DNA of 64,000 nucleotides, from the NCBI RefSeq assembly GCF_000195575.1, contig NC_015391.1:222501-286500 (forward strand). Reading direction: 5' to 3'. The position numbers and the translations under genes were made by a program. Under the pieces are notes generated by a model. It saw only the letters and a list, made by a program, of their open reading frames with translations. It searched no databases and had not been told where the DNA came from. Below, piece after piece: positions 1 to 64,000 of the stretch (its first letter is position 1; the number at the start of each line of letters is the position of its first letter). This DNA is from Carnobacterium sp. 17-4. Its GTDB lineage: Bacteria; Bacillota; Bacilli; Lactobacillales; Carnobacteriaceae.

Positions 1-2565
<2,565 letters not shown>

Positions 2566-2654
2566 GCAATACCCGGTGTACAAAGGTAAGCAAACGAATT
2601 ACACTTTAAACTTTATCCAGTTTTGAGAGTCCAACGGACTTTTGATTGAAATTG

Positions 2655-2771
2655 TGTGGTGATGATGGCAAGAAGGTCACACCTGTTCCCATGCCGAACA
2701 CAGAAGTTAAGCTTCTTAGCGCCGATGGTAGTGAAGGGTTTCCCTTTGTGAGAGTAGGACGTTGCCACGCA
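2655..2771 (+). rRNA. rrf: 5S ribosomal RNA
   Basis: About 117 bases with the conserved CCATGCCGAACACAGAAG core and the closing stem TGTGGT... with GCCACGCA. It lies between 23S rRNA and the tRNA cluster, as is usual for an rRNA operon of this group. The exact ends are estimated by comparison with known 5S sequences. Confidence 0.95.
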
Positions 2772-2797
2772 AATTCAATTATTTTTTTTTATCCCAT

Positions 2798-2873
2798 GGA
2801 GGTTTAGCTCAGCTGGGAGAGCATCTGCCTTACAAGCAGAGGGTCGGCGGTTCGATCCCGTCAACCTCCACCA
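2798..2873 (+). tRNA. tRNA-Val (anticodon TAC)
   Basis: 76-base cloverleaf: acceptor GGAGGTT pairs with AACCTCC, anticodon loop CTTACAA, TTCGATCC T-loop. The 3' CCA is encoded. Confidence 0.97.
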
Positions 2874-2874
2874 T

Positions 2875-2947
2875 GAGTCATTAGCTCAGTTGGTAGAGCA
2901 TCTGACTTTTAATCAGAGGGTCGCAGGTTCGAATCCTGCATGACTCA
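2875..2947 (+). tRNA. tRNA-Lys (anticodon TTT)
   Basis: 73-base cloverleaf with acceptor GAGTCAT/ATGACTC and anticodon loop CTTTTAA. CCA is not encoded. It begins one base after the Val tRNA. Confidence 0.96.
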
Positions 2948-2988
2948 TAACTAATCATTCAAACAGGGTTAGTTATGCCAGACTTATT

Positions 2989-3073
2989 GCGGGTGTGGCG
3001 GAATTGGCAGACGCACTAGATTTAGGATCTAGCGTCGCGAGACGTGGGGGTTCAAGTCCCTTCACCCGCACCA
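2989..3073 (+). tRNA. tRNA-Leu (anticodon TAG)
   Basis: 85-base class II tRNA with a long variable arm. Anticodon loop TTTAGGA, acceptor GCGGGTG/CACCCGC, encoded CCA. Confidence 0.96.
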
Positions 3074-3108
3074 TTTTTTAGTTGAATGATTAGTGAAGTA
3101 CCACTTTA

Positions 3109-3181
3109 GCCGGCTTAGCTCAGTTGGTAGAGCATCTGATTTGTAATCAGAGGGTCGAGGGTTCAACTCCTTTAGCCGGCA
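3109..3181 (+). tRNA. tRNA-Thr (anticodon TGT)
   Basis: 73-base cloverleaf, acceptor GCCGGCT/AGCCGGC, anticodon loop TTTGTAA, no encoded CCA. Confidence 0.96.
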
Positions 3182-3188
3182 TTTTTTT

Positions 3189-3260
3189 GCGAAAGTAGTT
3201 CAGTGGTAGAACATCACCTTGCCAAGGTGGGGGTCGCGGGTTCGAATCCCGTCTTTCGCT
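3189..3260 (+). tRNA. tRNA-Gly (anticodon GCC)
   Basis: 72-base cloverleaf, acceptor GCGAAAG/CTTTCGC, anticodon loop TTGCCAA, discriminator T, no encoded CCA. Confidence 0.96.
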
Positions 3261-3310
3261 TACTAGTTCAACTAGTGAGGTCATTCGCAAGAATAAACAG
3301 CTGTTCTAAT

Positions 3311-3399
3311 GCCGGGGTGGCGGAACAGGTAGACGCACAGGACTTAAAATCCTGCGGTGAGTGATCACCGTGCCGGTTCGATTCCGGCCCTCGGCACCA
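3311..3399 (+). tRNA. tRNA-Leu (anticodon TAA)
   Basis: 89-base class II tRNA with a long variable arm, anticodon loop CTTAAAA, encoded CCA. This is the second leucine tRNA of the cluster. Confidence 0.96.
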
Positions 3400-3402
3400 T
3401 TT

Positions 3403-3476
3403 GCACCCATAGCTCAATTGGATAGAGTACTTGACTACGAATCAAGGGGTTAGAGGTTCAAGTCCTCTTGGGTGCA
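3403..3476 (+). tRNA. tRNA-Arg (anticodon ACG)
   Basis: 74-base cloverleaf, acceptor GCACCCA/TGGGTGC, anticodon loop CTACGAA. The first anticodon base A is the expected substrate of the deaminase TadA encoded at 8498-9022. Confidence 0.96.
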
Positions 3477-3506
3477 TTTCTTTTGAAAAAGAGAATAACT
3501 CAGTAA

Positions 3507-3580
3507 CGGGAAGTAGCTCAGCTTGGTAGAGCACTTGGTTTGGGACCAAGGGGTCGCAGGTTCGAATCCTGTCTTCCCGA
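3507..3580 (+). tRNA. tRNA-Pro (anticodon TGG)
   Basis: 74-base cloverleaf, acceptor CGGGAAG/CTTCCCG, anticodon loop TTTGGGA. It is the last tRNA before the operon terminator. Confidence 0.96.
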
Positions 3581-3590
3581 TAAATAATTT

Positions 3591-3634
3591 AAAAAGATAA
3601 TTTCTCTTGTTTTAGAGGAATTATCTTTTTTTGT
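3591..3634 (+). terminator. Terminator of the rRNA/tRNA operon
   Basis: Long stem AAAGATAATTTCTCT paired with AGAGGAATTATCTTT, followed by a run of T. It lies directly after tRNA-Pro. Confidence 0.9.
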
Positions 3635-3708
3635 TTATTAGCCAGGTGAGCATGATTGCACATAAAGGGAATTTACAAGCTGAATTAGAAGAAAGTGAGT
3701 AGAGATGC

Positions 3709-3757
3709 TTTTCAAATCTTCTTATTTCTCGTATAATGAAAGTCAGTATTAGTCAAG
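3709..3757 (+). promoter_or_regulatory. Probable ctsR promoter with degenerate CtsR box
   Basis: A perfect -10 TATAAT lies at 3732-3737 with a weak -35 (TTTTCA, 3709-3714, 17-base spacing). Immediately downstream at 3741-3757 is AGTCAGTATTAGTCAAG: two heptamers resembling the CtsR half-site (A/G)GTCAAA, separated by the expected 3 bases (5/7 and 6/7 matches). Autoregulation of ctsR by such boxes is established in Bacillus and relatives. That this degenerate copy works is inference. Confidence 0.55.
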
Positions 3758-3956
3758 AATGCTCCAGGGGTTAACTGGAGGCATCCTCCACTATTAATTT
3801 AATTTGCTTTTAGCAATTTTAAAGGTAAGCTAAATAATACGTCTAGTGTTAGGACTAAAAGAAAAGGAGTGTTACTAAAAAAACACCATTGCAATGTAGA
3901 GCAATTAGAGATAAAATCTTTACCATACATTAAAATGTTTTAGTAACAAGTACCCC
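3758..3956 (+). other. Structured 5' leader of ctsR-clpC
   Basis: About 200 bases without a gene between the promoter and ctsR. A small hairpin CTCCAG/CTGGAG is at 3762-3780. An 11-base inverted repeat, TGTTACTAAAA (3870-3880) with TTTTAGTAACA (3938-3948), encloses a smaller ATTGC/GCAAT hairpin and ends 8 bases before the ctsR start. No Shine-Dalgarno sequence precedes that start. AAAGGAG at 3863-3869 lies on the upstream side of the repeat. Earlier, at 3652-3702, is a 16-codon ORF that I do not consider a gene. Confidence 0.5.
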
Positions 3957-4418
3957 ATGCACAATCAAAACATGTCGGATATCATTGAAGCTTATTTAAA
4001 AAAAGTTTTAGGTCAAGATGAACAAGTCGAAATTAGGCGTAGTGAAATGGCAGATCGATTTAATTGTGTTCCTTCTCAAATAAATTATGTGATAAATACT
4101 CGCTTTACTGTACAACAAGGCTATTTGGTTGAAAGTAAACGTGGTGGTGGCGGGTATATACGAATCATTAAAGTGAAGTTGTTAGCTGAAGCTGAAATGC
4201 TGGATATGATGATTGATATTATTGGGAAAAAGATTTCTCAAAAGAATGCTTATTCTATTATAGAGAGATTATTTGAATCTGAGATGTTGACTAAACGAGA
4301 GGCAAACATCATGTTAGCAGTAATGGAAAAGTCACTCCTAAATTCTAGCGGAGCAGATGAAAATGAATTAAGAGCTAAATTACTAATAGCTTTTTTAAAC
4401 AATTTAAAATATGAGTAA
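3957..4418 (+). CDS. ctsR: Transcriptional repressor CtsR
   Basis: Class III heat-shock repressor, 153 aa, the usual length for this family. It binds direct heptamer repeats in clp promoters and is released from DNA on heat stress. The N-terminal winged helix is clear: SDIIEAYLK, then FNCVPSQINYVINTRF and the glycine-rich wing ESKRGGGGYIRI at about residues 60-71. The C-terminal half is the dimerisation four-helix region. The start ATG matches family N-termini (M-x-x-Q-N-x-S-D), but no Shine-Dalgarno sequence precedes it, which is unusual here. clpC follows after 24 bases, and mcsA and mcsB, which sit between them in Bacillus, are absent as in other Lactobacillales. Confidence 0.95.
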   Translation: MHNQNMSDIIEAYLKKVLGQDEQVEIRRSEMADRFNCVPSQINYVINTRFTVQQGYLVESKRGGGGYIRIIKVKLLAEAEMLDMMIDIIGKKISQKNAYSIIERLFESEMLTKREANIMLAVMEKSLLNSSGADENELRAKLLIAFLNNLKYE

Positions 4419-4442
4419 AGTATAAAAACGGAGGCGAAATGA

Positions 4443-6935
4443 ATGGATGAATTATTTTCTGAAAAAGCAAGAATGGTTTTGATCATGGCGCAAGAAGAAG
4501 CAAAAGGATTTCGTCATCATTCTGTAGGAACTGAGCACATTCTTTTAGGGTTAATTATGGAACAAGATGGTATTGCAGGAAAAACGTTAAGACAATTTTC
4601 TGTTACTGAAATGGATATTCGTGAAGAAATTGAACACTTTACGGGTTATGGAACAATGAAGTACCTTTCTAAAAATGCGATTCTTCCTTATTCACCAAGA
4701 GCCAAACAAGCCATTACGTTTGCAACAGATGAAGCAAGACGCATGGGATCAGCGCTTGTTGGTACAGAACATTTATTGCTAGGATTATTGCGTGAAGAAG
4801 ATATTTTATCTTCTAAAATTTTAAACAACTTAGACATTAATTTAAATAAAGCTCGTCAAATCGTATTGAAAAAAATCGGTTTGAGCGATGTAACGAATGG
4901 TAAAGGAAGAAAAGCTAAGCCAGCTGCTAAACAAGTTGCCGGTACACCTACTTTGGACTCACTAGCTCGTGATCTAACAGCTGTCGCAAGAGAAGGAAAG
5001 CTAGATCCAGTTGTTGGTCGTCACAAAGAAATCCAACGTATTATTCAAGTTTTAAGTCGCCGAACAAAAAATAACCCTGTTTTGGTTGGGGAACCTGGTG
5101 TCGGTAAAACAGCCATTGCAGAAGGTTTAGCACAAAAAATTATTGATGGAGAAGTTCCAGCTGCATTAGCCAATAAACGATTAATGATGCTAGATATGGG
5201 TTCATTGGTAGCTGGTACAAAATATCGTGGTGAGTTTGAAGAACGAATGAAAAAAGTGATTGATGAGATTTATCAAGATGGCGAAGTGGTTTTATTTATA
5301 GATGAATTGCATACTTTAATTGGTGCTGGTGGAGCAGAAGGTGCAATTGATGCATCGAATATTTTGAAGCCTGCATTAGCGCGTGGCGAGTTGCAAACGA
5401 TTGGAGCAACAACTTTAGATGAATACCAAAAGTATATTGAAAAGGATGCAGCTTTAGAAAGACGATTTGCACCCATTCATGTGGATGCTCCTTCAGAAGA
5501 AGAAGCTGAAGAGATATTGTTAGGATTACGTTCTCGTTATGAAGAGCATCATGGTGTTGAAATTACAGATGAGGCAGTACATGCTGCGGTTAAGTACTCA
5601 TCACGTTATATTATGTCAAGACAGTTACCAGATAAAGCCATTGATTTGATAGATGAATCAGCTTCTAAAGTAAGATTAGATGTTTCGAGTAAACCTTCGC
5701 CAGTTGCAGCTGCGGTTACAGATTTAGAAGGTTTAATACAAGAAAAAGAAGAAGCTATTCAATTGCAAGATTTTGAAAAAGCAGCGAAAATTCGTTCAAA
5801 AGAAATGAAGCAACGCAAAAAGATCGAAAGTTTAATTCAAAAACAAGAAGGAAAAGCTGCTTCAAATTCCTTACAAGTAACGGAAAGAGATATTGCGGAA
5901 GTTGTTGCTTTATGGACAGGTATTCCAATTCAACAAATGGAACAAAAAGAATCAGACCGTTTAATGAATTTAGAAAAAGTATTGCATAAACGTGTAATTG
6001 GACAAGAGAAAGCTGTGGGTTCAGTCTCTAGGGCGATTAGACGATCTAGAAGTGGATTGAAAGATCCAAACCGTCCTATCGGGTCATTTATGTTCTTGGG
6101 GCCTACTGGTGTAGGTAAAACAGAATTAGCTAAGGCACTTGCGGAAGCTATGTTTGGTAATGAAGAAGCTCTAGTTCGAGTAGATATGTCTGAGTTTATG
6201 GAAAAATATAGTACAAGTCGTTTAATTGGTTCACCTCCCGGATATGTTGGTTATGATGAAGGTGGTCAATTAACTGAAAAAATTCGTCAAAAACCCTATT
6301 CAGTTATTCTATTTGATGAAGTCGAAAAAGCTCATCCAGATGTATTTAATATTTTATTACAGGTCTTGGATGATGGTCATTTAACAGATGCTAAAGGACG
6401 AAAAGTTGATTTCAAAAACACAGTAATGATTATGACATCTAACTTAGGCGCAACAGCATTAAGAGATGAAAAAGCTGTTGGATTTGGTACAGCAAACAAT
6501 AAAAAAGATCATTCAGCAATGGAAAAACGAATCATGGAAGAATTGAAGAAAACGTTCAAACCTGAGTTTATCAATAGGATTGATGATTCGATTGTTTTCC
6601 ATTCTCTGGAAAAAGAAGAGTTAACTCAAATCGTTAAATTAATGGCACACACCATTATTAAACGATTAAAAGATATGGATATTGAAGTTAAAATCACTCA
6701 AGCGGCTATAGATGTGATTGCTAAAGCTGGTTATGATCCTGAATATGGAGCACGCCCAATTCGTCGTGCACTTCAGAAAGAAGTGGAAGATCGATTGAGT
6801 GAAGAGTTATTGAGTGGCCGAGTTAAAATCGGTGATCAGATCACCATTGGTGCTTCAAAAGGAACTATTCGGATTACAGTAAAAGATCTTAAAAAGGTAA
6901 ATGAAAAATCGTTAGCTACAAGTGAGAATGTATAA
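4443..6935 (+). CDS. clpC: ATP-dependent Clp protease ATP-binding subunit ClpC
   Basis: HSP100 unfoldase of 830 aa that feeds substrates to ClpP in the cytoplasm. Domains in order: double Clp-N repeat (about 1-145), first AAA+ module with Walker A GEPGVGKT near residue 216, the UVR/middle region (about 420-490), second AAA+ module with GPTGVGKT near residue 553, and the C-terminal D2-small domain. GGAGG at 4430-4434 is 8 bases before this ATG and rules out an out-of-frame ATG four bases earlier. It forms an operon with ctsR. In Bacillus ClpC needs the adaptor MecA or McsB. McsB is not present in this locus. Confidence 0.97.
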
Positions 6936-6957
6936 TTCGATTGTTAACAGGAAAAAT

Positions 6958-6999
6958 AAAACATCTACTATCTTTTAAAGATAGTAGATGTTTTTATTC
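6958..6999 (+). terminator. Terminator of ctsR-clpC
   Basis: Stem ACATCTACTATCTTT with AAAGATAGTAGATGT and a T-run, 22 bases after the clpC stop. Confidence 0.9.
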
Positions 7000-7061
7000 G
7001 TGTTTTGATTTTCTTTCTGCTATTATAAAATAAAGAAACGACGAAAGGAAAGTGGCTATTC

Positions 7062-7445
7062 ATGAAAAATTCAACTAAAGCTTTATTAATAGGAGTTGGA
7101 ACAGTATTTGCGATGGGAGCAATTGTTGTTTCGTCTTCAAACATGGCAATGGAAAAAATCGAGTCTAAAATCAATCGTAAAAGAGCAAGATACTTTGTAA
7201 AAGAAAAATTAAAAGGAAACGAAAAAGCAATGACTGTTGTAGATGACTTATCAGATGTGGAAGTAGCGAACTTATTGAGTGTCGTAGACAAAGTTTCAGA
7301 TTTAAGAGGTAGTGTAAGCTCTTATGGAGACCATTTCAAAGATACAACAAGTGATTTTAGAGATGCTTTCATGGAAAAAAAACATGATTTGAAACATGAA
7401 CTTAAACATCATAAAAAAGATTTAAAACATAAATTAAAAAAATAA
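7062..7445 (+). CDS. Small membrane-anchored protein with Lys/His-rich tail
   Basis: 127 aa of unknown function. Residues 6-25 form one hydrophobic segment (ALLIGVGTVFAMGAIVVSS) that could be a signal anchor. Then comes a basic, charged region (about 30-80) of helical character. The last 20 residues are almost only lysine, histidine, leucine and aspartate with a K-H-x-L repeat (LKHELKHHKKDLKHKLKK). A ribosome site (GAAAGGAAAG) precedes the start. The gene stands alone between two terminators. The layout resembles small YtxH-like stress proteins of Firmicutes, but I cannot assign it to a family. Confidence 0.8.
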   Translation: MKNSTKALLIGVGTVFAMGAIVVSSSNMAMEKIESKINRKRARYFVKEKLKGNEKAMTVVDDLSDVEVANLLSVVDKVSDLRGSVSSYGDHFKDTTSDFRDAFMEKKHDLKHELKHHKKDLKHKLKK

Positions 7446-7462
7446 AGTAGTTGTCATTCATG

Positions 7463-7511
7463 AAAAAATACTCTTGCGTTAAGTTATTACTTAACGCAAG
7501 AGTATTTTTTT
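7463..7511. terminator. Bidirectional terminator
   Basis: Perfect stem of about 20 bp (AAAAAATACTCTTGCGTTAAG and its complement), loop TTATTA, T-runs on both strands. It serves the small plus-strand gene at 7062 and the minus-strand regulator ending at 7510. Confidence 0.93.
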
Positions 7512-8373
7512 AGATTGTTAATAAGTAACAAAGAAGTAAATCATTTCTATTTTTTAATGAAAGACCTGATTCTTCATAGAAGCGATCTAGCCGATACTGC
7601 AAAGTGTTTCGATGGATAAAAAGATATTTTGCGGCCAAACTGATATTTCCTTGATTTAACCATATTGCTGTAATCAATTCTTTAGTTTCGGGATGTGAAG
7701 CCAAGTCTTTTTTTAAGTGCTGGATAATGGGACTTTTTGAGAGAGCATCTGAAGCATAATAACTAAGTGCGACATCAGGTAATGAAAAGACTTGTTTATT
7801 TCCTTTCAGCTGATTAAAAAAGATAGCTTGTTCTTCTTTAAAAAAACGTTTGAATTCTAGAGAAATGGACCAATGTTGACCGATATAGCCACTAGTTTTA
7901 GTAGAAAAATCATCGTCTAAGGTTTGTAAGATTCCAATTGTTTCGTCTTGGGTGATCGAATAATCTGAATAACGGTGGATCAATAGCCCATAGTGGTCAT
8001 TGATAAAGAAAGCCTCTTGTACATCTTTAAAGAAACTTTTAAAAGAACTTAGCCATAGTTTCTTATCAAATTGTGTATCTTTTTTATTAATATCAAATTG
8101 AATAATTCGATAAACTCCAGTTTCAACAGGCAAGTGTGGCTGACCCTCTAATAAAAAGTCAGACCATTTTGATTGCGGATTACCTGTGTTTTGAGTAGAA
8201 GCAGTTTTGTTAAATACAAGATAAAGTAATTTTATTTCTGAAGAGGTCAATTGTTTTTTATCAAAGTGGATCCATTTGTTGTTGTAAGGAAACGTTAAAT
8301 AATTCTGATCATTTTTTGTGTCATCGGTTAAAAAAGCAGATGGGTAAATAGATTTAAACTGATTAAAATTCAT
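7510..8373 (-). CDS. PucR-type helix-turn-helix regulator
   Basis: 287 aa. The C-terminal 45 residues carry the PucR/CdaR-type helix-turn-helix signature (NISLAAKYLFIHRNTLQYRLDRF with LLLCYLL after it). The preceding part is an unassigned sensor region, shorter than the GAF or CdaR sensor of typical members. AAAGGAG is placed correctly before the ATG at 8373. The gene is monocistronic and divergent from tadA, 124 bases away. Its target and inducer cannot be deduced from the surroundings. Members of this family control uptake or catabolic genes, so a distant target is possible. Confidence 0.75.
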   Translation of the reverse strand: MNFNQFKSIYPSAFLTDDTKNDQNYLTFPYNNKWIHFDKKQLTSSEIKLLYLVFNKTASTQNTGNPQSKWSDFLLEGQPHLPVETGVYRIIQFDINKKDTQFDKKLWLSSFKSFFKDVQEAFFINDHYGLLIHRYSDYSITQDETIGILQTLDDDFSTKTSGYIGQHWSISLEFKRFFKEEQAIFFNQLKGNKQVFSLPDVALSYYASDALSKSPIIQHLKKDLASHPETKELITAIWLNQGNISLAAKYLFIHRNTLQYRLDRFYEESGLSLKNRNDLLLCYLLTI

Positions 8374-8497
8374 AAAAGCACTCCTTTAAATGAAAACCAT
8401 TACATTATAGTCTATAATGCTATTCTATCATTTTTTTATAAGTTTGTAGATAAATTATGCTATGATAAAGAAAAAGAACAGGTGAAGGAATGGGAAG

Positions 8498-9022
8498 ATG
8501 TTAACAACAGAAGATAAAACGTATTTTATGCAAGAAGCGATTAAGGAAGCTCATAAAGCCGAAGAAAAATTAGAAGTTCCCATTGGTGCAATCGTTGTAT
8601 TAAATGGAAAAATTATTGGTCGTGGACACAATAGAAGAGAAGAATCGAATGATGCAACGACACATGCTGAAATGTTAGCTATTCAAGAAGCCAACCGGTA
8701 TTTAGGGAATTGGCGATTAGAAGAAGCTCAGTTATTTGTGACATTGGAACCTTGTCCTATGTGTAGTGGCGCGATGATTTTGTCTCGTGTAAAAGAGCTT
8801 TATTATGGAGCTAGTGATCCTAAAGGCGGGACAGCAGGCACATTGATGAATTTATTGACTGATGAACGGTTTAATCATCAAGTTCAAATTGAATCAAGTC
8901 TTTTAGAACAAGAATGTGGCGAATTGCTAAGCACCTTTTTCCGAGAATTAAGAAAGCGTAAAAAAGAAGAAAAGTTACAAAGAAAAGCTAAACAACTCAA
9001 ACAAGACGACAACCAAGTATAA
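8498..9022 (+). CDS. tadA: tRNA(Arg) adenosine-34 deaminase TadA
   Basis: 174 aa zinc deaminase converting A34 of tRNA-Arg(ACG) to inosine, which lets one tRNA read three CGN codons. The active site is complete: H56-A-E58 and the PCPMC motif at 85-89 (zinc ligands H56, C86, C89; proton shuttle E58). The matching substrate tRNA lies at 3403-3476. The C-terminal tail is highly basic (RELRKRKKEEKLQRKAK), as common in this family. Single gene ending in its own terminator. Confidence 0.95.
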   Translation: MLTTEDKTYFMQEAIKEAHKAEEKLEVPIGAIVVLNGKIIGRGHNRREESNDATTHAEMLAIQEANRYLGNWRLEEAQLFVTLEPCPMCSGAMILSRVKELYYGASDPKGGTAGTLMNLLTDERFNHQVQIESSLLEQECGELLSTFFRELRKRKKEEKLQRKAKQLKQDDNQV

Positions 9023-9046
9023 TACAAGGTTGCCGTCTATTTTTTG
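9005..9046 (+). terminator. Terminator overlapping the tadA stop
   Basis: GACGACAACC pairs with GGTTGCCGTC (one mismatch) and is followed by TATTTTTTG. The tadA stop codon lies in the loop. Confidence 0.8.
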
Positions 9047-9060
9047 TTAAATTAGTTACA

Positions 9061-9873
9061 TTATTGCTGCATCATATCTTGATCTTTTGTAATTACAGCT
9101 TGAGTCGCTTTAGTGATAGAAGATATAAACCCGGTATCTTCTAAGGTTAGAATCCCTTCGACGGTTGTTCCACCGGGAGAAGAGACTTGGTCAATCAAAT
9201 TCCATGGTGTTTCTTTACTGTCTAGTACTAATTTTCCACTTCCGAGAACAGCTTGAGCAGCAATTTTGGTTGCTACGTCTTTTGGCATCCCGTTTTTCAC
9301 AGCGGCCCGTGCTAATGAATCGATAAACAAAAAGACAAATGCAGGTGAACTCCCAGCAATCGCTGTGAAGGTACTAAAGTCTTTTTCAGGTAATGCAATC
9401 GTTTCGCCAATTGCTTTAAACATATTTAAAACGAATGATAACTGTTCCGGAGTAGTATAGTCATTTCCGCAAAGGGCGGTCATCCCTTCTCCAACTTGTG
9501 AGTTTAGATTTGGCATTGCTCGTATGATAGGTGTTTGATTGCCTTCACTCAATAGTTCGGATAGCTTTTGAAGTGTTGTTCCAGCAGCAATAGAAACCAC
9601 TACTGGTTGATGAACAGCAATTTCTTCTTCTATATCTGCTAAAATAGTTGGAAAAACATTTGGTTTAGCTGCAAGTACTAATACGTCAACTTTGGATACT
9701 AATTCTTTATTCGATGAACAAGCTTGAGTTCCGGTTTCTCCAGTAAACTGTGCCAGTTTTTCTGGAGTTGTATTGTGTACATAAATATCTTGATTCGAGG
9801 TATGTCCATTTTGTATCATTCCTTTAATAATGGCACCAGCCATATTTCCAATACCAATGAATCCTACTTTCAT
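9061..9873 (-). CDS. proC: Pyrroline-5-carboxylate reductase ProC
   Basis: 270 aa, standard length. Last step of proline synthesis: NAD(P)H reduction of pyrroline-5-carboxylate. The N-terminal Rossmann fold begins GFIGIGNMAGAI at residues 4-15. The C-terminal dimerisation domain holds the family signature SPGGTTVEGI with the preceding helices. AGGAGT precedes the ATG. The other two proline genes, proB and proA, lie 31 kb away at 40640-42724, so the pathway is split over two loci but complete inside this window. Confidence 0.95.
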   Translation of the reverse strand: MKVGFIGIGNMAGAIIKGMIQNGHTSNQDIYVHNTTPEKLAQFTGETGTQACSSNKELVSKVDVLVLAAKPNVFPTILADIEEEIAVHQPVVVSIAAGTTLQKLSELLSEGNQTPIIRAMPNLNSQVGEGMTALCGNDYTTPEQLSFVLNMFKAIGETIALPEKDFSTFTAIAGSSPAFVFLFIDSLARAAVKNGMPKDVATKIAAQAVLGSGKLVLDSKETPWNLIDQVSSPGGTTVEGILTLEDTGFISSITKATQAVITKDQDMMQQ

Positions 9874-10027
9874 AAGTCAACACTCCTACATTTTCATTTT
9901 CTTTATTTATTTTACCATAGATAGAGAAATAGTTTTATTTATCCCTTACAATAGCTAGGTAGAAGTGTATAAGCTTTTAGTAGTATGATAGTATACAGGT
10001 ATATAAGCAGAAGTAGGGGGTTAGCTG

Positions 10028-10996
10028 ATGTTTGACAAGATACGGAATCCAATTCTTTTTCAAGGAACGTTAACCAAAAAGAACTATTTTGAGGGCTGGT
10101 ACTATAAACAAGTTTCAATAGACGAAAAAACCAGTATCAGTTTTATTCCAGGAGTGAGTTTATTTAAAGGCGATGAGCATAGTTTTATCCAGTATATCTA
10201 TGTAGCGTTAAATGAACAAAATGAGCAGGTTACAAAAACAGGGTATATCCGGTACCGGTTAGATGAATTTAGTTATCAACATAAACCATTTTTAGTTCAA
10301 ATTGGAGATAATGTATTCACAGAATCGTTTATTTCGATTCAACTCAGGGATGAACAGCTAACTATTCAAGGGAAATTAATTTTAAATGCTTTTCAAGAAA
10401 TAAAAAAGACCGTGTTTTCCCCTTCTATTATGGGCGGGTTTGCGTATATTCCAAAAATGGAGTGTTACCATGGTGTGATTAGCATGAATCATACTTTAAA
10501 AGGCTTCTTGAATATAAATAATCAAAAAATTGATTTTACAATGGGAAAAGGCTACATTGAAAAAGACTGGGGTACTTCTTTTCCAAAGGAATACACATGG
10601 ATACAGTCAAATCATTTTAAAAATCCAAGTACTAGTATCTTTTTTTCAGTAGCACATATTCCCTTTCATGTGACAACCTTTAAAGGATTTATCTGTGCTC
10701 TAGTAGTAGATGATAAGGAGTACCGATTTGCAACATACAATAACAGTAAAATTACAATAGAGAATCAAAAGAGTGATACAGTAACTATTTTTCTTGAGAA
10801 TAAAGACGCTGAACTGACTATAAAAGGCACCATTACAACTGCTGGTGAATTGATTGCTCCAAAAGATGGCATTATGACCAAAGTGATAAAAGAAGGCTTA
10901 TCTGGCGAAGTTGAAATTTTTCTGAAAGATAAAAAAAGTCAGAGTGTATATCAAGATTTTAGTAAACTAGCTGGTATAGAAATAGTAGAACCTTAA
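10028..10996 (+). CDS. Tocopherol-cyclase-like domain protein
   Basis: 322 aa protein resembling the tocopherol cyclase-like family (Pfam Tocopherol_cycl), typified by the N-terminal NYFEGWYYKQV and the motifs MGGFAYIPKMECYHGV and KGYIEKDWGTSFP. Plant members close the chromanol ring. The bacterial ones found in many Firmicutes have no established reaction, and a bacterium of this kind does not make tocopherol, so the substrate is unknown. There is no signal peptide, so it is probably cytoplasmic. It is followed after 17 bases by ogt, probably in one transcript. Confidence 0.8.
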   Translation: MFDKIRNPILFQGTLTKKNYFEGWYYKQVSIDEKTSISFIPGVSLFKGDEHSFIQYIYVALNEQNEQVTKTGYIRYRLDEFSYQHKPFLVQIGDNVFTESFISIQLRDEQLTIQGKLILNAFQEIKKTVFSPSIMGGFAYIPKMECYHGVISMNHTLKGFLNINNQKIDFTMGKGYIEKDWGTSFPKEYTWIQSNHFKNPSTSIFFSVAHIPFHVTTFKGFICALVVDDKEYRFATYNNSKITIENQKSDTVTIFLENKDAELTIKGTITTAGELIAPKDGIMTKVIKEGLSGEVEIFLKDKKSQSVYQDFSKLAGIEIVEP

Positions 10997-11013
10997 ACGA
11001 AAGGGATGGAAAA

Positions 11014-11550
11014 ATGACAAGCGATCAAAAGAAGATTTTTTACAGTTTTTTTGACTATGAACTAGGAACGCTTTCCCTAGCCGCAACTGAAAATGGACTT
11101 TGTTTTGTAGGATCTTTAAACGAACCTTTGAGTGAACTTGAATTAGGAATCGCAAGACTGTTCCCAAAATCCATTTTAATTGAAGATGAGATAAGACTAG
11201 AGATGTATCATCATCAGCTCTTGGAATATTTTACGGGGTCTAGAACGACGTTTACATTTCCAATAGATGTCAATGGAACTTTTTTTCAACAGAAAGTATG
11301 GGAAGCTTTAAAAGGCATCCCGTATGGCGAAACAAAATCATATGGAGAGATTGCCACTCAAATTGGACAGCCGGGTTCTTATCGAGCTGTTGGAACAGCA
11401 GTAGGAAGAAATCCGTTGTTGATTGTCGTTCCTTGCCATCGAGTGATTCATAAAAATGGAAAAATATCTGGGTATCGAGGAACATTAGAGATGAAAGCAA
11501 AATTATTGATGCTAGAAAAGACTGCTTTAAGCAGGGCCACTATGAACTAA
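11014..11550 (+). CDS. ogt: Methylated-DNA-[protein]-cysteine S-methyltransferase
   Basis: 178 aa suicide repair enzyme that moves the alkyl group from O6-alkylguanine in DNA to its own cysteine. The active site VVPCHRVI is at about residues 136-143, preceded by the helix-turn-helix YRAVGTAVGRNP that inserts into the minor groove. The N-terminal part is a poorly conserved Ogt-type domain. AAAGGG precedes the ATG. It is probably co-transcribed with the tocopherol-cyclase-like gene and is followed by a good terminator. Confidence 0.94.
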   Translation: MTSDQKKIFYSFFDYELGTLSLAATENGLCFVGSLNEPLSELELGIARLFPKSILIEDEIRLEMYHHQLLEYFTGSRTTFTFPIDVNGTFFQQKVWEALKGIPYGETKSYGEIATQIGQPGSYRAVGTAVGRNPLLIVVPCHRVIHKNGKISGYRGTLEMKAKLLMLEKTALSRATMN

Positions 11551-11562
11551 TCTAAAACATGG

Positions 11563-11598
11563 GAATCATACATTTTTCAATGTATGATTCTTTTTTTT
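11563..11598 (+). terminator. Terminator after ogt
   Basis: GAATCATACA/TGTATGATTC stem with an eight-base T-run. Confidence 0.92.
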
Positions 11599-11639
11599 AT
11601 GATTCATGAAAAGCGTAGACGAAATCGCAAGTTCCGTAT

Positions 11640-11685
11640 ATACTAGATATAGAATTATGTTGTTTGAAAAAACTATATATAGTAT
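11640..11685 (+). promoter_or_regulatory. Pair of NrdR boxes before nrdDG
   Basis: ATACTAGATATAGAAT (11640-11655) and AAACTATATATAGTAT (11670-11685) match the NrdR box consensus ACACTATATATAGTGT. Their starts are 30 bases apart, about three helical turns, the spacing typical for NrdR, which represses ribonucleotide reductase genes when dATP is high. The same arrangement recurs before nrdJ. Confidence 0.8.
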
Positions 11686-11712
11686 TTAATGAAAATAAGA
11701 GGGTGTAAACGT

Positions 11713-13929
11713 ATGGCATATGAAAAAGACGTGAGTATTTGTGAAATATCAAACAAACATTTGCTTAAAGTATTGAAAAGAGATGGCCGTGAAGTTGAAT
11801 TTAAGGAAGAAAAAATCTTTTCTGCTTTATTGAAAGCACACCAGTCATTAGAAAAAGAGACCGATAAAGAAACAGTGAAAGAATTAAAAGGGATTGTCAC
11901 AAAAGTAAAAGAGGAAATTGCAAAACGATTTTCAGCAGATATCAAGATTTATGAAATTCAAAGTATCGTAGAACATACTTTATTAGATGCTCACGAACAT
12001 GATTTAGCAGAAGCCTATCTACTTTATCGGTCTCGTCGTGATTTGGAAAGAAGCCAATCAACGGATATCAATTATGCTATTCACCATCTATTGCGTAAAG
12101 AACAAACTCTAGTTAATGAAAATGCGAATAAAGACAGCAATATCTTTAATACGCAAAGAGATCTTACTGCGGGGGTAGTTGCTAAATCTATTGGCCTTAA
12201 ACTCTTGCCAAAACATGTAGCTAATGCCCATCAAAAAGGAGATATTCATTATCATGACTTAGATTATCAACCCTATTCTCCAATGACAAATTGTTGTTTG
12301 ATTGATTTTAAAAGTATGTTTAATGAAGGGTTTAAAATCGGAAATGCAGAAGTAGAAAGTCCTCGTTCTATCCAAACAGCTGCAGCTCAAATGGCTCAAA
12401 TTATTGCCAATGTAGCCTCTAGTCAATATGGCGGATGTAGTGCAGACCGAATCGATGAAGTATTGGCTCCATACAGCCGTTTAAATTATCAAAAACATTT
12501 AGAAACAGCTAAAGAATGGATTATAGGTGAAGAAAAGCAGCAGCAATACGCAAAAGACAAAACAAAAAAAGATATTTATGATGCAATGCAAAGCTTAGAA
12601 TATGAAATCAATACACTTTATTCATCTCAAGGACAAACACCTTTTACAACATTAGGATTTGGCCTGGGAACTGATTGGTTTGAAAGAGAAATTCAACGTT
12701 CCATCTTACTTGTGCGCATTAATGGTTTGGGTAAAGAAAAAAGAACCGCTATTTTCCCAAAACTTGTATTTTCGCTTCAACGAGGAATCAATTTAAATCC
12801 AGAAGATAAAAATTACGATTTGAAAAAATTAGCTTTAACTTGTTCAACGAAAAGAATGTATCCTGATGTTTTGATGTACGATAAAATTGTCGCTTTAACA
12901 GGTAGTTTTAAAGCTCCAATGGGCTGTCGCTCTTTTTTGCAAGGGTGGACAGATACAGAAGGAAATGAAGTGAACTCTGGGAGAATGAATTTAGGCGTGG
13001 TCACCATGAATTTACCGCGTATAGCCTTGGAGTCTAATGGAAGTATGGAGTTGTTTTGGGAAATATTGAATGAACGACTAATGGTTTGTCGTGATGCACT
13101 AGTTTATCGTGTTCAACGGACAAAAGAAGCCACACCTGAAAATGCACCCATTCTATATCAGCATGGAGCTTTTGGGAAGCGACTCAAAAAAGAAGATCAT
13201 GTTGATGATTTGTTTAAAGACAAACGTGCTACGGTATCTTTAGGGTATATTGGACTATATGAAACAGCAACGGTATTTTTTGGGCCCGATTGGGAGAAGA
13301 ATGAAGAAGCTAAAACATTTACTTTAACAATCCTCAAAAAAATGAAACAAAATGCAGATATGTGGGGAGAAGAACAGGGTTACCATTTTAGTGTGTATTC
13401 AACTCCAAGTGAAAGTTTAACCGATCGCTTTTGTCGTTTAGATACGAAAAAGTTTGGTGTAATAGATGATATTACAGATAAAGAGTATTATACGAATAGT
13501 TTTCATTATGATGTTCGTAAAAAACCGACACCATTCGAAAAAATAGAATTTGAAAAAGATTATCCGGAATACACTTCTGGAGGGTTCATTCACTACTGTG
13601 AGTATCCAAATATGCAACAGAATCCAAAAGCATTGGAAGCTGTGTGGGATTACGCATATGACCGTATTGGATACCTAGGAACCAACACTCCTATTGATCA
13701 TTGTTATGATTGCGGCTTTGATGGCGATTTTGATCCAACAGAACGAGGATTTAAATGCCCAGAATGCGGCAACACGAATCCAGAAACATGTGACGTTGTA
13801 AAAAGAACCTGTGGCTACCTAGGTAATCCTCAAGCCAGACCAATGGTTCATGGAAGACATAAAGAAATTTTAGCACGAGTCAAACATATGCCAAATGATA
13901 AGGAAGAGAAACAAGATGAGAAATCCTAA
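11713..13929 (+). CDS. nrdD: Anaerobic ribonucleoside-triphosphate reductase (class III)
   Basis: Glycyl-radical enzyme, 738 aa, making dNTPs from NTPs without oxygen. An N-terminal ATP-cone (LLKVLKRDGREVEF...) gives allosteric control. The C-terminus has the zinc site CYDCG ... CPECGN and the radical loop RTCGYLG with Gly near residue 701. I take the ATG at 11713 because AGAGGG precedes it by about 9 bases. An in-frame ATG 24 bases earlier (11689) has no ribosome site and sits next to the NrdR box. It overlaps nrdG by 14 bases, and the two form one operon under the NrdR boxes. Confidence 0.96.
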   Translation: MAYEKDVSICEISNKHLLKVLKRDGREVEFKEEKIFSALLKAHQSLEKETDKETVKELKGIVTKVKEEIAKRFSADIKIYEIQSIVEHTLLDAHEHDLAEAYLLYRSRRDLERSQSTDINYAIHHLLRKEQTLVNENANKDSNIFNTQRDLTAGVVAKSIGLKLLPKHVANAHQKGDIHYHDLDYQPYSPMTNCCLIDFKSMFNEGFKIGNAEVESPRSIQTAAAQMAQIIANVASSQYGGCSADRIDEVLAPYSRLNYQKHLETAKEWIIGEEKQQQYAKDKTKKDIYDAMQSLEYEINTLYSSQGQTPFTTLGFGLGTDWFEREIQRSILLVRINGLGKEKRTAIFPKLVFSLQRGINLNPEDKNYDLKKLALTCSTKRMYPDVLMYDKIVALTGSFKAPMGCRSFLQGWTDTEGNEVNSGRMNLGVVTMNLPRIALESNGSMELFWEILNERLMVCRDALVYRVQRTKEATPENAPILYQHGAFGKRLKKEDHVDDLFKDKRATVSLGYIGLYETATVFFGPDWEKNEEAKTFTLTILKKMKQNADMWGEEQGYHFSVYSTPSESLTDRFCRLDTKKFGVIDDITDKEYYTNSFHYDVRKKPTPFEKIEFEKDYPEYTSGGFIHYCEYPNMQQNPKALEAVWDYAYDRIGYLGTNTPIDHCYDCGFDGDFDPTERGFKCPECGNTNPETCDVVKRTCGYLGNPQARPMVHGRHKEILARVKHMPNDKEEKQDEKS

Positions 13930-14476
13930 ACCAAAAGAGTGGCTGGCTAAGGACTACAGCCAAAGCCGAATCGCAGATTATAAACCGTTTAATTTTGTTG
14001 ATGGAGAAGGTGTGAGATGCAGTTTGTATATGAGTGGGTGTTTGTTTGCATGCAAGGGATGTTACAATAAAATCGCTCAAAATTTCGCATACGGGTTTGA
14101 TTACACAATAGAACTGGAAGATACCATTATAGAAGACTTACGGCAACCTTACGTCCAAGGTTTAACGCTCTTAGGCGGAGAGCCATTTTTAAATACTCAG
14201 GTGGCTGTCCCACTGGCCAAAAGAATTCGTTCTGAATATGGTGAAACAAAAGATATCTGGTCATGGACAGGATATACTTGGCAAGAATTGATGCAAGAAT
14301 CTGACGACAAGTTAGAACTGCTTTCCTTGCTAGATGTTGTGGTAGACGGGCGTTTTGAATTGGCGAAAAAAGATTTGAGCTTACAGTTTAGAGGAAGTTC
14401 AAATCAGCGCATTATTGATGTACAAACATCATTGAAACAGAATGAAGTTATTTTATGGAAAAATCAGTTTATTTGA
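13916..14476 (+). CDS. nrdG: Anaerobic ribonucleotide reductase activating protein
   Basis: Radical-SAM activase, 186 aa, that generates the glycyl radical on NrdD. The 4Fe-4S cluster motif CLFACKGC gives C42, C46, C49. TLLGGEPF is the SAM-binding GGE motif. The start at 13916 is preceded by AAGGAAG at 13900. A longer in-frame ATG at 13895 lacks a site. The 14-base overlap with the nrdD end suggests translational coupling. Confidence 0.95.
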   Translation: MRNPKPKEWLAKDYSQSRIADYKPFNFVDGEGVRCSLYMSGCLFACKGCYNKIAQNFAYGFDYTIELEDTIIEDLRQPYVQGLTLLGGEPFLNTQVAVPLAKRIRSEYGETKDIWSWTGYTWQELMQESDDKLELLSLLDVVVDGRFELAKKDLSLQFRGSSNQRIIDVQTSLKQNEVILWKNQFI

Positions 14477-14569
14477 AGATAGAAACAATCGATCCTTTAT
14501 TTTTGGGAAGAAGTAGCATGAAATGCAGAGAATGTGCTACACTACAACTAGTTAAAGGAGCGGATAGCA

Positions 14570-14779
14570 ATGGATGGAAAATCAAGAGCGAACATTAAAA
14601 TTGATGGATTAGTCGATATTGTTTTAAAAAAAGATCAACGCACGAATAAATTAACTAGAGGACATGTGAAACGCATTTTAACAAATAGTGCTCAGCATCC
14701 GCATGGCATTAAAGTGATGTTGAAAGAAGGAGACCAAGTTGGTCGCGTGCAAAAAGTCTTAACAGATGATGCTAAATAA
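14570..14779 (+). CDS. ywbE: YwbE family protein
   Basis: 69 aa. It matches the short YwbE family (DUF2196) found in many bacteria: RANIKIDGLVDIVLKKDQRT, then TRGHVKRILTNSAQHPHGIKV and GRVQKV. The function is unknown. It looks like a small beta-rich fold. A good ribosome site (AAAGGAGCGG) precedes the ATG. It stands alone between nrdG and a strong terminator. Confidence 0.85.
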   Translation: MDGKSRANIKIDGLVDIVLKKDQRTNKLTRGHVKRILTNSAQHPHGIKVMLKEGDQVGRVQKVLTDDAK

Positions 14780-14799
14780 TTAAGCAATTAAAGAGAATG

Positions 14800-14848
14800 A
14801 AAAAGGGTACCAAGATAATGTGAATACATTATCTTGGTACCCTTTTTA
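14800..14848. terminator. Bidirectional terminator
   Basis: Perfect 21-bp stem (AAAAAGGGTACCAAGATAAT and complement) with T-runs on both strands. It ends ywbE and the birA-bioY operon. Confidence 0.93.
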
Positions 14849-14889
14849 GTTCGTGTAATAATTAATTAAAAAAATTTTATTGTTCAGTA

Positions 14890-15420
14890 TCAGTTGGGCT
14901 GTCGACGTACAAAAGTCTGCAAACGTGAACCAATAAGAAAAGCAAAAATAGCTTTAAGGATATCTCCTGGAATAAACAATAAAAATCCGGTTTTTAAAAT
15001 AAGGCTAGTGCTCATTGTCAAATGAAGATAACCTCGTACAATAAGAGCCATATAAGGTAATCCAAACAAATAAAAAATACTTGAACCAATGAGGAGAGCC
15101 CATATAGCAGATTTTGTTGTAAATCCTCTGCTTTCTAAGAACCAAGCCATCACATAGGCTCCAATGATAAAACCAAATACAAATCCAAAACTAGGGCTTA
15201 AAAAGGATTGGAATCCTTTAAAGATCAAGATTAAGAATAAATGCAATGCTTGTGCTACAAAAGCTGCTCTTTTTGGTAAGATCAGACCCGTTAACAAGAC
15301 AAATAGAGTTTGCAATGTAAACGGGACTGGCCCTAATGGTAAGCTGATAAAGCTGCTAATATAAGTTAATGCCGCCATAAGACTGCAAAAAGTTACTTCT
15401 CGTATAGTTAATTTTGACAT
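14890..15420 (-). CDS. bioY: Biotin ECF transporter S component BioY
   Basis: 176 aa integral membrane protein with about six hydrophobic helices. The BioY family signature is LGPVPFTLQTLFVLLTGL near residues 27-45. It binds biotin and works with the shared EcfAA'T energising module, which is not in this window. It is second in an operon, 29 bases after birA, whose promoter carries a BirA operator, so biotin uptake should be shut off when biotin is plentiful. Confidence 0.95.
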   Translation of the reverse strand: MSKLTIREVTFCSLMAALTYISSFISLPLGPVPFTLQTLFVLLTGLILPKRAAFVAQALHLFLILIFKGFQSFLSPSFGFVFGFIIGAYVMAWFLESRGFTTKSAIWALLIGSSIFYLFGLPYMALIVRGYLHLTMSTSLILKTGFLLFIPGDILKAIFAFLIGSRLQTFVRRQPN

Positions 15421-15449
15421 AAGAGTCTCCTTTTAGATGCACCAATAAA

Positions 15450-16436
15450 TTACTGGAACGGTTTTTTCATAACAATCTCTCCGTAAGACAATGTCCGTTG
15501 ATGACCATCAGACATTTGGATTACTAATCCTCCTTGAGAATCAATATCAATCGGAATAGCTTCAAATTCTTGTTTGCGTTCTTTAAAAGTAATCTTTTTA
15601 CCAATTACAAAACAACGTTTTTTATATTCATCCAGAAAAGAACGATCTTCAATGGTTTGGTAGATGTCATAGAAATGATTCGTAATTTCGGCCACTAAAA
15701 GATTGCGGTCAAAATATTCTGTTTCTTCAGAAGAAAGAAGGGATCCTGCAATAGTAGTCAACTCATCAGGGAAGCCAGTGGAAGGTTCTTTAACATTTAC
15801 CCCTATACCAACAATCAATGTTTCTACTTTTCCACTTTCAAAATCGGAGACAGCTTCTGTTAGAATCCCACATATTTTTGTTTCGTTAAGATAAATATCG
15901 TTTACCCATTTAATTTGGGGTTGTTTAGTGGTTATTTTTTCAATAGCTAAGCAAACAGCTACAGCCGCAGCCGTAGTAACTAGAGCAGCATCCGCCATAC
16001 TTAAATTAGGTTTTAGAAAAAAACTTAAGTACACCCCAGTTTGATTAGGTGAATAAAACGATTTACCTAATCGTCCTCGACCGTTAGTTTGTTCTTCAGA
16101 TACAACAAGTCCTTGGTGTGAAGAATCTAGCATGGCCAGTTTTCGAGCTTCACTATTTGTAGAATCAATTGTTTTAAATGGATAGATAGGAAAATGTTGT
16201 AAATTAGGTTGTAAATAGGATCTAATCGCATCAGTAGAAATAATATCTGAACTTAAAGAAAGTCGGTAGCCTTTATTTGTGACCGCTTCAATAATGTATC
16301 CTTCTTCTTGCAAAGATTTGATGCCTTTCCAAATAGATGTTCTTGAAAGACCCAAGCTATCTGCTAAGGATTGTCCAGAAATGCTGTTTCCTTTTTGTTG
16401 TTCTAATAAAGAAAGAATGCGTAATTTTGTAGACAT
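15450..16436 (-). CDS. birA: Biotin protein ligase / biotin operon repressor BirA
   Basis: 328 aa, the two-function form. The N-terminal winged helix (about 1-60, with SGQSLADSLGLSRTSIWKGI) binds DNA. The catalytic domain carries GRGRLGKSFYSP (ATP/biotin loop) and KWVNDIYL. A small C-terminal SH3-like domain follows. It loads biotin onto acetyl-CoA carboxylase carrier protein and, as biotinyl-AMP complex, represses its own promoter. GAGGTGA precedes the ATG. It heads an operon with bioY. Confidence 0.95.
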   Translation of the reverse strand: MSTKLRILSLLEQQKGNSISGQSLADSLGLSRTSIWKGIKSLQEEGYIIEAVTNKGYRLSLSSDIISTDAIRSYLQPNLQHFPIYPFKTIDSTNSEARKLAMLDSSHQGLVVSEEQTNGRGRLGKSFYSPNQTGVYLSFFLKPNLSMADAALVTTAAAVAVCLAIEKITTKQPQIKWVNDIYLNETKICGILTEAVSDFESGKVETLIVGIGVNVKEPSTGFPDELTTIAGSLLSSEETEYFDRNLLVAEITNHFYDIYQTIEDRSFLDEYKKRCFVIGKKITFKERKQEFEAIPIDIDSQGGLVIQMSDGHQRTLSYGEIVMKKPFQ

Positions 16437-16453
16437 AAGTTCACCTCTTTTTT

Positions 16454-16508
16454 AGTATAAGAGGTCAAAAATCTATTGTCAACCAAAATAAAAATTAAAG
16501 GTAACGAT
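16454..16508 (-). promoter_or_regulatory. birA-bioY promoter with BirA operator
   Basis: On the minus strand: TTGACA (16482-16477), 17 bases, TATACT (16459-16454), a near-consensus promoter 18 bases before birA. Overlapping the -35 is TTGTCAACC (16476-16484), 15 bases, GGTAACGAT (16500-16508). This resembles the BirA site TTGTTAACC-N15-GGTTAACAA: left half 8/9, right half weaker. Confidence 0.75.
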
Positions 16509-16612
16509 TGTTTGGATAGTATATAATATCCTGGAGGTTTAATAGGGGGAAATATTTGATAGAGTGATTAAATCATATTATTAGCTGAAGATTAGGGAAG
16601 TAAAGCATAGGA

Positions 16613-16648
16613 ATAACGCTTGTTTAATCGTTATAGAAGTAGTAATAT
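16613..16648 (+). promoter_or_regulatory. Promoter and inverted repeat before the MacB-like gene
   Basis: TTGTTT (16620-16625), 17 bases, TAATAT (16643-16648). An inverted repeat ATAACG (16613-16618) / CGTTAT (16629-16634) covers the -35 and may be an operator. Confidence 0.5.
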
Positions 16649-16699
16649 TAGAACATTCTACAAAAAATAAAGTGACACAAAAATTAAAGGAGAATAAAG

Positions 16700-18658
16700 A
16701 TGCCTGTAATGAAATTAAAACATGTAAATAAATCATATAAAATTAATGGTGGAGAAACATTTCAAGCATTGAAAGATGTTAATTTGTCTTTTGAAAAAGG
16801 AGAATTGGTTTCCATCATTGGAGAGTCAGGTAGTGGGAAATCTACACTGATGAATTTAATTGGTGGATTAGATTCTGATTTTCAAGGTGAAATCGTTGTT
16901 GATGGTGATAATATCCGCGACTATTCTGAAAAAGATTTAGTACAGTACCATAAAGAAAAAGTCGGGTTTGTATTTCAGAGTTTTAATCTGATCTCGCACT
17001 TATCAGTTTTAGATAATGTAACCTTGGCTATGACGCTGTCGAATGTTTCGAAGGCGGAACGTGAGAAAAGAGCTAAAGAAATATTAGCTGCGGTAGGTCT
17101 GCAAGATCAATTACACAAAAAACCTGATGCAATATCTGGAGGACAGAAGCAACGTGTAGCCATTGCTCGTGCGTTAGTGAATGATCCTGATATTATTATT
17201 GCAGATGAACCAACTGGAGCGTTGGATTCAGAAACAACGGAGCAAGTCTTAGAAATGATCAAAGAGATTGCCGAAAATGGGAAACTTGTCATTATGGTAA
17301 CCCATTCTGAAAGAGTAGCAGCTTATTCTAGTCGAGTTGTGACGATTGATGATGGACGAGTAATCAATGATCAAGTAAAAGATACCTTAACGGTTACAGA
17401 TAATAAATACAAAACAAGCAAACCAAACCGTAATAAGAATTTGAGTTTGTTTGGAGCAATGAAATTAGCATTGCTAAACATGAAAGAAAAGTTATCTCGT
17501 AATATTTTGATAGCACTAGGTGGAAGCATCGGAATTATGAGTGTTATTTTGATGCTTTCTCTAGGTAACGGAGTAAACGCCTATTTAACAGATACCATGA
17601 ATAGCCAAGTGAATCCATTAGTTAGTGAAGTTCATATGCCAGATGAAGAAACTGGAAATCAGACAGATGTAAATGAAATGCAAGATCAAAATCCTATGTT
17701 AGGGTTATCTAGCGCAGGATCATTTGAATCTGAAAATATTGAAGAACTATCTGAAATTGATCATGTAGAGGCTGTTGAAGAAGGCTTTACTAATTTTTCT
17801 ATTGGAACAAACAAAGCAACATTTGATGGAAATACTGCTCAGTTTATGAGTGTAACAACTGTTTCTTCCATGATTACTAGTGCAGATATTATAGAAGGAT
17901 CATTGCCTAAAGATGGTGAAGTTGTGATCACTCAAAATATGGCTGATACTTTAGGTGAAGACCTTGTAGGACAGGATATTCAGATAGAAACAATTGTTAA
18001 TGAAGAGCCACTGGATCTAACAATGACTGTCAGCGGTATTTATGGTTCTGAAGGGGGATTAGACACGGTATATTTGACCTATGAAGATTTAAAATTATTT
18101 GTAGAAGAAGCTGGTGGCGAACTAAATCCTAATATCGTTTACCTTGTTTCAGATAGTGCGGATAACACAGAGTCTATCAAGGCTGAAGTTGAGGAGTTAA
18201 ACTACAAAGGCTCTACAACCGAAGCATTAGCAGATACGTTTAGTCAAATGCTGGATATTTTTACGTATGTACTAGCAGGAGTTGCTGGAATTTCGTTAAT
18301 TGTATCAGCTATTATGATCTTAACCGTTCTTTACATCAGTGTAGTTGAACGTACAAAAGAAATTGGTGTCATCAAAGCAATTGGAGGGCGTAAAAAAGAT
18401 ATTCGCCGTATTTTTGTATCTGAATCTTTCTTAATTGGTTTATTTAGCGGATTGTTTGGAGTTGGCATTGCTTGGGGGTTATCATTAGCTGCTAATGCTA
18501 TAAGTATAAATTACTTTGATGTTGCTATTATTAATTTAACACCAACGTATGCTTTATCTGGTATTGTGCTAAGCATTTTCATCAGTATGGTAGCCGGTTT
18601 AATGCCTGCAGCAAAAGCAGCAAAATTAGATCCGGTAGAGTCATTAAGAAGAGACTAA
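16700..18658 (+). CDS. ABC transporter with fused ATPase and MacB-type permease
   Basis: 652 aa. Residues 1-225 are a LolD/MacB-type ATPase with Walker A GESGSGKS, signature SGGQKQR and Walker B IIIADEPTGALDS. A linker leads to a first membrane helix near 270-290, a large extracellular domain (about 290-530) and three more helices (ending GLMPAAKAAKLDPVESLRRD), the FtsX/MacB permease core. One polypeptide thus holds what is often two. Members export peptides or act in mechanotransmission, giving resistance to antimicrobial peptides in some Firmicutes. No accessory membrane-fusion protein or two-component system is adjacent, so the substrate is unknown. Confidence 0.9.
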   Translation: MPVMKLKHVNKSYKINGGETFQALKDVNLSFEKGELVSIIGESGSGKSTLMNLIGGLDSDFQGEIVVDGDNIRDYSEKDLVQYHKEKVGFVFQSFNLISHLSVLDNVTLAMTLSNVSKAEREKRAKEILAAVGLQDQLHKKPDAISGGQKQRVAIARALVNDPDIIIADEPTGALDSETTEQVLEMIKEIAENGKLVIMVTHSERVAAYSSRVVTIDDGRVINDQVKDTLTVTDNKYKTSKPNRNKNLSLFGAMKLALLNMKEKLSRNILIALGGSIGIMSVILMLSLGNGVNAYLTDTMNSQVNPLVSEVHMPDEETGNQTDVNEMQDQNPMLGLSSAGSFESENIEELSEIDHVEAVEEGFTNFSIGTNKATFDGNTAQFMSVTTVSSMITSADIIEGSLPKDGEVVITQNMADTLGEDLVGQDIQIETIVNEEPLDLTMTVSGIYGSEGGLDTVYLTYEDLKLFVEEAGGELNPNIVYLVSDSADNTESIKAEVEELNYKGSTTEALADTFSQMLDIFTYVLAGVAGISLIVSAIMILTVLYISVVERTKEIGVIKAIGGRKKDIRRIFVSESFLIGLFSGLFGVGIAWGLSLAANAISINYFDVAIINLTPTYALSGIVLSIFISMVAGLMPAAKAAKLDPVESLRRD

Positions 18659-18699
18659 TTTACATGTTGGAGAACTAAATTACAGGCTGGTGAGCGAAG

Positions 18700-19218
18700 A
18701 TGAGAAAAGTAGAGGTACTGGACTATCAAACAGAATGGCCACTGTTGTTTGAAAAAGAGAAAAAAGTTCTTCATCAACTATTCCAAGAAAATAGCCATGT
18801 GGTTTTTCATATTGGCAGTACAGCTGTTCCAGGATTAGCAGCAAAGCCGATTATTGATTTAATGCCTGTAGTTTATAACTTGCATCGAACAGATGCATTG
18901 AATGAAGAAATGGAACAGTTGGGATATGTGGTAAAGGGTGAGAATGGTTTGCCGGGTAGACGTTACTTTGAAAAAGGCGGCGACTACCGCACCCATCACG
19001 TACATCTTTTTCAAATAGGCAATCAAGAAATTATACGGCACTTAGCTTTTCGCGATTATTTAAGAGCGCACCCTAAAGAAGCTCAAAGGTATGGACAGTT
19101 AAAAAAAGAAAGTGCGTTACAGTATCCAAATGATATTGCTGCTTATATCGAGGCTAAGATGACAGTGGTAAAAGAAATAGAACAATTAGCCCTACACTGG
19201 TATAAAACCACCAAATAA
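18700..19218 (+). CDS. GrpB family (UPF0157) nucleotidyltransferase-like protein
   Basis: 172 aa. Typical family features are the start VLDYQTEWPLLFEKEK, the nucleotidyltransferase-like GSTAVPGLAAKPIIDL (residues about 41-56) and RTHHVHLF. The biochemical role of this family is not established. It lies 41 bases after the MacB-like gene with its own ribosome site (GGTGAGCGAAG) and is followed by a terminator. Confidence 0.88.
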   Translation: MRKVEVLDYQTEWPLLFEKEKKVLHQLFQENSHVVFHIGSTAVPGLAAKPIIDLMPVVYNLHRTDALNEEMEQLGYVVKGENGLPGRRYFEKGGDYRTHHVHLFQIGNQEIIRHLAFRDYLRAHPKEAQRYGQLKKESALQYPNDIAAYIEAKMTVVKEIEQLALHWYKTTK

Positions 19219-19264
19219 AACCTAGCGCATACTGTGAATCAACAGTATGCACTAGGTTTTTATT
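19217..19264. terminator. Bidirectional terminator
   Basis: AAAACCTAG-GCATACTGT stem with its complement and T-runs on both sides, between the GrpB-family gene and alr. Confidence 0.9.
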
Positions 19265-19281
19265 TTTATGGCTATTGCTAG

Positions 19282-20454
19282 TTAAGGTTTTACTAATCCA
19301 TTAGCCGATATTATCTTATTGTGACTGAGGTAAACTCTAGGTACTCTTTTTCCTACCAAACAAGCCACTTCGTAATGAATCGTATTCATTTGTGTAGCGA
19401 CTTCGCTAATGGAAATACAGCTATCTTTAGAATCTCCAAAAAGAACGATTTCTTTATCAAAATGGACAGGGTCAATTTCAGTAAGGTCTACCATTGTCTG
19501 ATCCATACATACTCGTCCGACAATAGGCGCTTTATACCCGTCTATCGTCACATTCCCATTGTTGGATAAGGCCCTTGAAAATCCATCTGCATAGCCTACA
19601 GGAATAGTAGCAATAATGGAATCCGTTGTCGTGGTATAGGTTCGTCCATAGCTAACACTTTGTCCGGCTGGAACTTTTTTGATTAAAATCGGCTTCGTTT
19701 TAAAAGTCATCGCGGGTTTTAACTCAATGTGATCTTGCAAGTGTTGCTCTGGATACAAACCATAAAGCCCGATGCCAATTCGAACCATGTCCAGATGCAT
19801 TTCAGGAAAAGCAATGGTTGCTGCGGTATTGCAGCAATGTTTTAAGGAAATCGTATATCCAGCCTCCTGAATTTTGGAAGTGATATGCATAAAGTGATCA
19901 AATTGTTCGTGAACAAAGGTAGATTCAATAGCGTCAGCATCAGCAAAATGGGTGAAAATACCTTCCAAAAGTAAATAATCTGAAGTAATGGATGCTACAA
20001 TTTGTAATGCTTCTTCTGCAGTTCGTACGCCAATTCGATTCATTCCACTATCAATTTTCAAATGAATGCGACAAACTTTTTTCTTTTGATCAGCTAACTG
20101 TTGAATGATTTCAACAGCTTCTTTAGAGTACACTGTTAATGTAAGACCATAGTCGATTGCTTTTTCTATGGTTTCGGTATCTAAACTCGTATAACCAAGG
20201 ACTAAAATCGGAATGGAGAATCCGGCCTTTCGTAAAACCACTGCTTCATCTAGAAAAGCTACGGCCAAATAAGTTGCCCCGGCTTCAATAGCCGTTTCAG
20301 CAATCTCTTTTGCCCCATGTCCATATCCATCAGCTTTTACAACAGCCATTAAAGCTGTATTTGATGAGAGGATTTTTTTGAAATTTTTTATATTATTTTC
20401 TACGTTATCAAGAGATATCTCGGCCCAAGTCTCTCTAGAGCTTCCTATTTTCAT
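19282..20454 (-). CDS. alr: Alanine racemase
   Basis: 390 aa PLP enzyme making D-alanine for peptidoglycan and teichoic acids. The PLP lysine is K40 in AVVKADGYGHG. The C-terminal domain has the second catalytic tyrosine region SVSYGRTY and VGRVCMDQTMVDL. AGGAAG precedes the ATG. The usual neighbour acpS is not upstream and the gene is alone between a terminator and a 260-base spacer. Confidence 0.96.
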   Translation of the reverse strand: MKIGSSRETWAEISLDNVENNIKNFKKILSSNTALMAVVKADGYGHGAKEIAETAIEAGATYLAVAFLDEAVVLRKAGFSIPILVLGYTSLDTETIEKAIDYGLTLTVYSKEAVEIIQQLADQKKKVCRIHLKIDSGMNRIGVRTAEEALQIVASITSDYLLLEGIFTHFADADAIESTFVHEQFDHFMHITSKIQEAGYTISLKHCCNTAATIAFPEMHLDMVRIGIGLYGLYPEQHLQDHIELKPAMTFKTKPILIKKVPAGQSVSYGRTYTTTTDSIIATIPVGYADGFSRALSNNGNVTIDGYKAPIVGRVCMDQTMVDLTEIDPVHFDKEIVLFGDSKDSCISISEVATQMNTIHYEVACLVGKRVPRVYLSHNKIISANGLVKP

Positions 20455-20724
20455 TAGTTCACTTCCTAAAAGTATCTAGTACATTTTTTATAATGATACC
20501 ACTTAACATTAAATTAATGTACTTTAAAAATAAATTTAAGACAATAACAAGAAAAAGAATGGTTTATTTAAAAACTATATTATTGACTAAAATAAAAAAG
20601 CGTAAGCAAAATACATGGTATACTAGTATGGAAGGTGTTAAATATAGGTTGATAAAGTAAAGAACGCTGTTTTAGAATAAATAAAGGCATTCTATTATCA
20701 CTGTTTAAAGATAGGGTGAATTAC

Positions 20725-20997
20725 ATGGGGAATATTCAAGATTTTCGGAAAAATTATTTAGCTATTCTTAAATCAAAGAAACTAAAGCATAGTAAAAAAA
20801 GCGAATTATTAATAGCTATTTTGAGCCAAATGGATCAAATTTTTGAAATTCGAACAGGCGAAATAGAGAAATACAATACAGATAATTACGATGCTATTAC
20901 TTTGTATTTAGAGATCAAAGGAGCTTTAAGAATTCAAAACGAAAAGGAAGAATACATAGAAGGTGAAAAGAGTAAAGTGAATCACTTTTTACACTAA
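20725..20997 (+). CDS. Hypothetical 90-aa charged protein
   Basis: No family recognised. The protein is predicted mainly alpha-helical and strongly charged, without a membrane segment or signal peptide. I prefer ATG 20725, preceded at 7 bases by AGGGTG, to the GTG at 20716, which lies inside that site. It is followed at once by a terminator, so it is a single-gene transcript. Size and helicity would allow a bacteriocin-immunity or small regulatory protein, but no motif supports either. Confidence 0.6.
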   Translation: MGNIQDFRKNYLAILKSKKLKHSKKSELLIAILSQMDQIFEIRTGEIEKYNTDNYDAITLYLEIKGALRIQNEKEEYIEGEKSKVNHFLH

Positions 20998-21001
20998 AGG
21001 C

Positions 21002-21053
21002 AAAGGCAGAACCAAGCTTTATTCGTCGAATAGAGCTTGGTTCTGCCTTTTTT
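21002..21053 (+). terminator. Terminator after the 90-aa gene
   Basis: AAAGGCAGAACCAAGCT stem with its complement, TTTTTT tail. Confidence 0.92.
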
Positions 21054-21174
21054 ATTCAAATGTTTTTAATAGTTAATGAATTTAGTTCTGAATACATGGT
21101 ATGATTCATGAAGGAAAAAAGTTTCATTTTTTACTAATTCAAGTGAATCATTTCACAAAAAAGGAGAATCTGCC

Positions 21175-21933
21175 ATGAGTTTTACAGTTTTGATGTATCA
21201 TGAGTTTCGAAAACGAGGTGACATTGATGTTACAAGTCCCTCAACTATTTCCGTTGAGCAATATTATCAAGATGCCTTACCAACAGTACTTTTCAGTTAC
21301 ATAGATGATTTTAAAGAACAAATGATGTATTTAAAAAGTGGGGGTTACCATACCTTAACGCTTCAAGAAATAAAAGACTTTTATGAAAAAGGAATTCAAC
21401 TTCCAGAAAAGTCAATTTTGGTAACGATCGATGATGCTTTTCAGTCAGTATATCAGTATGCATACCCAATTTTAAAAGAACTGCAATTTCATGCCGTTAG
21501 TTTTGTCGTGTTGGGCTGGTTATCAAATGAAAGAGAACCTTTTGATCCCACAGTATCAAAAGTTATGAGTAAGCAAGAACTTGAAGAGATGCTTGATGTA
21601 GTTGAATTGGCTAATCACACAACCAATCTTCATAAGCGATACCCTGATGGTACGAGCGAAATGCAAGCGACCTCTCTACAAGAATTGAAAAAAGATTTAG
21701 CGGCGTGTGGAGAGTATGTGACTTGCCCAGATGTATTTGCGTATCCATTTGGCATTTATACACCTAAGGATATAGAACGGTTAATTGAAGCTGGTATAAA
21801 GTATGCGTTTACGACTGTTCCGGGTGTGAATACATTACATACACCAGTGCTAGAATTGCACCGGGATACTGTTACTCTTGGCTGCACACTAGAAGAATTT
21901 AAAACAATTATAGAACGAGGAGCGAGAAAATGA
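21175..21933 (+). CDS. Polysaccharide deacetylase (NodB-like) family protein
   Basis: 252 aa. The family start TVLMYHEF is followed by the catalytic VTIDD (D86, D87), where most relatives have TFDDG, and HTTNLH (H148, H153), the second metal motif. FAYPFG is motif 3. No signal peptide or membrane helix is seen, which is unusual for an enzyme that should act on cell-wall sugars. The stop overlaps the start of the lipoprotein gene by four bases (ATGA), so the two are translationally coupled. AAAGGAG precedes the ATG. Confidence 0.85.
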   Translation: MSFTVLMYHEFRKRGDIDVTSPSTISVEQYYQDALPTVLFSYIDDFKEQMMYLKSGGYHTLTLQEIKDFYEKGIQLPEKSILVTIDDAFQSVYQYAYPILKELQFHAVSFVVLGWLSNEREPFDPTVSKVMSKQELEEMLDVVELANHTTNLHKRYPDGTSEMQATSLQELKKDLAACGEYVTCPDVFAYPFGIYTPKDIERLIEAGIKYAFTTVPGVNTLHTPVLELHRDTVTLGCTLEEFKTIIERGARK

Positions 21934-22904
21934 AAAAATTGGTTAGACTGTTCATAGTAATGCTACTATTATTGGTAGGCGTGTTAGCACTTGCGGCTTG
22001 TTCAAATACTAACGAATCTGTTGAAAATAGTGAAACAAGTTCTTCAGAAAGTTCAAATGAACCACTTAGATTTGGTACATTGCCAGCAGAATCGGCTATT
22101 CCAATTATATTAGCAAAAGAAAATGGTTATTTTGAAGATGAACAAGTAGCTGTGGATATTACAGCGTTTAATTCACCAAATGATCGTAATGCAGCTGCTC
22201 AATCTGGTGAACTGGATGGGATGATTGCAGATGTGATGACGGCTCTTTCATTTCGGGAAGGCGGAATCGATTTAACGATTACATCAGATATCAATGAGGA
22301 ATTTAAATTGTTGTCTTCACCTGATTCAGGAATTACAGATATCAAACAATTAGATGGTGAAAACGTTTCATTAATCCCTAAACTTCTACTAGAATACATT
22401 ATGGATGAAATAGCTGCTGAAAATAAAATTGGTTATGAAGTAGTGTCTATCCCGTCTATCCCTGCAAGATACGAAGCATTACTTGAGAATCAAATTGATT
22501 CGGTTATATTCACTGAACCTCAAGCTACAGCACTTAAAGTAAATGGGGCTCATGTATTGGCAAGTTCATCAGAGTATGGAATAAAAGGTGGAACGATTTT
22601 GTTTAGTGCGGAGAGTATCGAAGAAAAAACTGATGACATTGCTGCTTTCTATCGTGCCTATGACAAAGCGGTCGAGTATATTAACTCAACTGATCCGGCT
22701 GAATACAGCACTGTTTTAAACGAGTATAACTTCCCTAAAGAAATGGGAGATTATTTGTCCAATAAAGAAGATGGCTATACTAAAGCAACGACGGTTACTG
22801 AAGAACAATATAATAGTATTGAAGAGTGGACAAAAGAAAAAGAAATGATTAGTAAAGAGTATACGTATGAAGAATTGACCGATTTTTCCATGCTGAATAA
22901 GTAG
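21930..22904 (+). CDS. ABC transporter substrate-binding lipoprotein (NMT1/SsuA-like)
   Basis: 324 aa. The signal peptide ends in lipobox LAAC with C24 as the acylated cysteine. A serine-rich linker is followed by the type II binding-protein fold of the nitrate/sulfonate/thiamine-precursor group (ESAIPIILAKENGYFEDEQV). It is coupled to the deacetylase gene upstream. The matching permease and ATPase are probably those at 22979-24470, convergent on the other strand. The ligand is unknown: no thiamine riboswitch or sulfur-related gene is next to it. Confidence 0.88.
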   Translation: MKKLVRLFIVMLLLLVGVLALAACSNTNESVENSETSSSESSNEPLRFGTLPAESAIPIILAKENGYFEDEQVAVDITAFNSPNDRNAAAQSGELDGMIADVMTALSFREGGIDLTITSDINEEFKLLSSPDSGITDIKQLDGENVSLIPKLLLEYIMDEIAAENKIGYEVVSIPSIPARYEALLENQIDSVIFTEPQATALKVNGAHVLASSSEYGIKGGTILFSAESIEEKTDDIAAFYRAYDKAVEYINSTDPAEYSTVLNEYNFPKEMGDYLSNKEDGYTKATTVTEEQYNSIEEWTKEKEMISKEYTYEELTDFSMLNK

Positions 22905-22907
22905 CGA

Positions 22908-22966
22908 AATAACTCAATTTGAATGGCTCTGTTAAAGAGAATCATTCAAATTGAGTTATTTTTTTA
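22908..22966. terminator. Bidirectional terminator between convergent ABC genes
   Basis: AATAACTCAATTTGAATG with its exact complement and T-runs on the plus strand, between the binding-protein and permease genes. Confidence 0.9.
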
Positions 22967-22978
22967 GACTATGATCAA

Positions 22979-23740
22979 TCAAGCTGATTTGTTCCAAGGG
23001 GTTAAAAATCGTTCTAGAAGATCAATCAGTTTGAACAATAAAAATCCAAGTAAACAAAGCGCCAATATACCGCAAAACATTTGCGGATAGTCAATAACAG
23101 ACCAAGCATTCATGATGTAATAACCAAGACCATATTGGGTAGCATAATTTTCTGCAAAAAATAGTGAGGCTACCGCAATTCCAATACAGACACGTAACCC
23201 ACTGATAATTTGAGGAAGAATAGCTGGGTAGAGAAGATAGATAAAGGTTTGCCATTTACTCGCATGCATCATACGCAGGACTTGATAATAAGATGGATCA
23301 ATTTGTTTGATGCCATCGCGTACGGATAGAATCAATTGAAAAACAATAATCCAGACAACTAGACTAATTTTTGAAGCATCACCTAGACCAAACAGCAACA
23401 TAAAGACTGGTAAAAATGCGACTTTTGGTATGGGATAAATGAGATACAGCAAAGGAGACAACAATTTATTAGCCCATTTGCTGGCTCCAATCCAAATACC
23501 TAGAGGCACACCAATCAAAATAGAAATAAGAATAGCCGATAAGATACGAAACAAGCTGCTGAAGATATGAGGAAGGAGAACCGGGAATAATTGGATAAAT
23601 AAGTATATGGTTTTGATTGGGTTTGGAATAACTGGATGTGCCACGACATAATAGAGACACTCCCAAACCAAAAATAATCCTATCAAGCCAATAAAAGTAT
23701 CTAAAGGCATTTTCATCTGTTTATTCATGTTGCGTCCCAC
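22979..23740 (-). CDS. ABC transporter permease (SsuC/ThiX-like)
   Basis: 253 aa with about six membrane helices. The binding-protein-dependent loop is visible (MMHASKWQTFIYLLYPAILPQIISGLRV). The group is the same as the binding protein at 21930. It overlaps the ATPase gene by 20 bases if translation starts at the GTG 23740, which has AGAGGAAG 9 bases before it. An ATG at 23728 is the alternative. Confidence 0.9.
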   Translation of the reverse strand: MGRNMNKQMKMPLDTFIGLIGLFLVWECLYYVVAHPVIPNPIKTIYLFIQLFPVLLPHIFSSLFRILSAILISILIGVPLGIWIGASKWANKLLSPLLYLIYPIPKVAFLPVFMLLFGLGDASKISLVVWIIVFQLILSVRDGIKQIDPSYYQVLRMMHASKWQTFIYLLYPAILPQIISGLRVCIGIAVASLFFAENYATQYGLGYYIMNAWSVIDYPQMFCGILALCLLGFLLFKLIDLLERFLTPWNKSA

Positions 23741-24470
23741 TTTCTAAACTTCCTCTAACCATTAAACACATGTCATAAAAAGCTGTTTTTTTACGACTGT
23801 TTTCAACTCCAAACAAAGGATTTTGGATGATGTCGTGTATTCCGCCTTGATTCATAACAATGATCTGCTCTCCTAAAAATACGGCTTCCTCGATAGAATG
23901 GGTTACTTGCAAAAGAGTTGTTTTTTTTGTTTGATGAATGGATAAAAGCATATCCTGCAATTGTTCTTTGGTCATTGCATCTAAAGCCGAAGTTGCTTCA
24001 TCTAAAAGAAGAATCTCAGGATTTAAACTTAAACTTCGTGCAATTGCTACACGCTGCTTTTGACCGCCACTTATTTGAGAAGGGTAGCGCTGCCCTAAAC
24101 TTAAAATACCTAATTCTCTTAAAACTTGATTTGTCTTTTCTTTAATTCTTTCTGGATTGTGATGGGCTATTTTTAGACCTAGGGCGACATTATCAAAAAC
24201 GGTGCACCATGGAAGCAAAGCGTACTCTTGAAGTATCATTCCAGTCTGTTTAGGAAAATCCGTTACTGGAACATCATTCATTCTTAACTCTCCACTGATA
24301 GGTTTAACAAATCCAGCCAGGGTATGTAGAAGAGTTGTTTTACCACAGCCAGAGGGGCCAATGATTACACAAGTTGAGTTGGATGGCACGACAAAAGAGA
24401 TATCATTCAAGACAAGTTTATCTTCAAACGAACAAGTTAGTTTATTCACAAAAATAGCGTTTCTAGTCAT
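23721..24470 (-). CDS. ABC transporter ATP-binding protein (SsuB/ThiZ-like)
   Basis: 249 aa with Walker A GPSGCGKT, Q-loop MILQEYALLPW, signature SGGQKQR and Walker [13 protein letters not shown]. It is the first gene of a two-gene operon with the permease. The start at 24470 is chosen because GGAGG lies 7 bases before it. A reading from 24497 has no site. It should energise import of the ligand bound by the lipoprotein at 21930. Confidence 0.92.
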   Translation of the reverse strand: MTRNAIFVNKLTCSFEDKLVLNDISFVVPSNSTCVIIGPSGCGKTTLLHTLAGFVKPISGELRMNDVPVTDFPKQTGMILQEYALLPWCTVFDNVALGLKIAHHNPERIKEKTNQVLRELGILSLGQRYPSQISGGQKQRVAIARSLSLNPEILLLDEATSALDAMTKEQLQDMLLSIHQTKKTTLLQVTHSIEEAVFLGEQIIVMNQGGIHDIIQNPLFGVENSRKKTAFYDMCLMVRGSLESGTQHE

Positions 24471-24737
24471 TCCTTTACCTCCATAACATACGTTCATTCA
24501 ATTATAAAAGTTTTAGTCTCAAGATACAAACGACTTTTAAAGATATAAAAGGTTTACATTAGCTATAAAAATAGTTATCTAATCAATAGCTGGATAAAAT
24601 AAGAATTTTTAAAGTAGAAGCGAGATAAAAGCTTTTCTTCTAGTTTGAAAAATTCAGAAAATTAGGTTTTGAAAACGGTGATTACTAAATTGAAAAAAAC
24701 ACTGGCTTTTCATTTGATATTCCTTTATAATAAGAAA

Positions 24738-24836
24738 TGCCGCAAGGCCGTATGGCAATGACGAACTTTCGAATCGTGTCAGATCCGGAAGGAAGCAGCA
24801 CTAAGGATGTTTCGTCATGTGCCGTTCGTACATAGA
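24738..24836 (+). ncRNA. ffs: Small signal recognition particle RNA (4.5S type)
   Basis: The conserved SRP domain IV is plain: GTCAGATCCGGAAGGAAGCAG with the GGAA tetraloop and the symmetric loop, inside a roughly 100-base hairpin. A -10 TATAAT lies at 24726-24731 and a terminator at 24841-24884. Position just before dnaX is the usual one in Firmicutes. Ends are estimated. The rest of 24498-25028 holds no gene that I can see. Confidence 0.93.
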
Positions 24837-24840
24837 ACAA

Positions 24841-24884
24841 AAAAAGAAACCGTTGATTATATAATCAACGGTTTCTTTTTTTTT
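24841..24884 (+). terminator. Terminator of the SRP RNA
   Basis: GAAACCGTTGATTAT/ATAATCAACGGTTTC stem followed by nine T. Confidence 0.94.
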
Positions 24885-25028
24885 AGCGACTAAATTTTTA
24901 AGCAAAGGCAATGCAATAGACAAATGATTAGCGAAACTAAAAAGAGTCTCTGTCTAGTTGTTTAAATTTCCCCTCAAATAACGTATAATAAAGAGTAATG
25001 AAGAACGGTTCAAGAAAGGGAGAAATGC

Positions 25029-26846
25029 ATGAGTTATCAAGCACTTTATCGAGTATGGCGTCCACAAAGGTTTCAAGATATTGCTGGGCAAAAAGCCATT
25101 ACACAAACGTTAAGAAATGCTTTAGCACAAGAGAAAACAAGTCATGCTTATCTCTTTACTGGGCCACGTGGAACAGGAAAAACGAGTGCAGCAAAGATCT
25201 TTGCTAAGGCGATTAATTGTCCTAACTTAAAAGATGGCGAGCCTTGTAATGAGTGTGAAATGTGCCAGTCTATTACTCAAGGTCAGTTAAATGATGTGAT
25301 TGAGATTGATGCGGCCAGCAACAATGGAGTAGAAGAAATCCGAGACATTCGGGATAAAGCTAAATATGCTCCCACTAGTGCAGAATATAAGGTTTACATT
25401 ATTGATGAAGTCCACATGTTAACCACTGGAGCTTTTAATGCTTTATTAAAAACATTAGAAGAACCGCCTAAAAATGTTATTTTTATTTTAGCTACAACAG
25501 AGCCTCATAAAATTCCACTAACCATTATTTCTCGAACACAGCGCTTTGATTTCAAACGGATCAGTGTTCGAGACAGTTGCGAACGCATGGCGTATATCTT
25601 GGGCCAAGAAAAAATAGAGTATCAAGAAGAGGCTTTAACCGTTATTGCTAGAGCTGCTGAGGGTGGTATGCGAGATGCATTGAGCATACTAGACCAAGCT
25701 ATCTCATATGGAGACGATTCAGTAACCGTTGAAAATGCAATGAGTGTTACTGGAAGTTTAACGCAAGAACTGGTTTTAGATTATTTCGATTCTATTATTC
25801 AACACAATACTGAAAAAGGATTGTCTCTTTTGCAAAGTATCTTAGCAGAAGGAAAAGACGCCAGTCGTTTTGTAGAAGATTTGATTCTATTTAGTCGAGA
25901 TTTATTGGTTTACCAACAAGCTCCTCAAATGACAGATTTATTGGAAGGCGCAAATGTTGACGAAGGATTTAAAAGCCTTAGTCAAACGATCACAGCTCAA
26001 CAGCTGTATAAAGTGATTGAGCTTTTAAATGATACCCAACAAGAGATACGGTTTACAAACCATGCAGAAGTCTATTTAGAAGTTGCTACGGTAAAATTGA
26101 CCCAGTTAACGGACATTAAAGCACCAATTAGTGCCTTGGTTGAAAAATCAAATGGCAATGAACTCGGGCAAGTTGAGCAACAAAAAATGATAGATATGGA
26201 AAAAGAGCTCAGTCAAATGAGGAAACAACTTAAAGAACTGGCTAAGAATGGCAGTACGCCTCAACCGGCCAAGAAAGCGGCTAAAGCGACGGCTAAACCT
26301 GGAAATAATCAGTTTAAAACAAATACGACAATTATCTACAAAGTGTTGAGTGAAGCCACAAAAGAAAATTTAGCACAGTTGATTGATATTTGGCCTGATT
26401 TGTTAAATATGCTTTCTGTTACTCAAAGAGCCATCATGAAAGCTTCTACACCAGTTGCCGCGAGTCCTAATGGCTTGATTGTTTCATTTGAATATGATAT
26501 TTTGTGTCAAAAGGCCACTAACGATAATGAATTGCTAGAAGCCGTGAGTGAAGATTTAAGACGGTTAGTGGGCTACTCTCCACAAATGATCTGTGTTCCA
26601 TCAGAACAATGGCCCGTTATTCGAGAACAATTCTTAAAGCAAAATAAAGAGTTGTTGAAGAATCGTCCAGCCGATAAAGTCGATTCTCCTGCTACTAAAA
26701 AGCCTACCCAAACAGCCTCTGATTTTGAGCAAGAAAACTTGAATAGTTTAGAGTCGATTTTACCTGAGCCTGATGAAGAGGAAACGATTGTTACGGAAGC
26801 CATGCAGTTGTTTGGAGAAGAAATAGTTGAAGTGAAAAATGATTAA
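25029..26846 (+). CDS. dnaX: DNA polymerase III subunits gamma/tau
   Basis: 605 aa clamp-loader ATPase. Walker A GPRGTGKT at 45-52. Four zinc cysteines (C64, C73, C76, C79). DEVHM Walker B region. TTEPHKIPLTIISRTQRF with the sensor arginine. The C-terminal third is the tau extension that contacts helicase and polymerase, with a Lys/Ala-rich linker. GGGAG precedes the ATG. It begins the dnaX-ybaB-recR-yaaL set. I see no A7-type slippery sequence that would make gamma by frameshifting. Confidence 0.97.
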   Translation: MSYQALYRVWRPQRFQDIAGQKAITQTLRNALAQEKTSHAYLFTGPRGTGKTSAAKIFAKAINCPNLKDGEPCNECEMCQSITQGQLNDVIEIDAASNNGVEEIRDIRDKAKYAPTSAEYKVYIIDEVHMLTTGAFNALLKTLEEPPKNVIFILATTEPHKIPLTIISRTQRFDFKRISVRDSCERMAYILGQEKIEYQEEALTVIARAAEGGMRDALSILDQAISYGDDSVTVENAMSVTGSLTQELVLDYFDSIIQHNTEKGLSLLQSILAEGKDASRFVEDLILFSRDLLVYQQAPQMTDLLEGANVDEGFKSLSQTITAQQLYKVIELLNDTQQEIRFTNHAEVYLEVATVKLTQLTDIKAPISALVEKSNGNELGQVEQQKMIDMEKELSQMRKQLKELAKNGSTPQPAKKAAKATAKPGNNQFKTNTTIIYKVLSEATKENLAQLIDIWPDLLNMLSVTQRAIMKASTPVAASPNGLIVSFEYDILCQKATNDNELLEAVSEDLRRLVGYSPQMICVPSEQWPVIREQFLKQNKELLKNRPADKVDSPATKKPTQTASDFEQENLNSLESILPEPDEEETIVTEAMQLFGEEIVEVKND

Positions 26847-26874
26847 AAAATAACCAATTGAGAGGAAGAATAAA

Positions 26875-27186
26875 ATGCGCGGAATGGGAAATATGCAAGG
26901 TATGATGAAGCAAATGCAAAAAATGCAAAAAGATATGGCTAAAGCTCAAGAAGATTTAAATGCAAAAGAATTTATGGGGACATCTAATGGAGACTTGGTA
27001 ACAGTAACGTTAACAGGAGAAAAGAAAATGAAAGACATCTCTATTAAACCTGAAGCAGTGGATCCTGAAGATATTGAGATGTTGCAAGACTTGATTATAT
27101 TGGCAACAAATGATGCTTTAGAAAAAGTAGAAGTAGAAACACAAGCTACTATGGGGAAATACACTAAAGGGATTCCCGGACTTTAA
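26875..27186 (+). CDS. ebfC: YbaB/EbfC nucleoid-associated protein
   Basis: 103 aa with the family start [20 protein letters not shown] and the core [32 protein letters not shown]. It forms a tweezer-like dimer that binds DNA. Its place between dnaX and recR is conserved across bacteria. AGAGGAAG precedes the start. Confidence 0.95.
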
Positions 27187-27287
27187 AATAATGAACCAAA
27201 CAGATAATAATCAAAATGGGATTCCTTGTGGGTCCCGTTTTTTGAATCCTATAAAGTACGTCTAAAGGATTAAGAAAGGAAATGACT

Positions 27288-27884
27288 ATGCAATATCCAG
27301 AACCGATATCAAAATTAATGGACAGTTATATGAAACTACCTGGAATTGGAGCAAAAACAGCTGCTCGATTAGCCTTTTTCACTATTGATATGCGTGAAGA
27401 AGATGTAACAGATTTTGCTAAATCATTGATTAGTGCGAAAAGAGATTTGCATTATTGCTCCAATTGCGGCCAAATTACCGAAGATGATCCCTGTCAAATA
27501 TGCCAAGATAAATCGCGTGACAGAAGTACAGTTTTAGTGGTAGAAGATCCAAAAGATGTCATGGCATTAGAAAAAATGCGTGAATATCATGGACTGTACC
27601 ATGTTTTACATGGCGTTCTTTCTCCAATAGAAGGAACCGGTCCAGAAGATATCAATATACCAAGTTTGATCAAGAGATTGCAGTCTGACGAAATAAATGA
27701 AGTGATCATTGCAACGAACGCATCTGCTGAAGGTGAAGCTACAGCGATGTATTTATCAAGATTAATCAAACCAGCTGGAATCAAAGTAACACGATTAGCT
27801 CACGGGCTTTCAGTGGGAAGCGATATCGAGTATGCCGATGAAATTACATTGCTGAAAGCAGTGGAAGGGCGTAGAGAACTTTAA
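27288..27884 (+). CDS. recR: Recombination protein RecR
   Basis: 198 aa. It works with RecF and RecO to load RecA at gaps. Helix-hairpin-helix ([14 protein letters not shown]), C4 zinc finger ([16 protein letters not shown]), then a Toprim domain ([12 protein letters not shown]). I choose ATG 27288, giving the family start [10 protein letters not shown], 7 bases after the AAAGGA site. The ATG at 27282 is only 1 base from it. Third gene of the dnaX operon. Confidence 0.95.
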
Positions 27885-27911
27885 ACAGGATTTAGGAAGG
27901 AGGCTAAAAAA

Positions 27912-28151
27912 ATGCTATTTAAGAAAAAATACGCATTACGAAGAGAGTACGATGCAGCCTTGCTAAAATTGATGACGGAAACAAAAGGGAAATGGGAATA
28001 TGCTAAAAGAATTGAGCATTCCGTTATTGAAAAAGACAGTTTATTGTTTGCTCAAACCAAATTAGCTAAAGCGAAGTATTTCTATTTATTCAAAGAAGCA
28101 AAAACAAGACACATTAAAGGCGACACATCTACTTTAGAATCCCTTAAGTAA
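27912..28151 (+). CDS. yaaL: YaaL family protein (DUF2508)
   Basis: 79 aa, small helical charged protein of the YaaL family of unknown function, always seen after recR in Bacillales and Lactobacillales. It has the conserved start FKKKYALRREYDAALLKLM and the KAKYFYLFKEAKTR motif. AAGGAGG precedes the ATG. Confidence 0.9.
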   Translation: MLFKKKYALRREYDAALLKLMTETKGKWEYAKRIEHSVIEKDSLLFAQTKLAKAKYFYLFKEAKTRHIKGDTSTLESLK

Positions 28152-28174
28152 ACAAAAAATAAGGAGGAGCGAGG

Positions 28175-29605
28175 ATGAACAAGAAAACTAACGATGAAAA
28201 CCAGCATCGTCGCCCTCTGTTTGAAGTTTTAAATCAACATAGAAAAAAGGAAAAGGTTTCATTCCATGTACCTGGACATAAGAATGGTGTGAACTGGGAT
28301 GAACAATTAACCTCTTTTCATACTATGCTTTCTTTTGACCAAACTGAAGTTTCAGAATTGGATTATTTGCATGAACCAGTTGGCGCTCTAAAAGAAAGTC
28401 AGGATTTGTTAGGTGAACTATATGGTAGCAAGAAAAGCTATTATTTGATCAATGGCTCGACTGTGGGTAATTTAGCAATGATTATGGGATCAACAACTAA
28501 GGGAGATCAAGTATTTGTTGATCGAAGTTGCCATCAATCTGTTATACATGCATTAGAATTGGCAGAATTGCGTCCAATTTTTTTAACACCTGAACTGACA
28601 GAATTAGATGAAACGCCTCTAGGGATTACCTTAGCAAGGTTGGAAGAAGCTTTTGAAAACTATCCATCTGTAACGGCATTAATTGTTACCTATCCTACAT
28701 ATGATGGAATGGTTTATCCTCTTGAGGAGTTAATTGCCTATGCAAGAAAAAGAAAGTGCTTCGTTTTAGTAGACGAAGCTCATGGGCCCCACTTTACACT
28801 AGGAGAACCATTTCCTGTTTCAGCATTAGATCTAGGAGCAGATGTAGTGGTACAGTCGGCTCATAAGATGTTACCTTCCCTTACACAAACAGCTTATCTG
28901 CATCTTGGACATCAAGTATCCTCTCTTATAAAACACAAAATTGAACATTATTTGCATGTTTTTCAATCGAGCAGTCCTTCTTATCCATTGATGCTCTCAT
29001 TAGAATACGCACGCTACTTCCTAGCCTGTTTTAATGAAAACGACTTGAACGCTACTTTAGCGTATCGTGATTTGTGGAAAATTCAATTTGAGAAGGCTGG
29101 TCTGAAGAGTTTTCAGAGTAGCGATCCACTGAAAGTAAGGGTATCTTGGGGGAATCATAGTGGCGAAGTACTAGCCGCACAATTAGAAAAACAAGGTATT
29201 TTTAGTGAAAAGGCAGATCACTTTACAGTGTTGCTCACTTTTCCGTTATTGAAACAAACGACTGAAGTAAGAGAGCCTTTCTGTATACAATTGCCTGAGC
29301 ATCTAGAAATTAAGGAGATTGAAAATGAAGAAACAAATTTTTCAATTGCATCTTATACGGAGCTAGATTTGAGTTATCAGAGTCAAAATAGTAGTAGGAT
29401 GAAACGTATTCTTTTAGCAGATGCCGAAGGGCAAATTGCTGCACAAAATATAACGCCCTATCCACCAGGGATTCCACTTGTCTTAAAAGGGGAAAGAATC
29501 ACGATCGAGCAGATCAGACAATTAAACCATTTTGTCAAGCAGTCAATGAGAGTTGTTGGACTCGGAAATAAAATGGAACTCACTGTTTTTTCTGAAAATG
29601 ACTGA
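28175..29605 (+). CDS. Orn/Lys/Arg decarboxylase-type PLP protein (YaaO-like)
   Basis: 476 aa. Fold-type I PLP decarboxylase: FHVPGHKNG near the start, VDEAHGPHF with the PLP-binding Asp and His, and the Schiff-base lysine in QSAHKMLPS. It matches the YaaO/SpeA-like group encoded at the same place in Bacillus. The real substrate of that group is mostly unproven (arginine, lysine or ornithine). GGAGG precedes the ATG and yaaL is 23 bases upstream, so it probably belongs to the same transcript. Confidence 0.88.
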   Translation: MNKKTNDENQHRRPLFEVLNQHRKKEKVSFHVPGHKNGVNWDEQLTSFHTMLSFDQTEVSELDYLHEPVGALKESQDLLGELYGSKKSYYLINGSTVGNLAMIMGSTTKGDQVFVDRSCHQSVIHALELAELRPIFLTPELTELDETPLGITLARLEEAFENYPSVTALIVTYPTYDGMVYPLEELIAYARKRKCFVLVDEAHGPHFTLGEPFPVSALDLGADVVVQSAHKMLPSLTQTAYLHLGHQVSSLIKHKIEHYLHVFQSSSPSYPLMLSLEYARYFLACFNENDLNATLAYRDLWKIQFEKAGLKSFQSSDPLKVRVSWGNHSGEVLAAQLEKQGIFSEKADHFTVLLTFPLLKQTTEVREPFCIQLPEHLEIKEIENEETNFSIASYTELDLSYQSQNSSRMKRILLADAEGQIAAQNITPYPPGIPLVLKGERITIEQIRQLNHFVKQSMRVVGLGNKMELTVFSEND

Positions 29606-29708
29606 TTCTATTGGGAGCAATAAAGAAAAGCTATTAGACTGTCAGCCATAGATACAGTATAATGAAAGTAGCTATAAAGCTAAATTAAGAAGTTAGGGGC
29701 TTAGAATA

Positions 29709-30344
29709 GTGAAAGGAACATTTATTACAATTGAAGGTCCCGATGGTGCAGGAAAAACCAGCGTTATAAAGAAACTGATTCCAATGTTGGTAAAAGCAGT
29801 TCAACAAGATATTGTTGCAACAAGAGAACCTGGCGGAAGTCGGATCGCCGAAGAAATTCGTGAACTTATTTTAAATCCAACGAATACTGAAATGGATATA
29901 CGTACAGAGGCATTATTGTATGCAGCCGGTAGAAGGCAGCATTTAGTTGAAAAAATTATTCCAGCTCTAAAAGCCGGAAAAGTCGTGGTTTGTGATCGTT
30001 TTGTAGATAGTTCATTGGCTTATCAAGGAGTCGCTCGTGGTATTGGGATCTCTGAGGTAGCTGAAATAAACCAATTTGCAACAGAAAATCTTTCTCCTGA
30101 CTTAACGCTTTACTTAGATATTGAAGCTCATGCGGGTTTAGAACGGATTAATCTGAATAAAGAGAATCGCCAATTTGATCGTTTGGATCAAGAGACACTG
30201 GAGTTTCATGAAAAAGTTCGATCTGCTTATTTAAAGATTGCAAACGAGCATACTGAGAGAATTGTTCAAATTGATGCAAGCCAAGATTTAGAAACAGTCG
30301 TTGAACAATGTTACCAAGTTATTATTGAGAAACTAAGAGTATAA
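29709..30344 (+). CDS. tmk: Thymidylate kinase
   Basis: 211 aa, dTMP to dTDP. P-loop GPDGAGKT near the start, DR motif CDRFVDSSLAYQG and the LID region RINLNKENRQFDRLD. The start codon is GTG with AGGGG about 11 bases before it. It is followed after 20 bases by darA and then holB, a conserved set. Confidence 0.96.
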   Translation: MKGTFITIEGPDGAGKTSVIKKLIPMLVKAVQQDIVATREPGGSRIAEEIRELILNPTNTEMDIRTEALLYAAGRRQHLVEKIIPALKAGKVVVCDRFVDSSLAYQGVARGIGISEVAEINQFATENLSPDLTLYLDIEAHAGLERINLNKENRQFDRLDQETLEFHEKVRSAYLKIANEHTERIVQIDASQDLETVVEQCYQVIIEKLRV

Positions 30345-30364
30345 AAAAGAGGGGTTGATTTGCG

Positions 30365-30694
30365 ATGAAATTAATATTAGCGATAGTTCAAGATAAAGAC
30401 GGAGGACGCTTGTCTAATGAATTTGTAGATGCAGGCATACGTGCAACCAAACTTTCAACAACTGGTGGCTTTTTAAAAGCAGGAAACACAACTTTTATTA
30501 TAGGTATTGAGGAAGAACGTGTAGACGAGGTGTTAGATCTTATTCGTAAAAATTGTCAATCTAGAGAACAATTTATGACTCCTCCTGTCAGTTTAGATGT
30601 TTCAATGGAAACAAATATGCCTTATCCAGTGGAAGTTCAAGTCGGTGGAGCTACTGTCTTTGTATTACCAGTTGATCAATTTCAACAATTTTAA
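30365..30694 (+). CDS. darA: Cyclic-di-AMP receptor DarA/PstA (YaaQ)
   Basis: 109 aa PII-like trimeric protein that binds c-di-AMP. Family features are MKLILAIVQDKDGGRL, the T-loop region TTGGFLKAGNTTFIIG and the C-terminal GGATVFVLPVDQF. What it controls downstream is not established. It lies between tmk and holB, its usual place. Confidence 0.94.
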   Translation: MKLILAIVQDKDGGRLSNEFVDAGIRATKLSTTGGFLKAGNTTFIIGIEEERVDEVLDLIRKNCQSREQFMTPPVSLDVSMETNMPYPVEVQVGGATVFVLPVDQFQQF

Positions 30695-30706
30695 ATCCGG
30701 GTCGTG

Positions 30707-31693
30707 ATGAAAATCGAAGAAAAATTAATTTGGCTACAGCCTTTATTACTCAAGCAATTCAAAAAAACGGTACAGCAAAAACAATTAGCTCATGCGTACC
30801 TTTTTGAAGGCGTTTCAGGAACCGGAAAAAAAGAGATGAGTTTGTGGTTAGCAGCTAGTTTACTTTGCAAAGAGAGCTCTGGAAATCTCCCATGTGAAAA
30901 CTGCCAAAACTGTCGACGCGTCTTTGAACACCAACATCCAGATGTGATAGAAATTGTGCCAGAGGGCTTATCTATAAAAGTAGAACAAGTTCGTAATTTA
31001 AAAGCGGAGTTTTCAAAAAGCGGTGTAGAAAGTCAACAGAAGATCTTCATTGTTGAAGATGTTGAAAAGATGACTCCAGGGGCTGCGAATAGTTTGCTCA
31101 AATTTTTAGAAGAACCGGAAGGCAGCGCCGTAGCATTTTTATTGACAACTGCTAAGAACCGCATACTTCCAACTATTTTATCGAGATGTCAGTTGGTTCA
31201 TTTTCAATCTTTAACTAAAAAGAAATTGATGGCTGAACTTGAAACTAGAGGACTTTCAGTTAATCAAGCTTCATTGTTAGTGCAATTGACTAATAGTGTA
31301 GAAGAAGCTATTGAACTAAATGGAGACGAATGGTTTCAAGAAGCTAAAACGATTATTTGGAAATGGTTTACACTAATTACAAATAAAGATAATCAAAGTT
31401 TTGTTTACGTACAAACAACGATCATGCCTCATTTTAAAGATCGCGATGCACATCGAAGGTTAGTGGATTTAATTTTGTTAGCCTATCGAGACATATTGAT
31501 GCTCCATTATGGTACAGTTGATGTATTAGCATACGCACGTTACCAAAAAGAACTGGATCACATTAAAACAGAGTATTCAAGTAAAGCCGTTGTGCAAGCT
31601 ATTGAAGCAGTCTTACTCAGTCGCAAAAAACTAGAGAGTAATGTTAATGCTCAAGGTGTTTTCGAACAGCTGGTCTTACAATTAATGAAGTAA
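30707..31693 (+). CDS. holB: DNA polymerase III subunit delta'
   Basis: 328 aa clamp-loader subunit. P-loop-like GVSGTGKKEM, four zinc cysteines (CKE...CENCQNC), MTPGAANSLLKFLEEP and RILPTILSRCQ. The start is uncertain: GTG 30704 and ATG 30707 are adjacent and neither has a strong site. In Bacillus and most relatives the next gene is ricT (yaaT). Here only 53 bases separate holB from yabA. Confidence 0.93.
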   Translation: MKIEEKLIWLQPLLLKQFKKTVQQKQLAHAYLFEGVSGTGKKEMSLWLAASLLCKESSGNLPCENCQNCRRVFEHQHPDVIEIVPEGLSIKVEQVRNLKAEFSKSGVESQQKIFIVEDVEKMTPGAANSLLKFLEEPEGSAVAFLLTTAKNRILPTILSRCQLVHFQSLTKKKLMAELETRGLSVNQASLLVQLTNSVEEAIELNGDEWFQEAKTIIWKWFTLITNKDNQSFVYVQTTIMPHFKDRDAHRRLVDLILLAYRDILMLHYGTVDVLAYARYQKELDHIKTEYSSKAVVQAIEAVLLSRKKLESNVNAQGVFEQLVLQLMK

Positions 31694-31746
31694 AAGGCAT
31701 AAAGATGACTAAAACGATGATCATAGCAAAGAGTGGGTGAAAATGG

Positions 31747-32091
31747 ATGGACAAAAAAACTTTATATGATAGTTTTACTCAAATAGAACTTGATACGGAT
31801 GCTACACTCCATCAAATTTCTAAAATCAAAAAAGAGGTTGAAACATTGGTCGAAGAAAATGCTACTCTTCGCATTGAAAATCAACACTTGAGAGACCGGT
31901 TAAGTGATCTTGAAAAGTTGCAACGATCAGACGAGGAAGTTGTGGAACCAGAAATGAGTAAATCGCGTTTAAATCTTGAAAAGTTATATGAAGATGGATT
32001 TCATGTGTGTAATGTATTTTATGGTTCAAGAAGAGTAAATGATGAGCCTTGCGCCTTTTGTTTAGATGTTATTTATGGTGAAAGAAGATAA
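31747..32091 (+). CDS. yabA: Replication initiation control protein YabA
   Basis: 114 aa. It bridges DnaA and DnaN to restrain new rounds of replication. The N-terminal half is a coiled coil (heptads through [19 protein letters not shown]). The C-terminal zinc motif is HVCN...CAFC. A site GAGTGGGTG precedes two overlapping ATGs (31743 out of frame, 31747 in frame). A terminator follows, which splits the conserved yabA-trmN6-rsmI set. Confidence 0.93.
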
Positions 32092-32104
32092 CCGCGAACT
32101 GAAT

Positions 32105-32149
32105 AAAAAAAACTTGTAACCGTATGGATGAAATGGCTACAAGTTTTTT
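32105..32149 (+). terminator. Terminator after yabA
   Basis: AACTTGTA-CC paired with GG-TACAAGTT and a T-run. Confidence 0.8.
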
Positions 32150-32279
32150 GTGTTTATCCTCCCATTTCGATAATGAAGCCATTAGTTTAGCGAATGGGTA
32201 GTTAAAGAAGGTTCATAGAAAAGATAACTGCTGCATGTTATAGTGAAATTAGCTAAAAACTAAGGAGGAAATGCATATA

Positions 32280-33266
32280 ATGAAAGCTGTATCCATTAAA
32301 AATCCAGGTGGTAGTGAAGTATTAGAAATTCAAGAAAAATTAATTCCAGAAGCCAAACAAGGCCAGCTGTTAGTTAAAGTTAAAGCAAGTGCTATAAATA
32401 GAACCGATATCATGACACGTGAGAATAAGCAATTGACTAAGCCTTATCCAATATTAGGAGTAGAAGTTGCAGGAGTTGTAGTTGAAAATAGTAGTACTGC
32501 AAATAAAGAATTGGTTCCTGGAACACGCGTTGCAGGACTAGTGAACCATGGTGGTTATGCAGAATATGTAGTAATGCCTTCAAATCGTGCCATTGTTATA
32601 CCGGATAACATGAACTATGAAGACGCAGCTGCTATTCCAGAAGTTTTTCTAACTGCCTATCAAACCCTTTATTGGTTAGGTAATTTAAAACCAGAAGAAA
32701 CGGTTTTGATTCATGCAGGAGCAAGTGGTGTAGGAACAGCGGCTATTCAAATGGCAAAAAAAGTGACAAAAGCACGGGTAATTGTTACTGCAGGTTCAGA
32801 CGAGAAATTGCAATTTTGCAAAGAACTGGGTGCAGATAAACTAATCAATTATAAAGAAGAAGAGTTTGACCAAATCATACTAGACTACACTGAACAAAAA
32901 GGTGTTGATTTGATACTAGATTTCATCGGTGCTTCATACTGGGAAAAAAATTTAAACAGTATAAAAATCGATGGACGTTGGATCGTTATTGGGGTATTAG
33001 GTGGAGCAATAGTTGAAAATGTCAATTTGGGTAAAGTATTGCAAAAACGAATTACATTAAAAGGTACGTTGTTAACACCTAGAAGTGATGATTATAAAGC
33101 TCGCTTAACCAATGAATTTATTGAAAATGTTATGCCTTATTTTGAAAAAAAAGTAATCAAACCTATTGTAGATACTGCTTTTATGCTTGAGGATGTAGCC
33201 AAAGCTCATCGCTATATGGAAGAAAGTAAAAACACAGGGAAAATCATTTTAAAAATTGAAAAATAG
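32280..33266 (+). CDS. Zinc-independent quinone-oxidoreductase-like MDR protein
   Basis: 328 aa medium-chain dehydrogenase/reductase of the quinone oxidoreductase group. GroES-like N-terminal domain, then the Rossmann fold with VLIHAGASGVGTAAIQMAK. The catalytic zinc cysteines of alcohol dehydrogenases are missing. It probably uses NADPH to reduce quinones or enones. The family start MKAVSI fits ATG 32280 (11 bases from AAGGAGG). ATG 32271 is only 2 bases from it. It interrupts a block (yabA to trmN6) that is contiguous in many Firmicutes. Confidence 0.88.
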   Translation: MKAVSIKNPGGSEVLEIQEKLIPEAKQGQLLVKVKASAINRTDIMTRENKQLTKPYPILGVEVAGVVVENSSTANKELVPGTRVAGLVNHGGYAEYVVMPSNRAIVIPDNMNYEDAAAIPEVFLTAYQTLYWLGNLKPEETVLIHAGASGVGTAAIQMAKKVTKARVIVTAGSDEKLQFCKELGADKLINYKEEEFDQIILDYTEQKGVDLILDFIGASYWEKNLNSIKIDGRWIVIGVLGGAIVENVNLGKVLQKRITLKGTLLTPRSDDYKARLTNEFIENVMPYFEKKVIKPIVDTAFMLEDVAKAHRYMEESKNTGKIILKIEK

Positions 33267-33356
33267 ATGAATCGTAAATAGGAGATTACTTAAAACCAAA
33301 TAAGGAATACTCCATACTTTACAGTCAAAACGATGATAATTGAAGGAAGTGTCATA

Positions 33357-34109
33357 GTGAATCAGTGGTTACAAGGTGATGAACGGATGGATCAGTTGCT
33401 CAGTCATAACTTATCCATCATCCAGAGCCCATCAGTCTTTTCATTTTCATTAGATGCAGTATTGTTAGCAGATTTTGCTCAACCTGCTAAACACAATCGT
33501 GCCAAAGTTGTTGATTTATGTGCAGGCAATGGAGTTGTTGGCTTGTTGCTCAGTCAAAAAACGAGTAGTCCGATTGTTGGAATTGAAATACAAGAAAGAT
33601 TGGTTGGGATGGCAAAAAGAACCATCCAATTAAATGAATTAGAACACCAAGTTTCTATTATACATGGAGATTTAAGTGAAGCGTCCAAGTGGATACAAAA
33701 AGACACTGTAGATACCTTAACGTGTAACCCGCCGTACTTTGCTGTGGGAGAAAAAAGCATAAAAAATCCTAATTCTCATTTAGCTATTGCCAGACATGAG
33801 TTGCATACAAACTTAGATGAGGTTATGAAAGTATCGAGTGACTTATTAAAAATGAATGGAAAAGCTTACTTTGTTCATCGTCCAGATCGGTTAATTGAAA
33901 TCTTGGAAACCATGAAAAAACACCGGATTGCCCCCAAAAAGATGCGTTTGGTTTACCCTAAAGTTGGAAAAGAAGCTAACACGTTATTGATTGAAGGGAT
34001 AAAAGATGGGAAAGATACAGGATTTCGTGTTTTACCACCATTATTTGTATATGGTGAGGACAACAATTATCTACCAGAAGTGAGTGCGATGCTGCATGGA
34101 ATCCGTTAG
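33357..34109 (+). CDS. trmN6: tRNA1(Val) (adenine37-N6)-methyltransferase
   Basis: 250 aa class I SAM methyltransferase (YabB/TrmNF). The SAM loop is VVDLCAGNGVVGLLLS and the N6-adenine motif NPPY is in TCNPPYFAVG. It acts on A37 of tRNA-Val. I prefer GTG 33357 with GAAGGAAG 7 bases before it. ATG 33333 lies upstream of that site. It overlaps the next gene by 14 bases, as in Bacillus yabB-yazA. Confidence 0.9.
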   Translation: MNQWLQGDERMDQLLSHNLSIIQSPSVFSFSLDAVLLADFAQPAKHNRAKVVDLCAGNGVVGLLLSQKTSSPIVGIEIQERLVGMAKRTIQLNELEHQVSIIHGDLSEASKWIQKDTVDTLTCNPPYFAVGEKSIKNPNSHLAIARHELHTNLDEVMKVSSDLLKMNGKAYFVHRPDRLIEILETMKKHRIAPKKMRLVYPKVGKEANTLLIEGIKDGKDTGFRVLPPLFVYGEDNNYLPEVSAMLHGIR

Positions 34110-34452
34110 TTATTTTTATGTCTTATATTGTCAAGATGGAAGTTTGTATGGCGGATATACTACAGATCTTGAGAGAAGAGAATTAGAACATAATCAAGGT
34201 ATTGGCGCTAAGTATACTAAGCCGCAAACGAGAAGACCGGTAAAAATGATTTATGCAGAAGGGTACTGTTCTAGAAGTGAAGCGACAAAAGCAGAATATG
34301 CTTTTAAAAAACAAACTCGAAAAAATAAACTCACTTATTTGACCAATCAAGGAATTATATTTCCCATCGAATTAGCGAATCCTTGTTTATTAAATATGGA
34401 GCAAATGAACATAAAGGAAGGTGAAAAAAATGCAGAGTCAAAAGAGTTTTGA
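34096..34452 (+). CDS. GIY-YIG nuclease superfamily protein (YazA-like)
   Basis: 118 aa, single GIY-YIG domain: YFYVLYCQDGSLYGGYTTDLERR with the family tyrosines and arginine, and E in SEATKAEYAFKK. UPF0213/YazA group, role unknown. Start ATG 34096 gives the family N-terminus. A GTG at 34084 is possible. The C-terminal tail (about 30 residues after LTYLTNQG) is longer than usual. It overlaps trmN6 upstream and rsmI downstream, so the three are coupled. Confidence 0.9.
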   Translation: MESVSYFYVLYCQDGSLYGGYTTDLERRELEHNQGIGAKYTKPQTRRPVKMIYAEGYCSRSEATKAEYAFKKQTRKNKLTYLTNQGIIFPIELANPCLLNMEQMNIKEGEKNAESKEF

Positions 34453-35308
34453 GCAATCTCAAGGCGGAAGTTTATACCTTATCCCTACGCCTATTGGCAA
34501 TTTGGAAGATATGACTTTTAGAGGGGTAAGATTGTTAAAAGAAGTAGATTTGATTGCGTCTGAAGATACACGTACAACACAAAAGCTGTTAAATCACTAT
34601 GAAATAAAAACACCTCAAATCAGTTTTCATGAGCATAATACACAAGAAAGAATTCATCAACTGATTGAAAAATTAGAAACGGGGATGACGATTGCGCAAG
34701 TAAGTGATGCGGGAATGCCTTCTATTAGTGATCCCGGTCATGAATTAGTGGTAGCGTGTATCCAAGCTGGTATTCCAGTTATTCCTTTGCCTGGAGCAAA
34801 TGCTGGACTAACAGCATTGATTGCTTCTGGAATAAGCCCTCAGCCGTTTTATTTCTTTGGCTTTCTACCGCGTAAGAAAAAAGATCAACTCGTTGCTTTA
34901 GAAGAGTTGAATCATCGACCTGAAACGATTATTTTATACGAATCGCCACACCGTTTAAAAGAAGTTTTGAAAAACATGTCAACCGTTTTTGGAATGAATC
35001 GCCGCATTGTTTGTTGCCGTGAATTAACGAAACGCTATGAAGAATTTATAAGAGGAACGATTGAAGAAGCGATTGAATGGTCCATGACGAATGAAATTAG
35101 AGGCGAATTTTGTTTGATTATTGAAGGCAATAGTGAAGGGACTCTTTTAGCAGAAGAAGACACTAGTTGGGAATCTTTGTCGCTAAAGGAGCATGTTGAT
35201 GCAATGATAAACGATAGGGACTTTACTAGTAAAGATGCCATTAAAGAAGTTGCTAAATTACGAGGGTTAAAAAAACAAGAAGTTTATGCAGCTTTTCATG
35301 AATTTTAG
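34430..35308 (+). CDS. rsmI: 16S rRNA (cytidine1402-2'-O)-methyltransferase
   Basis: 292 aa SAM enzyme of the tetrapyrrole-methylase fold. Signature LYLIPTPIGNLEDMTFRGVR, then SEDTRTTQKLL and SDAGMPSISDPG. It modifies C1402 in the decoding site. ATG 34430 has AAGGAAGG about 7 bases before it. The GTG at 34421 overlaps that site. Last gene of the trmN6-yazA-rsmI set, followed by a terminator. Confidence 0.96.
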   Translation: MQSQKSFEQSQGGSLYLIPTPIGNLEDMTFRGVRLLKEVDLIASEDTRTTQKLLNHYEIKTPQISFHEHNTQERIHQLIEKLETGMTIAQVSDAGMPSISDPGHELVVACIQAGIPVIPLPGANAGLTALIASGISPQPFYFFGFLPRKKKDQLVALEELNHRPETIILYESPHRLKEVLKNMSTVFGMNRRIVCCRELTKRYEEFIRGTIEEAIEWSMTNEIRGEFCLIIEGNSEGTLLAEEDTSWESLSLKEHVDAMINDRDFTSKDAIKEVAKLRGLKKQEVYAAFHEF

Positions 35309-35327
35309 ATTTCTAAAAATAATTTTT

Positions 35328-35384
35328 AAAAAGCATTTGCCCTCTTCGTGGAATAGTCTTCCAGAGGAGAGCAAATGCTTTTTA
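35328..35384. terminator. Bidirectional terminator
   Basis: AAAAAGCATTTGC and its complement enclosing an inner stem CTC/GAG, T-runs on both sides, between rsmI and mscL. Confidence 0.88.
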
Positions 35385-35423
35385 ATACTATTAGCGCTTA
35401 GTAGTTAAGATACTATCTGAAAC

Positions 35424-35831
35424 CTAGCTGTTACGATTTTCTTTATCTTCTGCTAATAAATCGCGAATTTCTTTAAGGTATTGTTCTGCTACCGGAATTT
35501 CAACTTCATCAACAACTTCTTCGGCTTTTTTAAATTTATTTGCAGCATTATTAATGAATTTAATAAAGATAAAGACGACAAGCGCAATTAGAATGAAATC
35601 CACGACTGCTTGCAAGAAAGCACCATATTCTAATTTAGCGCCTCCAACTTCGATGGATAGATTTTGTATATCCGTTCCACCGGTTAAAATACCCACAAGA
35701 GGCATAATAATAAAATTAACAAGAGCAGTAACAATGGCTGTAAAGGCAGAACCGATAACAACACCGACGGCTAAATCAAGAACATTTCCTTTGAAAGCAA
35801 ATTCTTTAAATTCGTCCATAAATTTTTTCAT
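35424..35831 (-). CDS. mscL: Large-conductance mechanosensitive channel MscL
   Basis: 135 aa emergency valve against hypo-osmotic shock. The N-terminal amphipathic helix MKKFMDEFKEFAFKGNVLDLAVGVVIGSAF leads into TM1. TM2 follows at about 70-95 and the C-terminal helix is charged. GGAGG is 7 bases before ATG 35831. The open frame continues 60 bases upstream of it without a site, so I exclude that part. Single gene. Confidence 0.96.
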   Translation of the reverse strand: MKKFMDEFKEFAFKGNVLDLAVGVVIGSAFTAIVTALVNFIIMPLVGILTGGTDIQNLSIEVGGAKLEYGAFLQAVVDFILIALVVFIFIKFINNAANKFKKAEEVVDEVEIPVAEQYLKEIRDLLAEDKENRNS

Positions 35832-36070
35832 GTTTTCACCTCCAAATAAGAATAAAACAAACATTTTTTTAATTTCAACCATTCTGTTCATTCGTTTAAC
35901 TATAACAGAATATTTGTTTCATTGTCTACCGTTACGTGGAACTCTTCATATAAATCAAATGAAATAAAGCTTAAAAAATAAACTTTCACTAAATTATTTG
36001 AAATGAATGAGGAGTTAGATGAAATAGGGTATAATAAAAGTAAGAAATAGTTTTACAAGGAGGAAAAGAA

Positions 36071-36916
36071 ATGAAAAAAAATTGGAGTCGTCTATTAATC
36101 ATCTCTTTAAGTATGGTGGCATTAAGTGCTTGTGGAACAAATAATGAAAATGAAGGAGCGACTTCTGAAGCAACACAATCAGAGTCTGTTGTATCGGAAT
36201 CAACTGTATCCGAGTCATCCTCCTCACAAGCAACAGATTCATCAACAGAAGAAGTTTCGCTACAAGAAACCTATAGTAAAATGTATACAGATGGATTAGC
36301 TCAGTATGATGCTGAAAAATATGATGAAGCTGCAGGTACAATTGGCCTATTGCTACAAAATGACTTATCTGAGCACAACGATATCGAAACAAAAGCTACA
36401 AGTTTAAAAGAAGACATAACGCTTGCTCAAGCTGAAAAGGCTAAAGCAGATGAAGCTACAGCGCTTATTGAAAATTCTACTTATAAAACAGAACGAACTT
36501 CTGATTTAGCTGCTGAAGAATTTTCAACAGCTACAGGTAAAGATATCAAAACTGCTTCAGATGATGAAATCGGTAGTTGGTTAACGGAAAAAGACACAGC
36601 TGCAAAGGAAGAAGCAGAAAAAGCTAGTCAAGAAACAGCGGAGGTAACACCGACACCTGAAGAAGAACTGAATGCAGTATTAAATGAAGTCGTTTCGATT
36701 ACTGGAATATCTCCAGAAGATAACCAATTTTATGCAACGAAAACAAATGAACAAATATATACTATTGAAATTCGTCATTCACATGAAGTAGATGGAGTAG
36801 GGATCTCAAATATGGTTGGTATGTTCGAATACAATTTAGCAACAAAAGAATTGAAAAAAATGGATCCATTAACGGGTGAATATTCTGTCTTCACTGGAAC
36901 AGATTCCGGCGTTTAA
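36071..36916 (+). CDS. Lipoprotein of unknown function
   Basis: 281 aa. The signal peptide ends in LSAC with lipid-modified C21. A Ser/Thr/Glu-rich linker (22-60) precedes a helical region of charged Ala/Lys/Glu repeats (about 65-190), which may be TPR-like or coiled coil. The C-terminal domain (about 195-281) is beta-rich with EIRHSHEVDGVGISNMVGMFEYN. AAGGAGG precedes the ATG. Single gene between mscL (divergent) and a terminator. Family not recognised. Confidence 0.85.
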   Translation: MKKNWSRLLIISLSMVALSACGTNNENEGATSEATQSESVVSESTVSESSSSQATDSSTEEVSLQETYSKMYTDGLAQYDAEKYDEAAGTIGLLLQNDLSEHNDIETKATSLKEDITLAQAEKAKADEATALIENSTYKTERTSDLAAEEFSTATGKDIKTASDDEIGSWLTEKDTAAKEEAEKASQETAEVTPTPEEELNAVLNEVVSITGISPEDNQFYATKTNEQIYTIEIRHSHEVDGVGISNMVGMFEYNLATKELKKMDPLTGEYSVFTGTDSGV

Positions 36917-36996
36917 ATATTAAAAAAATAAGAGAGTAAGATAAAAAGTGGTTCGGATTTGCTTTTTGGAACATATTTTAGAATAAACATTCGTAT

Positions 36997-37040
36997 AAAA
37001 ATAGGAGGCTGGATTTTTTTATTCCCAGCCTCCTATTTTT
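36997..37040. terminator. Bidirectional terminator
   Basis: AAAATAGGAGGCTGG and CCAGCCTCCTATTTT around an AT-rich loop. It serves the lipoprotein gene and the FAD oxidoreductase. Confidence 0.88.
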
Positions 37041-38169
37041 AGTGTTCATTTTTTTTAATGTATTGGTCAACTGGATAATTAGAGAGCGGTAAGTCAGTAG
37101 CTTCACCTGAGATAAGTTGGCTTAACATGTGCCCAATCAAAGGTCCAGAAGTTAACCCTGAAGATCCTAAACCACTAGCTGTAAAAAGGTTAGGGTACTC
37201 TGGAATAACACCAAAAAAAGGTGCGAAGTCAGATGTATAAGCCCTTGTACCTACGCGGATTCCTGTAATGGTTGCGTTTTTCAATCCAGGAGCAAGTTCT
37301 ATCGCTTCTTCTAGCATAAGCTCTAACTTTTCTTTAGTAGGTGTTAAATCATATCCGCCATCATTTTCATGAGTAGCTCCTACAATGATTTTTCCATTTG
37401 CAAAAGGAATGATATCTTTTTCACCATCAGGCATGATAACAGGCCAGTTTGACATCTCTTCTTGTAAGTGAAGTTGAACTAATTGCCCTTTTTGTGGGCG
37501 AATATCAACGTCTAAGCCAAGTGGTTTTAATAATTCGGGTAACCAGGCGCCAACTGCTAAAACAACTGTGTCATACGTTTTAGCTTGGATTTTGGTATGA
37601 ATAACATACTCACTTGAATTTGGAGAAGAGAGGGTGACTTTTTCTGAATAATAACGAAGACCATTAGATTGAGCTTGATTAATCAGTCTTTTTGTCAATA
37701 AAGAGCCATCTACTCGCGCGCCACCGGAAGCAAATAAAGCAGATTCTTCAGAGTCATATAATGGAAACTTAGCTTTGATTTCCTTCGGTGATAGGAGAGT
37801 CAGTTCCCCAATCTCTGGAGCTGTTTCTAGACGTTTGAGCGCTGTTTTTTCTAACTTTTTTAATAAACTTAGATTTTTTTTAAAGACCAAAGCGCCTACT
37901 TGTTGATAGATATCTGAATGAGTAAGCGATTCGCCCAAATCATCCATAAGTTGTGGATAAAAAGCGGCGCCTTTTGAAGCTAATTGGTACCATTCTTTAT
38001 TGCGTCGTTGAGATAGCCAAGGGCATATGATTCCAGCAGCAGCAGAAGTGGCTTGTCCTACACCATCATCATAGAGAGCTACTTCATAATTTTTTTGACT
38101 AAGGTAAAATGCAGCAGTCGCTCCTACTATACCACCGCCGATTATTGCAATTCGTTTGTGTTGTGTCAT
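37039..38169 (-). CDS. FAD-dependent amino-acid oxidase/dehydrogenase (DAO family)
   Basis: 376 aa of the DadA/glycine oxidase family. FAD-binding IAIIGGGIVGATAAFYLSQ at the N-terminus, RPQKGQLV in the middle and TASGLGSSGLTSGPLIG near the C-terminus. Length and pattern fit soluble D-amino acid or glycine oxidases. ThiO-like activity is possible but no thiamine genes are adjacent. The 282 bases up to aspA hold no gene, only an imperfect hairpin at about 38304-38323. Confidence 0.85.
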   Translation of the reverse strand: MTQHKRIAIIGGGIVGATAAFYLSQKNYEVALYDDGVGQATSAAAGIICPWLSQRRNKEWYQLASKGAAFYPQLMDDLGESLTHSDIYQQVGALVFKKNLSLLKKLEKTALKRLETAPEIGELTLLSPKEIKAKFPLYDSEESALFASGGARVDGSLLTKRLINQAQSNGLRYYSEKVTLSSPNSSEYVIHTKIQAKTYDTVVLAVGAWLPELLKPLGLDVDIRPQKGQLVQLHLQEEMSNWPVIMPDGEKDIIPFANGKIIVGATHENDGGYDLTPTKEKLELMLEEAIELAPGLKNATITGIRVGTRAYTSDFAPFFGVIPEYPNLFTASGLGSSGLTSGPLIGHMLSQLISGEATDLPLSNYPVDQYIKKNEH

Positions 38170-38451
38170 TGATCCTCATCCTTTACATCTACAACTACAT
38201 GTATTTATTCGTAAATAACAAAGTGTTAGTGTTCCGTGAACTATTTTTTATCACAATATTACTTTAGGTATGTACATAAAAAAATTCTTTATACCGCTCT
38301 TGGATCAGCTGCCAAGACCAATAAAAAGAATCGTAACACGGATAAGTATAAAACAAATGTTGATCTTTATAAATGAGATTTACTTAAAGAGTTAAAAAAC
38401 GTATCGTTTACTATGAAAAAGTAGTCAATTCGTACACACATGTCAAAGTAT

Positions 38452-39873
38452 TTATGCTAACACAGAAACAGCTGCATGGTTTGATGAAACAATACCTTTA
38501 GCTAATTTTTCTAAATCAAGCAGTTCATTGACTTTTTCTGCGGATAACCAGTTCTTTTCAAGGAGAATATGGCGAATGGAAATTCCAGTTTGTAAGGATT
38601 CTTTTGCTAGTTCACTTGCCTTTTGATAACCGATCAAAGGACAAAGAGCGGTAACGATTCCGGGGCTTTGTTCAACTTGACTCCGACAGTGTGCTTCATT
38701 GGCAGTAATGCCAATAATGCAGTTATCTGTTAAGGTCGTCACAGCATTTGTCAGCAGTTCTATAGAGCTGAAAAGATTCCGAAAAATAATAGGTTCAAAT
38801 GGATTTAATTCAAGCTGACCAGATTCGGCAGCCATGGTAATCGTAAGATCATTGCCGATAATTTGAAAAGCCACTTGAGAAACGACTTCTGGAATAACCG
38901 GGTTAACTTTTCCTGGCATGATTGAAGATCCATTTTGCATCGCGGGCAAATTGATTTCCCCGAAACCAGTTTTTGGGCCACTAGACAATAAGCGGAGGTC
39001 GTTGCACATTTTGGAGAGAGTAACAGCAGCTGTTTTTACAACTCCTGAAACACGAACAAATCCATCAACGTTTTGAGTAGCATCGTATAGATCATCAGCT
39101 TGTTGTAAAGGCAGCTTCAGTTCATGAGCAAGATTTTTGGCAATTGTCGCTGAATAACCTGCGGAGGCATTGATGCTATTTCCAATAGCTGTAGCGCCAA
39201 TGTTAAGAGTATACATCTCACTTGTGATGGTAGTTAACTGTTGAATGTCACGCTGAACAGCAGATTGATAGGCTTTGAAAGAACGTCCTAAAGTTGTAGG
39301 TACAGCATCTTGCAATTGCGTTCTTCCCATTTTGATAACGTTTGAAAATTCTGCTGCTTTTCGCTCCAATGATTTTTCCAAATAGGTGAGAGTTGAAATA
39401 AGTTGTGGCAGAAGTTCTAAGACCGTTAGCTTTCCGGCTGTTGGAAAAACATCATTCGTTGATTGAGAGCAGTTCACGTGATCATTAGGGTGGACCAGTT
39501 CATAGGTTTCTTTTGTTCCTCCAAGAATTTCACTGGCACGGTGTGCAATAACTTCATTCATATTCATATTTGCTGAAGTTCCAGCGCCGCCTTGAATAGC
39601 ATCAACGATAAAATCAGCTTGAAAGTGTCCGGCAATAATTTCATCACTTGCTTTACAGATAGCCTCTGTAATTGGAGCTGATAGGTTCTTTTCTTGATAA
39701 TTGGTGAGTGCGGCTACTTTTTTTATGAGCGCTAATTTTTTTATAAGGATAGGATGCAACTTTTCACCGGATAGGGAAAAATTATTTTTTGCTCGTAGGG
39801 ACTGTACTCCATAATAAGCTTCATTTGGAATGGGTAAGCTGCCGATTGAGTCAAATTCTATTCGTGTATTCAT
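38452..39873 (-). CDS. aspA: Aspartate ammonia-lyase
   Basis: 473 aa, aspartate to fumarate plus ammonia, homotetramer. Family signature GSSIMPGKVNPVIPEV with the catalytic serine loop. NCSQSTNDVFPTA and GRTQLQDAVP are the other conserved blocks. LELNPFEP in place of the fumarase pattern favours aspartase. GAGGAG lies 10 bases before ATG 39873. The longer frame from 39891 starts inside that site. An Lrp-type regulator gene is divergent, 262 bases away. Confidence 0.92.
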   Translation of the reverse strand: MNTRIEFDSIGSLPIPNEAYYGVQSLRAKNNFSLSGEKLHPILIKKLALIKKVAALTNYQEKNLSAPITEAICKASDEIIAGHFQADFIVDAIQGGAGTSANMNMNEVIAHRASEILGGTKETYELVHPNDHVNCSQSTNDVFPTAGKLTVLELLPQLISTLTYLEKSLERKAAEFSNVIKMGRTQLQDAVPTTLGRSFKAYQSAVQRDIQQLTTITSEMYTLNIGATAIGNSINASAGYSATIAKNLAHELKLPLQQADDLYDATQNVDGFVRVSGVVKTAAVTLSKMCNDLRLLSSGPKTGFGEINLPAMQNGSSIMPGKVNPVIPEVVSQVAFQIIGNDLTITMAAESGQLELNPFEPIIFRNLFSSIELLTNAVTTLTDNCIIGITANEAHCRSQVEQSPGIVTALCPLIGYQKASELAKESLQTGISIRHILLEKNWLSAEKVNELLDLEKLAKGIVSSNHAAVSVLA

Positions 39874-40067
39874 TTCTGTCACACTCCTCAAATGTAGGGT
39901 AAAAGACTTTTGTTAAAATCTATTTTAAAAGATACCATGCTAGAAACGAGGAGTAAATAGCCAAAGAATAAGAAAAAACAAATGATTGGTATAGGTGTGT
40001 TTTTAGTTAGATAATACGATTTTTGCTTGATTAAAATTTGTTTTATTAAGCGTAAAGTTTTTTATGT

Positions 40068-40095
40068 TTGAAATGTCTACCTCAATCTGTATAAT
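40068..40095 (+). promoter_or_regulatory. Promoter of the Lrp-family gene
   Basis: TTGAAA (40068-40073), 16 bases, TATAAT (40090-40095), 41 bases before the start codon. Confidence 0.7.
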
Positions 40096-40135
40096 CTAAA
40101 TAGAAAGAAAGTCTTTAAAAAAAGGATGGGATAAA

Positions 40136-40573
40136 ATGGATAGTATTGATAAACAGATTATTCAATTATTGGGAGATAATGCACGAGCATCATTAAAAGA
40201 GATTGCAGCTGAAACATTTTTATCCTCTCCCGCCGTATCTGCACGGATTGCTCGTTTAGAGAATGAAGGGATCATTACAGGCTATTCAGCTCAAATAAAT
40301 TTACATAAGTTAGGTTATCATATTACTGCGTTCATCAATTTGGAACTGAGTCCTAATCAAAAACCGACATTTTATCCATTTGTCAAAGCATGCCCTAATA
40401 TCCTTGAATGCAATTGTGTAACAGGAGAGTACTCCATGCTTTTAAAAGTGGCTTTTCCATCTACGGTTGAGCTAGATGGGTTTATTGGTGAATTACAGCA
40501 GTTTGGAAAAACCTATACACAGATTGTTTTTTCGACTAGCATAGAACCTAGAGGGGTTCAGTTAAAAGAGTAG
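40136..40573 (+). CDS. Lrp/AsnC family transcriptional regulator
   Basis: 145 aa. N-terminal HTH (IDKQIIQLLGDNARASLKEIA, then SSPAVSARIARLENEGIITGY), C-terminal RAM ligand-binding domain with GEYSMLLKVAF. It lies divergent from aspA with own promoter, so control of aspA in response to an amino acid is the simplest guess. It ends in a terminator shared with proA. Confidence 0.9.
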   Translation: MDSIDKQIIQLLGDNARASLKEIAAETFLSSPAVSARIARLENEGIITGYSAQINLHKLGYHITAFINLELSPNQKPTFYPFVKACPNILECNCVTGEYSMLLKVAFPSTVELDGFIGELQQFGKTYTQIVFSTSIEPRGVQLKE

Positions 40574-40576
40574 AGT

Positions 40577-40622
40577 AAAAAAAAGGATCTCATTTTCTAT
40601 TAGAAAGTGAGATCCTTTTTTT
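40577..40622. terminator. Bidirectional terminator
   Basis: AAAAAAGGATCTCA-TTTCT with its complement and T-runs on both strands. Confidence 0.9.
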
Positions 40623-40639
40623 ATTTTTATAGCTAGGTT

Positions 40640-41884
40640 TTATCGAATCTGTCCTTCACCAAAAATAATGTATTTGGATGAAGTCAGTTCATTTAGACCC
40701 ATTGGCCCACGGGCATGCAATTTTTGAGTGCTTATTCCAATTTCTGCACCAAATCCAAATTCGAAACCATCTGTAAAACGAGTAGAAGCATTAATATAAA
40801 CAGCAGCAGAGTCAACTTCACGATGAAATTGCAGACCAGAAGCATAATCATCTGTCACGATGGCTTCAGAATGGCCAGTACTGTAACGATCAATGTGCTC
40901 AATCGCTTCATCTAGAGAAGAAACAACCTTAACAGCTAAGATAAAGTCTAAGAATTCTGTTTCCCAGTCTTCTTGAGTAGCTGGTATGGCTTTTTTTAAA
41001 TAAGATAAGGCTTTTTCATCTGCTCTTAATTCAACATTCCAAGGAGCTAAAGCTTTTTCAATTACAGGCAAAAAGCTTTCCGCTACGTCTTCATGAATCA
41101 ATAAAGTTTCAGCAGCGTTGCATACGGAAGGTCTAGAACATTTGGCGTTTACAATAATATCAGTTGCCATTGCTAATTGAGCATCTTTATCAATATAAAT
41201 ATGACAATTTCCGGTTCCGGTCTCAATTACAGGGACGGTAGCTGTTTCTAAAACGGCTTGAATTAATTTTGCTCCACCACGTGGAATCAAAACATCCAAA
41301 TAACGGTTTAATCGCATCATTTCGTTAGAACTTTCGCGTGTGGTATCTTCAACCAATTGGATCGTTGTAGAAGGGAAAACTGTTGTTGCAAGTGCATCTT
41401 GTAAGATGCGAACGAGCGCCTTATTTGAATGGATGGCTTCCTTACCGCCACGTAAAATGACCGCATTACCGGCCTTAAAACACAACGATCCAGCATCGGT
41501 CGTTACATTTGGACGAGATTCATAAATAATCCCAATGACTCCTAATGGGACACGTTGTTTTCCAATCGTCAATCCAGCTTCGTTTTTCCACATTCCATCA
41601 ACTTTTCCAATTGGATCTGGTAAGTCGGCTATTTTAAGGATTCCATCAGCCATAGCCTCGATGCGTTCCTTAGTTAAGATTAAACGATCCATCATATTTT
41701 CTGATATTCCGTTTTCTTTAGCAGCTATTAAATCTAACTTGTTTGCTGTGAGAATAGTTTCTGTATGAGCAATCAAAGCTTGGCTCATTAATTTTAATGC
41801 TTCATTTTTTTCAGATGAAGTAGCTCTTGCCAGCGAGCGTGCTGCTTTCTTTGCTTTTTCACCTAATTGAATCAAAGTTTCCAT
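40640..41884 (-). CDS. proA: Gamma-glutamyl phosphate reductase
   Basis: 414 aa, second step of proline synthesis, NADPH reduction of glutamyl phosphate. Aldehyde-dehydrogenase fold with nucleophile Cys in [14 protein letters not shown] and the [10 protein letters not shown] block. ERV-like start region [15 protein letters not shown]. It lies 18 bases after proB. AGGAGG precedes the ATG. Confidence 0.96.
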
Positions 41885-41902
41885 AAAAACACTCCTCCTA
41901 AT

Positions 41903-42724
41903 TTAGTCAGCTGAGAATAAAGTTCCAATTTGTTTGCCTTCAATAATATCAAAAATAATCGTTGGGTCTTCACCGTTAGCTAACACCATTTGACGGGCAT
42001 TTTTTAAAATGTGATTAGCAGCAATCAACTTGGTAGACATTCCGCCAGTTCCATAGCTGGATCCTTTTCCGCCCGCAAGAGCGTATAAGTCATCCGTAAT
42101 GGTGTGGATTTCATCAAATAGAACAGCGTCAGGCTCATCATTTGGGTTTTTATCATAAAACCCATCAATATCTGATAACATAATCAGCAAATCAGCATCC
42201 GTAATTTCTGCAACAATAGCGGATAAACGGTCATTATCACCAAATTTGGTCAAATGATCCAATTCATCAACTGCAACAGTATCATTTTCATTTACGATTG
42301 GAATAATACCTTTTACAAGCAATTGTTCAAATGTATTGATCGCATTTAGACGGCTAGTTGGAAACTCTACAATATCTCGTGTCATTAAAACTTGACCGAT
42401 GATTTGTCCATAGCCAAAAAAGAATTTGCTGTATAAATTCATCAATTCGGTTTGTCCTACAGAAGCTACAGCTTGCTGTTCAGGAATCGTTTTTGGTCGT
42501 TCGCTAAGATGCAGACGAGAGATTCCCACTCCTACAGCTCCAGAAGAGACTAGAATCACTTCTTTTCCTTGGTTTTTTAAATCAGATAAGACAAAAGCTA
42601 ATTTTTCTAAACGTTGTAAATTAATAGTACCATTAGGATACATGATCGTGCTGGTTCCAACTTTTACAACGATTCGTTTACAAGAAGATAATAATTGTCG
42701 AGAAGTAGTCGTCATTTTTTTCAT
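41903..42724 (-). CDS. proB: Glutamate 5-kinase
   Basis: 273 aa, first step of proline synthesis. Amino-acid kinase fold: RIVVKVGTSTIM, VSSGAVGVG, NENDTVAV, FGDNDRLSAIVA and GTGGMSTKL. It lacks the C-terminal PUA domain of the E. coli enzyme (about 367 aa), as usual in streptococci and relatives. The region before it (to 42876) has no T-box. The ribosome site is weak, and the ATG at 42715 is a possible alternative start. Confidence 0.94.
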   Translation of the reverse strand: MKKMTTTSRQLLSSCKRIVVKVGTSTIMYPNGTINLQRLEKLAFVLSDLKNQGKEVILVSSGAVGVGISRLHLSERPKTIPEQQAVASVGQTELMNLYSKFFFGYGQIIGQVLMTRDIVEFPTSRLNAINTFEQLLVKGIIPIVNENDTVAVDELDHLTKFGDNDRLSAIVAEITDADLLIMLSDIDGFYDKNPNDEPDAVLFDEIHTITDDLYALAGGKGSSYGTGGMSTKLIAANHILKNARQMVLANGEDPTIIFDIIEGKQIGTLFSAD

Positions 42725-42876
42725 CCATTCTATACTTAATAACCCTAAAAAATTCGGTTTAGTTTAATGAATTTGTTCATTAAACAGTAAGACATTCTGT
42801 TCCATTTATTCTACCAGTTTCTAAGGTAAAAAACTATTTTTTCTGGCTTTTGACTAAAGAGATAGACTAAAGAACC

Positions 42877-42914
42877 AAAAGAAAGGCCCTGGCAGATGCC
42901 TAGGACCTTTTCTT
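42877..42914 (-). terminator. Terminator of the P-type ATPase gene
   Basis: On the minus strand, AAAAGG-CC-AGGCA paired with TGCC-GG-CCTTT around a small loop, followed by TTCTTTTGG. Confidence 0.7.
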
Positions 42915-42939
42915 CTATACTTTAGTTTTTTTTGATAAC

Positions 42940-45582
42940 TTAAAATGTTTTATTCATTTTACGCATAATGAATTTTTGAAGTTCAACTACTATAAGAATA
43001 GTAAGTGATAGTCCAATAGCAATTATCCAATGCGTCATACTGATAGCAACTAAGTTAAAAATACCAGCTAAGAATGGTACAGTAGCCACTATGGTAATCA
43101 ATGCAATTGAGAGCATTGCTAACCAGAACAAGTTCATGTTGGATGTGATCCCAACTTTGAAAATAGATTCTTTACTACGTGCGTTGAAGATGTGCAGTAC
43201 AGAAGACCAACCAAGAATTAAGAAAGCCATTGTTTGACCAACGTCATGACTTGCGGTGATCGTAGAATCGATATCAATAAATGAACCCACGTAGAAACCA
43301 ATAAGAGTCGTAATTGTGAACGTTAAAGCTGCAATTGCAATATTCCGATAGCCGCCCTTAGCGAAGATACTTTCACCTTTAGCTGTTGGTTCATTAGCCA
43401 TAATAGTCGGATCAGCTTTTTCTTTGCTTAATGCAAAACCAGGAATTCCATCTGCTACTACATTAACAAATAGTAGTTGAATCGCAATAACTGGTAAGCC
43501 CCAGCCCATAATGACAGCAATTAACATAATGAAAATCTCTGAAATGTTACATGATAATAGGAAATAAACGGTTTTTTTGATATTCTCATAAACACGTCTA
43601 CCTTCTTCAACAGCATGGACAATAGTATCAAATTTGTCATCGGTTAAGATCATGTCAGAAGCACTTTTAGCAACCTCAGTACCGGTAATTCCCATGGCAG
43701 TACCAACATCAGCCGCTTTTAAGGCGGGTGCATCATTGACACCGTCTCCGGTCATGGCTACTACTTCTCCATGTGATTGCCAAGCTTTAACGATTCTAAT
43801 CTTGTCTTCAGGAGAAACACGTGCATAAACGGAATAATCACGAATTGTTTCTTTTAGTTTTTCATCTGAAAGTTTACCTAATTCAGCACCTGTGATTGCT
43901 TTATCGCCTTCTTCAAAAATACCTATTTGTTTAGCGATGGCAGAAGCTGTAGCAGCATGGTCACCAGTAATCATAATGGTTTTAATACCGGCTGACTTGG
44001 CTTCTTTAACTGCTTGGATGCTTTCTTCTCTTGGAGGATCAATCATTCCGACAATCCCAGCAAATGTAATCCCATCTTCAAGTTCTTCGGGACTTAAATC
44101 TTCTGGAAGTGTATCGTATGTTTTATATCCAACAGCGATAACACGTAAAGCATCATTAGCAAATGAGTCATGGATATCTCGTGCATTTTGACCTACTTCA
44201 TCTGTAATAGACGAAAATTCAACTGGTAAACGATCAAAAGCTCCCTTAGTAATGGAAATGTAATGACCATCTATCTCATGAACAGTCGTCATCAACTTAC
44301 GAATAGAATCAAAAGGTATCTCGTGCACACGTGGGTAAGACTCATCTAAATCATCTTTTTGTAGTCCTTTTTTTTGTAACAAGCGGATAATCGCTGTTTC
44401 AGTAGGATCACCACTAATAACTTCCTCGCCATCACGATCTTCAATAGTCGCATTTGAGGCTAGGCTCATCATCTTAAGAACCCATTTTTCATCATCACCA
44501 AACTCATTTTTTACATTTATTGGTTCATGAGGAAAAGCCCAAAGCTTTTGAATGGTCATTTGATTTTGAGTTAATGTTCCTGTTTTATCTGAAGCAATAA
44601 CAGAAGCACTACCTAAAGTTTCAACGGAAGGGATGGTTCGGATGATCGCATTGCGATCTACCATATTTTTCACACCATTAGCTAATGAAATAGTGACGAT
44701 AACAGGTAAGGTTTCAGGAACAGCTGCAACAGCAAGTGATACAGCAGTCATTAAGCTAAGGATAAATGCTTCTCCTTGAAGGAAGCTTAAAATGAAAATA
44801 ATAACCCCAGCAATTAAAGCTATGACACTTACTTGTTTTCCTAAACTATCCATTCTAGATTGTAAAGGTGTTTTTCCTTGTTTAGTACTGTTCAATAAGT
44901 TTGCAACAGAACCCATTTCTGTGTCCATACCAGTTGTTACGACAATAGCTTTTGCTCGTCCATTGGTAACCAAGGTTCCAGAAAAAACAGTATTAAATAC
45001 ATCACCAACAGGGCTGTCTTCTTCAATTTCTGCATTTTCGTCTTTTTCGACAGGCACACTTTCACCAGTTAATGCAGACTCTTCGACTTGTAAATCACCA
45101 CTAGAAATTAAACGAGCATCTGCAGGTATTTGATCACCTGCTTCTAATAGTATAATGTCTCCTGGTACTAACTCGGCAGCGTCAATAACGTCTTCTTGAC
45201 CATCTCTTATAACGCGTGCTTGTGGAGCAGATAGACTTTGCAATGAAGCCAAAGCTTTTTCAGCTTTTCCTTCCTGCCTAAGAGCAATAACAACATTGAT
45301 GACAATAATAGAGAAGATTACAATAGGTTCTGATAAATCGTCGGGGTGTTCAGTAATGGCAATATACGTGGAGATAATTCCGGCAAGGATCAAGATAATA
45401 ACGGTGACATCTTTTAATTGATCAAGAATCTTTGAAAATAAAGAAACACTTTCCTCTTCATCAAATTGGTTGGCACCAAATTGTTTTTTGTGTTCTTCTA
45501 CTTCCTTCGGGGATAACCCTGTTTCTGCGTTGCTGTTGAACTGTGATATAATGGAATCTAATTTTTTTGTTCTAAAATCCAT
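42940..45582 (-). CDS. Cation-transporting P-type ATPase (calcium type)
   Basis: 880 aa P2-type pump. N-terminal cation-ATPase domain, actuator TGES, phosphorylated D332 in SDKTGTLT, hinge TGDGVNDAPALK and ten helices. TM4 has PETLPVIV where most Ca pumps have PEGLP, keeping the ligand glutamate. TM6 has NVVADGIPGFAL. Export of Ca2+ is likely (compare streptococcal CaxP), but Mn or another ion cannot be excluded. AGGAGG before ATG 45582 decides the start. 19 upstream codons are excluded. The promoter overlaps a palindrome. Confidence 0.9.
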   Translation of the reverse strand: MDFRTKKLDSIISQFNSNAETGLSPKEVEEHKKQFGANQFDEEESVSLFSKILDQLKDVTVIILILAGIISTYIAITEHPDDLSEPIVIFSIIVINVVIALRQEGKAEKALASLQSLSAPQARVIRDGQEDVIDAAELVPGDIILLEAGDQIPADARLISSGDLQVEESALTGESVPVEKDENAEIEEDSPVGDVFNTVFSGTLVTNGRAKAIVVTTGMDTEMGSVANLLNSTKQGKTPLQSRMDSLGKQVSVIALIAGVIIFILSFLQGEAFILSLMTAVSLAVAAVPETLPVIVTISLANGVKNMVDRNAIIRTIPSVETLGSASVIASDKTGTLTQNQMTIQKLWAFPHEPINVKNEFGDDEKWVLKMMSLASNATIEDRDGEEVISGDPTETAIIRLLQKKGLQKDDLDESYPRVHEIPFDSIRKLMTTVHEIDGHYISITKGAFDRLPVEFSSITDEVGQNARDIHDSFANDALRVIAVGYKTYDTLPEDLSPEELEDGITFAGIVGMIDPPREESIQAVKEAKSAGIKTIMITGDHAATASAIAKQIGIFEEGDKAITGAELGKLSDEKLKETIRDYSVYARVSPEDKIRIVKAWQSHGEVVAMTGDGVNDAPALKAADVGTAMGITGTEVAKSASDMILTDDKFDTIVHAVEEGRRVYENIKKTVYFLLSCNISEIFIMLIAVIMGWGLPVIAIQLLFVNVVADGIPGFALSKEKADPTIMANEPTAKGESIFAKGGYRNIAIAALTFTITTLIGFYVGSFIDIDSTITASHDVGQTMAFLILGWSSVLHIFNARSKESIFKVGITSNMNLFWLAMLSIALITIVATVPFLAGIFNLVAISMTHWIIAIGLSLTILIVVELQKFIMRKMNKTF

Positions 45583-45635
45583 AACATTCCTCCTAATAAG
45601 TATTTTTAACATAATGGATGAAACAAGTAAGTTAG

Positions 45636-45695
45636 ACAAGCAACCACTTGTTTGTTTCTATAAGTATACCAATATTTTTTTGCTTTTGTCAAGTT
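45636..45695 (-). promoter_or_regulatory. Promoter and palindrome of the P-type ATPase gene
   Basis: Minus strand: TTGACA, 18 bases, TATACT at about 45695-45660, a near-consensus promoter. At the expected transcription start lies ACAAGTGGTTGCTTGT (about 45652-45637), arms ACAAG/CTTGT, placed as an operator would be. Confidence 0.6.
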
Positions 45696-45753
45696 AGGAG
45701 CTTGAAAAAAAGTAAGTAATATTAAAATATTAGTAGGGCAATATTATTTTAGG

Positions 45754-45850
45754 TAAAAAAAACCACCCATATAAAAAGGGTGGTAGAGGAGTCATTGCCA
45801 TTTACTTTGGAGGAGAAAAGGCAATATAAAAAGTTGGTTGTTATTGGTAT
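45754..45850 (-). ncRNA. Candidate C-rich small RNA A
   Basis: Read on the minus strand: possible -10 TATAGT (45862-45857), hairpin ATTGCC/GGCAAT (45825-45820 and 45799-45794) whose 20-base loop contains TCTCCTCC, the exact complement of an SD sequence, then linker GACTCCTCT (45793-45785), then terminator ACCACCC/GGGTGGT with eight T (45784-45754). About 97 bases. No plausible ORF. It is similar in build to the element at 45926-46030. The 5' end is a guess. Confidence 0.55.
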
Positions 45851-45925
45851 AAGTAAACTATAACGATAAGTTATGAAGAAAATGTGATGAAATTTATATA
45901 TATCCCTTAAGGTAATGATAAAAGA

Positions 45926-46030
45926 TAAAAAAGCTATCTCAATTAAGAGATAGCTAAGGGGATAAGACTCTTTTCAATAGGGGGAGAAAAGAGAGTGAAA
46001 ATAAATTCAGTTTTATTTAAACAACGCTTA
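45926..46030 (-). ncRNA. Candidate C-rich small RNA B
   Basis: Minus strand: possible -10 sites TATGAT (46042-46037) or TATAAG (46032-46027), hairpin CTCTTTTC/GAAAAGAG (45993-45986 and 45975-45968) with loop TCCCCCTATT, linker CTTATCCCCTT (45966-45956), terminator AGCTATCTC/GAGATAGCT with six T (45955-45926). Stem sequences differ from RNA A but the parts, their order and the C-rich loop and linker are the same. The terminator could also serve the DJ-1/PfpI gene upstream. Confidence 0.5.
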
Positions 46031-46032
46031 TA

Positions 46033-46067
46033 GTTTATCATAATCAATTAAACATCCTATGATAAAC
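46033..46067. repeat. Inverted repeat upstream of RNA B
   Basis: GTTTATCAT (46033-46041) and ATGATAAAC (46059-46067), perfect 9-base arms, 17-base spacer. It overlaps the possible promoter of RNA B, so it may be an operator. Confidence 0.5.
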
Positions 46068-46114
46068 AAGTAAAAAATTTAATGGAATTAAATTAAAAAA
46101 TACTTATTTAATCA

Positions 46115-46633
46115 TTACTTAGATAAAGCGTTCACGATTGCTTTATTAAAAGCGGGAAGGTCTTCAGGTGTACGGCTTGAAATAATGCCGCTTTCGTCTT
46201 CCACAACTTCGCTATCCTCAAATAATGCGCCTGCATTTTTTAAGTCGACACCCACTTGTTTAACAGCAGTCATTCTTTTGCCTTTAACAACTTCAGCGTT
46301 AATAAGAAGTTGTGGACCATGGCAAATTGAAAAAATTGGTTTTTTAGCATCAGCGAATGCCTTAGTAAAAGCTAAAAATCGATCATCCGCTCTTAATTGA
46401 TCTGGTGAAAAACCACCGGGAATCAATAGTGCATCGAACTCTTCCGGTGAAACATCATCAATACCTTTATCAATGGTAATGGTGGTTTCTCCTTTTTTAC
46501 CTGTAACAGTATTCCCTGCTTTTTTCTCGATAGTGATCACTTCATGACCTGCATTTGTTAAAGCCTCTTTTGGAGAAGTGAATTCGACATCTTCAAATAA
46601 ATTGGTCACAACTGTTGCAATTTTCTTTCCCAT
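46115..46633 (-). CDS. DJ-1/PfpI family protein (general stress protein 18 type)
   Basis: 172 aa type 1 glutamine-amidotransferase-like fold. Nucleophile-elbow Cys C104 in SICHGPQLL, acidic partner in LFEDVEF. YraA/YfkM-type members have been linked to thiol and carbonyl stress and to glyoxalase III or deglycase activity, which is debated. AAAGAGGG precedes the ATG. Divergent from mgsA, 169 bases away, a pairing of interest because mgsA makes methylglyoxal. Confidence 0.9.
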   Translation of the reverse strand: MGKKIATVVTNLFEDVEFTSPKEALTNAGHEVITIEKKAGNTVTGKKGETTITIDKGIDDVSPEEFDALLIPGGFSPDQLRADDRFLAFTKAFADAKKPIFSICHGPQLLINAEVVKGKRMTAVKQVGVDLKNAGALFEDSEVVEDESGIISSRTPEDLPAFNKAIVNALSK

Positions 46634-46761
46634 GTATAATCCCTCTTTCCTTAAAATTTAACTACGATAAGTGTAGCGCAGATGAAAAGTGTCATCAAGT
46701 ATTAGGCTTTTCTACATAAAGTAATCGCTAACATAGTCTTATCTTTTTTATCAAGTACATG

Positions 46762-46778
46762 TTATCATTAAATGATAA
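46762..46778. repeat. Palindrome before mgsA
   Basis: TTATCAT-TAA-ATGATAA, perfect 7-base arms, 25 bases before the mgsA start, over a possible -10. Same half-site as the repeat at 46033-46067. Confidence 0.5.
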
Positions 46779-46802
46779 AAGGTGGAATGGAGTTGGAAAG
46801 AG

Positions 46803-47231
46803 ATGAATATTGCATTTATTGCTCATGATAAGAAAAAAGATGAAATGGTAAAATTAACCACAGCTTATCGAGAAATTATCAAAGATCACCAAATATTTGC
46901 GACAGGAACTACCGGACAGCGAATTATTGAAGCAACTGGTTTAGATGTTCATCGCTTTAAATCAGGCCCACTTGGTGGAGACCAACAAATTGGAGCATAT
47001 GTGTCGGACAATAAGATAGATTTAGTTATTTTTTTGAGAGATCCGTTAACAGCACAACCGCATGAGCCGGATATTTCAGCATTGCTTAGGTTATGTGATG
47101 TTTATGAGATCCCTTTAGCAACAAACCTCGGAACGAGTGAAATTTTATTACGAGGCTTAGGAAATGGTTTTATTGAATGGCGCAAAACAAAACGAGAAGC
47201 CCAATTAGAAGAACTAAAAGAGTACGAATAA
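46803..47231 (+). CDS. mgsA: Methylglyoxal synthase
   Basis: 142 aa, DHAP to methylglyoxal plus phosphate, a bypass when phosphate is scarce. [10 protein letters not shown] start, FATGTTGQ phosphate site, [10 protein letters not shown] with D60 (catalytic Asp, D71 in E. coli), [13 protein letters not shown] with His near 87. ATG 46803 has GGAG 10 bases before it and gives the family start. The GTG at 46782 is rejected. Divergent from the DJ-1/PfpI gene. Confidence 0.94.
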
Positions 47232-47270
47232 AAAGATGGAGCTGGGACGATTTCCCAGCTCCATCTTTTT
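47231..47270. terminator. Bidirectional terminator
   Basis: AAAAGATGGAGCTGGGA and complement, T-runs on both strands, between mgsA and nrdJ. Confidence 0.92.
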
Positions 47271-47272
47271 AT

Positions 47273-49822
47273 TTACAAGCCACATTTTAATTGAGCATTG
47301 CAGTTAGTACAAGTATTGCAACCGCCTAAATCTTCTACTGTTCCTTGGCGACAGATGGGACAAGTATCTCCAACTTCATTTCCATACTTATTTTCTTCGC
47401 TAATAGGAGCGACTTGAATCGTTTTTTGTGCTGTGGGAGACAATTCTTCTTTTGTTTCTTCATCCCATATTGTTTCTTCAGCTTTTAAGGTCAAGACTTG
47501 TGTGTCACGGCTACCATCTACATAAACTGTACCGCCTTTTGCTCCACCTTTATAAAGACGTTCATAGATTGTTTGAACTTGTTCGACTGTATACCCTCTA
47601 GGAGCATTAACTGTTTTTGAAATAGAACTGTCAATCCATCGTTGAATCGTACATTGAACATCAACATGAGCTTCAGGTTTTAGGCTCATAGCTGATACAA
47701 ATTGTTTTGGCAACCGTTCAGGATCTGTTTCTGGATGATGATCTAGGTATTCTTGAACGATATCAGCTTTTACTTCGATAAATTTACCTAAGCGTCCGCT
47801 TCTAAAATAACTGAAAGAGTAGTAGGGCTCGAGTCCGGTGGAAACGCCAACCATGGTACCTGTCGAACCTGTTGGGGCGACCGTTAATAAATGAGAATTG
47901 CGTATCCCATATCTCATAATACCTTCATGGATATGTTTTGGCATTTTCTTCATATAACCAGATTGAAGGAACTTTTCTCTTAGTTTAGTGGTCTCTGCTT
48001 CAGTTTTTCCAATTAAAAATGGAAAGCTGCCTCGTTCTTTTGCTAACTCAATAGAAGCCTCATAGGCTGAAACCGCAATAACTTCAAATATCTTGTCTAC
48101 TAACTGATTTCCTTCTTGAGAACCGTATTCTGCGCCACAGTAAATTAGTAAATCAGCGAGTCCCATAATCCCTAAACCAACACGGCGTTCGCCTAAAGCT
48201 TGTTTTTCGTTTTCTGCTAAGAAGTAAGGAGTGGCATCAATCACGTTATCTTGCATACGTACACCGACTTGAACGGTTTGCTTTAATTTATCAAAATTAA
48301 TTGTTCCAGATTTCTTATTGGCCATTTCAGCTAGATTGACAGCTGCTAAATTACAAACAGAATAAGGAGCAAGAGGCTGTTCGCCGCACGGATTTGTAGC
48401 AACGACTTTTTGCCCATAAGCAGAAGCATTCGTCATCTGATTTGCATTATCGATAAAGAAAATGCCAGGCTCAGCAGCGTAAGTCGCACAAATAGTAATT
48501 AGTTTCCATAATTCACGAGCAGGTATGGTTCGATACGTATGAACGCCATGTCCCGAAGATTCCCAATCACGGACATCGCCAATTTCTGACCAATGAGCAT
48601 TGTATTCTTCCATTTCCTCTGGGCTGTATGTTTCTACGGCAGGGAAGCGAAGAGGATAGTCTGCACCTTTTTCAACAGCCTCCATAAAATCAGTTGTTAG
48701 ACAAACTGAAATATTTGCTCCAGATAAAAAGTCTGGATCGTGTACACTATACGTGCCGCCTTCGTTTAATTTAGCTGCCGCTTCTTTTATTAGAGTCGCA
48801 TCAAATCCACCATAACCAGGTACATTTTTATAATTTAAAATACTTTGATACATGGCAATCTCACGTTCAGTAAAAGGTGTGAAAAGTAACTTATCGGTAG
48901 CTAATTTCTTTATTTGAGCATCTGTTGTATTTTCAATCAAATACCGTAGAATACGAGGATTCTGCATTTTTGAAATAATAAACTCAAGAATATCGGGATG
49001 CCAATCAGCCAGCATAATCATTTGAGCCCCACGACGACTGCCTCCTTGTTCAACCAAATGAGTCAACTTAGCGATGTCATCTAACCAAGAAACAGCTCCT
49101 GATGATTTGCCGTTCACACCACGTGCTAGCGTATGACGTGGGCGAAGTGTAGAACCATTTGTTCCAACGCCGCCCCCACGGCTCATGATTTCCATCACTT
49201 GTTTTCGATGATCTGAAATGCCTTCGCGTGAGTCAGGGACAAAGGGCATCACATAGCAGTTGAAGTAAGTGACATCGGTTTTTGAGCCTGCACCATATAA
49301 AACGCGACCTGCAGGAACAAAATTCAAACTTTTTAATTCTTCATAAAAAGCAGTATAAGCAACTTTTCTTTTTTCAGGAGTTGATTCGATAGCGGCTAAA
49401 CCAGTTGCGTTTCGTTTTGCAATTTGTTCGTAAAAGATTTCAAGTGGTTTTTCAATCACATCTAAGCTACAAGTGATTAATCCTGTTTTTTTTTCATGAT
49501 CCTCTTCAATGGATCCTCGGAATTCCTCATCAATTAAAATTGAAGCAGTGTGGTTAGAATAGTTGATGCTTGTAACAAATCCAGTGCCTCTTGTAGGGTA
49601 TTGAGGGTCAGCTTTAATCGTTAAAACAACTAAGTCTCCGATAGAAAGAGTAGACTTAGAAATGTCTTTAAATGAATAACGATCTAACATAACTAAACGT
49701 GAAACACCTTTATAGGTTAAATTCATATCATCCGTTATCGGATGTACTTGTGGGAAAGCTTGTATAGCCTCATTTAATTTTGTGATATTTAAGTGCATTT
49801 TTGTAGAGGTATCTGCGATCAT
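47273..49822 (-). CDS. nrdJ: Adenosylcobalamin-dependent ribonucleotide reductase (class II)
   Basis: 849 aa. Radical Cys region VATNPCGEQPLAPYSVCNLAAVNL, FFIDNANQMTNAS, VAPTGSTGTMVGVSTGLEPYYS, and a C-terminal zinc-ribbon-like tail (CPICRQG...CNTCTNC) typical of large NrdJ proteins. It needs vitamin B12 and works with or without oxygen. GGAG 8 bases before ATG 49822 decides the start. GTG 49831 overlaps that site. Two NrdR boxes lie upstream. No cobalamin uptake or synthesis gene is in the window. Confidence 0.95.
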   Translation of the reverse strand: MIADTSTKMHLNITKLNEAIQAFPQVHPITDDMNLTYKGVSRLVMLDRYSFKDISKSTLSIGDLVVLTIKADPQYPTRGTGFVTSINYSNHTASILIDEEFRGSIEEDHEKKTGLITCSLDVIEKPLEIFYEQIAKRNATGLAAIESTPEKRKVAYTAFYEELKSLNFVPAGRVLYGAGSKTDVTYFNCYVMPFVPDSREGISDHRKQVMEIMSRGGGVGTNGSTLRPRHTLARGVNGKSSGAVSWLDDIAKLTHLVEQGGSRRGAQMIMLADWHPDILEFIISKMQNPRILRYLIENTTDAQIKKLATDKLLFTPFTEREIAMYQSILNYKNVPGYGGFDATLIKEAAAKLNEGGTYSVHDPDFLSGANISVCLTTDFMEAVEKGADYPLRFPAVETYSPEEMEEYNAHWSEIGDVRDWESSGHGVHTYRTIPARELWKLITICATYAAEPGIFFIDNANQMTNASAYGQKVVATNPCGEQPLAPYSVCNLAAVNLAEMANKKSGTINFDKLKQTVQVGVRMQDNVIDATPYFLAENEKQALGERRVGLGIMGLADLLIYCGAEYGSQEGNQLVDKIFEVIAVSAYEASIELAKERGSFPFLIGKTEAETTKLREKFLQSGYMKKMPKHIHEGIMRYGIRNSHLLTVAPTGSTGTMVGVSTGLEPYYSFSYFRSGRLGKFIEVKADIVQEYLDHHPETDPERLPKQFVSAMSLKPEAHVDVQCTIQRWIDSSISKTVNAPRGYTVEQVQTIYERLYKGGAKGGTVYVDGSRDTQVLTLKAEETIWDEETKEELSPTAQKTIQVAPISEENKYGNEVGDTCPICRQGTVEDLGGCNTCTNCNAQLKCGL

Positions 49823-49869
49823 GGGTATCACTCCTTAATAATGTATGTAAATCAATAGATAAGTATAAA

Positions 49870-49916
49870 ATACTATATGTCGTTATACACAATTCATATT
49901 ACACTATATATAGTGT
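49870..49916 (-). promoter_or_regulatory. Pair of NrdR boxes before nrdJ
   Basis: ACACTATATATAGTGT (49901-49916) is a perfect NrdR consensus palindrome. ATACTATATGTCGTTA (49870-49885) is a weaker second box. Starts are 31 bases apart, close to the 30 of the pair before nrdD. Confidence 0.88.
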
Positions 49917-49954
49917 TTTTGCATTAAGAAAGTGGCTAAAGAACTATAAAAAAT

Positions 49955-49992
49955 AAAAAGATTGAAGCAAAAACAACTCGCTTCAATCTTTT
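49955..49992 (-). terminator. Terminator of the methionine operon
   Basis: On the minus strand AAAAGATTGAAGC and its complement GCTTCAATCTTTT, then TATTTTTT. It follows the amidohydrolase gene. Confidence 0.9.
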
Positions 49993-50020
49993 CAGAGAAT
50001 AAATTTTAAAAAAAATTATT

Positions 50021-51220
50021 TTAGTAGAGGTCATTTAAAAAATCAAGTGCATAGTTGACATGTAATTCTGTAGCGATAGCTAATCCTCGTTCATCAATAT
50101 CAAAATTTTCGTGATGATGTCCATACCACGTGTCCGGATTAGTAGGGTCTTTTGTCCCAACACGAGCATAAACCCCTTCAGCAACAGCTAAAAAGTCAGC
50201 GAAATCATCTGCGCCTAAGCTTTTTGGATTATTTTGAATAACATTTTCTGCACCCACGATATCAGCTCCTACACGAGCTGCACGACTTGCAGCAGTTTGA
50301 TGGTTGATAAGAGGCGCAGCCGCATCATAATTTTCAAATTCTATAGTAGTACGATGGGCTGTTGCCACATCTCGTGCCACGCGTTCGACAGCCTCTAATA
50401 CAAATTGGCGTGTTGTGTGGCTGAAAGTACGAACAGTTCCTTCAAGGGAAGCTTCGTTGGCAATAATATTGTAACGAGTTCCAGCATTCAATACGCCTAC
50501 AGCAACCACGACATTGTCTAAAGGACTAACTTCACGGGCAACAATGCTCTGCAATTCGACAGTAATAGCAGCGGCGGTCAGTAAAGCATCTCTTCCTAAA
50601 TCAGGTCTAGCAGCATGCCCACTTTCGCCAGTCACTTTGATTTTAAAAATATCACAAGATGCATTTGTGGGACCAGCAGTAGAAACGATTTTTCCAGTTT
50701 CAATAGAAGAGTCGACATGGATACCAAAAAATTGATCGACATTGTGAACAAACCCGCCAGATACAAATTGTCTTGCACCAGCGCCGATTTCTTCAGCTTG
50801 TTGGAAAGCTAATTTGATAGTGCCTGCAAAATCTGCTTCATGATTTTTTAAAATTTTTGCGGCCCCTAATAAAGCTGAGGTATGACCATCATGACCGCAT
50901 GCATGATGTAAGCCTTCATTAAGTGACTTGTAGGGTTTATCTTTTGCGTCTTCTAATTCAAGAGCATCAATATCAGCTCTTAAGAGAATGGTTTTTCCTG
51001 GTCCTTTTTGACCAATTATGGTTCCGATAGCTCCTGTTTCACCCACAGATTCGTAAGGGATTTCTAATTGATCTAATTGATTTTTGATGAATTTAATCGT
51101 TTCATATTCTTTTAAACTTGGTTCAGGATGTTGGTGAAGATAACGACGCAATGCAATAACCTCTTGAGCTCCTTGTTGAACTTCTTCGTGTACTGTAGAT
51201 TGAGTAAGTAATGTTGACAT
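50021..51220 (-). CDS. M20 family amidohydrolase (N-acyl amino acid hydrolase type)
   Basis: 399 aa metal amidohydrolase: LRADIDALELED (metal ligand Asp), HACGHDGHTSALLGA, QQAEEIGAGA, and the dimerisation domain in the middle. Related enzymes are hippurate hydrolase and N-acetyl-cysteine or N-acetyl-methionine deacetylases. Being last gene of metN-metI-metQ under methionine T-boxes, it may release methionine or a precursor from an imported N-acyl form. This is inference. GAGAGGATG precedes the ATG. Confidence 0.85.
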   Translation of the reverse strand: MSTLLTQSTVHEEVQQGAQEVIALRRYLHQHPEPSLKEYETIKFIKNQLDQLEIPYESVGETGAIGTIIGQKGPGKTILLRADIDALELEDAKDKPYKSLNEGLHHACGHDGHTSALLGAAKILKNHEADFAGTIKLAFQQAEEIGAGARQFVSGGFVHNVDQFFGIHVDSSIETGKIVSTAGPTNASCDIFKIKVTGESGHAARPDLGRDALLTAAAITVELQSIVAREVSPLDNVVVAVGVLNAGTRYNIIANEASLEGTVRTFSHTTRQFVLEAVERVARDVATAHRTTIEFENYDAAAPLINHQTAASRAARVGADIVGAENVIQNNPKSLGADDFADFLAVAEGVYARVGTKDPTNPDTWYGHHHENFDIDERGLAIATELHVNYALDFLNDLY

Positions 51221-51268
51221 TAATTATCATCCTCTCTAATTTAGTTGACACTTTCTATTTGTATCTAA

Positions 51269-52093
51269 TTACCAAACTGGAATAGAAGAACCTTTTGATG
51301 TTTCTGCGATGACTTCTTTTGTATCTTCTGCTTGATAAGCTTCTATAATTTTTTGGAACACTTCATTATCTTTATCTTCTTCTCTTGAAACAATCGCATT
51401 GTAATAAGGATCAGATGATTCAGTAACCGGTTCTAAGAAAACCGCATCTTCAGTTGGAATGAAGCCAGCATCAACGGCCATTCCGCTATTAATAACGGAA
51501 GCAGTCACATCATCTAAAGCACGAGCAGTTTGAGAAGAGTCCAATGTTTCAAATGTTAAATTCAAGGGGTTGGAAGTAATGTCATCGACTACAGGGATTT
51601 GTTTTTTTTCAGGATTAACTTCAATTAAACCGGCTGTTTGAAGTAATAGTAAAGCTCTTCCTTCATTAGAAACATCATTTGGAATAGCAATCACATCATT
51701 TTCTTTTATTTCTGAAACGTCTTGGATACTTGATGAATAAATGCCCAGAGGAGCGATAACCGTATCAGCGATAGCGACTAGATTTTCTCCATGGTCTTCG
51801 TTAAAAGAATCCATGAAAATTTTCGTTTGAAACGAGTTTAAATCTAATTCTCCCTCAGCAAGAGCGACATTAGGCGTAGCGTAATCTGTAAATTTAACCA
51901 GTTCGATCTCAATACCATCCGAAGCTAATTTTTCTTTCACGAAATCCCATACTTCATTCACTTCGCCAACTACCCCAATTTTAATGGGTTCAGATGCTTT
52001 TGCATCTGAAGCAGTATCTGTTCCACAAGCTGTTGTTACCAAGAGTCCTAATGCTAATGTTAATCCTAAAAATCCTTTTTTTAATCTTTTCAT
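51269..52093 (-). CDS. metQ: Methionine ABC transporter substrate-binding lipoprotein MetQ
   Basis: 274 aa NlpA-family lipoprotein. The signal peptide ends in TTAC, acylated C23. IKIGVVGEVNEVWDFVKEKL start and NSFQTKIFMDSF match the MetQ fold. GGAGG is 7 bases before ATG 52093. The frame upstream to 52114 is excluded. Third gene of the methionine operon, 21 bases after metI. Confidence 0.92.
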   Translation of the reverse strand: MKRLKKGFLGLTLALGLLVTTACGTDTASDAKASEPIKIGVVGEVNEVWDFVKEKLASDGIEIELVKFTDYATPNVALAEGELDLNSFQTKIFMDSFNEDHGENLVAIADTVIAPLGIYSSSIQDVSEIKENDVIAIPNDVSNEGRALLLLQTAGLIEVNPEKKQIPVVDDITSNPLNLTFETLDSSQTARALDDVTASVINSGMAVDAGFIPTEDAVFLEPVTESSDPYYNAIVSREEDKDNEVFQKIIEAYQAEDTKEVIAETSKGSSIPVW

Positions 52094-52114
52094 GTTATTT
52101 TCCTCCAATGTCAT

Positions 52115-52795
52115 CTAGTGACTCGTTTTTTTAACTAACGCATTTCCTATAAATTGACTAATAAAAACAATAAGTAAAATAATAACGGTTGCGACTAATG
52201 TCACATCATTCTGGAAACGATTGTACCCTCGAGAGATGGCTAAATTTCCTAACCCGCCGCCTCCAATTGCTCCTGCCATGGCTGTTAACCCAATCAAGTT
52301 AATAATGGTTACAGAAGAGACACGAATAATGGCTGTTAGACCTTCTTTTAAATACACAAGAAAAATGATTTCTAAAGGGCTGGAACCCATAGATTCAGCA
52401 GCCTCTATAACGCCAGGATCAACTTCTAGAAGAGCATTTTGAATTTGTCTTGCAAAAAACGGAACGGTTCCAATGACCAAAGGGACAATAGCTGCGGTTG
52501 TTCCAATTGACGTATCAACAAGAAAACGGGTAAAGGGAACAACTAAAGCCATCATAATAATGAATGGCAAAGAACGAAAGAGATTAACAATTTGATCGAG
52601 TAAACTGTAAAGTCGCGGTCTTTCTAAAATACCACCTTGGTCTGTTACAACAAGAACGACTCCTAAAATTAAACCAAGGACACCTGCAATCAATCCTGTA
52701 ACAGTTACCATGTACAATGTTTGTAAAGTACTTTCAACAATTTCATCTTTTAATGGAATAACATTTTCAAAATAGGTTGTAAGAAATTCAGTCAT
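52115..52795 (-). CDS. metI: Methionine ABC transporter permease
   Basis: 226 aa, five or six helices, permease loop EAAESMGSSPLEIIFLVYLKEG and the GAIGGGGLGNLAI motif characteristic of MetI. AAGGAG precedes the ATG. 13 bases after metN. Confidence 0.94.
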   Translation of the reverse strand: MTEFLTTYFENVIPLKDEIVESTLQTLYMVTVTGLIAGVLGLILGVVLVVTDQGGILERPRLYSLLDQIVNLFRSLPFIIMMALVVPFTRFLVDTSIGTTAAIVPLVIGTVPFFARQIQNALLEVDPGVIEAAESMGSSPLEIIFLVYLKEGLTAIIRVSSVTIINLIGLTAMAGAIGGGGLGNLAISRGYNRFQNDVTLVATVIILLIVFISQFIGNALVKKTSH

Positions 52796-52808
52796 AGTCG
52801 TTCACTCC

Positions 52809-53882
52809 TTAAACAATATAGTGTTCTTTTTTTAATGGAATAACTTTTTGGTGATGGTGAATCAAGGTTACTTTTACGTTTTTAGACTTTAAATAGGCAA
52901 GGGCGTTGTCTCTACGGCCTGGTTCGCCACTTAAGACAACAATCAGATTGCCGACAGGCGTTTCTTGTAAAATCTCCACATTTCCAAATAAAATATTGGT
53001 GGTAACTCCAAAACGAGTAGTCAGTGTAGCAATCAATGGATCACTTGTACTTGCACCAACGTAAGAAATATTAGCTAAGACATCATTAGTCTGCAAATCG
53101 AGTAATGTAGGATGTTTTAAAATATTTTCTAGCGCTTGATCAACATGAGTTGAAGTGTTGATAAACTCTTTTGTGATCCTTTCTTTAGGTTCGGTGAAAA
53201 TAGAAACCAAATCACCTTCTTCAACAACATGACCATTTTCCATGACAGCTACTTTGTTGCAAATTTCTTTTACAACTTGCATCTCGTGGGTGATGATGAC
53301 AATCGTCAGTGCTAATTTTTTGTTCAACTCTTTCAATAATTCTAAAATCGAAAGAGTTGTCTTTGGATCTAGGGCACTTGTGGCTTCATCACATAATAAG
53401 ACTTCAGGATCGTTGGCTAAAGAACGAGCAATAGCTACACGCTGTTTTTGTCCACCAGATAACTGAGAAGGGTATGCGGAACTTTTATCGGTTAGTCCTA
53501 CCAACTGTAATAACTCGGCAACTTTTTCTTTGATCTGTGATTTAGTTAAACCCGATTTTCTTAAAGGATAAGCAACATTTTCAGCAATCGTGCGAGAGCC
53601 CATTAAGTTGAAATGCTGAAAGATCATCCCGATTTTCTTGCGCGCAGCTCGTAATTGCTTTGGTTTTAAACTTAATAAATCTTGACCTGAAACGATTACT
53701 GATCCTTCTGACGGTCGTTGAAGAAGGTTGATGGTACGGACTAAAGTGCTTTTCCCAGCGCCGCTATAGCCGACAATTCCAAAAACATCTCCTTTTTCAA
53801 TGGTTAACTGAACATTTTCTACTGCTTTTATACTTGTTTCTCTTCCTTCAAACGTAACACTGACATTGTTTAGTGTGATCAT
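52809..53882 (-). CDS. metN: Methionine ABC transporter ATP-binding protein MetN
   Basis: 357 aa. ATPase domain with Walker [10 protein letters not shown]-loop MIFQHFNLM, signature SGGQKQR, Walker [14 protein letters not shown]. The C-terminal NIL domain (about 265-345) senses internal methionine and causes transinhibition in E. coli. First gene of metN-metI-metQ-amidohydrolase. AAGGAGG precedes the ATG. The leader contains two T-boxes. Confidence 0.95.
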
Positions 53883-53898
53883 ATATATTCCTCCTTAA

Positions 53899-54200
53899 AA
53901 TAGAAAAAGCATTCGCCCATTAACCTACTGCTGTAGATTAAAGGACGAACGCTTTACCGTCGTGTTACCACCTTTATTTGAGTTGTTCTCACAAACGACT
54001 CCTTATCAAGTACGAGAAGAAAACTTCTGATACTCTAGCACTGTAATGGGTGCGCCCATGATAGCCTAATGTTTAAAACACTTGGTATCCCACTCAGAGG
54101 CCATTTTCTTTTTACTCCTGCAAACCTGTTCTCAGCATTCAGGCTCTCTGTTAGTGCATTCAGTAAAAATACTTTTCTCTTCATTGCGTTTAGTTATGTA
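53899..54200 (-). promoter_or_regulatory. Methionine T-box riboswitch, promoter-distal copy
   Basis: Minus strand. T-box core AGGTGGTAACACG (53973-53961), Stem I region with AGAGAG near 54140, specifier ATG in the AAAATGGCC context (54104-54102), terminator stem AAAGCGTTCGTCC/GGGCGAATGCTTT with a T-rich tail (53955-53899). Uncharged tRNA-Met should favour read-through into metN. Confidence 0.88.
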
Positions 54201-54212
54201 ATTGTAAAATTA

Positions 54213-54551
54213 AAAAAGTCCTTACAAAGAAACGAACGAATTCGTTTCTTTGTAAGGACGAAAGTCAGTTATCTGCTTCGTGTTACCACCTTAATTTATA
54301 AGTATATTGCTATACTTACCTTATCCAGTACGTAAGACTAAATCGCCTTTTTATACTGTGACACTGTAACGGGTGTTCCCGTAGAAAGCTGACACATTTA
54401 AAAGTGCTTCGCTAACTCCACTCAAAGACCATCTTCGGTTCAATCTGACTAACCCATTTTCAGCAACTTACTGGGTTCTCTAAAATAGACAGGTACAAAC
54501 GTACTCTTCTTTTCATAGTGTTTTATCATTTGATTATCATATTCCTTAACT
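54213..54551 (-). promoter_or_regulatory. Methionine T-box riboswitch, promoter-proximal copy
   Basis: Minus strand. T-box core AGGTGGTAACACG (54291-54279), specifier ATG in GAAGATGGTC (54432-54430), and a very strong terminator GTCCTTACAAAGAAACGAA with complement and six T (54259-54213). It stands before a second complete T-box, so two tRNA-Met checks lie in series. Confidence 0.88.
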
Positions 54552-54558
54552 TGTTCTT

Positions 54559-54587
54559 AATATACAGAAGAAAAAAATGATTGTCAA
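54559..54587 (-). promoter_or_regulatory. Promoter of the T-box-metNIQ operon
   Basis: Minus strand: TTGACA (54587-54582), 17 bases, TATATT (54564-54559). Transcription should start about 54552. Confidence 0.8.
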
Positions 54588-54657
54588 TAACTAAATTTAT
54601 TTTTGAAAGTATTTATTTTAACTAGCAGTATTCGCTACTACCCCAAACAGATAGAAT

Positions 54658-54704
54658 GTGCTATAGTGGATTTGCCTAAAATATCTACTAAATAGTTTAG
54701 GCAA
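54658..54704 (+). promoter_or_regulatory. Extended -10 promoter and inverted repeat before the THF riboswitch
   Basis: TGCTATAGT (54659-54667) is an extended -10 element without a clear -35. Next is a perfect inverted repeat TTGCCTAAA (54672-54680) / TTTAGGCAA (54696-54704), which would form a hairpin at the very 5' end of the RNA, or act as an operator. Confidence 0.5.
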
Positions 54705-54705
54705 T

Positions 54706-54812
54706 ATATCAGAGTAGGAGACAAAGCGTTAAGTGTCGTAGGGATGGGATGTTGCCCACGGACGAAAAATTGTGTAGACAATTTGCGGTTTTGTTTCTGC
54801 ATTCGCTGCATA
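54706..54812 (+). promoter_or_regulatory. Tetrahydrofolate (THF) riboswitch
   Basis: Family landmarks in order: AGAGTAGG, GCGTTAAGTGT, GGGATGTTGCC, ACGAAAAATT, TGCGG and the closing GCATTCGCTGC. It lies 40 bases before folT. In known cases THF binding lowers expression of folate transport genes, usually by masking the ribosome site (here AAAGGAG, 54836-54842). Confidence 0.9.
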
Positions 54813-54851
54813 AGATTTTATGTGTGGAGCTCATCAAAGGAGATCTTCAAA

Positions 54852-55367
54852 ATGAGTGAGAACAAGTACGATGCAAGAAGTATTTCTAAAATTGGGTTAT
54901 TAATGGCATTAGAAATTGTATTAACCCAATTTATTTCAATTGAAACACCAATAGTCCGGATTGGCTTTGGTTTTTTGCCAATAGCTATTGTTGGTATGCT
55001 GTATGGCCCTTGGATAGCTGGAACGGCTTCAGCTATTGCAGATATAGTGGGGACGATTTTATTTGGTGGGGGAGTATTTTTCCCAGGATTTGTCTTATCT
55101 GCATTTATCGGAGGAATGATTTATGGTCTGATTCTTTACAAGAAACCAAAATCATTAAAAAGAATCATTATCGCGATTCTGTTGGTTACCGTTTTTGTGA
55201 ATTTAGGATTGAATACAATCTGGTTAACAATAATGTTAGATAAAGCTATCCTAGTAATTTTTCCAACACGAGTAGTGCAAAACCTTGTTTTAGCACCGGT
55301 TAATATCATGTTGTTATACTTTGTTGTTCAAAATAAGACTTTGCGAAAAGCGATCGGAATTGAATAG
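54852..55367 (+). CDS. folT: Folate ECF transporter S component FolT
   Basis: 171 aa integral membrane protein, about six helices: SKIGLLMALEIVLTQF, GFLPIAIVGMLYGPWIAGTASAIADIVG. It binds folate and uses the shared EcfAA'T module encoded elsewhere. ATG 54852 has AAAGGAG 9 bases before it. An upstream in-frame extension to 54744 is only translated riboswitch and is rejected. Confidence 0.92.
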   Translation: MSENKYDARSISKIGLLMALEIVLTQFISIETPIVRIGFGFLPIAIVGMLYGPWIAGTASAIADIVGTILFGGGVFFPGFVLSAFIGGMIYGLILYKKPKSLKRIIIAILLVTVFVNLGLNTIWLTIMLDKAILVIFPTRVVQNLVLAPVNIMLLYFVVQNKTLRKAIGIE

Positions 55368-55401
55368 GGTTTAATTAAATAAACAAAGCAACATCCAAAC
55401 T

Positions 55402-55432
55402 AAGACAGCTTAAATTTAAGCTGTCTTTTTTT
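55402..55432 (+). terminator. Terminator after folT
   Basis: AAGACAGCTTAAATTTAAGCTGTCTT and further T. Confidence 0.9.
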
Positions 55433-55489
55433 AGTATATGTACTATAATATGTACAAGATGAGATTTTGATGAGGGTGAGGAACGCGGA

Positions 55490-55957
55490 ATGGTAGTAAA
55501 AACGTTTGGTATAAAAATTGAGAATCAAAATTATCGCACGCGTGTTGGTGTACACTTTGTGATTTTTGACCAAGATAGGAAACAAATTTTACTTGTTTCA
55601 CCACCGAATGGTTCTTTTTTACTGCCAGGAGGAGAAATTGAAGCGAATGAAACGCATGAAGAAACGGCAAAACGGGAATCCATGGAAGAATTAGGTTTTG
55701 AAATAGAGCTCGGGGAATTTATCGGTGAAGCAGAGGATTACTATTATTCTAAACACCGTAAGCAGCATTATCATAATCCTGCATATTTTTATACTGTTAA
55801 GTCATGGAAATCCATCTGTGATCCACTAGAGGATTTCAATCAATTAGAATGGATGACTATTTCTGAAGCGTTAGCCAAATTAAAAAGAGGTAGCCATAAA
55901 TGGGCTGTACAACAATACGAAAAATCGTATATGAAGATGAGTCATTCAACAGAATAA
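55490..55957 (+). CDS. Nudix hydrolase
   Basis: 155 aa. Complete Nudix box at 48-70: G48, E54, R62-E63, E66-E67, G69, which binds Mg and the diphosphate. LLVSPPNGSFLLPGG precedes it. Substrate not predictable. Members clean up nucleotide derivatives. GAGGAAC precedes the ATG. Single gene. Confidence 0.92.
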   Translation: MVVKTFGIKIENQNYRTRVGVHFVIFDQDRKQILLVSPPNGSFLLPGGEIEANETHEETAKRESMEELGFEIELGEFIGEAEDYYYSKHRKQHYHNPAYFYTVKSWKSICDPLEDFNQLEWMTISEALAKLKRGSHKWAVQQYEKSYMKMSHSTE

Positions 55958-55970
55958 TAAACATACGAAA

Positions 55971-55998
55971 GGGAGGTGAGACTTTTGTCTCACCTCCC
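55971..55998. other. Perfect hairpin without T-run between convergent genes
   Basis: GGGAGGTGAGAC / GTCTCACCTCCC, 12-bp perfect stem with loop TTTT. Neither strand has a T-run after it, so it is not a standard intrinsic terminator. Confidence 0.6.
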
Positions 55999-56014
55999 GC
56001 TTAAGAATATACTA

Positions 56015-56455
56015 TTATTTATCTGCTTCGTAATCAACAGCAGTGACGGTTACATCGATATTGCCACTCGTAGCTTTTGAGTAAGGACAATAAGCATGAG
56101 CTTTATCTGCTAATTCTTTGGTAGTTGCTTCATCTTGACCTTCAATTCCAACATCCAATCTTACTGCAAGTTTAAATCCGCCGTCAGTTGGATCTGAATG
56201 CAATTCAACAGTTGCAATAACTTGGCTTTTTCCAGAAATTTTTTCTTCTTTCATCATATGTTCTAAAGCCGAATTGAAACATGCGCTGTATCCTAGTGCG
56301 AATAATTGTTCTGGGTTACTCCCTTGTCCAGGACCGCCCATATCTTTTGGAGTAGAAACACGTACAGAAAATGACTTATCTGGTAAATGGCTTTCTCCAT
56401 TTCGTCCACCAGTATTAATTGCTGTAGTTTGATACATTAATTTTGAATCTGCCAT
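56015..56455 (-). CDS. ohr: Organic hydroperoxide resistance protein Ohr
   Basis: 146 aa OsmC/Ohr fold. Two redox cysteines C59 (GYSACFNSAL) and C123 (AYCPYSKAT) that reduce organic peroxides with lipoyl thiols as partner. GAGGAG precedes the ATG. No OhrR regulator gene is adjacent. Confidence 0.93.
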   Translation of the reverse strand: MADSKLMYQTTAINTGGRNGESHLPDKSFSVRVSTPKDMGGPGQGSNPEQLFALGYSACFNSALEHMMKEEKISGKSQVIATVELHSDPTDGGFKLAVRLDVGIEGQDEATTKELADKAHAYCPYSKATSGNIDVTVTAVDYEADK

Positions 56456-56618
56456 ATTTGTAATTCTCCTCTCTAAATTATCGTACGTACCAAGTATACT
56501 AATAGTGAAGATAAAACCCTAATCATCTGTTTGGGATAGATAAAAAGAAAAACTAGTTGAAAAGTAAAAAGTGTATCGCTAAAATTGAGAGAAGAAGACA
56601 TAGGAAGGAGAGAGTTTT

Positions 56619-56798
56619 ATGCCATTTGTACATGTTGAATTAGTTGAAGGTCGGACTGCGGAACAAAAAGCAGGTTTAGTTAAAGACATTACGCAAGCAG
56701 TAGTAAAGAATACCGGAGCAACAGAAGATCGAGTTCATGTTATTATAGAAGATATGAAAAAAAACAATTACGCTGTTGGCGGGAAATTACTGGGTTAA
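56619..56798 (+). CDS. 4-oxalocrotonate tautomerase family protein
   Basis: 59 aa, below the usual ORF cut-off but convincing. [20 protein letters not shown] shows the catalytic Pro exposed after removal of Met, and [21 protein letters not shown] is the typical C-terminal half. AAGGAG is 8 bases before the ATG. Promiscuous tautomerase, hexamer in known cases. The natural substrate here is unknown. Divergent from ohr. Confidence 0.92.
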
Positions 56799-56865
56799 AT
56801 TAAAGAGGTAAAAGTTCTTGGAAAAGGTTTATATTTGTTAAAAGACTTTATAAAAAGTTGAGTTT

Positions 56866-56911
56866 AAAAACCCCAAATTTACTTATACTTAAGTAAATTT
56901 GGGGTTTTTTA
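56866..56911. terminator. Bidirectional terminator
   Basis: AAACCCCAAATTTACTT and complement with T-runs on both strands, between the tautomerase and the ArsR-like gene. Confidence 0.92.
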
Positions 56912-56913
56912 GT

Positions 56914-57816
56914 TTAAGAATAGTACATCTTAAATTTTATATCTTGCGGATGGTTCCCAAAATGTTCTCCAAATAAAGTGGCTCCACCTAAATTTTCAGC
57001 ATCCTTCTTTACTTCAATTCGTAAACTCCAAATCTCGTTTTTTGTATTTATATCTTGAATTGTAAAGTCTGATAGAGCCTCACCATCCATATATGTTCCA
57101 TGAGAAGTAATTCTTATTGTTTTTAGTAATCCATATTGATTTAATTTAGAAGGGTACCATTCTGGATTTAGTTTACCCCTTGTATCTGAAAAGTCACCTG
57201 GACTAGTCCAAGTTCCTAATTCAATATCATTTAAACTAAAAGTGATATCAGATGGCCATACATCATTTGAGAATGGAAATTCTGACGAAATTTCCATACT
57301 GATTTCAAGTTGTTCTAACTTTTCATCTTCATTTAAAAAATTGGGTGTCTTATATTCTACATAACCTTCAGTAAACCAAAGAATTTGGGCATCCATTCTT
57401 TTTGAATCCATAAAAAATTTCGGTTCATCAACTTCTCCGATAAAATCTTTGACAGTAGCTAGACCACAAGTTGGGGAAACTGAATAATCTGTGTATTGTC
57501 CTACTGGAATAGTAGTTTCTCTTGTCTCAAAAGAACGATAGATTTTTTTAGGAAATAGAATTTCTATGTGATCAACTTTTAATATCGAAATTTTTTGTGA
57601 TCCTGATTTCCCTGGAATTCGTTCGGTTTTAATTAAGCCAGATGCTTCTAATTTTTTGATGTGTTTTGTTATTACAGCACTACTTAATCCAATAGCTCCA
57701 GCGATTTCTTTTATATTCATTTTATTTTTAGAAAGCAATTGAATAATGTTGAGTCTCACAGGACTGGCTAAAGCTTCATAAACAGGTAATGAAGCATCCG
57801 ATATATCTATTTGCAT
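56914..57816 (-). CDS. ArsR-like HTH regulator with large C-terminal domain
   Basis: 300 aa, three times a normal ArsR. Residues about 10-75 are the winged helix (YEALASPVRLNIIQLLSK, then GLSSAVITKHIKKLEASGLI). The remaining 220 residues are beta-rich with many aromatic residues and no metal cysteine cluster. They may be a sugar-sensing domain. The gene is divergent from the arabinan operon, so it is the likely local regulator of abfA and followers. TAGGAGTG precedes the ATG. The ligand is not known; arabinose or an arabino-oligosaccharide is my guess. Confidence 0.8.
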   Translation of the reverse strand: MQIDISDASLPVYEALASPVRLNIIQLLSKNKMNIKEIAGAIGLSSAVITKHIKKLEASGLIKTERIPGKSGSQKISILKVDHIEILFPKKIYRSFETRETTIPVGQYTDYSVSPTCGLATVKDFIGEVDEPKFFMDSKRMDAQILWFTEGYVEYKTPNFLNEDEKLEQLEISMEISSEFPFSNDVWPSDITFSLNDIELGTWTSPGDFSDTRGKLNPEWYPSKLNQYGLLKTIRITSHGTYMDGEALSDFTIQDINTKNEIWSLRIEVKKDAENLGGATLFGEHFGNHPQDIKFKMYYS

Positions 57817-57864
57817 GAAATCACTCCTAAGTTAATGAATGTCTTGATTTGTTGATTTAATATT

Positions 57865-57893
57865 AGTGTAATGGCTAATCAAATTATTGTCAA
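57865..57893 (-). promoter_or_regulatory. Promoter of the ArsR-like gene
   Basis: Minus strand TTGACA (57893-57888), 17 bases, TACACT (57870-57865). Confidence 0.65.
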
Positions 57894-57926
57894 TTCTTTT
57901 TTTGAGAAGAAGATTAACTAATCAGC

Positions 57927-57957
57927 TAATTGTTTTAAAATAAAAACAAAACAATTA
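57927..57957. repeat. Inverted repeat in the regulator-abfA intergenic region
   Basis: TAATTGTTTT (57927-57936) and AAAACAATTA (57948-57957), perfect 10-base arms, 11-base spacer, 12 bases before the abfA -35. Candidate operator of the ArsR-like regulator. Confidence 0.55.
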
Positions 57958-57969
57958 ACTATAAAACTA

Positions 57970-57998
57970 TTGACAGCGATTACATTTATGTTTATATT
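57970..57998 (+). promoter_or_regulatory. Arabinan operon promoter with cre site
   Basis: TTGACA (57970-57975), 17 bases, TATATT (57993-57998). TGACAGCGATTACA (57971-57984) fits the CcpA cre consensus TGWNANCGNTNWCA at every position and covers the -35, so glucose repression is expected. Confidence 0.85.
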
Positions 57999-58039
57999 AT
58001 GTTTATAAACTAATTCTAGAAGATAGTTTTACAATATAA

Positions 58040-59566
<1,527 letters not shown>

Positions 59567-59584
59567 AAATATGGAGGTTAAATA

Positions 59585-60841
59585 ATGAACAGGTTTAAAA
59601 AATATTTGCTAACAGGAATTGCTAGTTTGGTATTAGTAACTCTTTCTGGTTGTAGTAATCCCAATACTATTACATTTTGGAATCCTTTGACAGGTGATGA
59701 TGGTGCTTATATGGATAACATGGTAGAAGCATATAATGAAACTGATCCAGAATTTCCATTAGAAGCAGTTATATCTCCTGACATGTATACGAAAATTTAT
59801 ACAGTAATGAACTCAGGTGAAGGGGTTCCAGATTTAACTTTAATACATGCTGATAGAGTACCGGGATTTGTAAGATTGGGAATGTTAGAATCAATTGATC
59901 CTTTAATGAAAAACAATACAGATTTAAATGCTGATAATTACTTAGAGCAGGCTTGGGTACCTGGTACTGTAGATGGTACGCAATATACTATTCCTTTAGA
60001 TATACATGGTAGTGCGATGTATTATAATGTTGATATGCTAGAAAAGTACGGGGTTTCTAATTTTTTAGATGATGATGTAGTTACATTTGAAGAAATACTT
60101 TCATTGAAAGGTAAGTTAGATGAAGGTCAATATGCAATCAACAATGCTTTGATTGAATGGACAACTTTAGCTAATGTAGTAAATCGTGGTGGAAATATTG
60201 AACAAGATGGAAAACCAACGATTGATACACCCGAAATGAAAGAAGTAGTAAGTCAGCTACGTCAATTAGCAGAAGCAGGTCTAATTACTCCAAATGGTGA
60301 GGACGGTTATGCCATTTTTCAAGGAGGAGATGTCCTGTTTTCAACTGATGGAACTTGGACTTCAACAGCACATGATTCAGTTGAAACATTAAACTGGGGT
60401 GTAACAAATACGTATGCATTCGAGCCAGGTACATTTAATAACCGTTCATCAGCACATTTGTTCTCAATGTTAGAAAGTGAAGAAAGAACAGATGAAAAAG
60501 AACAAGGGATTGCTGATTTTTTAAATTACGTACGCGAAAATTCTATGGAATGGGCTAAAGCAGGACAAATTGTAGCAAGTAGAGATGTTTTTGAAGATCC
60601 AGAGTATGAACAATATCCGCAATCATTCTTTACATCTTCTGAAGAAGAAAAAGAATCTCTTCATATTTTTGAATACGAGCACTACGGTTATGTAGAACAA
60701 GCGTTAGCAACAGTATTAGTTGATATGATTTATGGAAATATTGAAATAGAAGATGGTCTAGTTCAAGCACAACGTCAAGTTGAAGATTTAGTAGCTCAAG
60801 GTGGAGCAGGAGAAGTAGAGGCAGCAGAAGTAGCGGAATAA
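59585..60841 (+). CDS. Sugar ABC transporter substrate-binding lipoprotein
   Basis: 418 aa, family 1 solute-binding protein. Lipobox LSGC with C23. ITFWNPLTGDDG start, PDLTLIHADRVPGF. Ends in an acidic Ala/Glu-rich tail. Context suggests arabino-oligosaccharides, as for AraN of Bacillus. GGAGG precedes the ATG. 18 bases after abfA. Confidence 0.9.
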   Translation: MNRFKKYLLTGIASLVLVTLSGCSNPNTITFWNPLTGDDGAYMDNMVEAYNETDPEFPLEAVISPDMYTKIYTVMNSGEGVPDLTLIHADRVPGFVRLGMLESIDPLMKNNTDLNADNYLEQAWVPGTVDGTQYTIPLDIHGSAMYYNVDMLEKYGVSNFLDDDVVTFEEILSLKGKLDEGQYAINNALIEWTTLANVVNRGGNIEQDGKPTIDTPEMKEVVSQLRQLAEAGLITPNGEDGYAIFQGGDVLFSTDGTWTSTAHDSVETLNWGVTNTYAFEPGTFNNRSSAHLFSMLESEERTDEKEQGIADFLNYVRENSMEWAKAGQIVASRDVFEDPEYEQYPQSFFTSSEEEKESLHIFEYEHYGYVEQALATVLVDMIYGNIEIEDGLVQAQRQVEDLVAQGGAGEVEAAEVAE

Positions 60842-60864
60842 ATTACTCACTTATTAAATGCTGA

Positions 60865-60904
60865 AATAATTTGCGGTATCACATTCATGGTACCGCAAAT
60901 TATT
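60865..60904 (+). other. Intercistronic hairpin after the binding-protein gene
   Basis: AATAATTTGCGGTA and TACCGCAAATTATT, 14-bp perfect stem, loop of 12, no T-run. Such hairpins protect the upstream mRNA and raise binding protein over permease. Confidence 0.75.
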
Positions 60905-60929
60905 GTATGAGAAAGGATGACATAAATAA

Positions 60930-61850
60930 ATGCAAAGTGAAAATTTATTAGTCGTTGAGACTGAAAAGAAGAAAAAGAGAAAATCGATGAAGCAATTTGC
61001 TTTTATTGGACCTCACCTTGTTCTTTTTTTAATATTTATACTTATACCAACAATATATGGTATATATGCATCTTTCACACAGTGGAATCTAATTGGAGAA
61101 CCGGAATGGGTAGGTCTTAGCAATTTTAAAACACTTCTTTTTGATAAAAGTTCAACATTTCATTTTCAACTTAGAAATGGATTAAAGAATACGTTGCTAT
61201 TTGTGGGTTTGACGGTACCATTACAAATCTTGATACCATTAACAGTAGCAGTTGCTTTAGAAAATAAAAAAGTGAAATTCAAAAGCTTGTTTCAGGCTAT
61301 TTTCTATATTCCAGGACTAATTTCGGTATCAGCAGCAGCGATTATTTGGTTACTGATTTTTAATCCACGTTTAGGACCTGTAAATAACTTGCTTAGTTCA
61401 GCAACTGTATGGATGGTAAATCAACCTAATGCATGGGCTATTATAGTTTTCATGTCATTATGGGGCGCTATTGGTGGTAACTTAATTATTTATCGATCAG
61501 CTATTAGTGGAGTATCAGCTGATTTATATGAATCAGCTGATATTGATGGAGCTGGTCCAGTGCGGAAGTTTTTTAGTATCACCTTACCTTCTATCCGTTT
61601 TCCATTGTTTTACACAGTTGTCATGTCTACGGCGGGAGCATTTAATGTATACGCACAACCATTAATGATAACAAACGGAGGACCTGAACAGTCTACACAT
61701 GTAATGATGATGTATATCCGTCAACTAGCATTTGGTACTGGAGAGTCAGTTGCTGGTATGGCATCAGCGATGTCAGTATTGTTAGGACTTGTTATTGTTT
61801 CTATTTCCGTTTTTCAATTTATCGTTATGTATCGTAATTCTAAAGGATAG
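60930..61850 (+). CDS. Sugar ABC transporter permease (AraP/MalF type)
   Basis: 306 aa, basic N-terminus then six helices. Loop YESADIDGAGPVRKFFSITLPSI carries the EAA motif that contacts the ATPase. AAAGGATG precedes the ATG. Pairs with the next permease. The ATPase (MsmK-like, shared) is not in this window. Confidence 0.92.
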   Translation: MQSENLLVVETEKKKKRKSMKQFAFIGPHLVLFLIFILIPTIYGIYASFTQWNLIGEPEWVGLSNFKTLLFDKSSTFHFQLRNGLKNTLLFVGLTVPLQILIPLTVAVALENKKVKFKSLFQAIFYIPGLISVSAAAIIWLLIFNPRLGPVNNLLSSATVWMVNQPNAWAIIVFMSLWGAIGGNLIIYRSAISGVSADLYESADIDGAGPVRKFFSITLPSIRFPLFYTVVMSTAGAFNVYAQPLMITNGGPEQSTHVMMMYIRQLAFGTGESVAGMASAMSVLLGLVIVSISVFQFIVMYRNSKG

Positions 61851-61864
61851 CAAGGAGAGAGAAT

Positions 61865-62707
61865 ATGAGGAAAATTAGTATAACAAAGTATTTAGCTTAC
61901 TTCTTTTTGGTAACTTCCTGTGTAGTATGGGTCTTTCCAGTATTATTTGGTTTTTTTACATCCTTTAAAGCTCAAGGAGACATCATGACAGTAGGATTTA
62001 GTATGCTTCCTGCAAATTGGGTTATTCAAAATTATATTAGTGTCTTAACCAATACATCAAGTGCACCAATTGTCCAATGGTTTTTAAATTCATTGGTGAT
62101 CTCTGGTTCACATACTTTCTTAGTTGTACTTATTGTTTCACTAGCAGCGTTTGGATATACTCGTATTGATTTTAAAGGAAAAGAAACATTGTTCTTTACT
62201 ATTCTTGCATTATCTATGTTTCCAGCAGTTGTTAATATTATTCCATCTTATAAAATTGTCGAAGCACTTGGATGGGTAAATTCACCATTAGCAGTAATTG
62301 TTCCTGGACTAGGTGGAGTTGGAAATGTCTTTCTTGTACGTCAATTTATGTTAGGAATTCCTAAAGAATTTGATGAATCTGCTAGAATGGATGGTGCTTC
62401 AGATTTCACTATTTATTTTAAAATTATTCTACCTTTAGTTAAACCAGTTTTAATTGTAACAGGATTATTCTCTTTTATAGGATCATGGAATGATTTCTTA
62501 TGGCCTACAATTGTATTAAATGATGTAAATAAACTGACTATTACTGCGGGATTACAATTACTTCAAGATTTATATGGTGGATATGCAATGACAGGAGAGT
62601 TAATGGCTTCAGCTATTATTGCTATGATACCAACAGTTTTACTTTTCTTGTTCGCTCAAAAATACTTTATAGAATCAATGAATCTAAACGCGGGTGTAAA
62701 AGGATAA
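61865..62707 (+). CDS. Sugar ABC transporter permease (AraQ/MalG type)
   Basis: 280 aa, six helices. EAA loop FDESARMDGASDFTIYFKIILPLVKP and the C-terminal KYFIESMNLNAGVKG typical of MalG-like permeases. 14 bases after its partner with AAGGAGAG before the ATG. Confidence 0.92.
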   Translation: MRKISITKYLAYFFLVTSCVVWVFPVLFGFFTSFKAQGDIMTVGFSMLPANWVIQNYISVLTNTSSAPIVQWFLNSLVISGSHTFLVVLIVSLAAFGYTRIDFKGKETLFFTILALSMFPAVVNIIPSYKIVEALGWVNSPLAVIVPGLGGVGNVFLVRQFMLGIPKEFDESARMDGASDFTIYFKIILPLVKPVLIVTGLFSFIGSWNDFLWPTIVLNDVNKLTITAGLQLLQDLYGGYAMTGELMASAIIAMIPTVLLFLFAQKYFIESMNLNAGVKG

Positions 62708-62722
62708 TAGAGGTGGGAATTA

Positions 62723-63127
62723 ATGAAAAGGAATATCGAACGAAAATTATTTTTAATAGGATCTATATGGAATATAATTAATGCTTTCATAACAGTCTTT
62801 GGATATTCTATGTGGGTTAGGTCAGAAGGAATATCTCACCTAAGAACTATCCCTACTAATGAGTTAGAAGTAAATGGAAACTTAGTGGATTCTCTGTTCA
62901 CTGTTTCTGTAACCTATGGATTGCTTCTCTTTGTTATAGGTTTTATAAACTTTTTCATTATTAAAACAATAGAAGATGGAAAAATACAAAAAAAAATTAT
63001 AATTTGGTCAGGAATTTTAGTGATGTTCTCTTTAATAACTTTAGATGTAATTTCACTACTTTCTTATTTAATGATGTTTGTAGTGTATCAATCTAAAAAC
63101 AAGGCTATTCGTTTAGTAAATGTCTAA
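62723..63127 (+). CDS. Small four-helix membrane protein of unknown function
   Basis: 134 aa. Hydrophobic segments at about 10-30, 55-80, 90-110 and 112-128. No family recognised. Between the permeases and the GH43 gene, with GAGGTGG before the ATG and only 15 bases from the permease stop, so it belongs to the operon. Possible role in uptake or surface display is inference only. Confidence 0.75.
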   Translation: MKRNIERKLFLIGSIWNIINAFITVFGYSMWVRSEGISHLRTIPTNELEVNGNLVDSLFTVSVTYGLLLFVIGFINFFIIKTIEDGKIQKKIIIWSGILVMFSLITLDVISLLSYLMMFVVYQSKNKAIRLVNV

Positions 63128-63181
63128 TTATTTAATAAGTAATAAAATTCTATAAAGTTAATAAAACAGAAGGAGATTTAC

Positions 63182-64000
63182 ATGAAATATTTTATCATGT
63201 TTCTTTTATTGTCAGCTTTATTTTTAGAGGGGTGTTCAGAAACAGAATCTGTGGATCATAACTTTGAGGAACCAGAATTTGAAAATGCTACAGTGCATGA
63301 TCCATCAGTAATTTTTGTTAATAATTACTTTTATGTCATAGGTTCGCATTTGGAATTTGCTAAAAGTAAAGATTTAATACAGTGGGAGCAACTTTCAACA
63401 AGTGTTCCAACTAATACTTTATTTTCCAATGTCTATAAAGAACTAGCTGAATCTTTTGAATATGCTAAAACAAAAACTCTGTGGGCAGGAGATATCATAC
63501 AATTAAAAGATGATAAATTCTATATGTACTATACTGCGGCAGAAGGAACAACACCTCTTTCGACATTAGGAGTTGCAATATCTGACCATGTAGAAGGCCC
63601 CTATGAAGATCTTGGAGTTATATTGAAATCAGGATCTATAAAAGAAAATGGAAAAATGCATGATGCAACAGTTGAACCAAATGTAATTGACCCACATGTT
63701 TTTTTTGATAATGAGGATCATTTATGGATGGTTTATGGTTCTTATTCAGGAGGCATTTATATACTTAAAATGGATGAATCAACTGGCAAGCCAGAACCTA
63801 ATCAAGGATACGGTAAAAAATTATTAGGTGCTAATCATAGTAGAATTGAAGCTCCGTACATTTTATATAGCCCAGAAACGAAATATTATTATTTATTTCT
63901 ATCATTTGGAGGATTAGATTCAAAAGGAGGATACAACATAAGAGTTGCAAGGTCTGAAAATCCTGATGGGCCTTATATTGATGCCAAAAATCAAAATATG
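63182..64000 (+). CDS. GH43 lipoprotein, probable arabinanase, cut by the window end
   Basis: First 273 codons, no stop. Lipobox LEGC with C18, so it is anchored outside the cell. GH43 five-bladed fold triad: D40 in VHDPSVIF, D170 in VIDPHVFF, E223 in RIEAPYILY. Closest to arabinan endo-1,5-alpha-L-arabinosidases. It would cut arabinan outside, the ABC importer take up the fragments, and GH51 finish inside. AGAAGGAG precedes the ATG. Confidence 0.88.
   Translation, partial: MKYFIMFLLLSALFLEGCSETESVDHNFEEPEFENATVHDPSVIFVNNYFYVIGSHLEFAKSKDLIQWEQLSTSVPTNTLFSNVYKELAESFEYAKTKTLWAGDIIQLKDDKFYMYYTAAEGTTPLSTLGVAISDHVEGPYEDLGVILKSGSIKENGKMHDATVEPNVIDPHVFFDNEDHLWMVYGSYSGGIYILKMDESTGKPEPNQGYGKKLLGANHSRIEAPYILYSPETKYYYLFLSFGGLDSKGGYNIRVARSENPDGPYIDAKNQNM

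Follow-up and report, generated by a model that had tools for sequence, protein, structure and literature searches.

A tandem pair of predicted Ref84-type small RNAs with a candidate promoter switch in Carnobacterium sp. 17-4

What is encoded by the short minus-strand segment ahead of a P-type ATPase gene in Carnobacterium sp. 17-4, and to which kind of RNA do its C-rich hairpins belong? The original prediction, made from the letters of a 64,000-nucleotide stretch of contig NC_015391.1 (the window), was a duplicated pair of C-rich small RNA (sRNA) genes. Indeed, the minus strand, on which all window features described here are located, contains two sRNA-like units between 46025 and 45756, in each of which a hairpin with C-rich loop is followed by a C-rich linker and a terminator. 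Unit A (45928..46025) is a predicted sRNA of ~98 nt and unit B (45756..45848) one of ~93 nt, the 5' ends of both being inferred from likely -10 elements and from the start points of family models. Upstream of the pair is a gene of the DJ-1/PfpI family (PF01965; 46115..46633) and downstream a gene encoding a cation-transporting P-type ATPase (PF00122, PF00689; 42940..45582). Part of the region was found by BLAST in 26 of the 59 genomes searched, the own genome counted. In one relative (G012), a group II intron match lies directly downstream of the sRNA pair (L013:2053-2325).

RNA folding reproduced the order of hairpin, linker and terminator for both units. In unit A, the hairpin (45968..45993) has the loop UCCCCCUAUU (45985-45976), which contains the predicted TCCCCCT (45985-45979), and is followed by a single-stranded linker with CUUAUCCCCUU (45956..45967; folding and alignment) and an intrinsic terminator with a T-run (45927..45955; pattern scan and folding). 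Unit B starts with an unpaired 5' tail, ACCAAUAACAACCAACUUUUU (45827..45848; alignment and folding), which is strongly conserved among B-type RNAs, and continues with a hairpin with the loop CCUCCAA at 45813-45807 (45793..45826; folding and covariation), a linker with ACUCCUCU (45785..45792; alignment and folding) and a terminator with a T-run (45756..45784; alignment, folding and covariation). The pattern scan caught the A terminator only, the loop of the B terminator being 9 and the limit of the scan 8. The C-rich loop predicted for B, TCTCCTCC, is present at 45816-45809, and the linkers and terminators of the two units lie at the positions given in the original prediction. The fold of unit A had a z of -6.1 (0 of 200 shuffles were as good) and that of unit B a z of -3.7 (1 of 200). 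Taken from the sequence, the locus would contain a pair of C-rich sRNA-like genes, duplicated and structurally constrained, whose RNAs probably belong to the type that blocks ribosome binding sites, as had been proposed.

A search of Rfam at the gathering threshold gave no match at the locus. A permissive search found Ref84 ('Enterococcus sRNA 84', RF02846) with 46.8 bits for B and 20.4 bits for A, both below the gathering cut-off of 52 bits; the same-locus ortholog of B in the sister genome G003 reached 62.9 bits and is above it. B matched the Ref84 model over its full length (positions 1-87 of 87), including both hairpins and the conserved tail, and A matched it over the full length but weakly and without the tail. 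Features in common with Ref84 are the 5' tail ACCAAYAACAACC, a U-rich spacer, a small hairpin with CUCC, the linker ACUCCUUUU, a terminator and several copies in some genomes. Apart from the scores of the window copies, the differences are the lack of the ACCAA tail and the longer C-runs in unit A, and the promoters, which have TCAYA repeats in relatives of the families f1, f6 and f8 but not clearly in 10 sampled enterococcal-type copies. We built a B-type model, R1, from 15 sequences at 14 distinct places (L009 and L063 being one place), with L002, the second B copy in the window genome, included and window B left out, and an A-type model, R2, from 13 sequences with window A included. R1 found window B with 62.4 bits (E 1.2e-10) and window A with 32.5 bits (E 2.3e-4; next best place 19.5 bits), and R2 found window B with 40.1 bits (E 9.7e-6). 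Since these matches are reciprocal, A and B are most simply paralogs. Intermediates exist: A of G006 had 46.7 bits with R1. In a sequence-only HMM test, in which one A-type row was left out, 1 of 400 composition-matched shuffles scored as high as window A against the B-type RNAs, so that the similarity is modest; for window B, five A-type RNAs and ten LhrC copies the numbers were 0, 0 to 7 (A of L014: 7) and 0 to 15 of 400, respectively. Most simply, B would be a Ref84-type RNA proper and A its diverged paralog or duplicate. A relationship to streptococcal csRNAs and Listeria LhrC RNAs, as suggested originally, held for the kind of RNA, C-rich and duplicated, and not for the family, the nearest of which is Ref84.

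Conservation of the C-runs in loop and linker had been set beforehand as one of two tests on which the prediction could fail. They are kept in all 13 aligned A-type sequences, and most of 36 B-type sequences, though not every one, have the loop CUCC and the C-bearing linker of B, so that the prediction withstood this test. With hardly any variation among the 13 sequences and no compensatory change, the A hairpin contributes no covariation; the A terminators vary in sequence yet still pair. MAFFT and RNAalifold misaligned the first hairpin of the 36 B sequences and gave just 4 pairs, so the structure was set by hand and applied to a chosen subset instead. In an alignment of 56 sequences, which includes one A-type RNA and was fitted to the tested structure and thereby favours it, 96.9% of the cells were paired, 12 of 13 pairs were changed on both sides and 145 cells were double-changed; shuffles had 33.8 (sd 4.7) such cells and slid controls no more than 24. 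It is highly improbable that the conservation reflects a tiny gene antisense to the RNAs, for which GGAG would serve in ribosome binding and the CAU ahead of the hairpin as ATG. The hairpins covary as RNA stems. Such an ATG is found near the antisense GGAG in 45 of the 56 B-type sequences, and many copies of f8 read MKKFVRVVLLV and enterococcal ones MKNKKV, but it is missing in window B (row L055) and in 10 others of the 56; several f1 copies stop after three codons, and 24 of the 56 frames reach 15 amino acids, with no common length. The antisense peptide is not conserved among the 56 sequences and was rejected. Opposite the B-type RNAs of L114 and L037, short frames such as MKKFVRVVLLV or MKNKKVVVG, seen in f8 and enterococcal-type copies, have a good ribosome site.

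The pair could also act in cis, as a leader or attenuator of the P-type ATPase gene, which it directly precedes on the same strand. This is very unlikely: each unit is closed by a terminator, the ATPase gene has a promoter-like site of its own (TTGACA-18-TATACT, 45692-45663), and relatives have runs of three to four copies. Furthermore, the window genome (G000) encodes, besides A and B, a second B copy (C2:1783216) that leads no gene, because both of its neighbouring genes run the other way.

At E ≤0.05, 62 of 148 genomes of the order had a Ref84 match, which exceeded the cut-off in 17; none of the 14 controls had one. At E 0.01, a level at which about three false genomes are expected and E-values are rough, R1 matched 130 of 295 genomes, in 40 of 74 genera; all 18 f1 genomes listed are among the 130. 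One genome had at least 13 R1 matches, 13 being all candidates scored there. In some f8 genomes, runs of three to four very similar B copies are spaced by about 195-215 bp (L029/G044, L115/G031, L062/G099). R2 matched 21 of 295 genomes, 13 of which belong to the 18 f1 genomes; some of the other 8, e.g. L108-L110, look like B-type RNAs that the A model picked up. With the exception of G015, the f1 genomes with A (12 of 13) have B downstream, on the same strand and within the same ~3-kb locus, and in G063 of f6 the A-then-B order is as in f1.

LhrC1-5, Rli22 and Rli33-1 of Listeria (RF00616) are likewise multi-copy RNAs of similar length with C-motifs in loop and linker and with 11-bp spaced promoter half-sites, and A and B could be true members of this family. 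The loop-linker-terminator plan is common to both, a third C-motif is present in the terminator loops of some relatives, and R1 found Listeria LhrC copies in register (23.0-28.2 bits, E 0.002-0.024; another with 19.4 bits), the best unrelated place in this search having 20.3 bits. Membership is nevertheless unlikely, since the RF00616 model gave the window pair 17.8 bits, far under its cut-off of 110, and G000 has no Hfq match. LhrC has three UCCC motifs, in the loop, the linker and the terminator loop, according to a section of PMC4132741, but in A and B C-motifs were found in loop and linker and in neither terminator loop. RF00616 was above its cut-off in five of seven genomes searched, all of one f7 genus, and not in G000. 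The second B copy of G000 (L002:1545-1649, i.e. C2:1783216-1783320) has C-motifs in loop, linker and terminator loop (CCCC), which is the LhrC plan, and two A-type RNAs (L014:1501-1603, L016:1500-1598) have UCCC in the terminator loop, too. Most likely, the pair works like LhrC and is by identity a Ref84-type pair with one diverged branch.

By eye, TAAACT (46032..46037), aligned to TATACT of relatives, is the likely -10 element of A, and TATAGT (45857..45862) that of B. Upstream of the latter is the direct repeat TCACATTTTCTTCATA (45872..45887), which follows the pattern TCAYA-N6-TCAYA and is proposed to be a response-regulator box; upstream of A are half-sites with the same 11-bp spacing (TTACT, TCATA and TTAAT; 46047..46073). 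Among 36 B promoters, which are mutually related so that z values are overstated here and in the sets below, the best lag-11 score averaged 9.19 versus 7.25 for shuffled sequences (z 19.6), lag 14 came second (z 7.7), and the best lag-11 pair was at exactly -39 in 30. L117, whose printed stretch is not homologous, and likewise L111 were not used. Lag 11 was also in excess, though weaker, in 13 A promoters (z 7.3; L107-L110 left out) and in ten Listeria LhrC promoters (z 5.7), where lag 9 was up as well (z 4.3); in ten enterococcal-type Ref84 promoters the repeat was not clear (z 2.2). The only exact match to the pattern in the window is the B promoter. The pattern as such was not enriched in the window (16 matches versus 21 expected) nor, with up to 2 mismatches, in the genome (78 versus 73 in the control). 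In the genome scan, the only exact match was the promoter of the second B copy and the window B promoter was one of four sites with one mismatch; the other three suggested, by eye, no regulator gene.

The original prediction had considered control by an inverted repeat at 46033-46067, but this palindrome was seen by eye in only 4 of 13 A-type promoters (G000, G002, G004 and G005, all of one genus); G003 has a degenerate form of it, and the other 8 lack it. It is restricted to close relatives and was dropped as a shared control site; what recurs is the 11-bp direct repeat. The palindrome, TTTATCATA/TATGATAAA, overlaps the A promoter and is possibly a genus-specific operator.

Streptococcal csRNAs are themselves controlled by a two-component system and are, as A and B, C-rich, intergenic and multi-copy, and the pair could consist of csRNAs under control of CiaR. 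The CiaR repeat is given as TTTAAG-N5-TTTAAG in part of PMC8186281. It is absent at A and B, the nearest CiaR-like repeat to A having 2 mismatches and overlapping the inferred start site, and it was not enriched in the window (202 matches with up to 3 mismatches versus 210 expected). R1 found no B-type RNAs in the five f3 genomes printed, f3 being taken as Streptococcaceae, and membership in the csRNAs is thus hardly credible.

Which regulator could bind the half-sites of the Ref84-type pair? In the window genome, as in G057, gnd stands in one run with genes for a response regulator and a kinase, and the two gnd-adjacent regulators are LisR-like and 76% identical; we take this gnd-linked regulator/kinase pair to be LisRK. 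In G037 of f8, which is rich in B copies, there is no regulator next to the gnd shown. Sections of PMC4132741 report that LisR is required for expression of LhrC and that induction from the lhrC5 promoter is almost lost when positions -57 to -59 are substituted. In two of the ten Listeria LhrC promoters, a TCATA half-site starts at -59, counted from the model start, so that the numbering may shift.

Candidate targets of B were searched for as complements of the B loop with up to 2 mismatches in 13. Such complements are located at the ribosome sites of four genes for binding proteins: a family-3 binding protein fused to a permease (PF00497, PF00528), a second family-3 binding protein (PF00497), a family-5 peptide-type binding protein (PF00496) and an NlpA-type lipoprotein (PF03180). 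According to part of a review (PMC8079631), LhrC represses oppA and lowers tcsA mRNA. The target k-mers were not clearly enriched, with 88 sites for B versus 73 in the control and 98 for A versus 123, and the sole exact B site outside the RNAs' own genes is not at a start codon. Two of the 88 B sites are these own genes, and the remaining 86 were read in sets of 28 and 58, with slightly different limits for start-codon proximity; a start codon with an open frame was close by in 10 and 21, respectively, and many sites are internal to genes. For A, 28 of the 98 sites were read, 6 of which have a start close by. The site of the best B candidate was compared at 30 homologous loci, 25 of which were read (all but L324 and L328-L331) and 23, those with a start, scored. 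All 12 bases are kept in G000 and G003 only, three homologs keep 10 and the rest 9 or fewer, i.e. the site is conserved in near orthologs only. ABC solute-binding proteins as a target class of B are a lead, not a result. Hfq had no match in G000 nor in seven of the other eight genomes searched; it was found in G057 only.

In sum, we propose, with a probability of roughly three in four for the explanation as a whole, that the locus encodes a two-component-controlled pair of Ref84-kind sRNAs that block ribosome binding sites without Hfq. Structure, conservation, paralogy and the promoter repeat are properties of the sequence; transcription, regulator, stress, blocking and targets are inferred. 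A and B would be tandem, trans-acting and separately promoted and terminated. A response regulator of the OmpR family, the LisR-like one encoded next to gnd being the most likely, would bind the 11-bp spaced TCAYA half-sites upstream of the -10 elements and activate both RNAs, probably when the envelope or surface is under stress. Through their exposed C-rich loop and linker, the RNAs would then pair with purine-rich ribosome binding sites and block translation, plausibly of mRNAs for ABC solute-binding proteins.

The original statement that no description exists stands for the locus, for which none was found in the literature searched, but not for the kind of RNA, which has an Rfam entry. The 'ref' names were coined by Fouquier d'Herouel et al., as cited in a section of PMC3166299; in the literature searched, no dedicated work on Ref84 was found by name or accession. 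A broader and more tentative idea, which we rate at somewhat less than even odds, is that a single family of envelope-stress sRNAs spans the order, with Ref84, the A-type RNAs and Listeria LhrC as its branches. LisR-type regulators would switch it via 11-bp phased TCAYA-like half-sites, and it would be Hfq-free outside Listeria and a counterpart of the csRNAs; the idea was rated slightly lower because lag 9 is also up in the LhrC promoters. Through this locus, the Ref84 family gains a broad distribution, a divergent second branch and candidates for its promoter switch and its regulator. The connection to LhrC suggests that findings made in Listeria may apply to many related bacteria.
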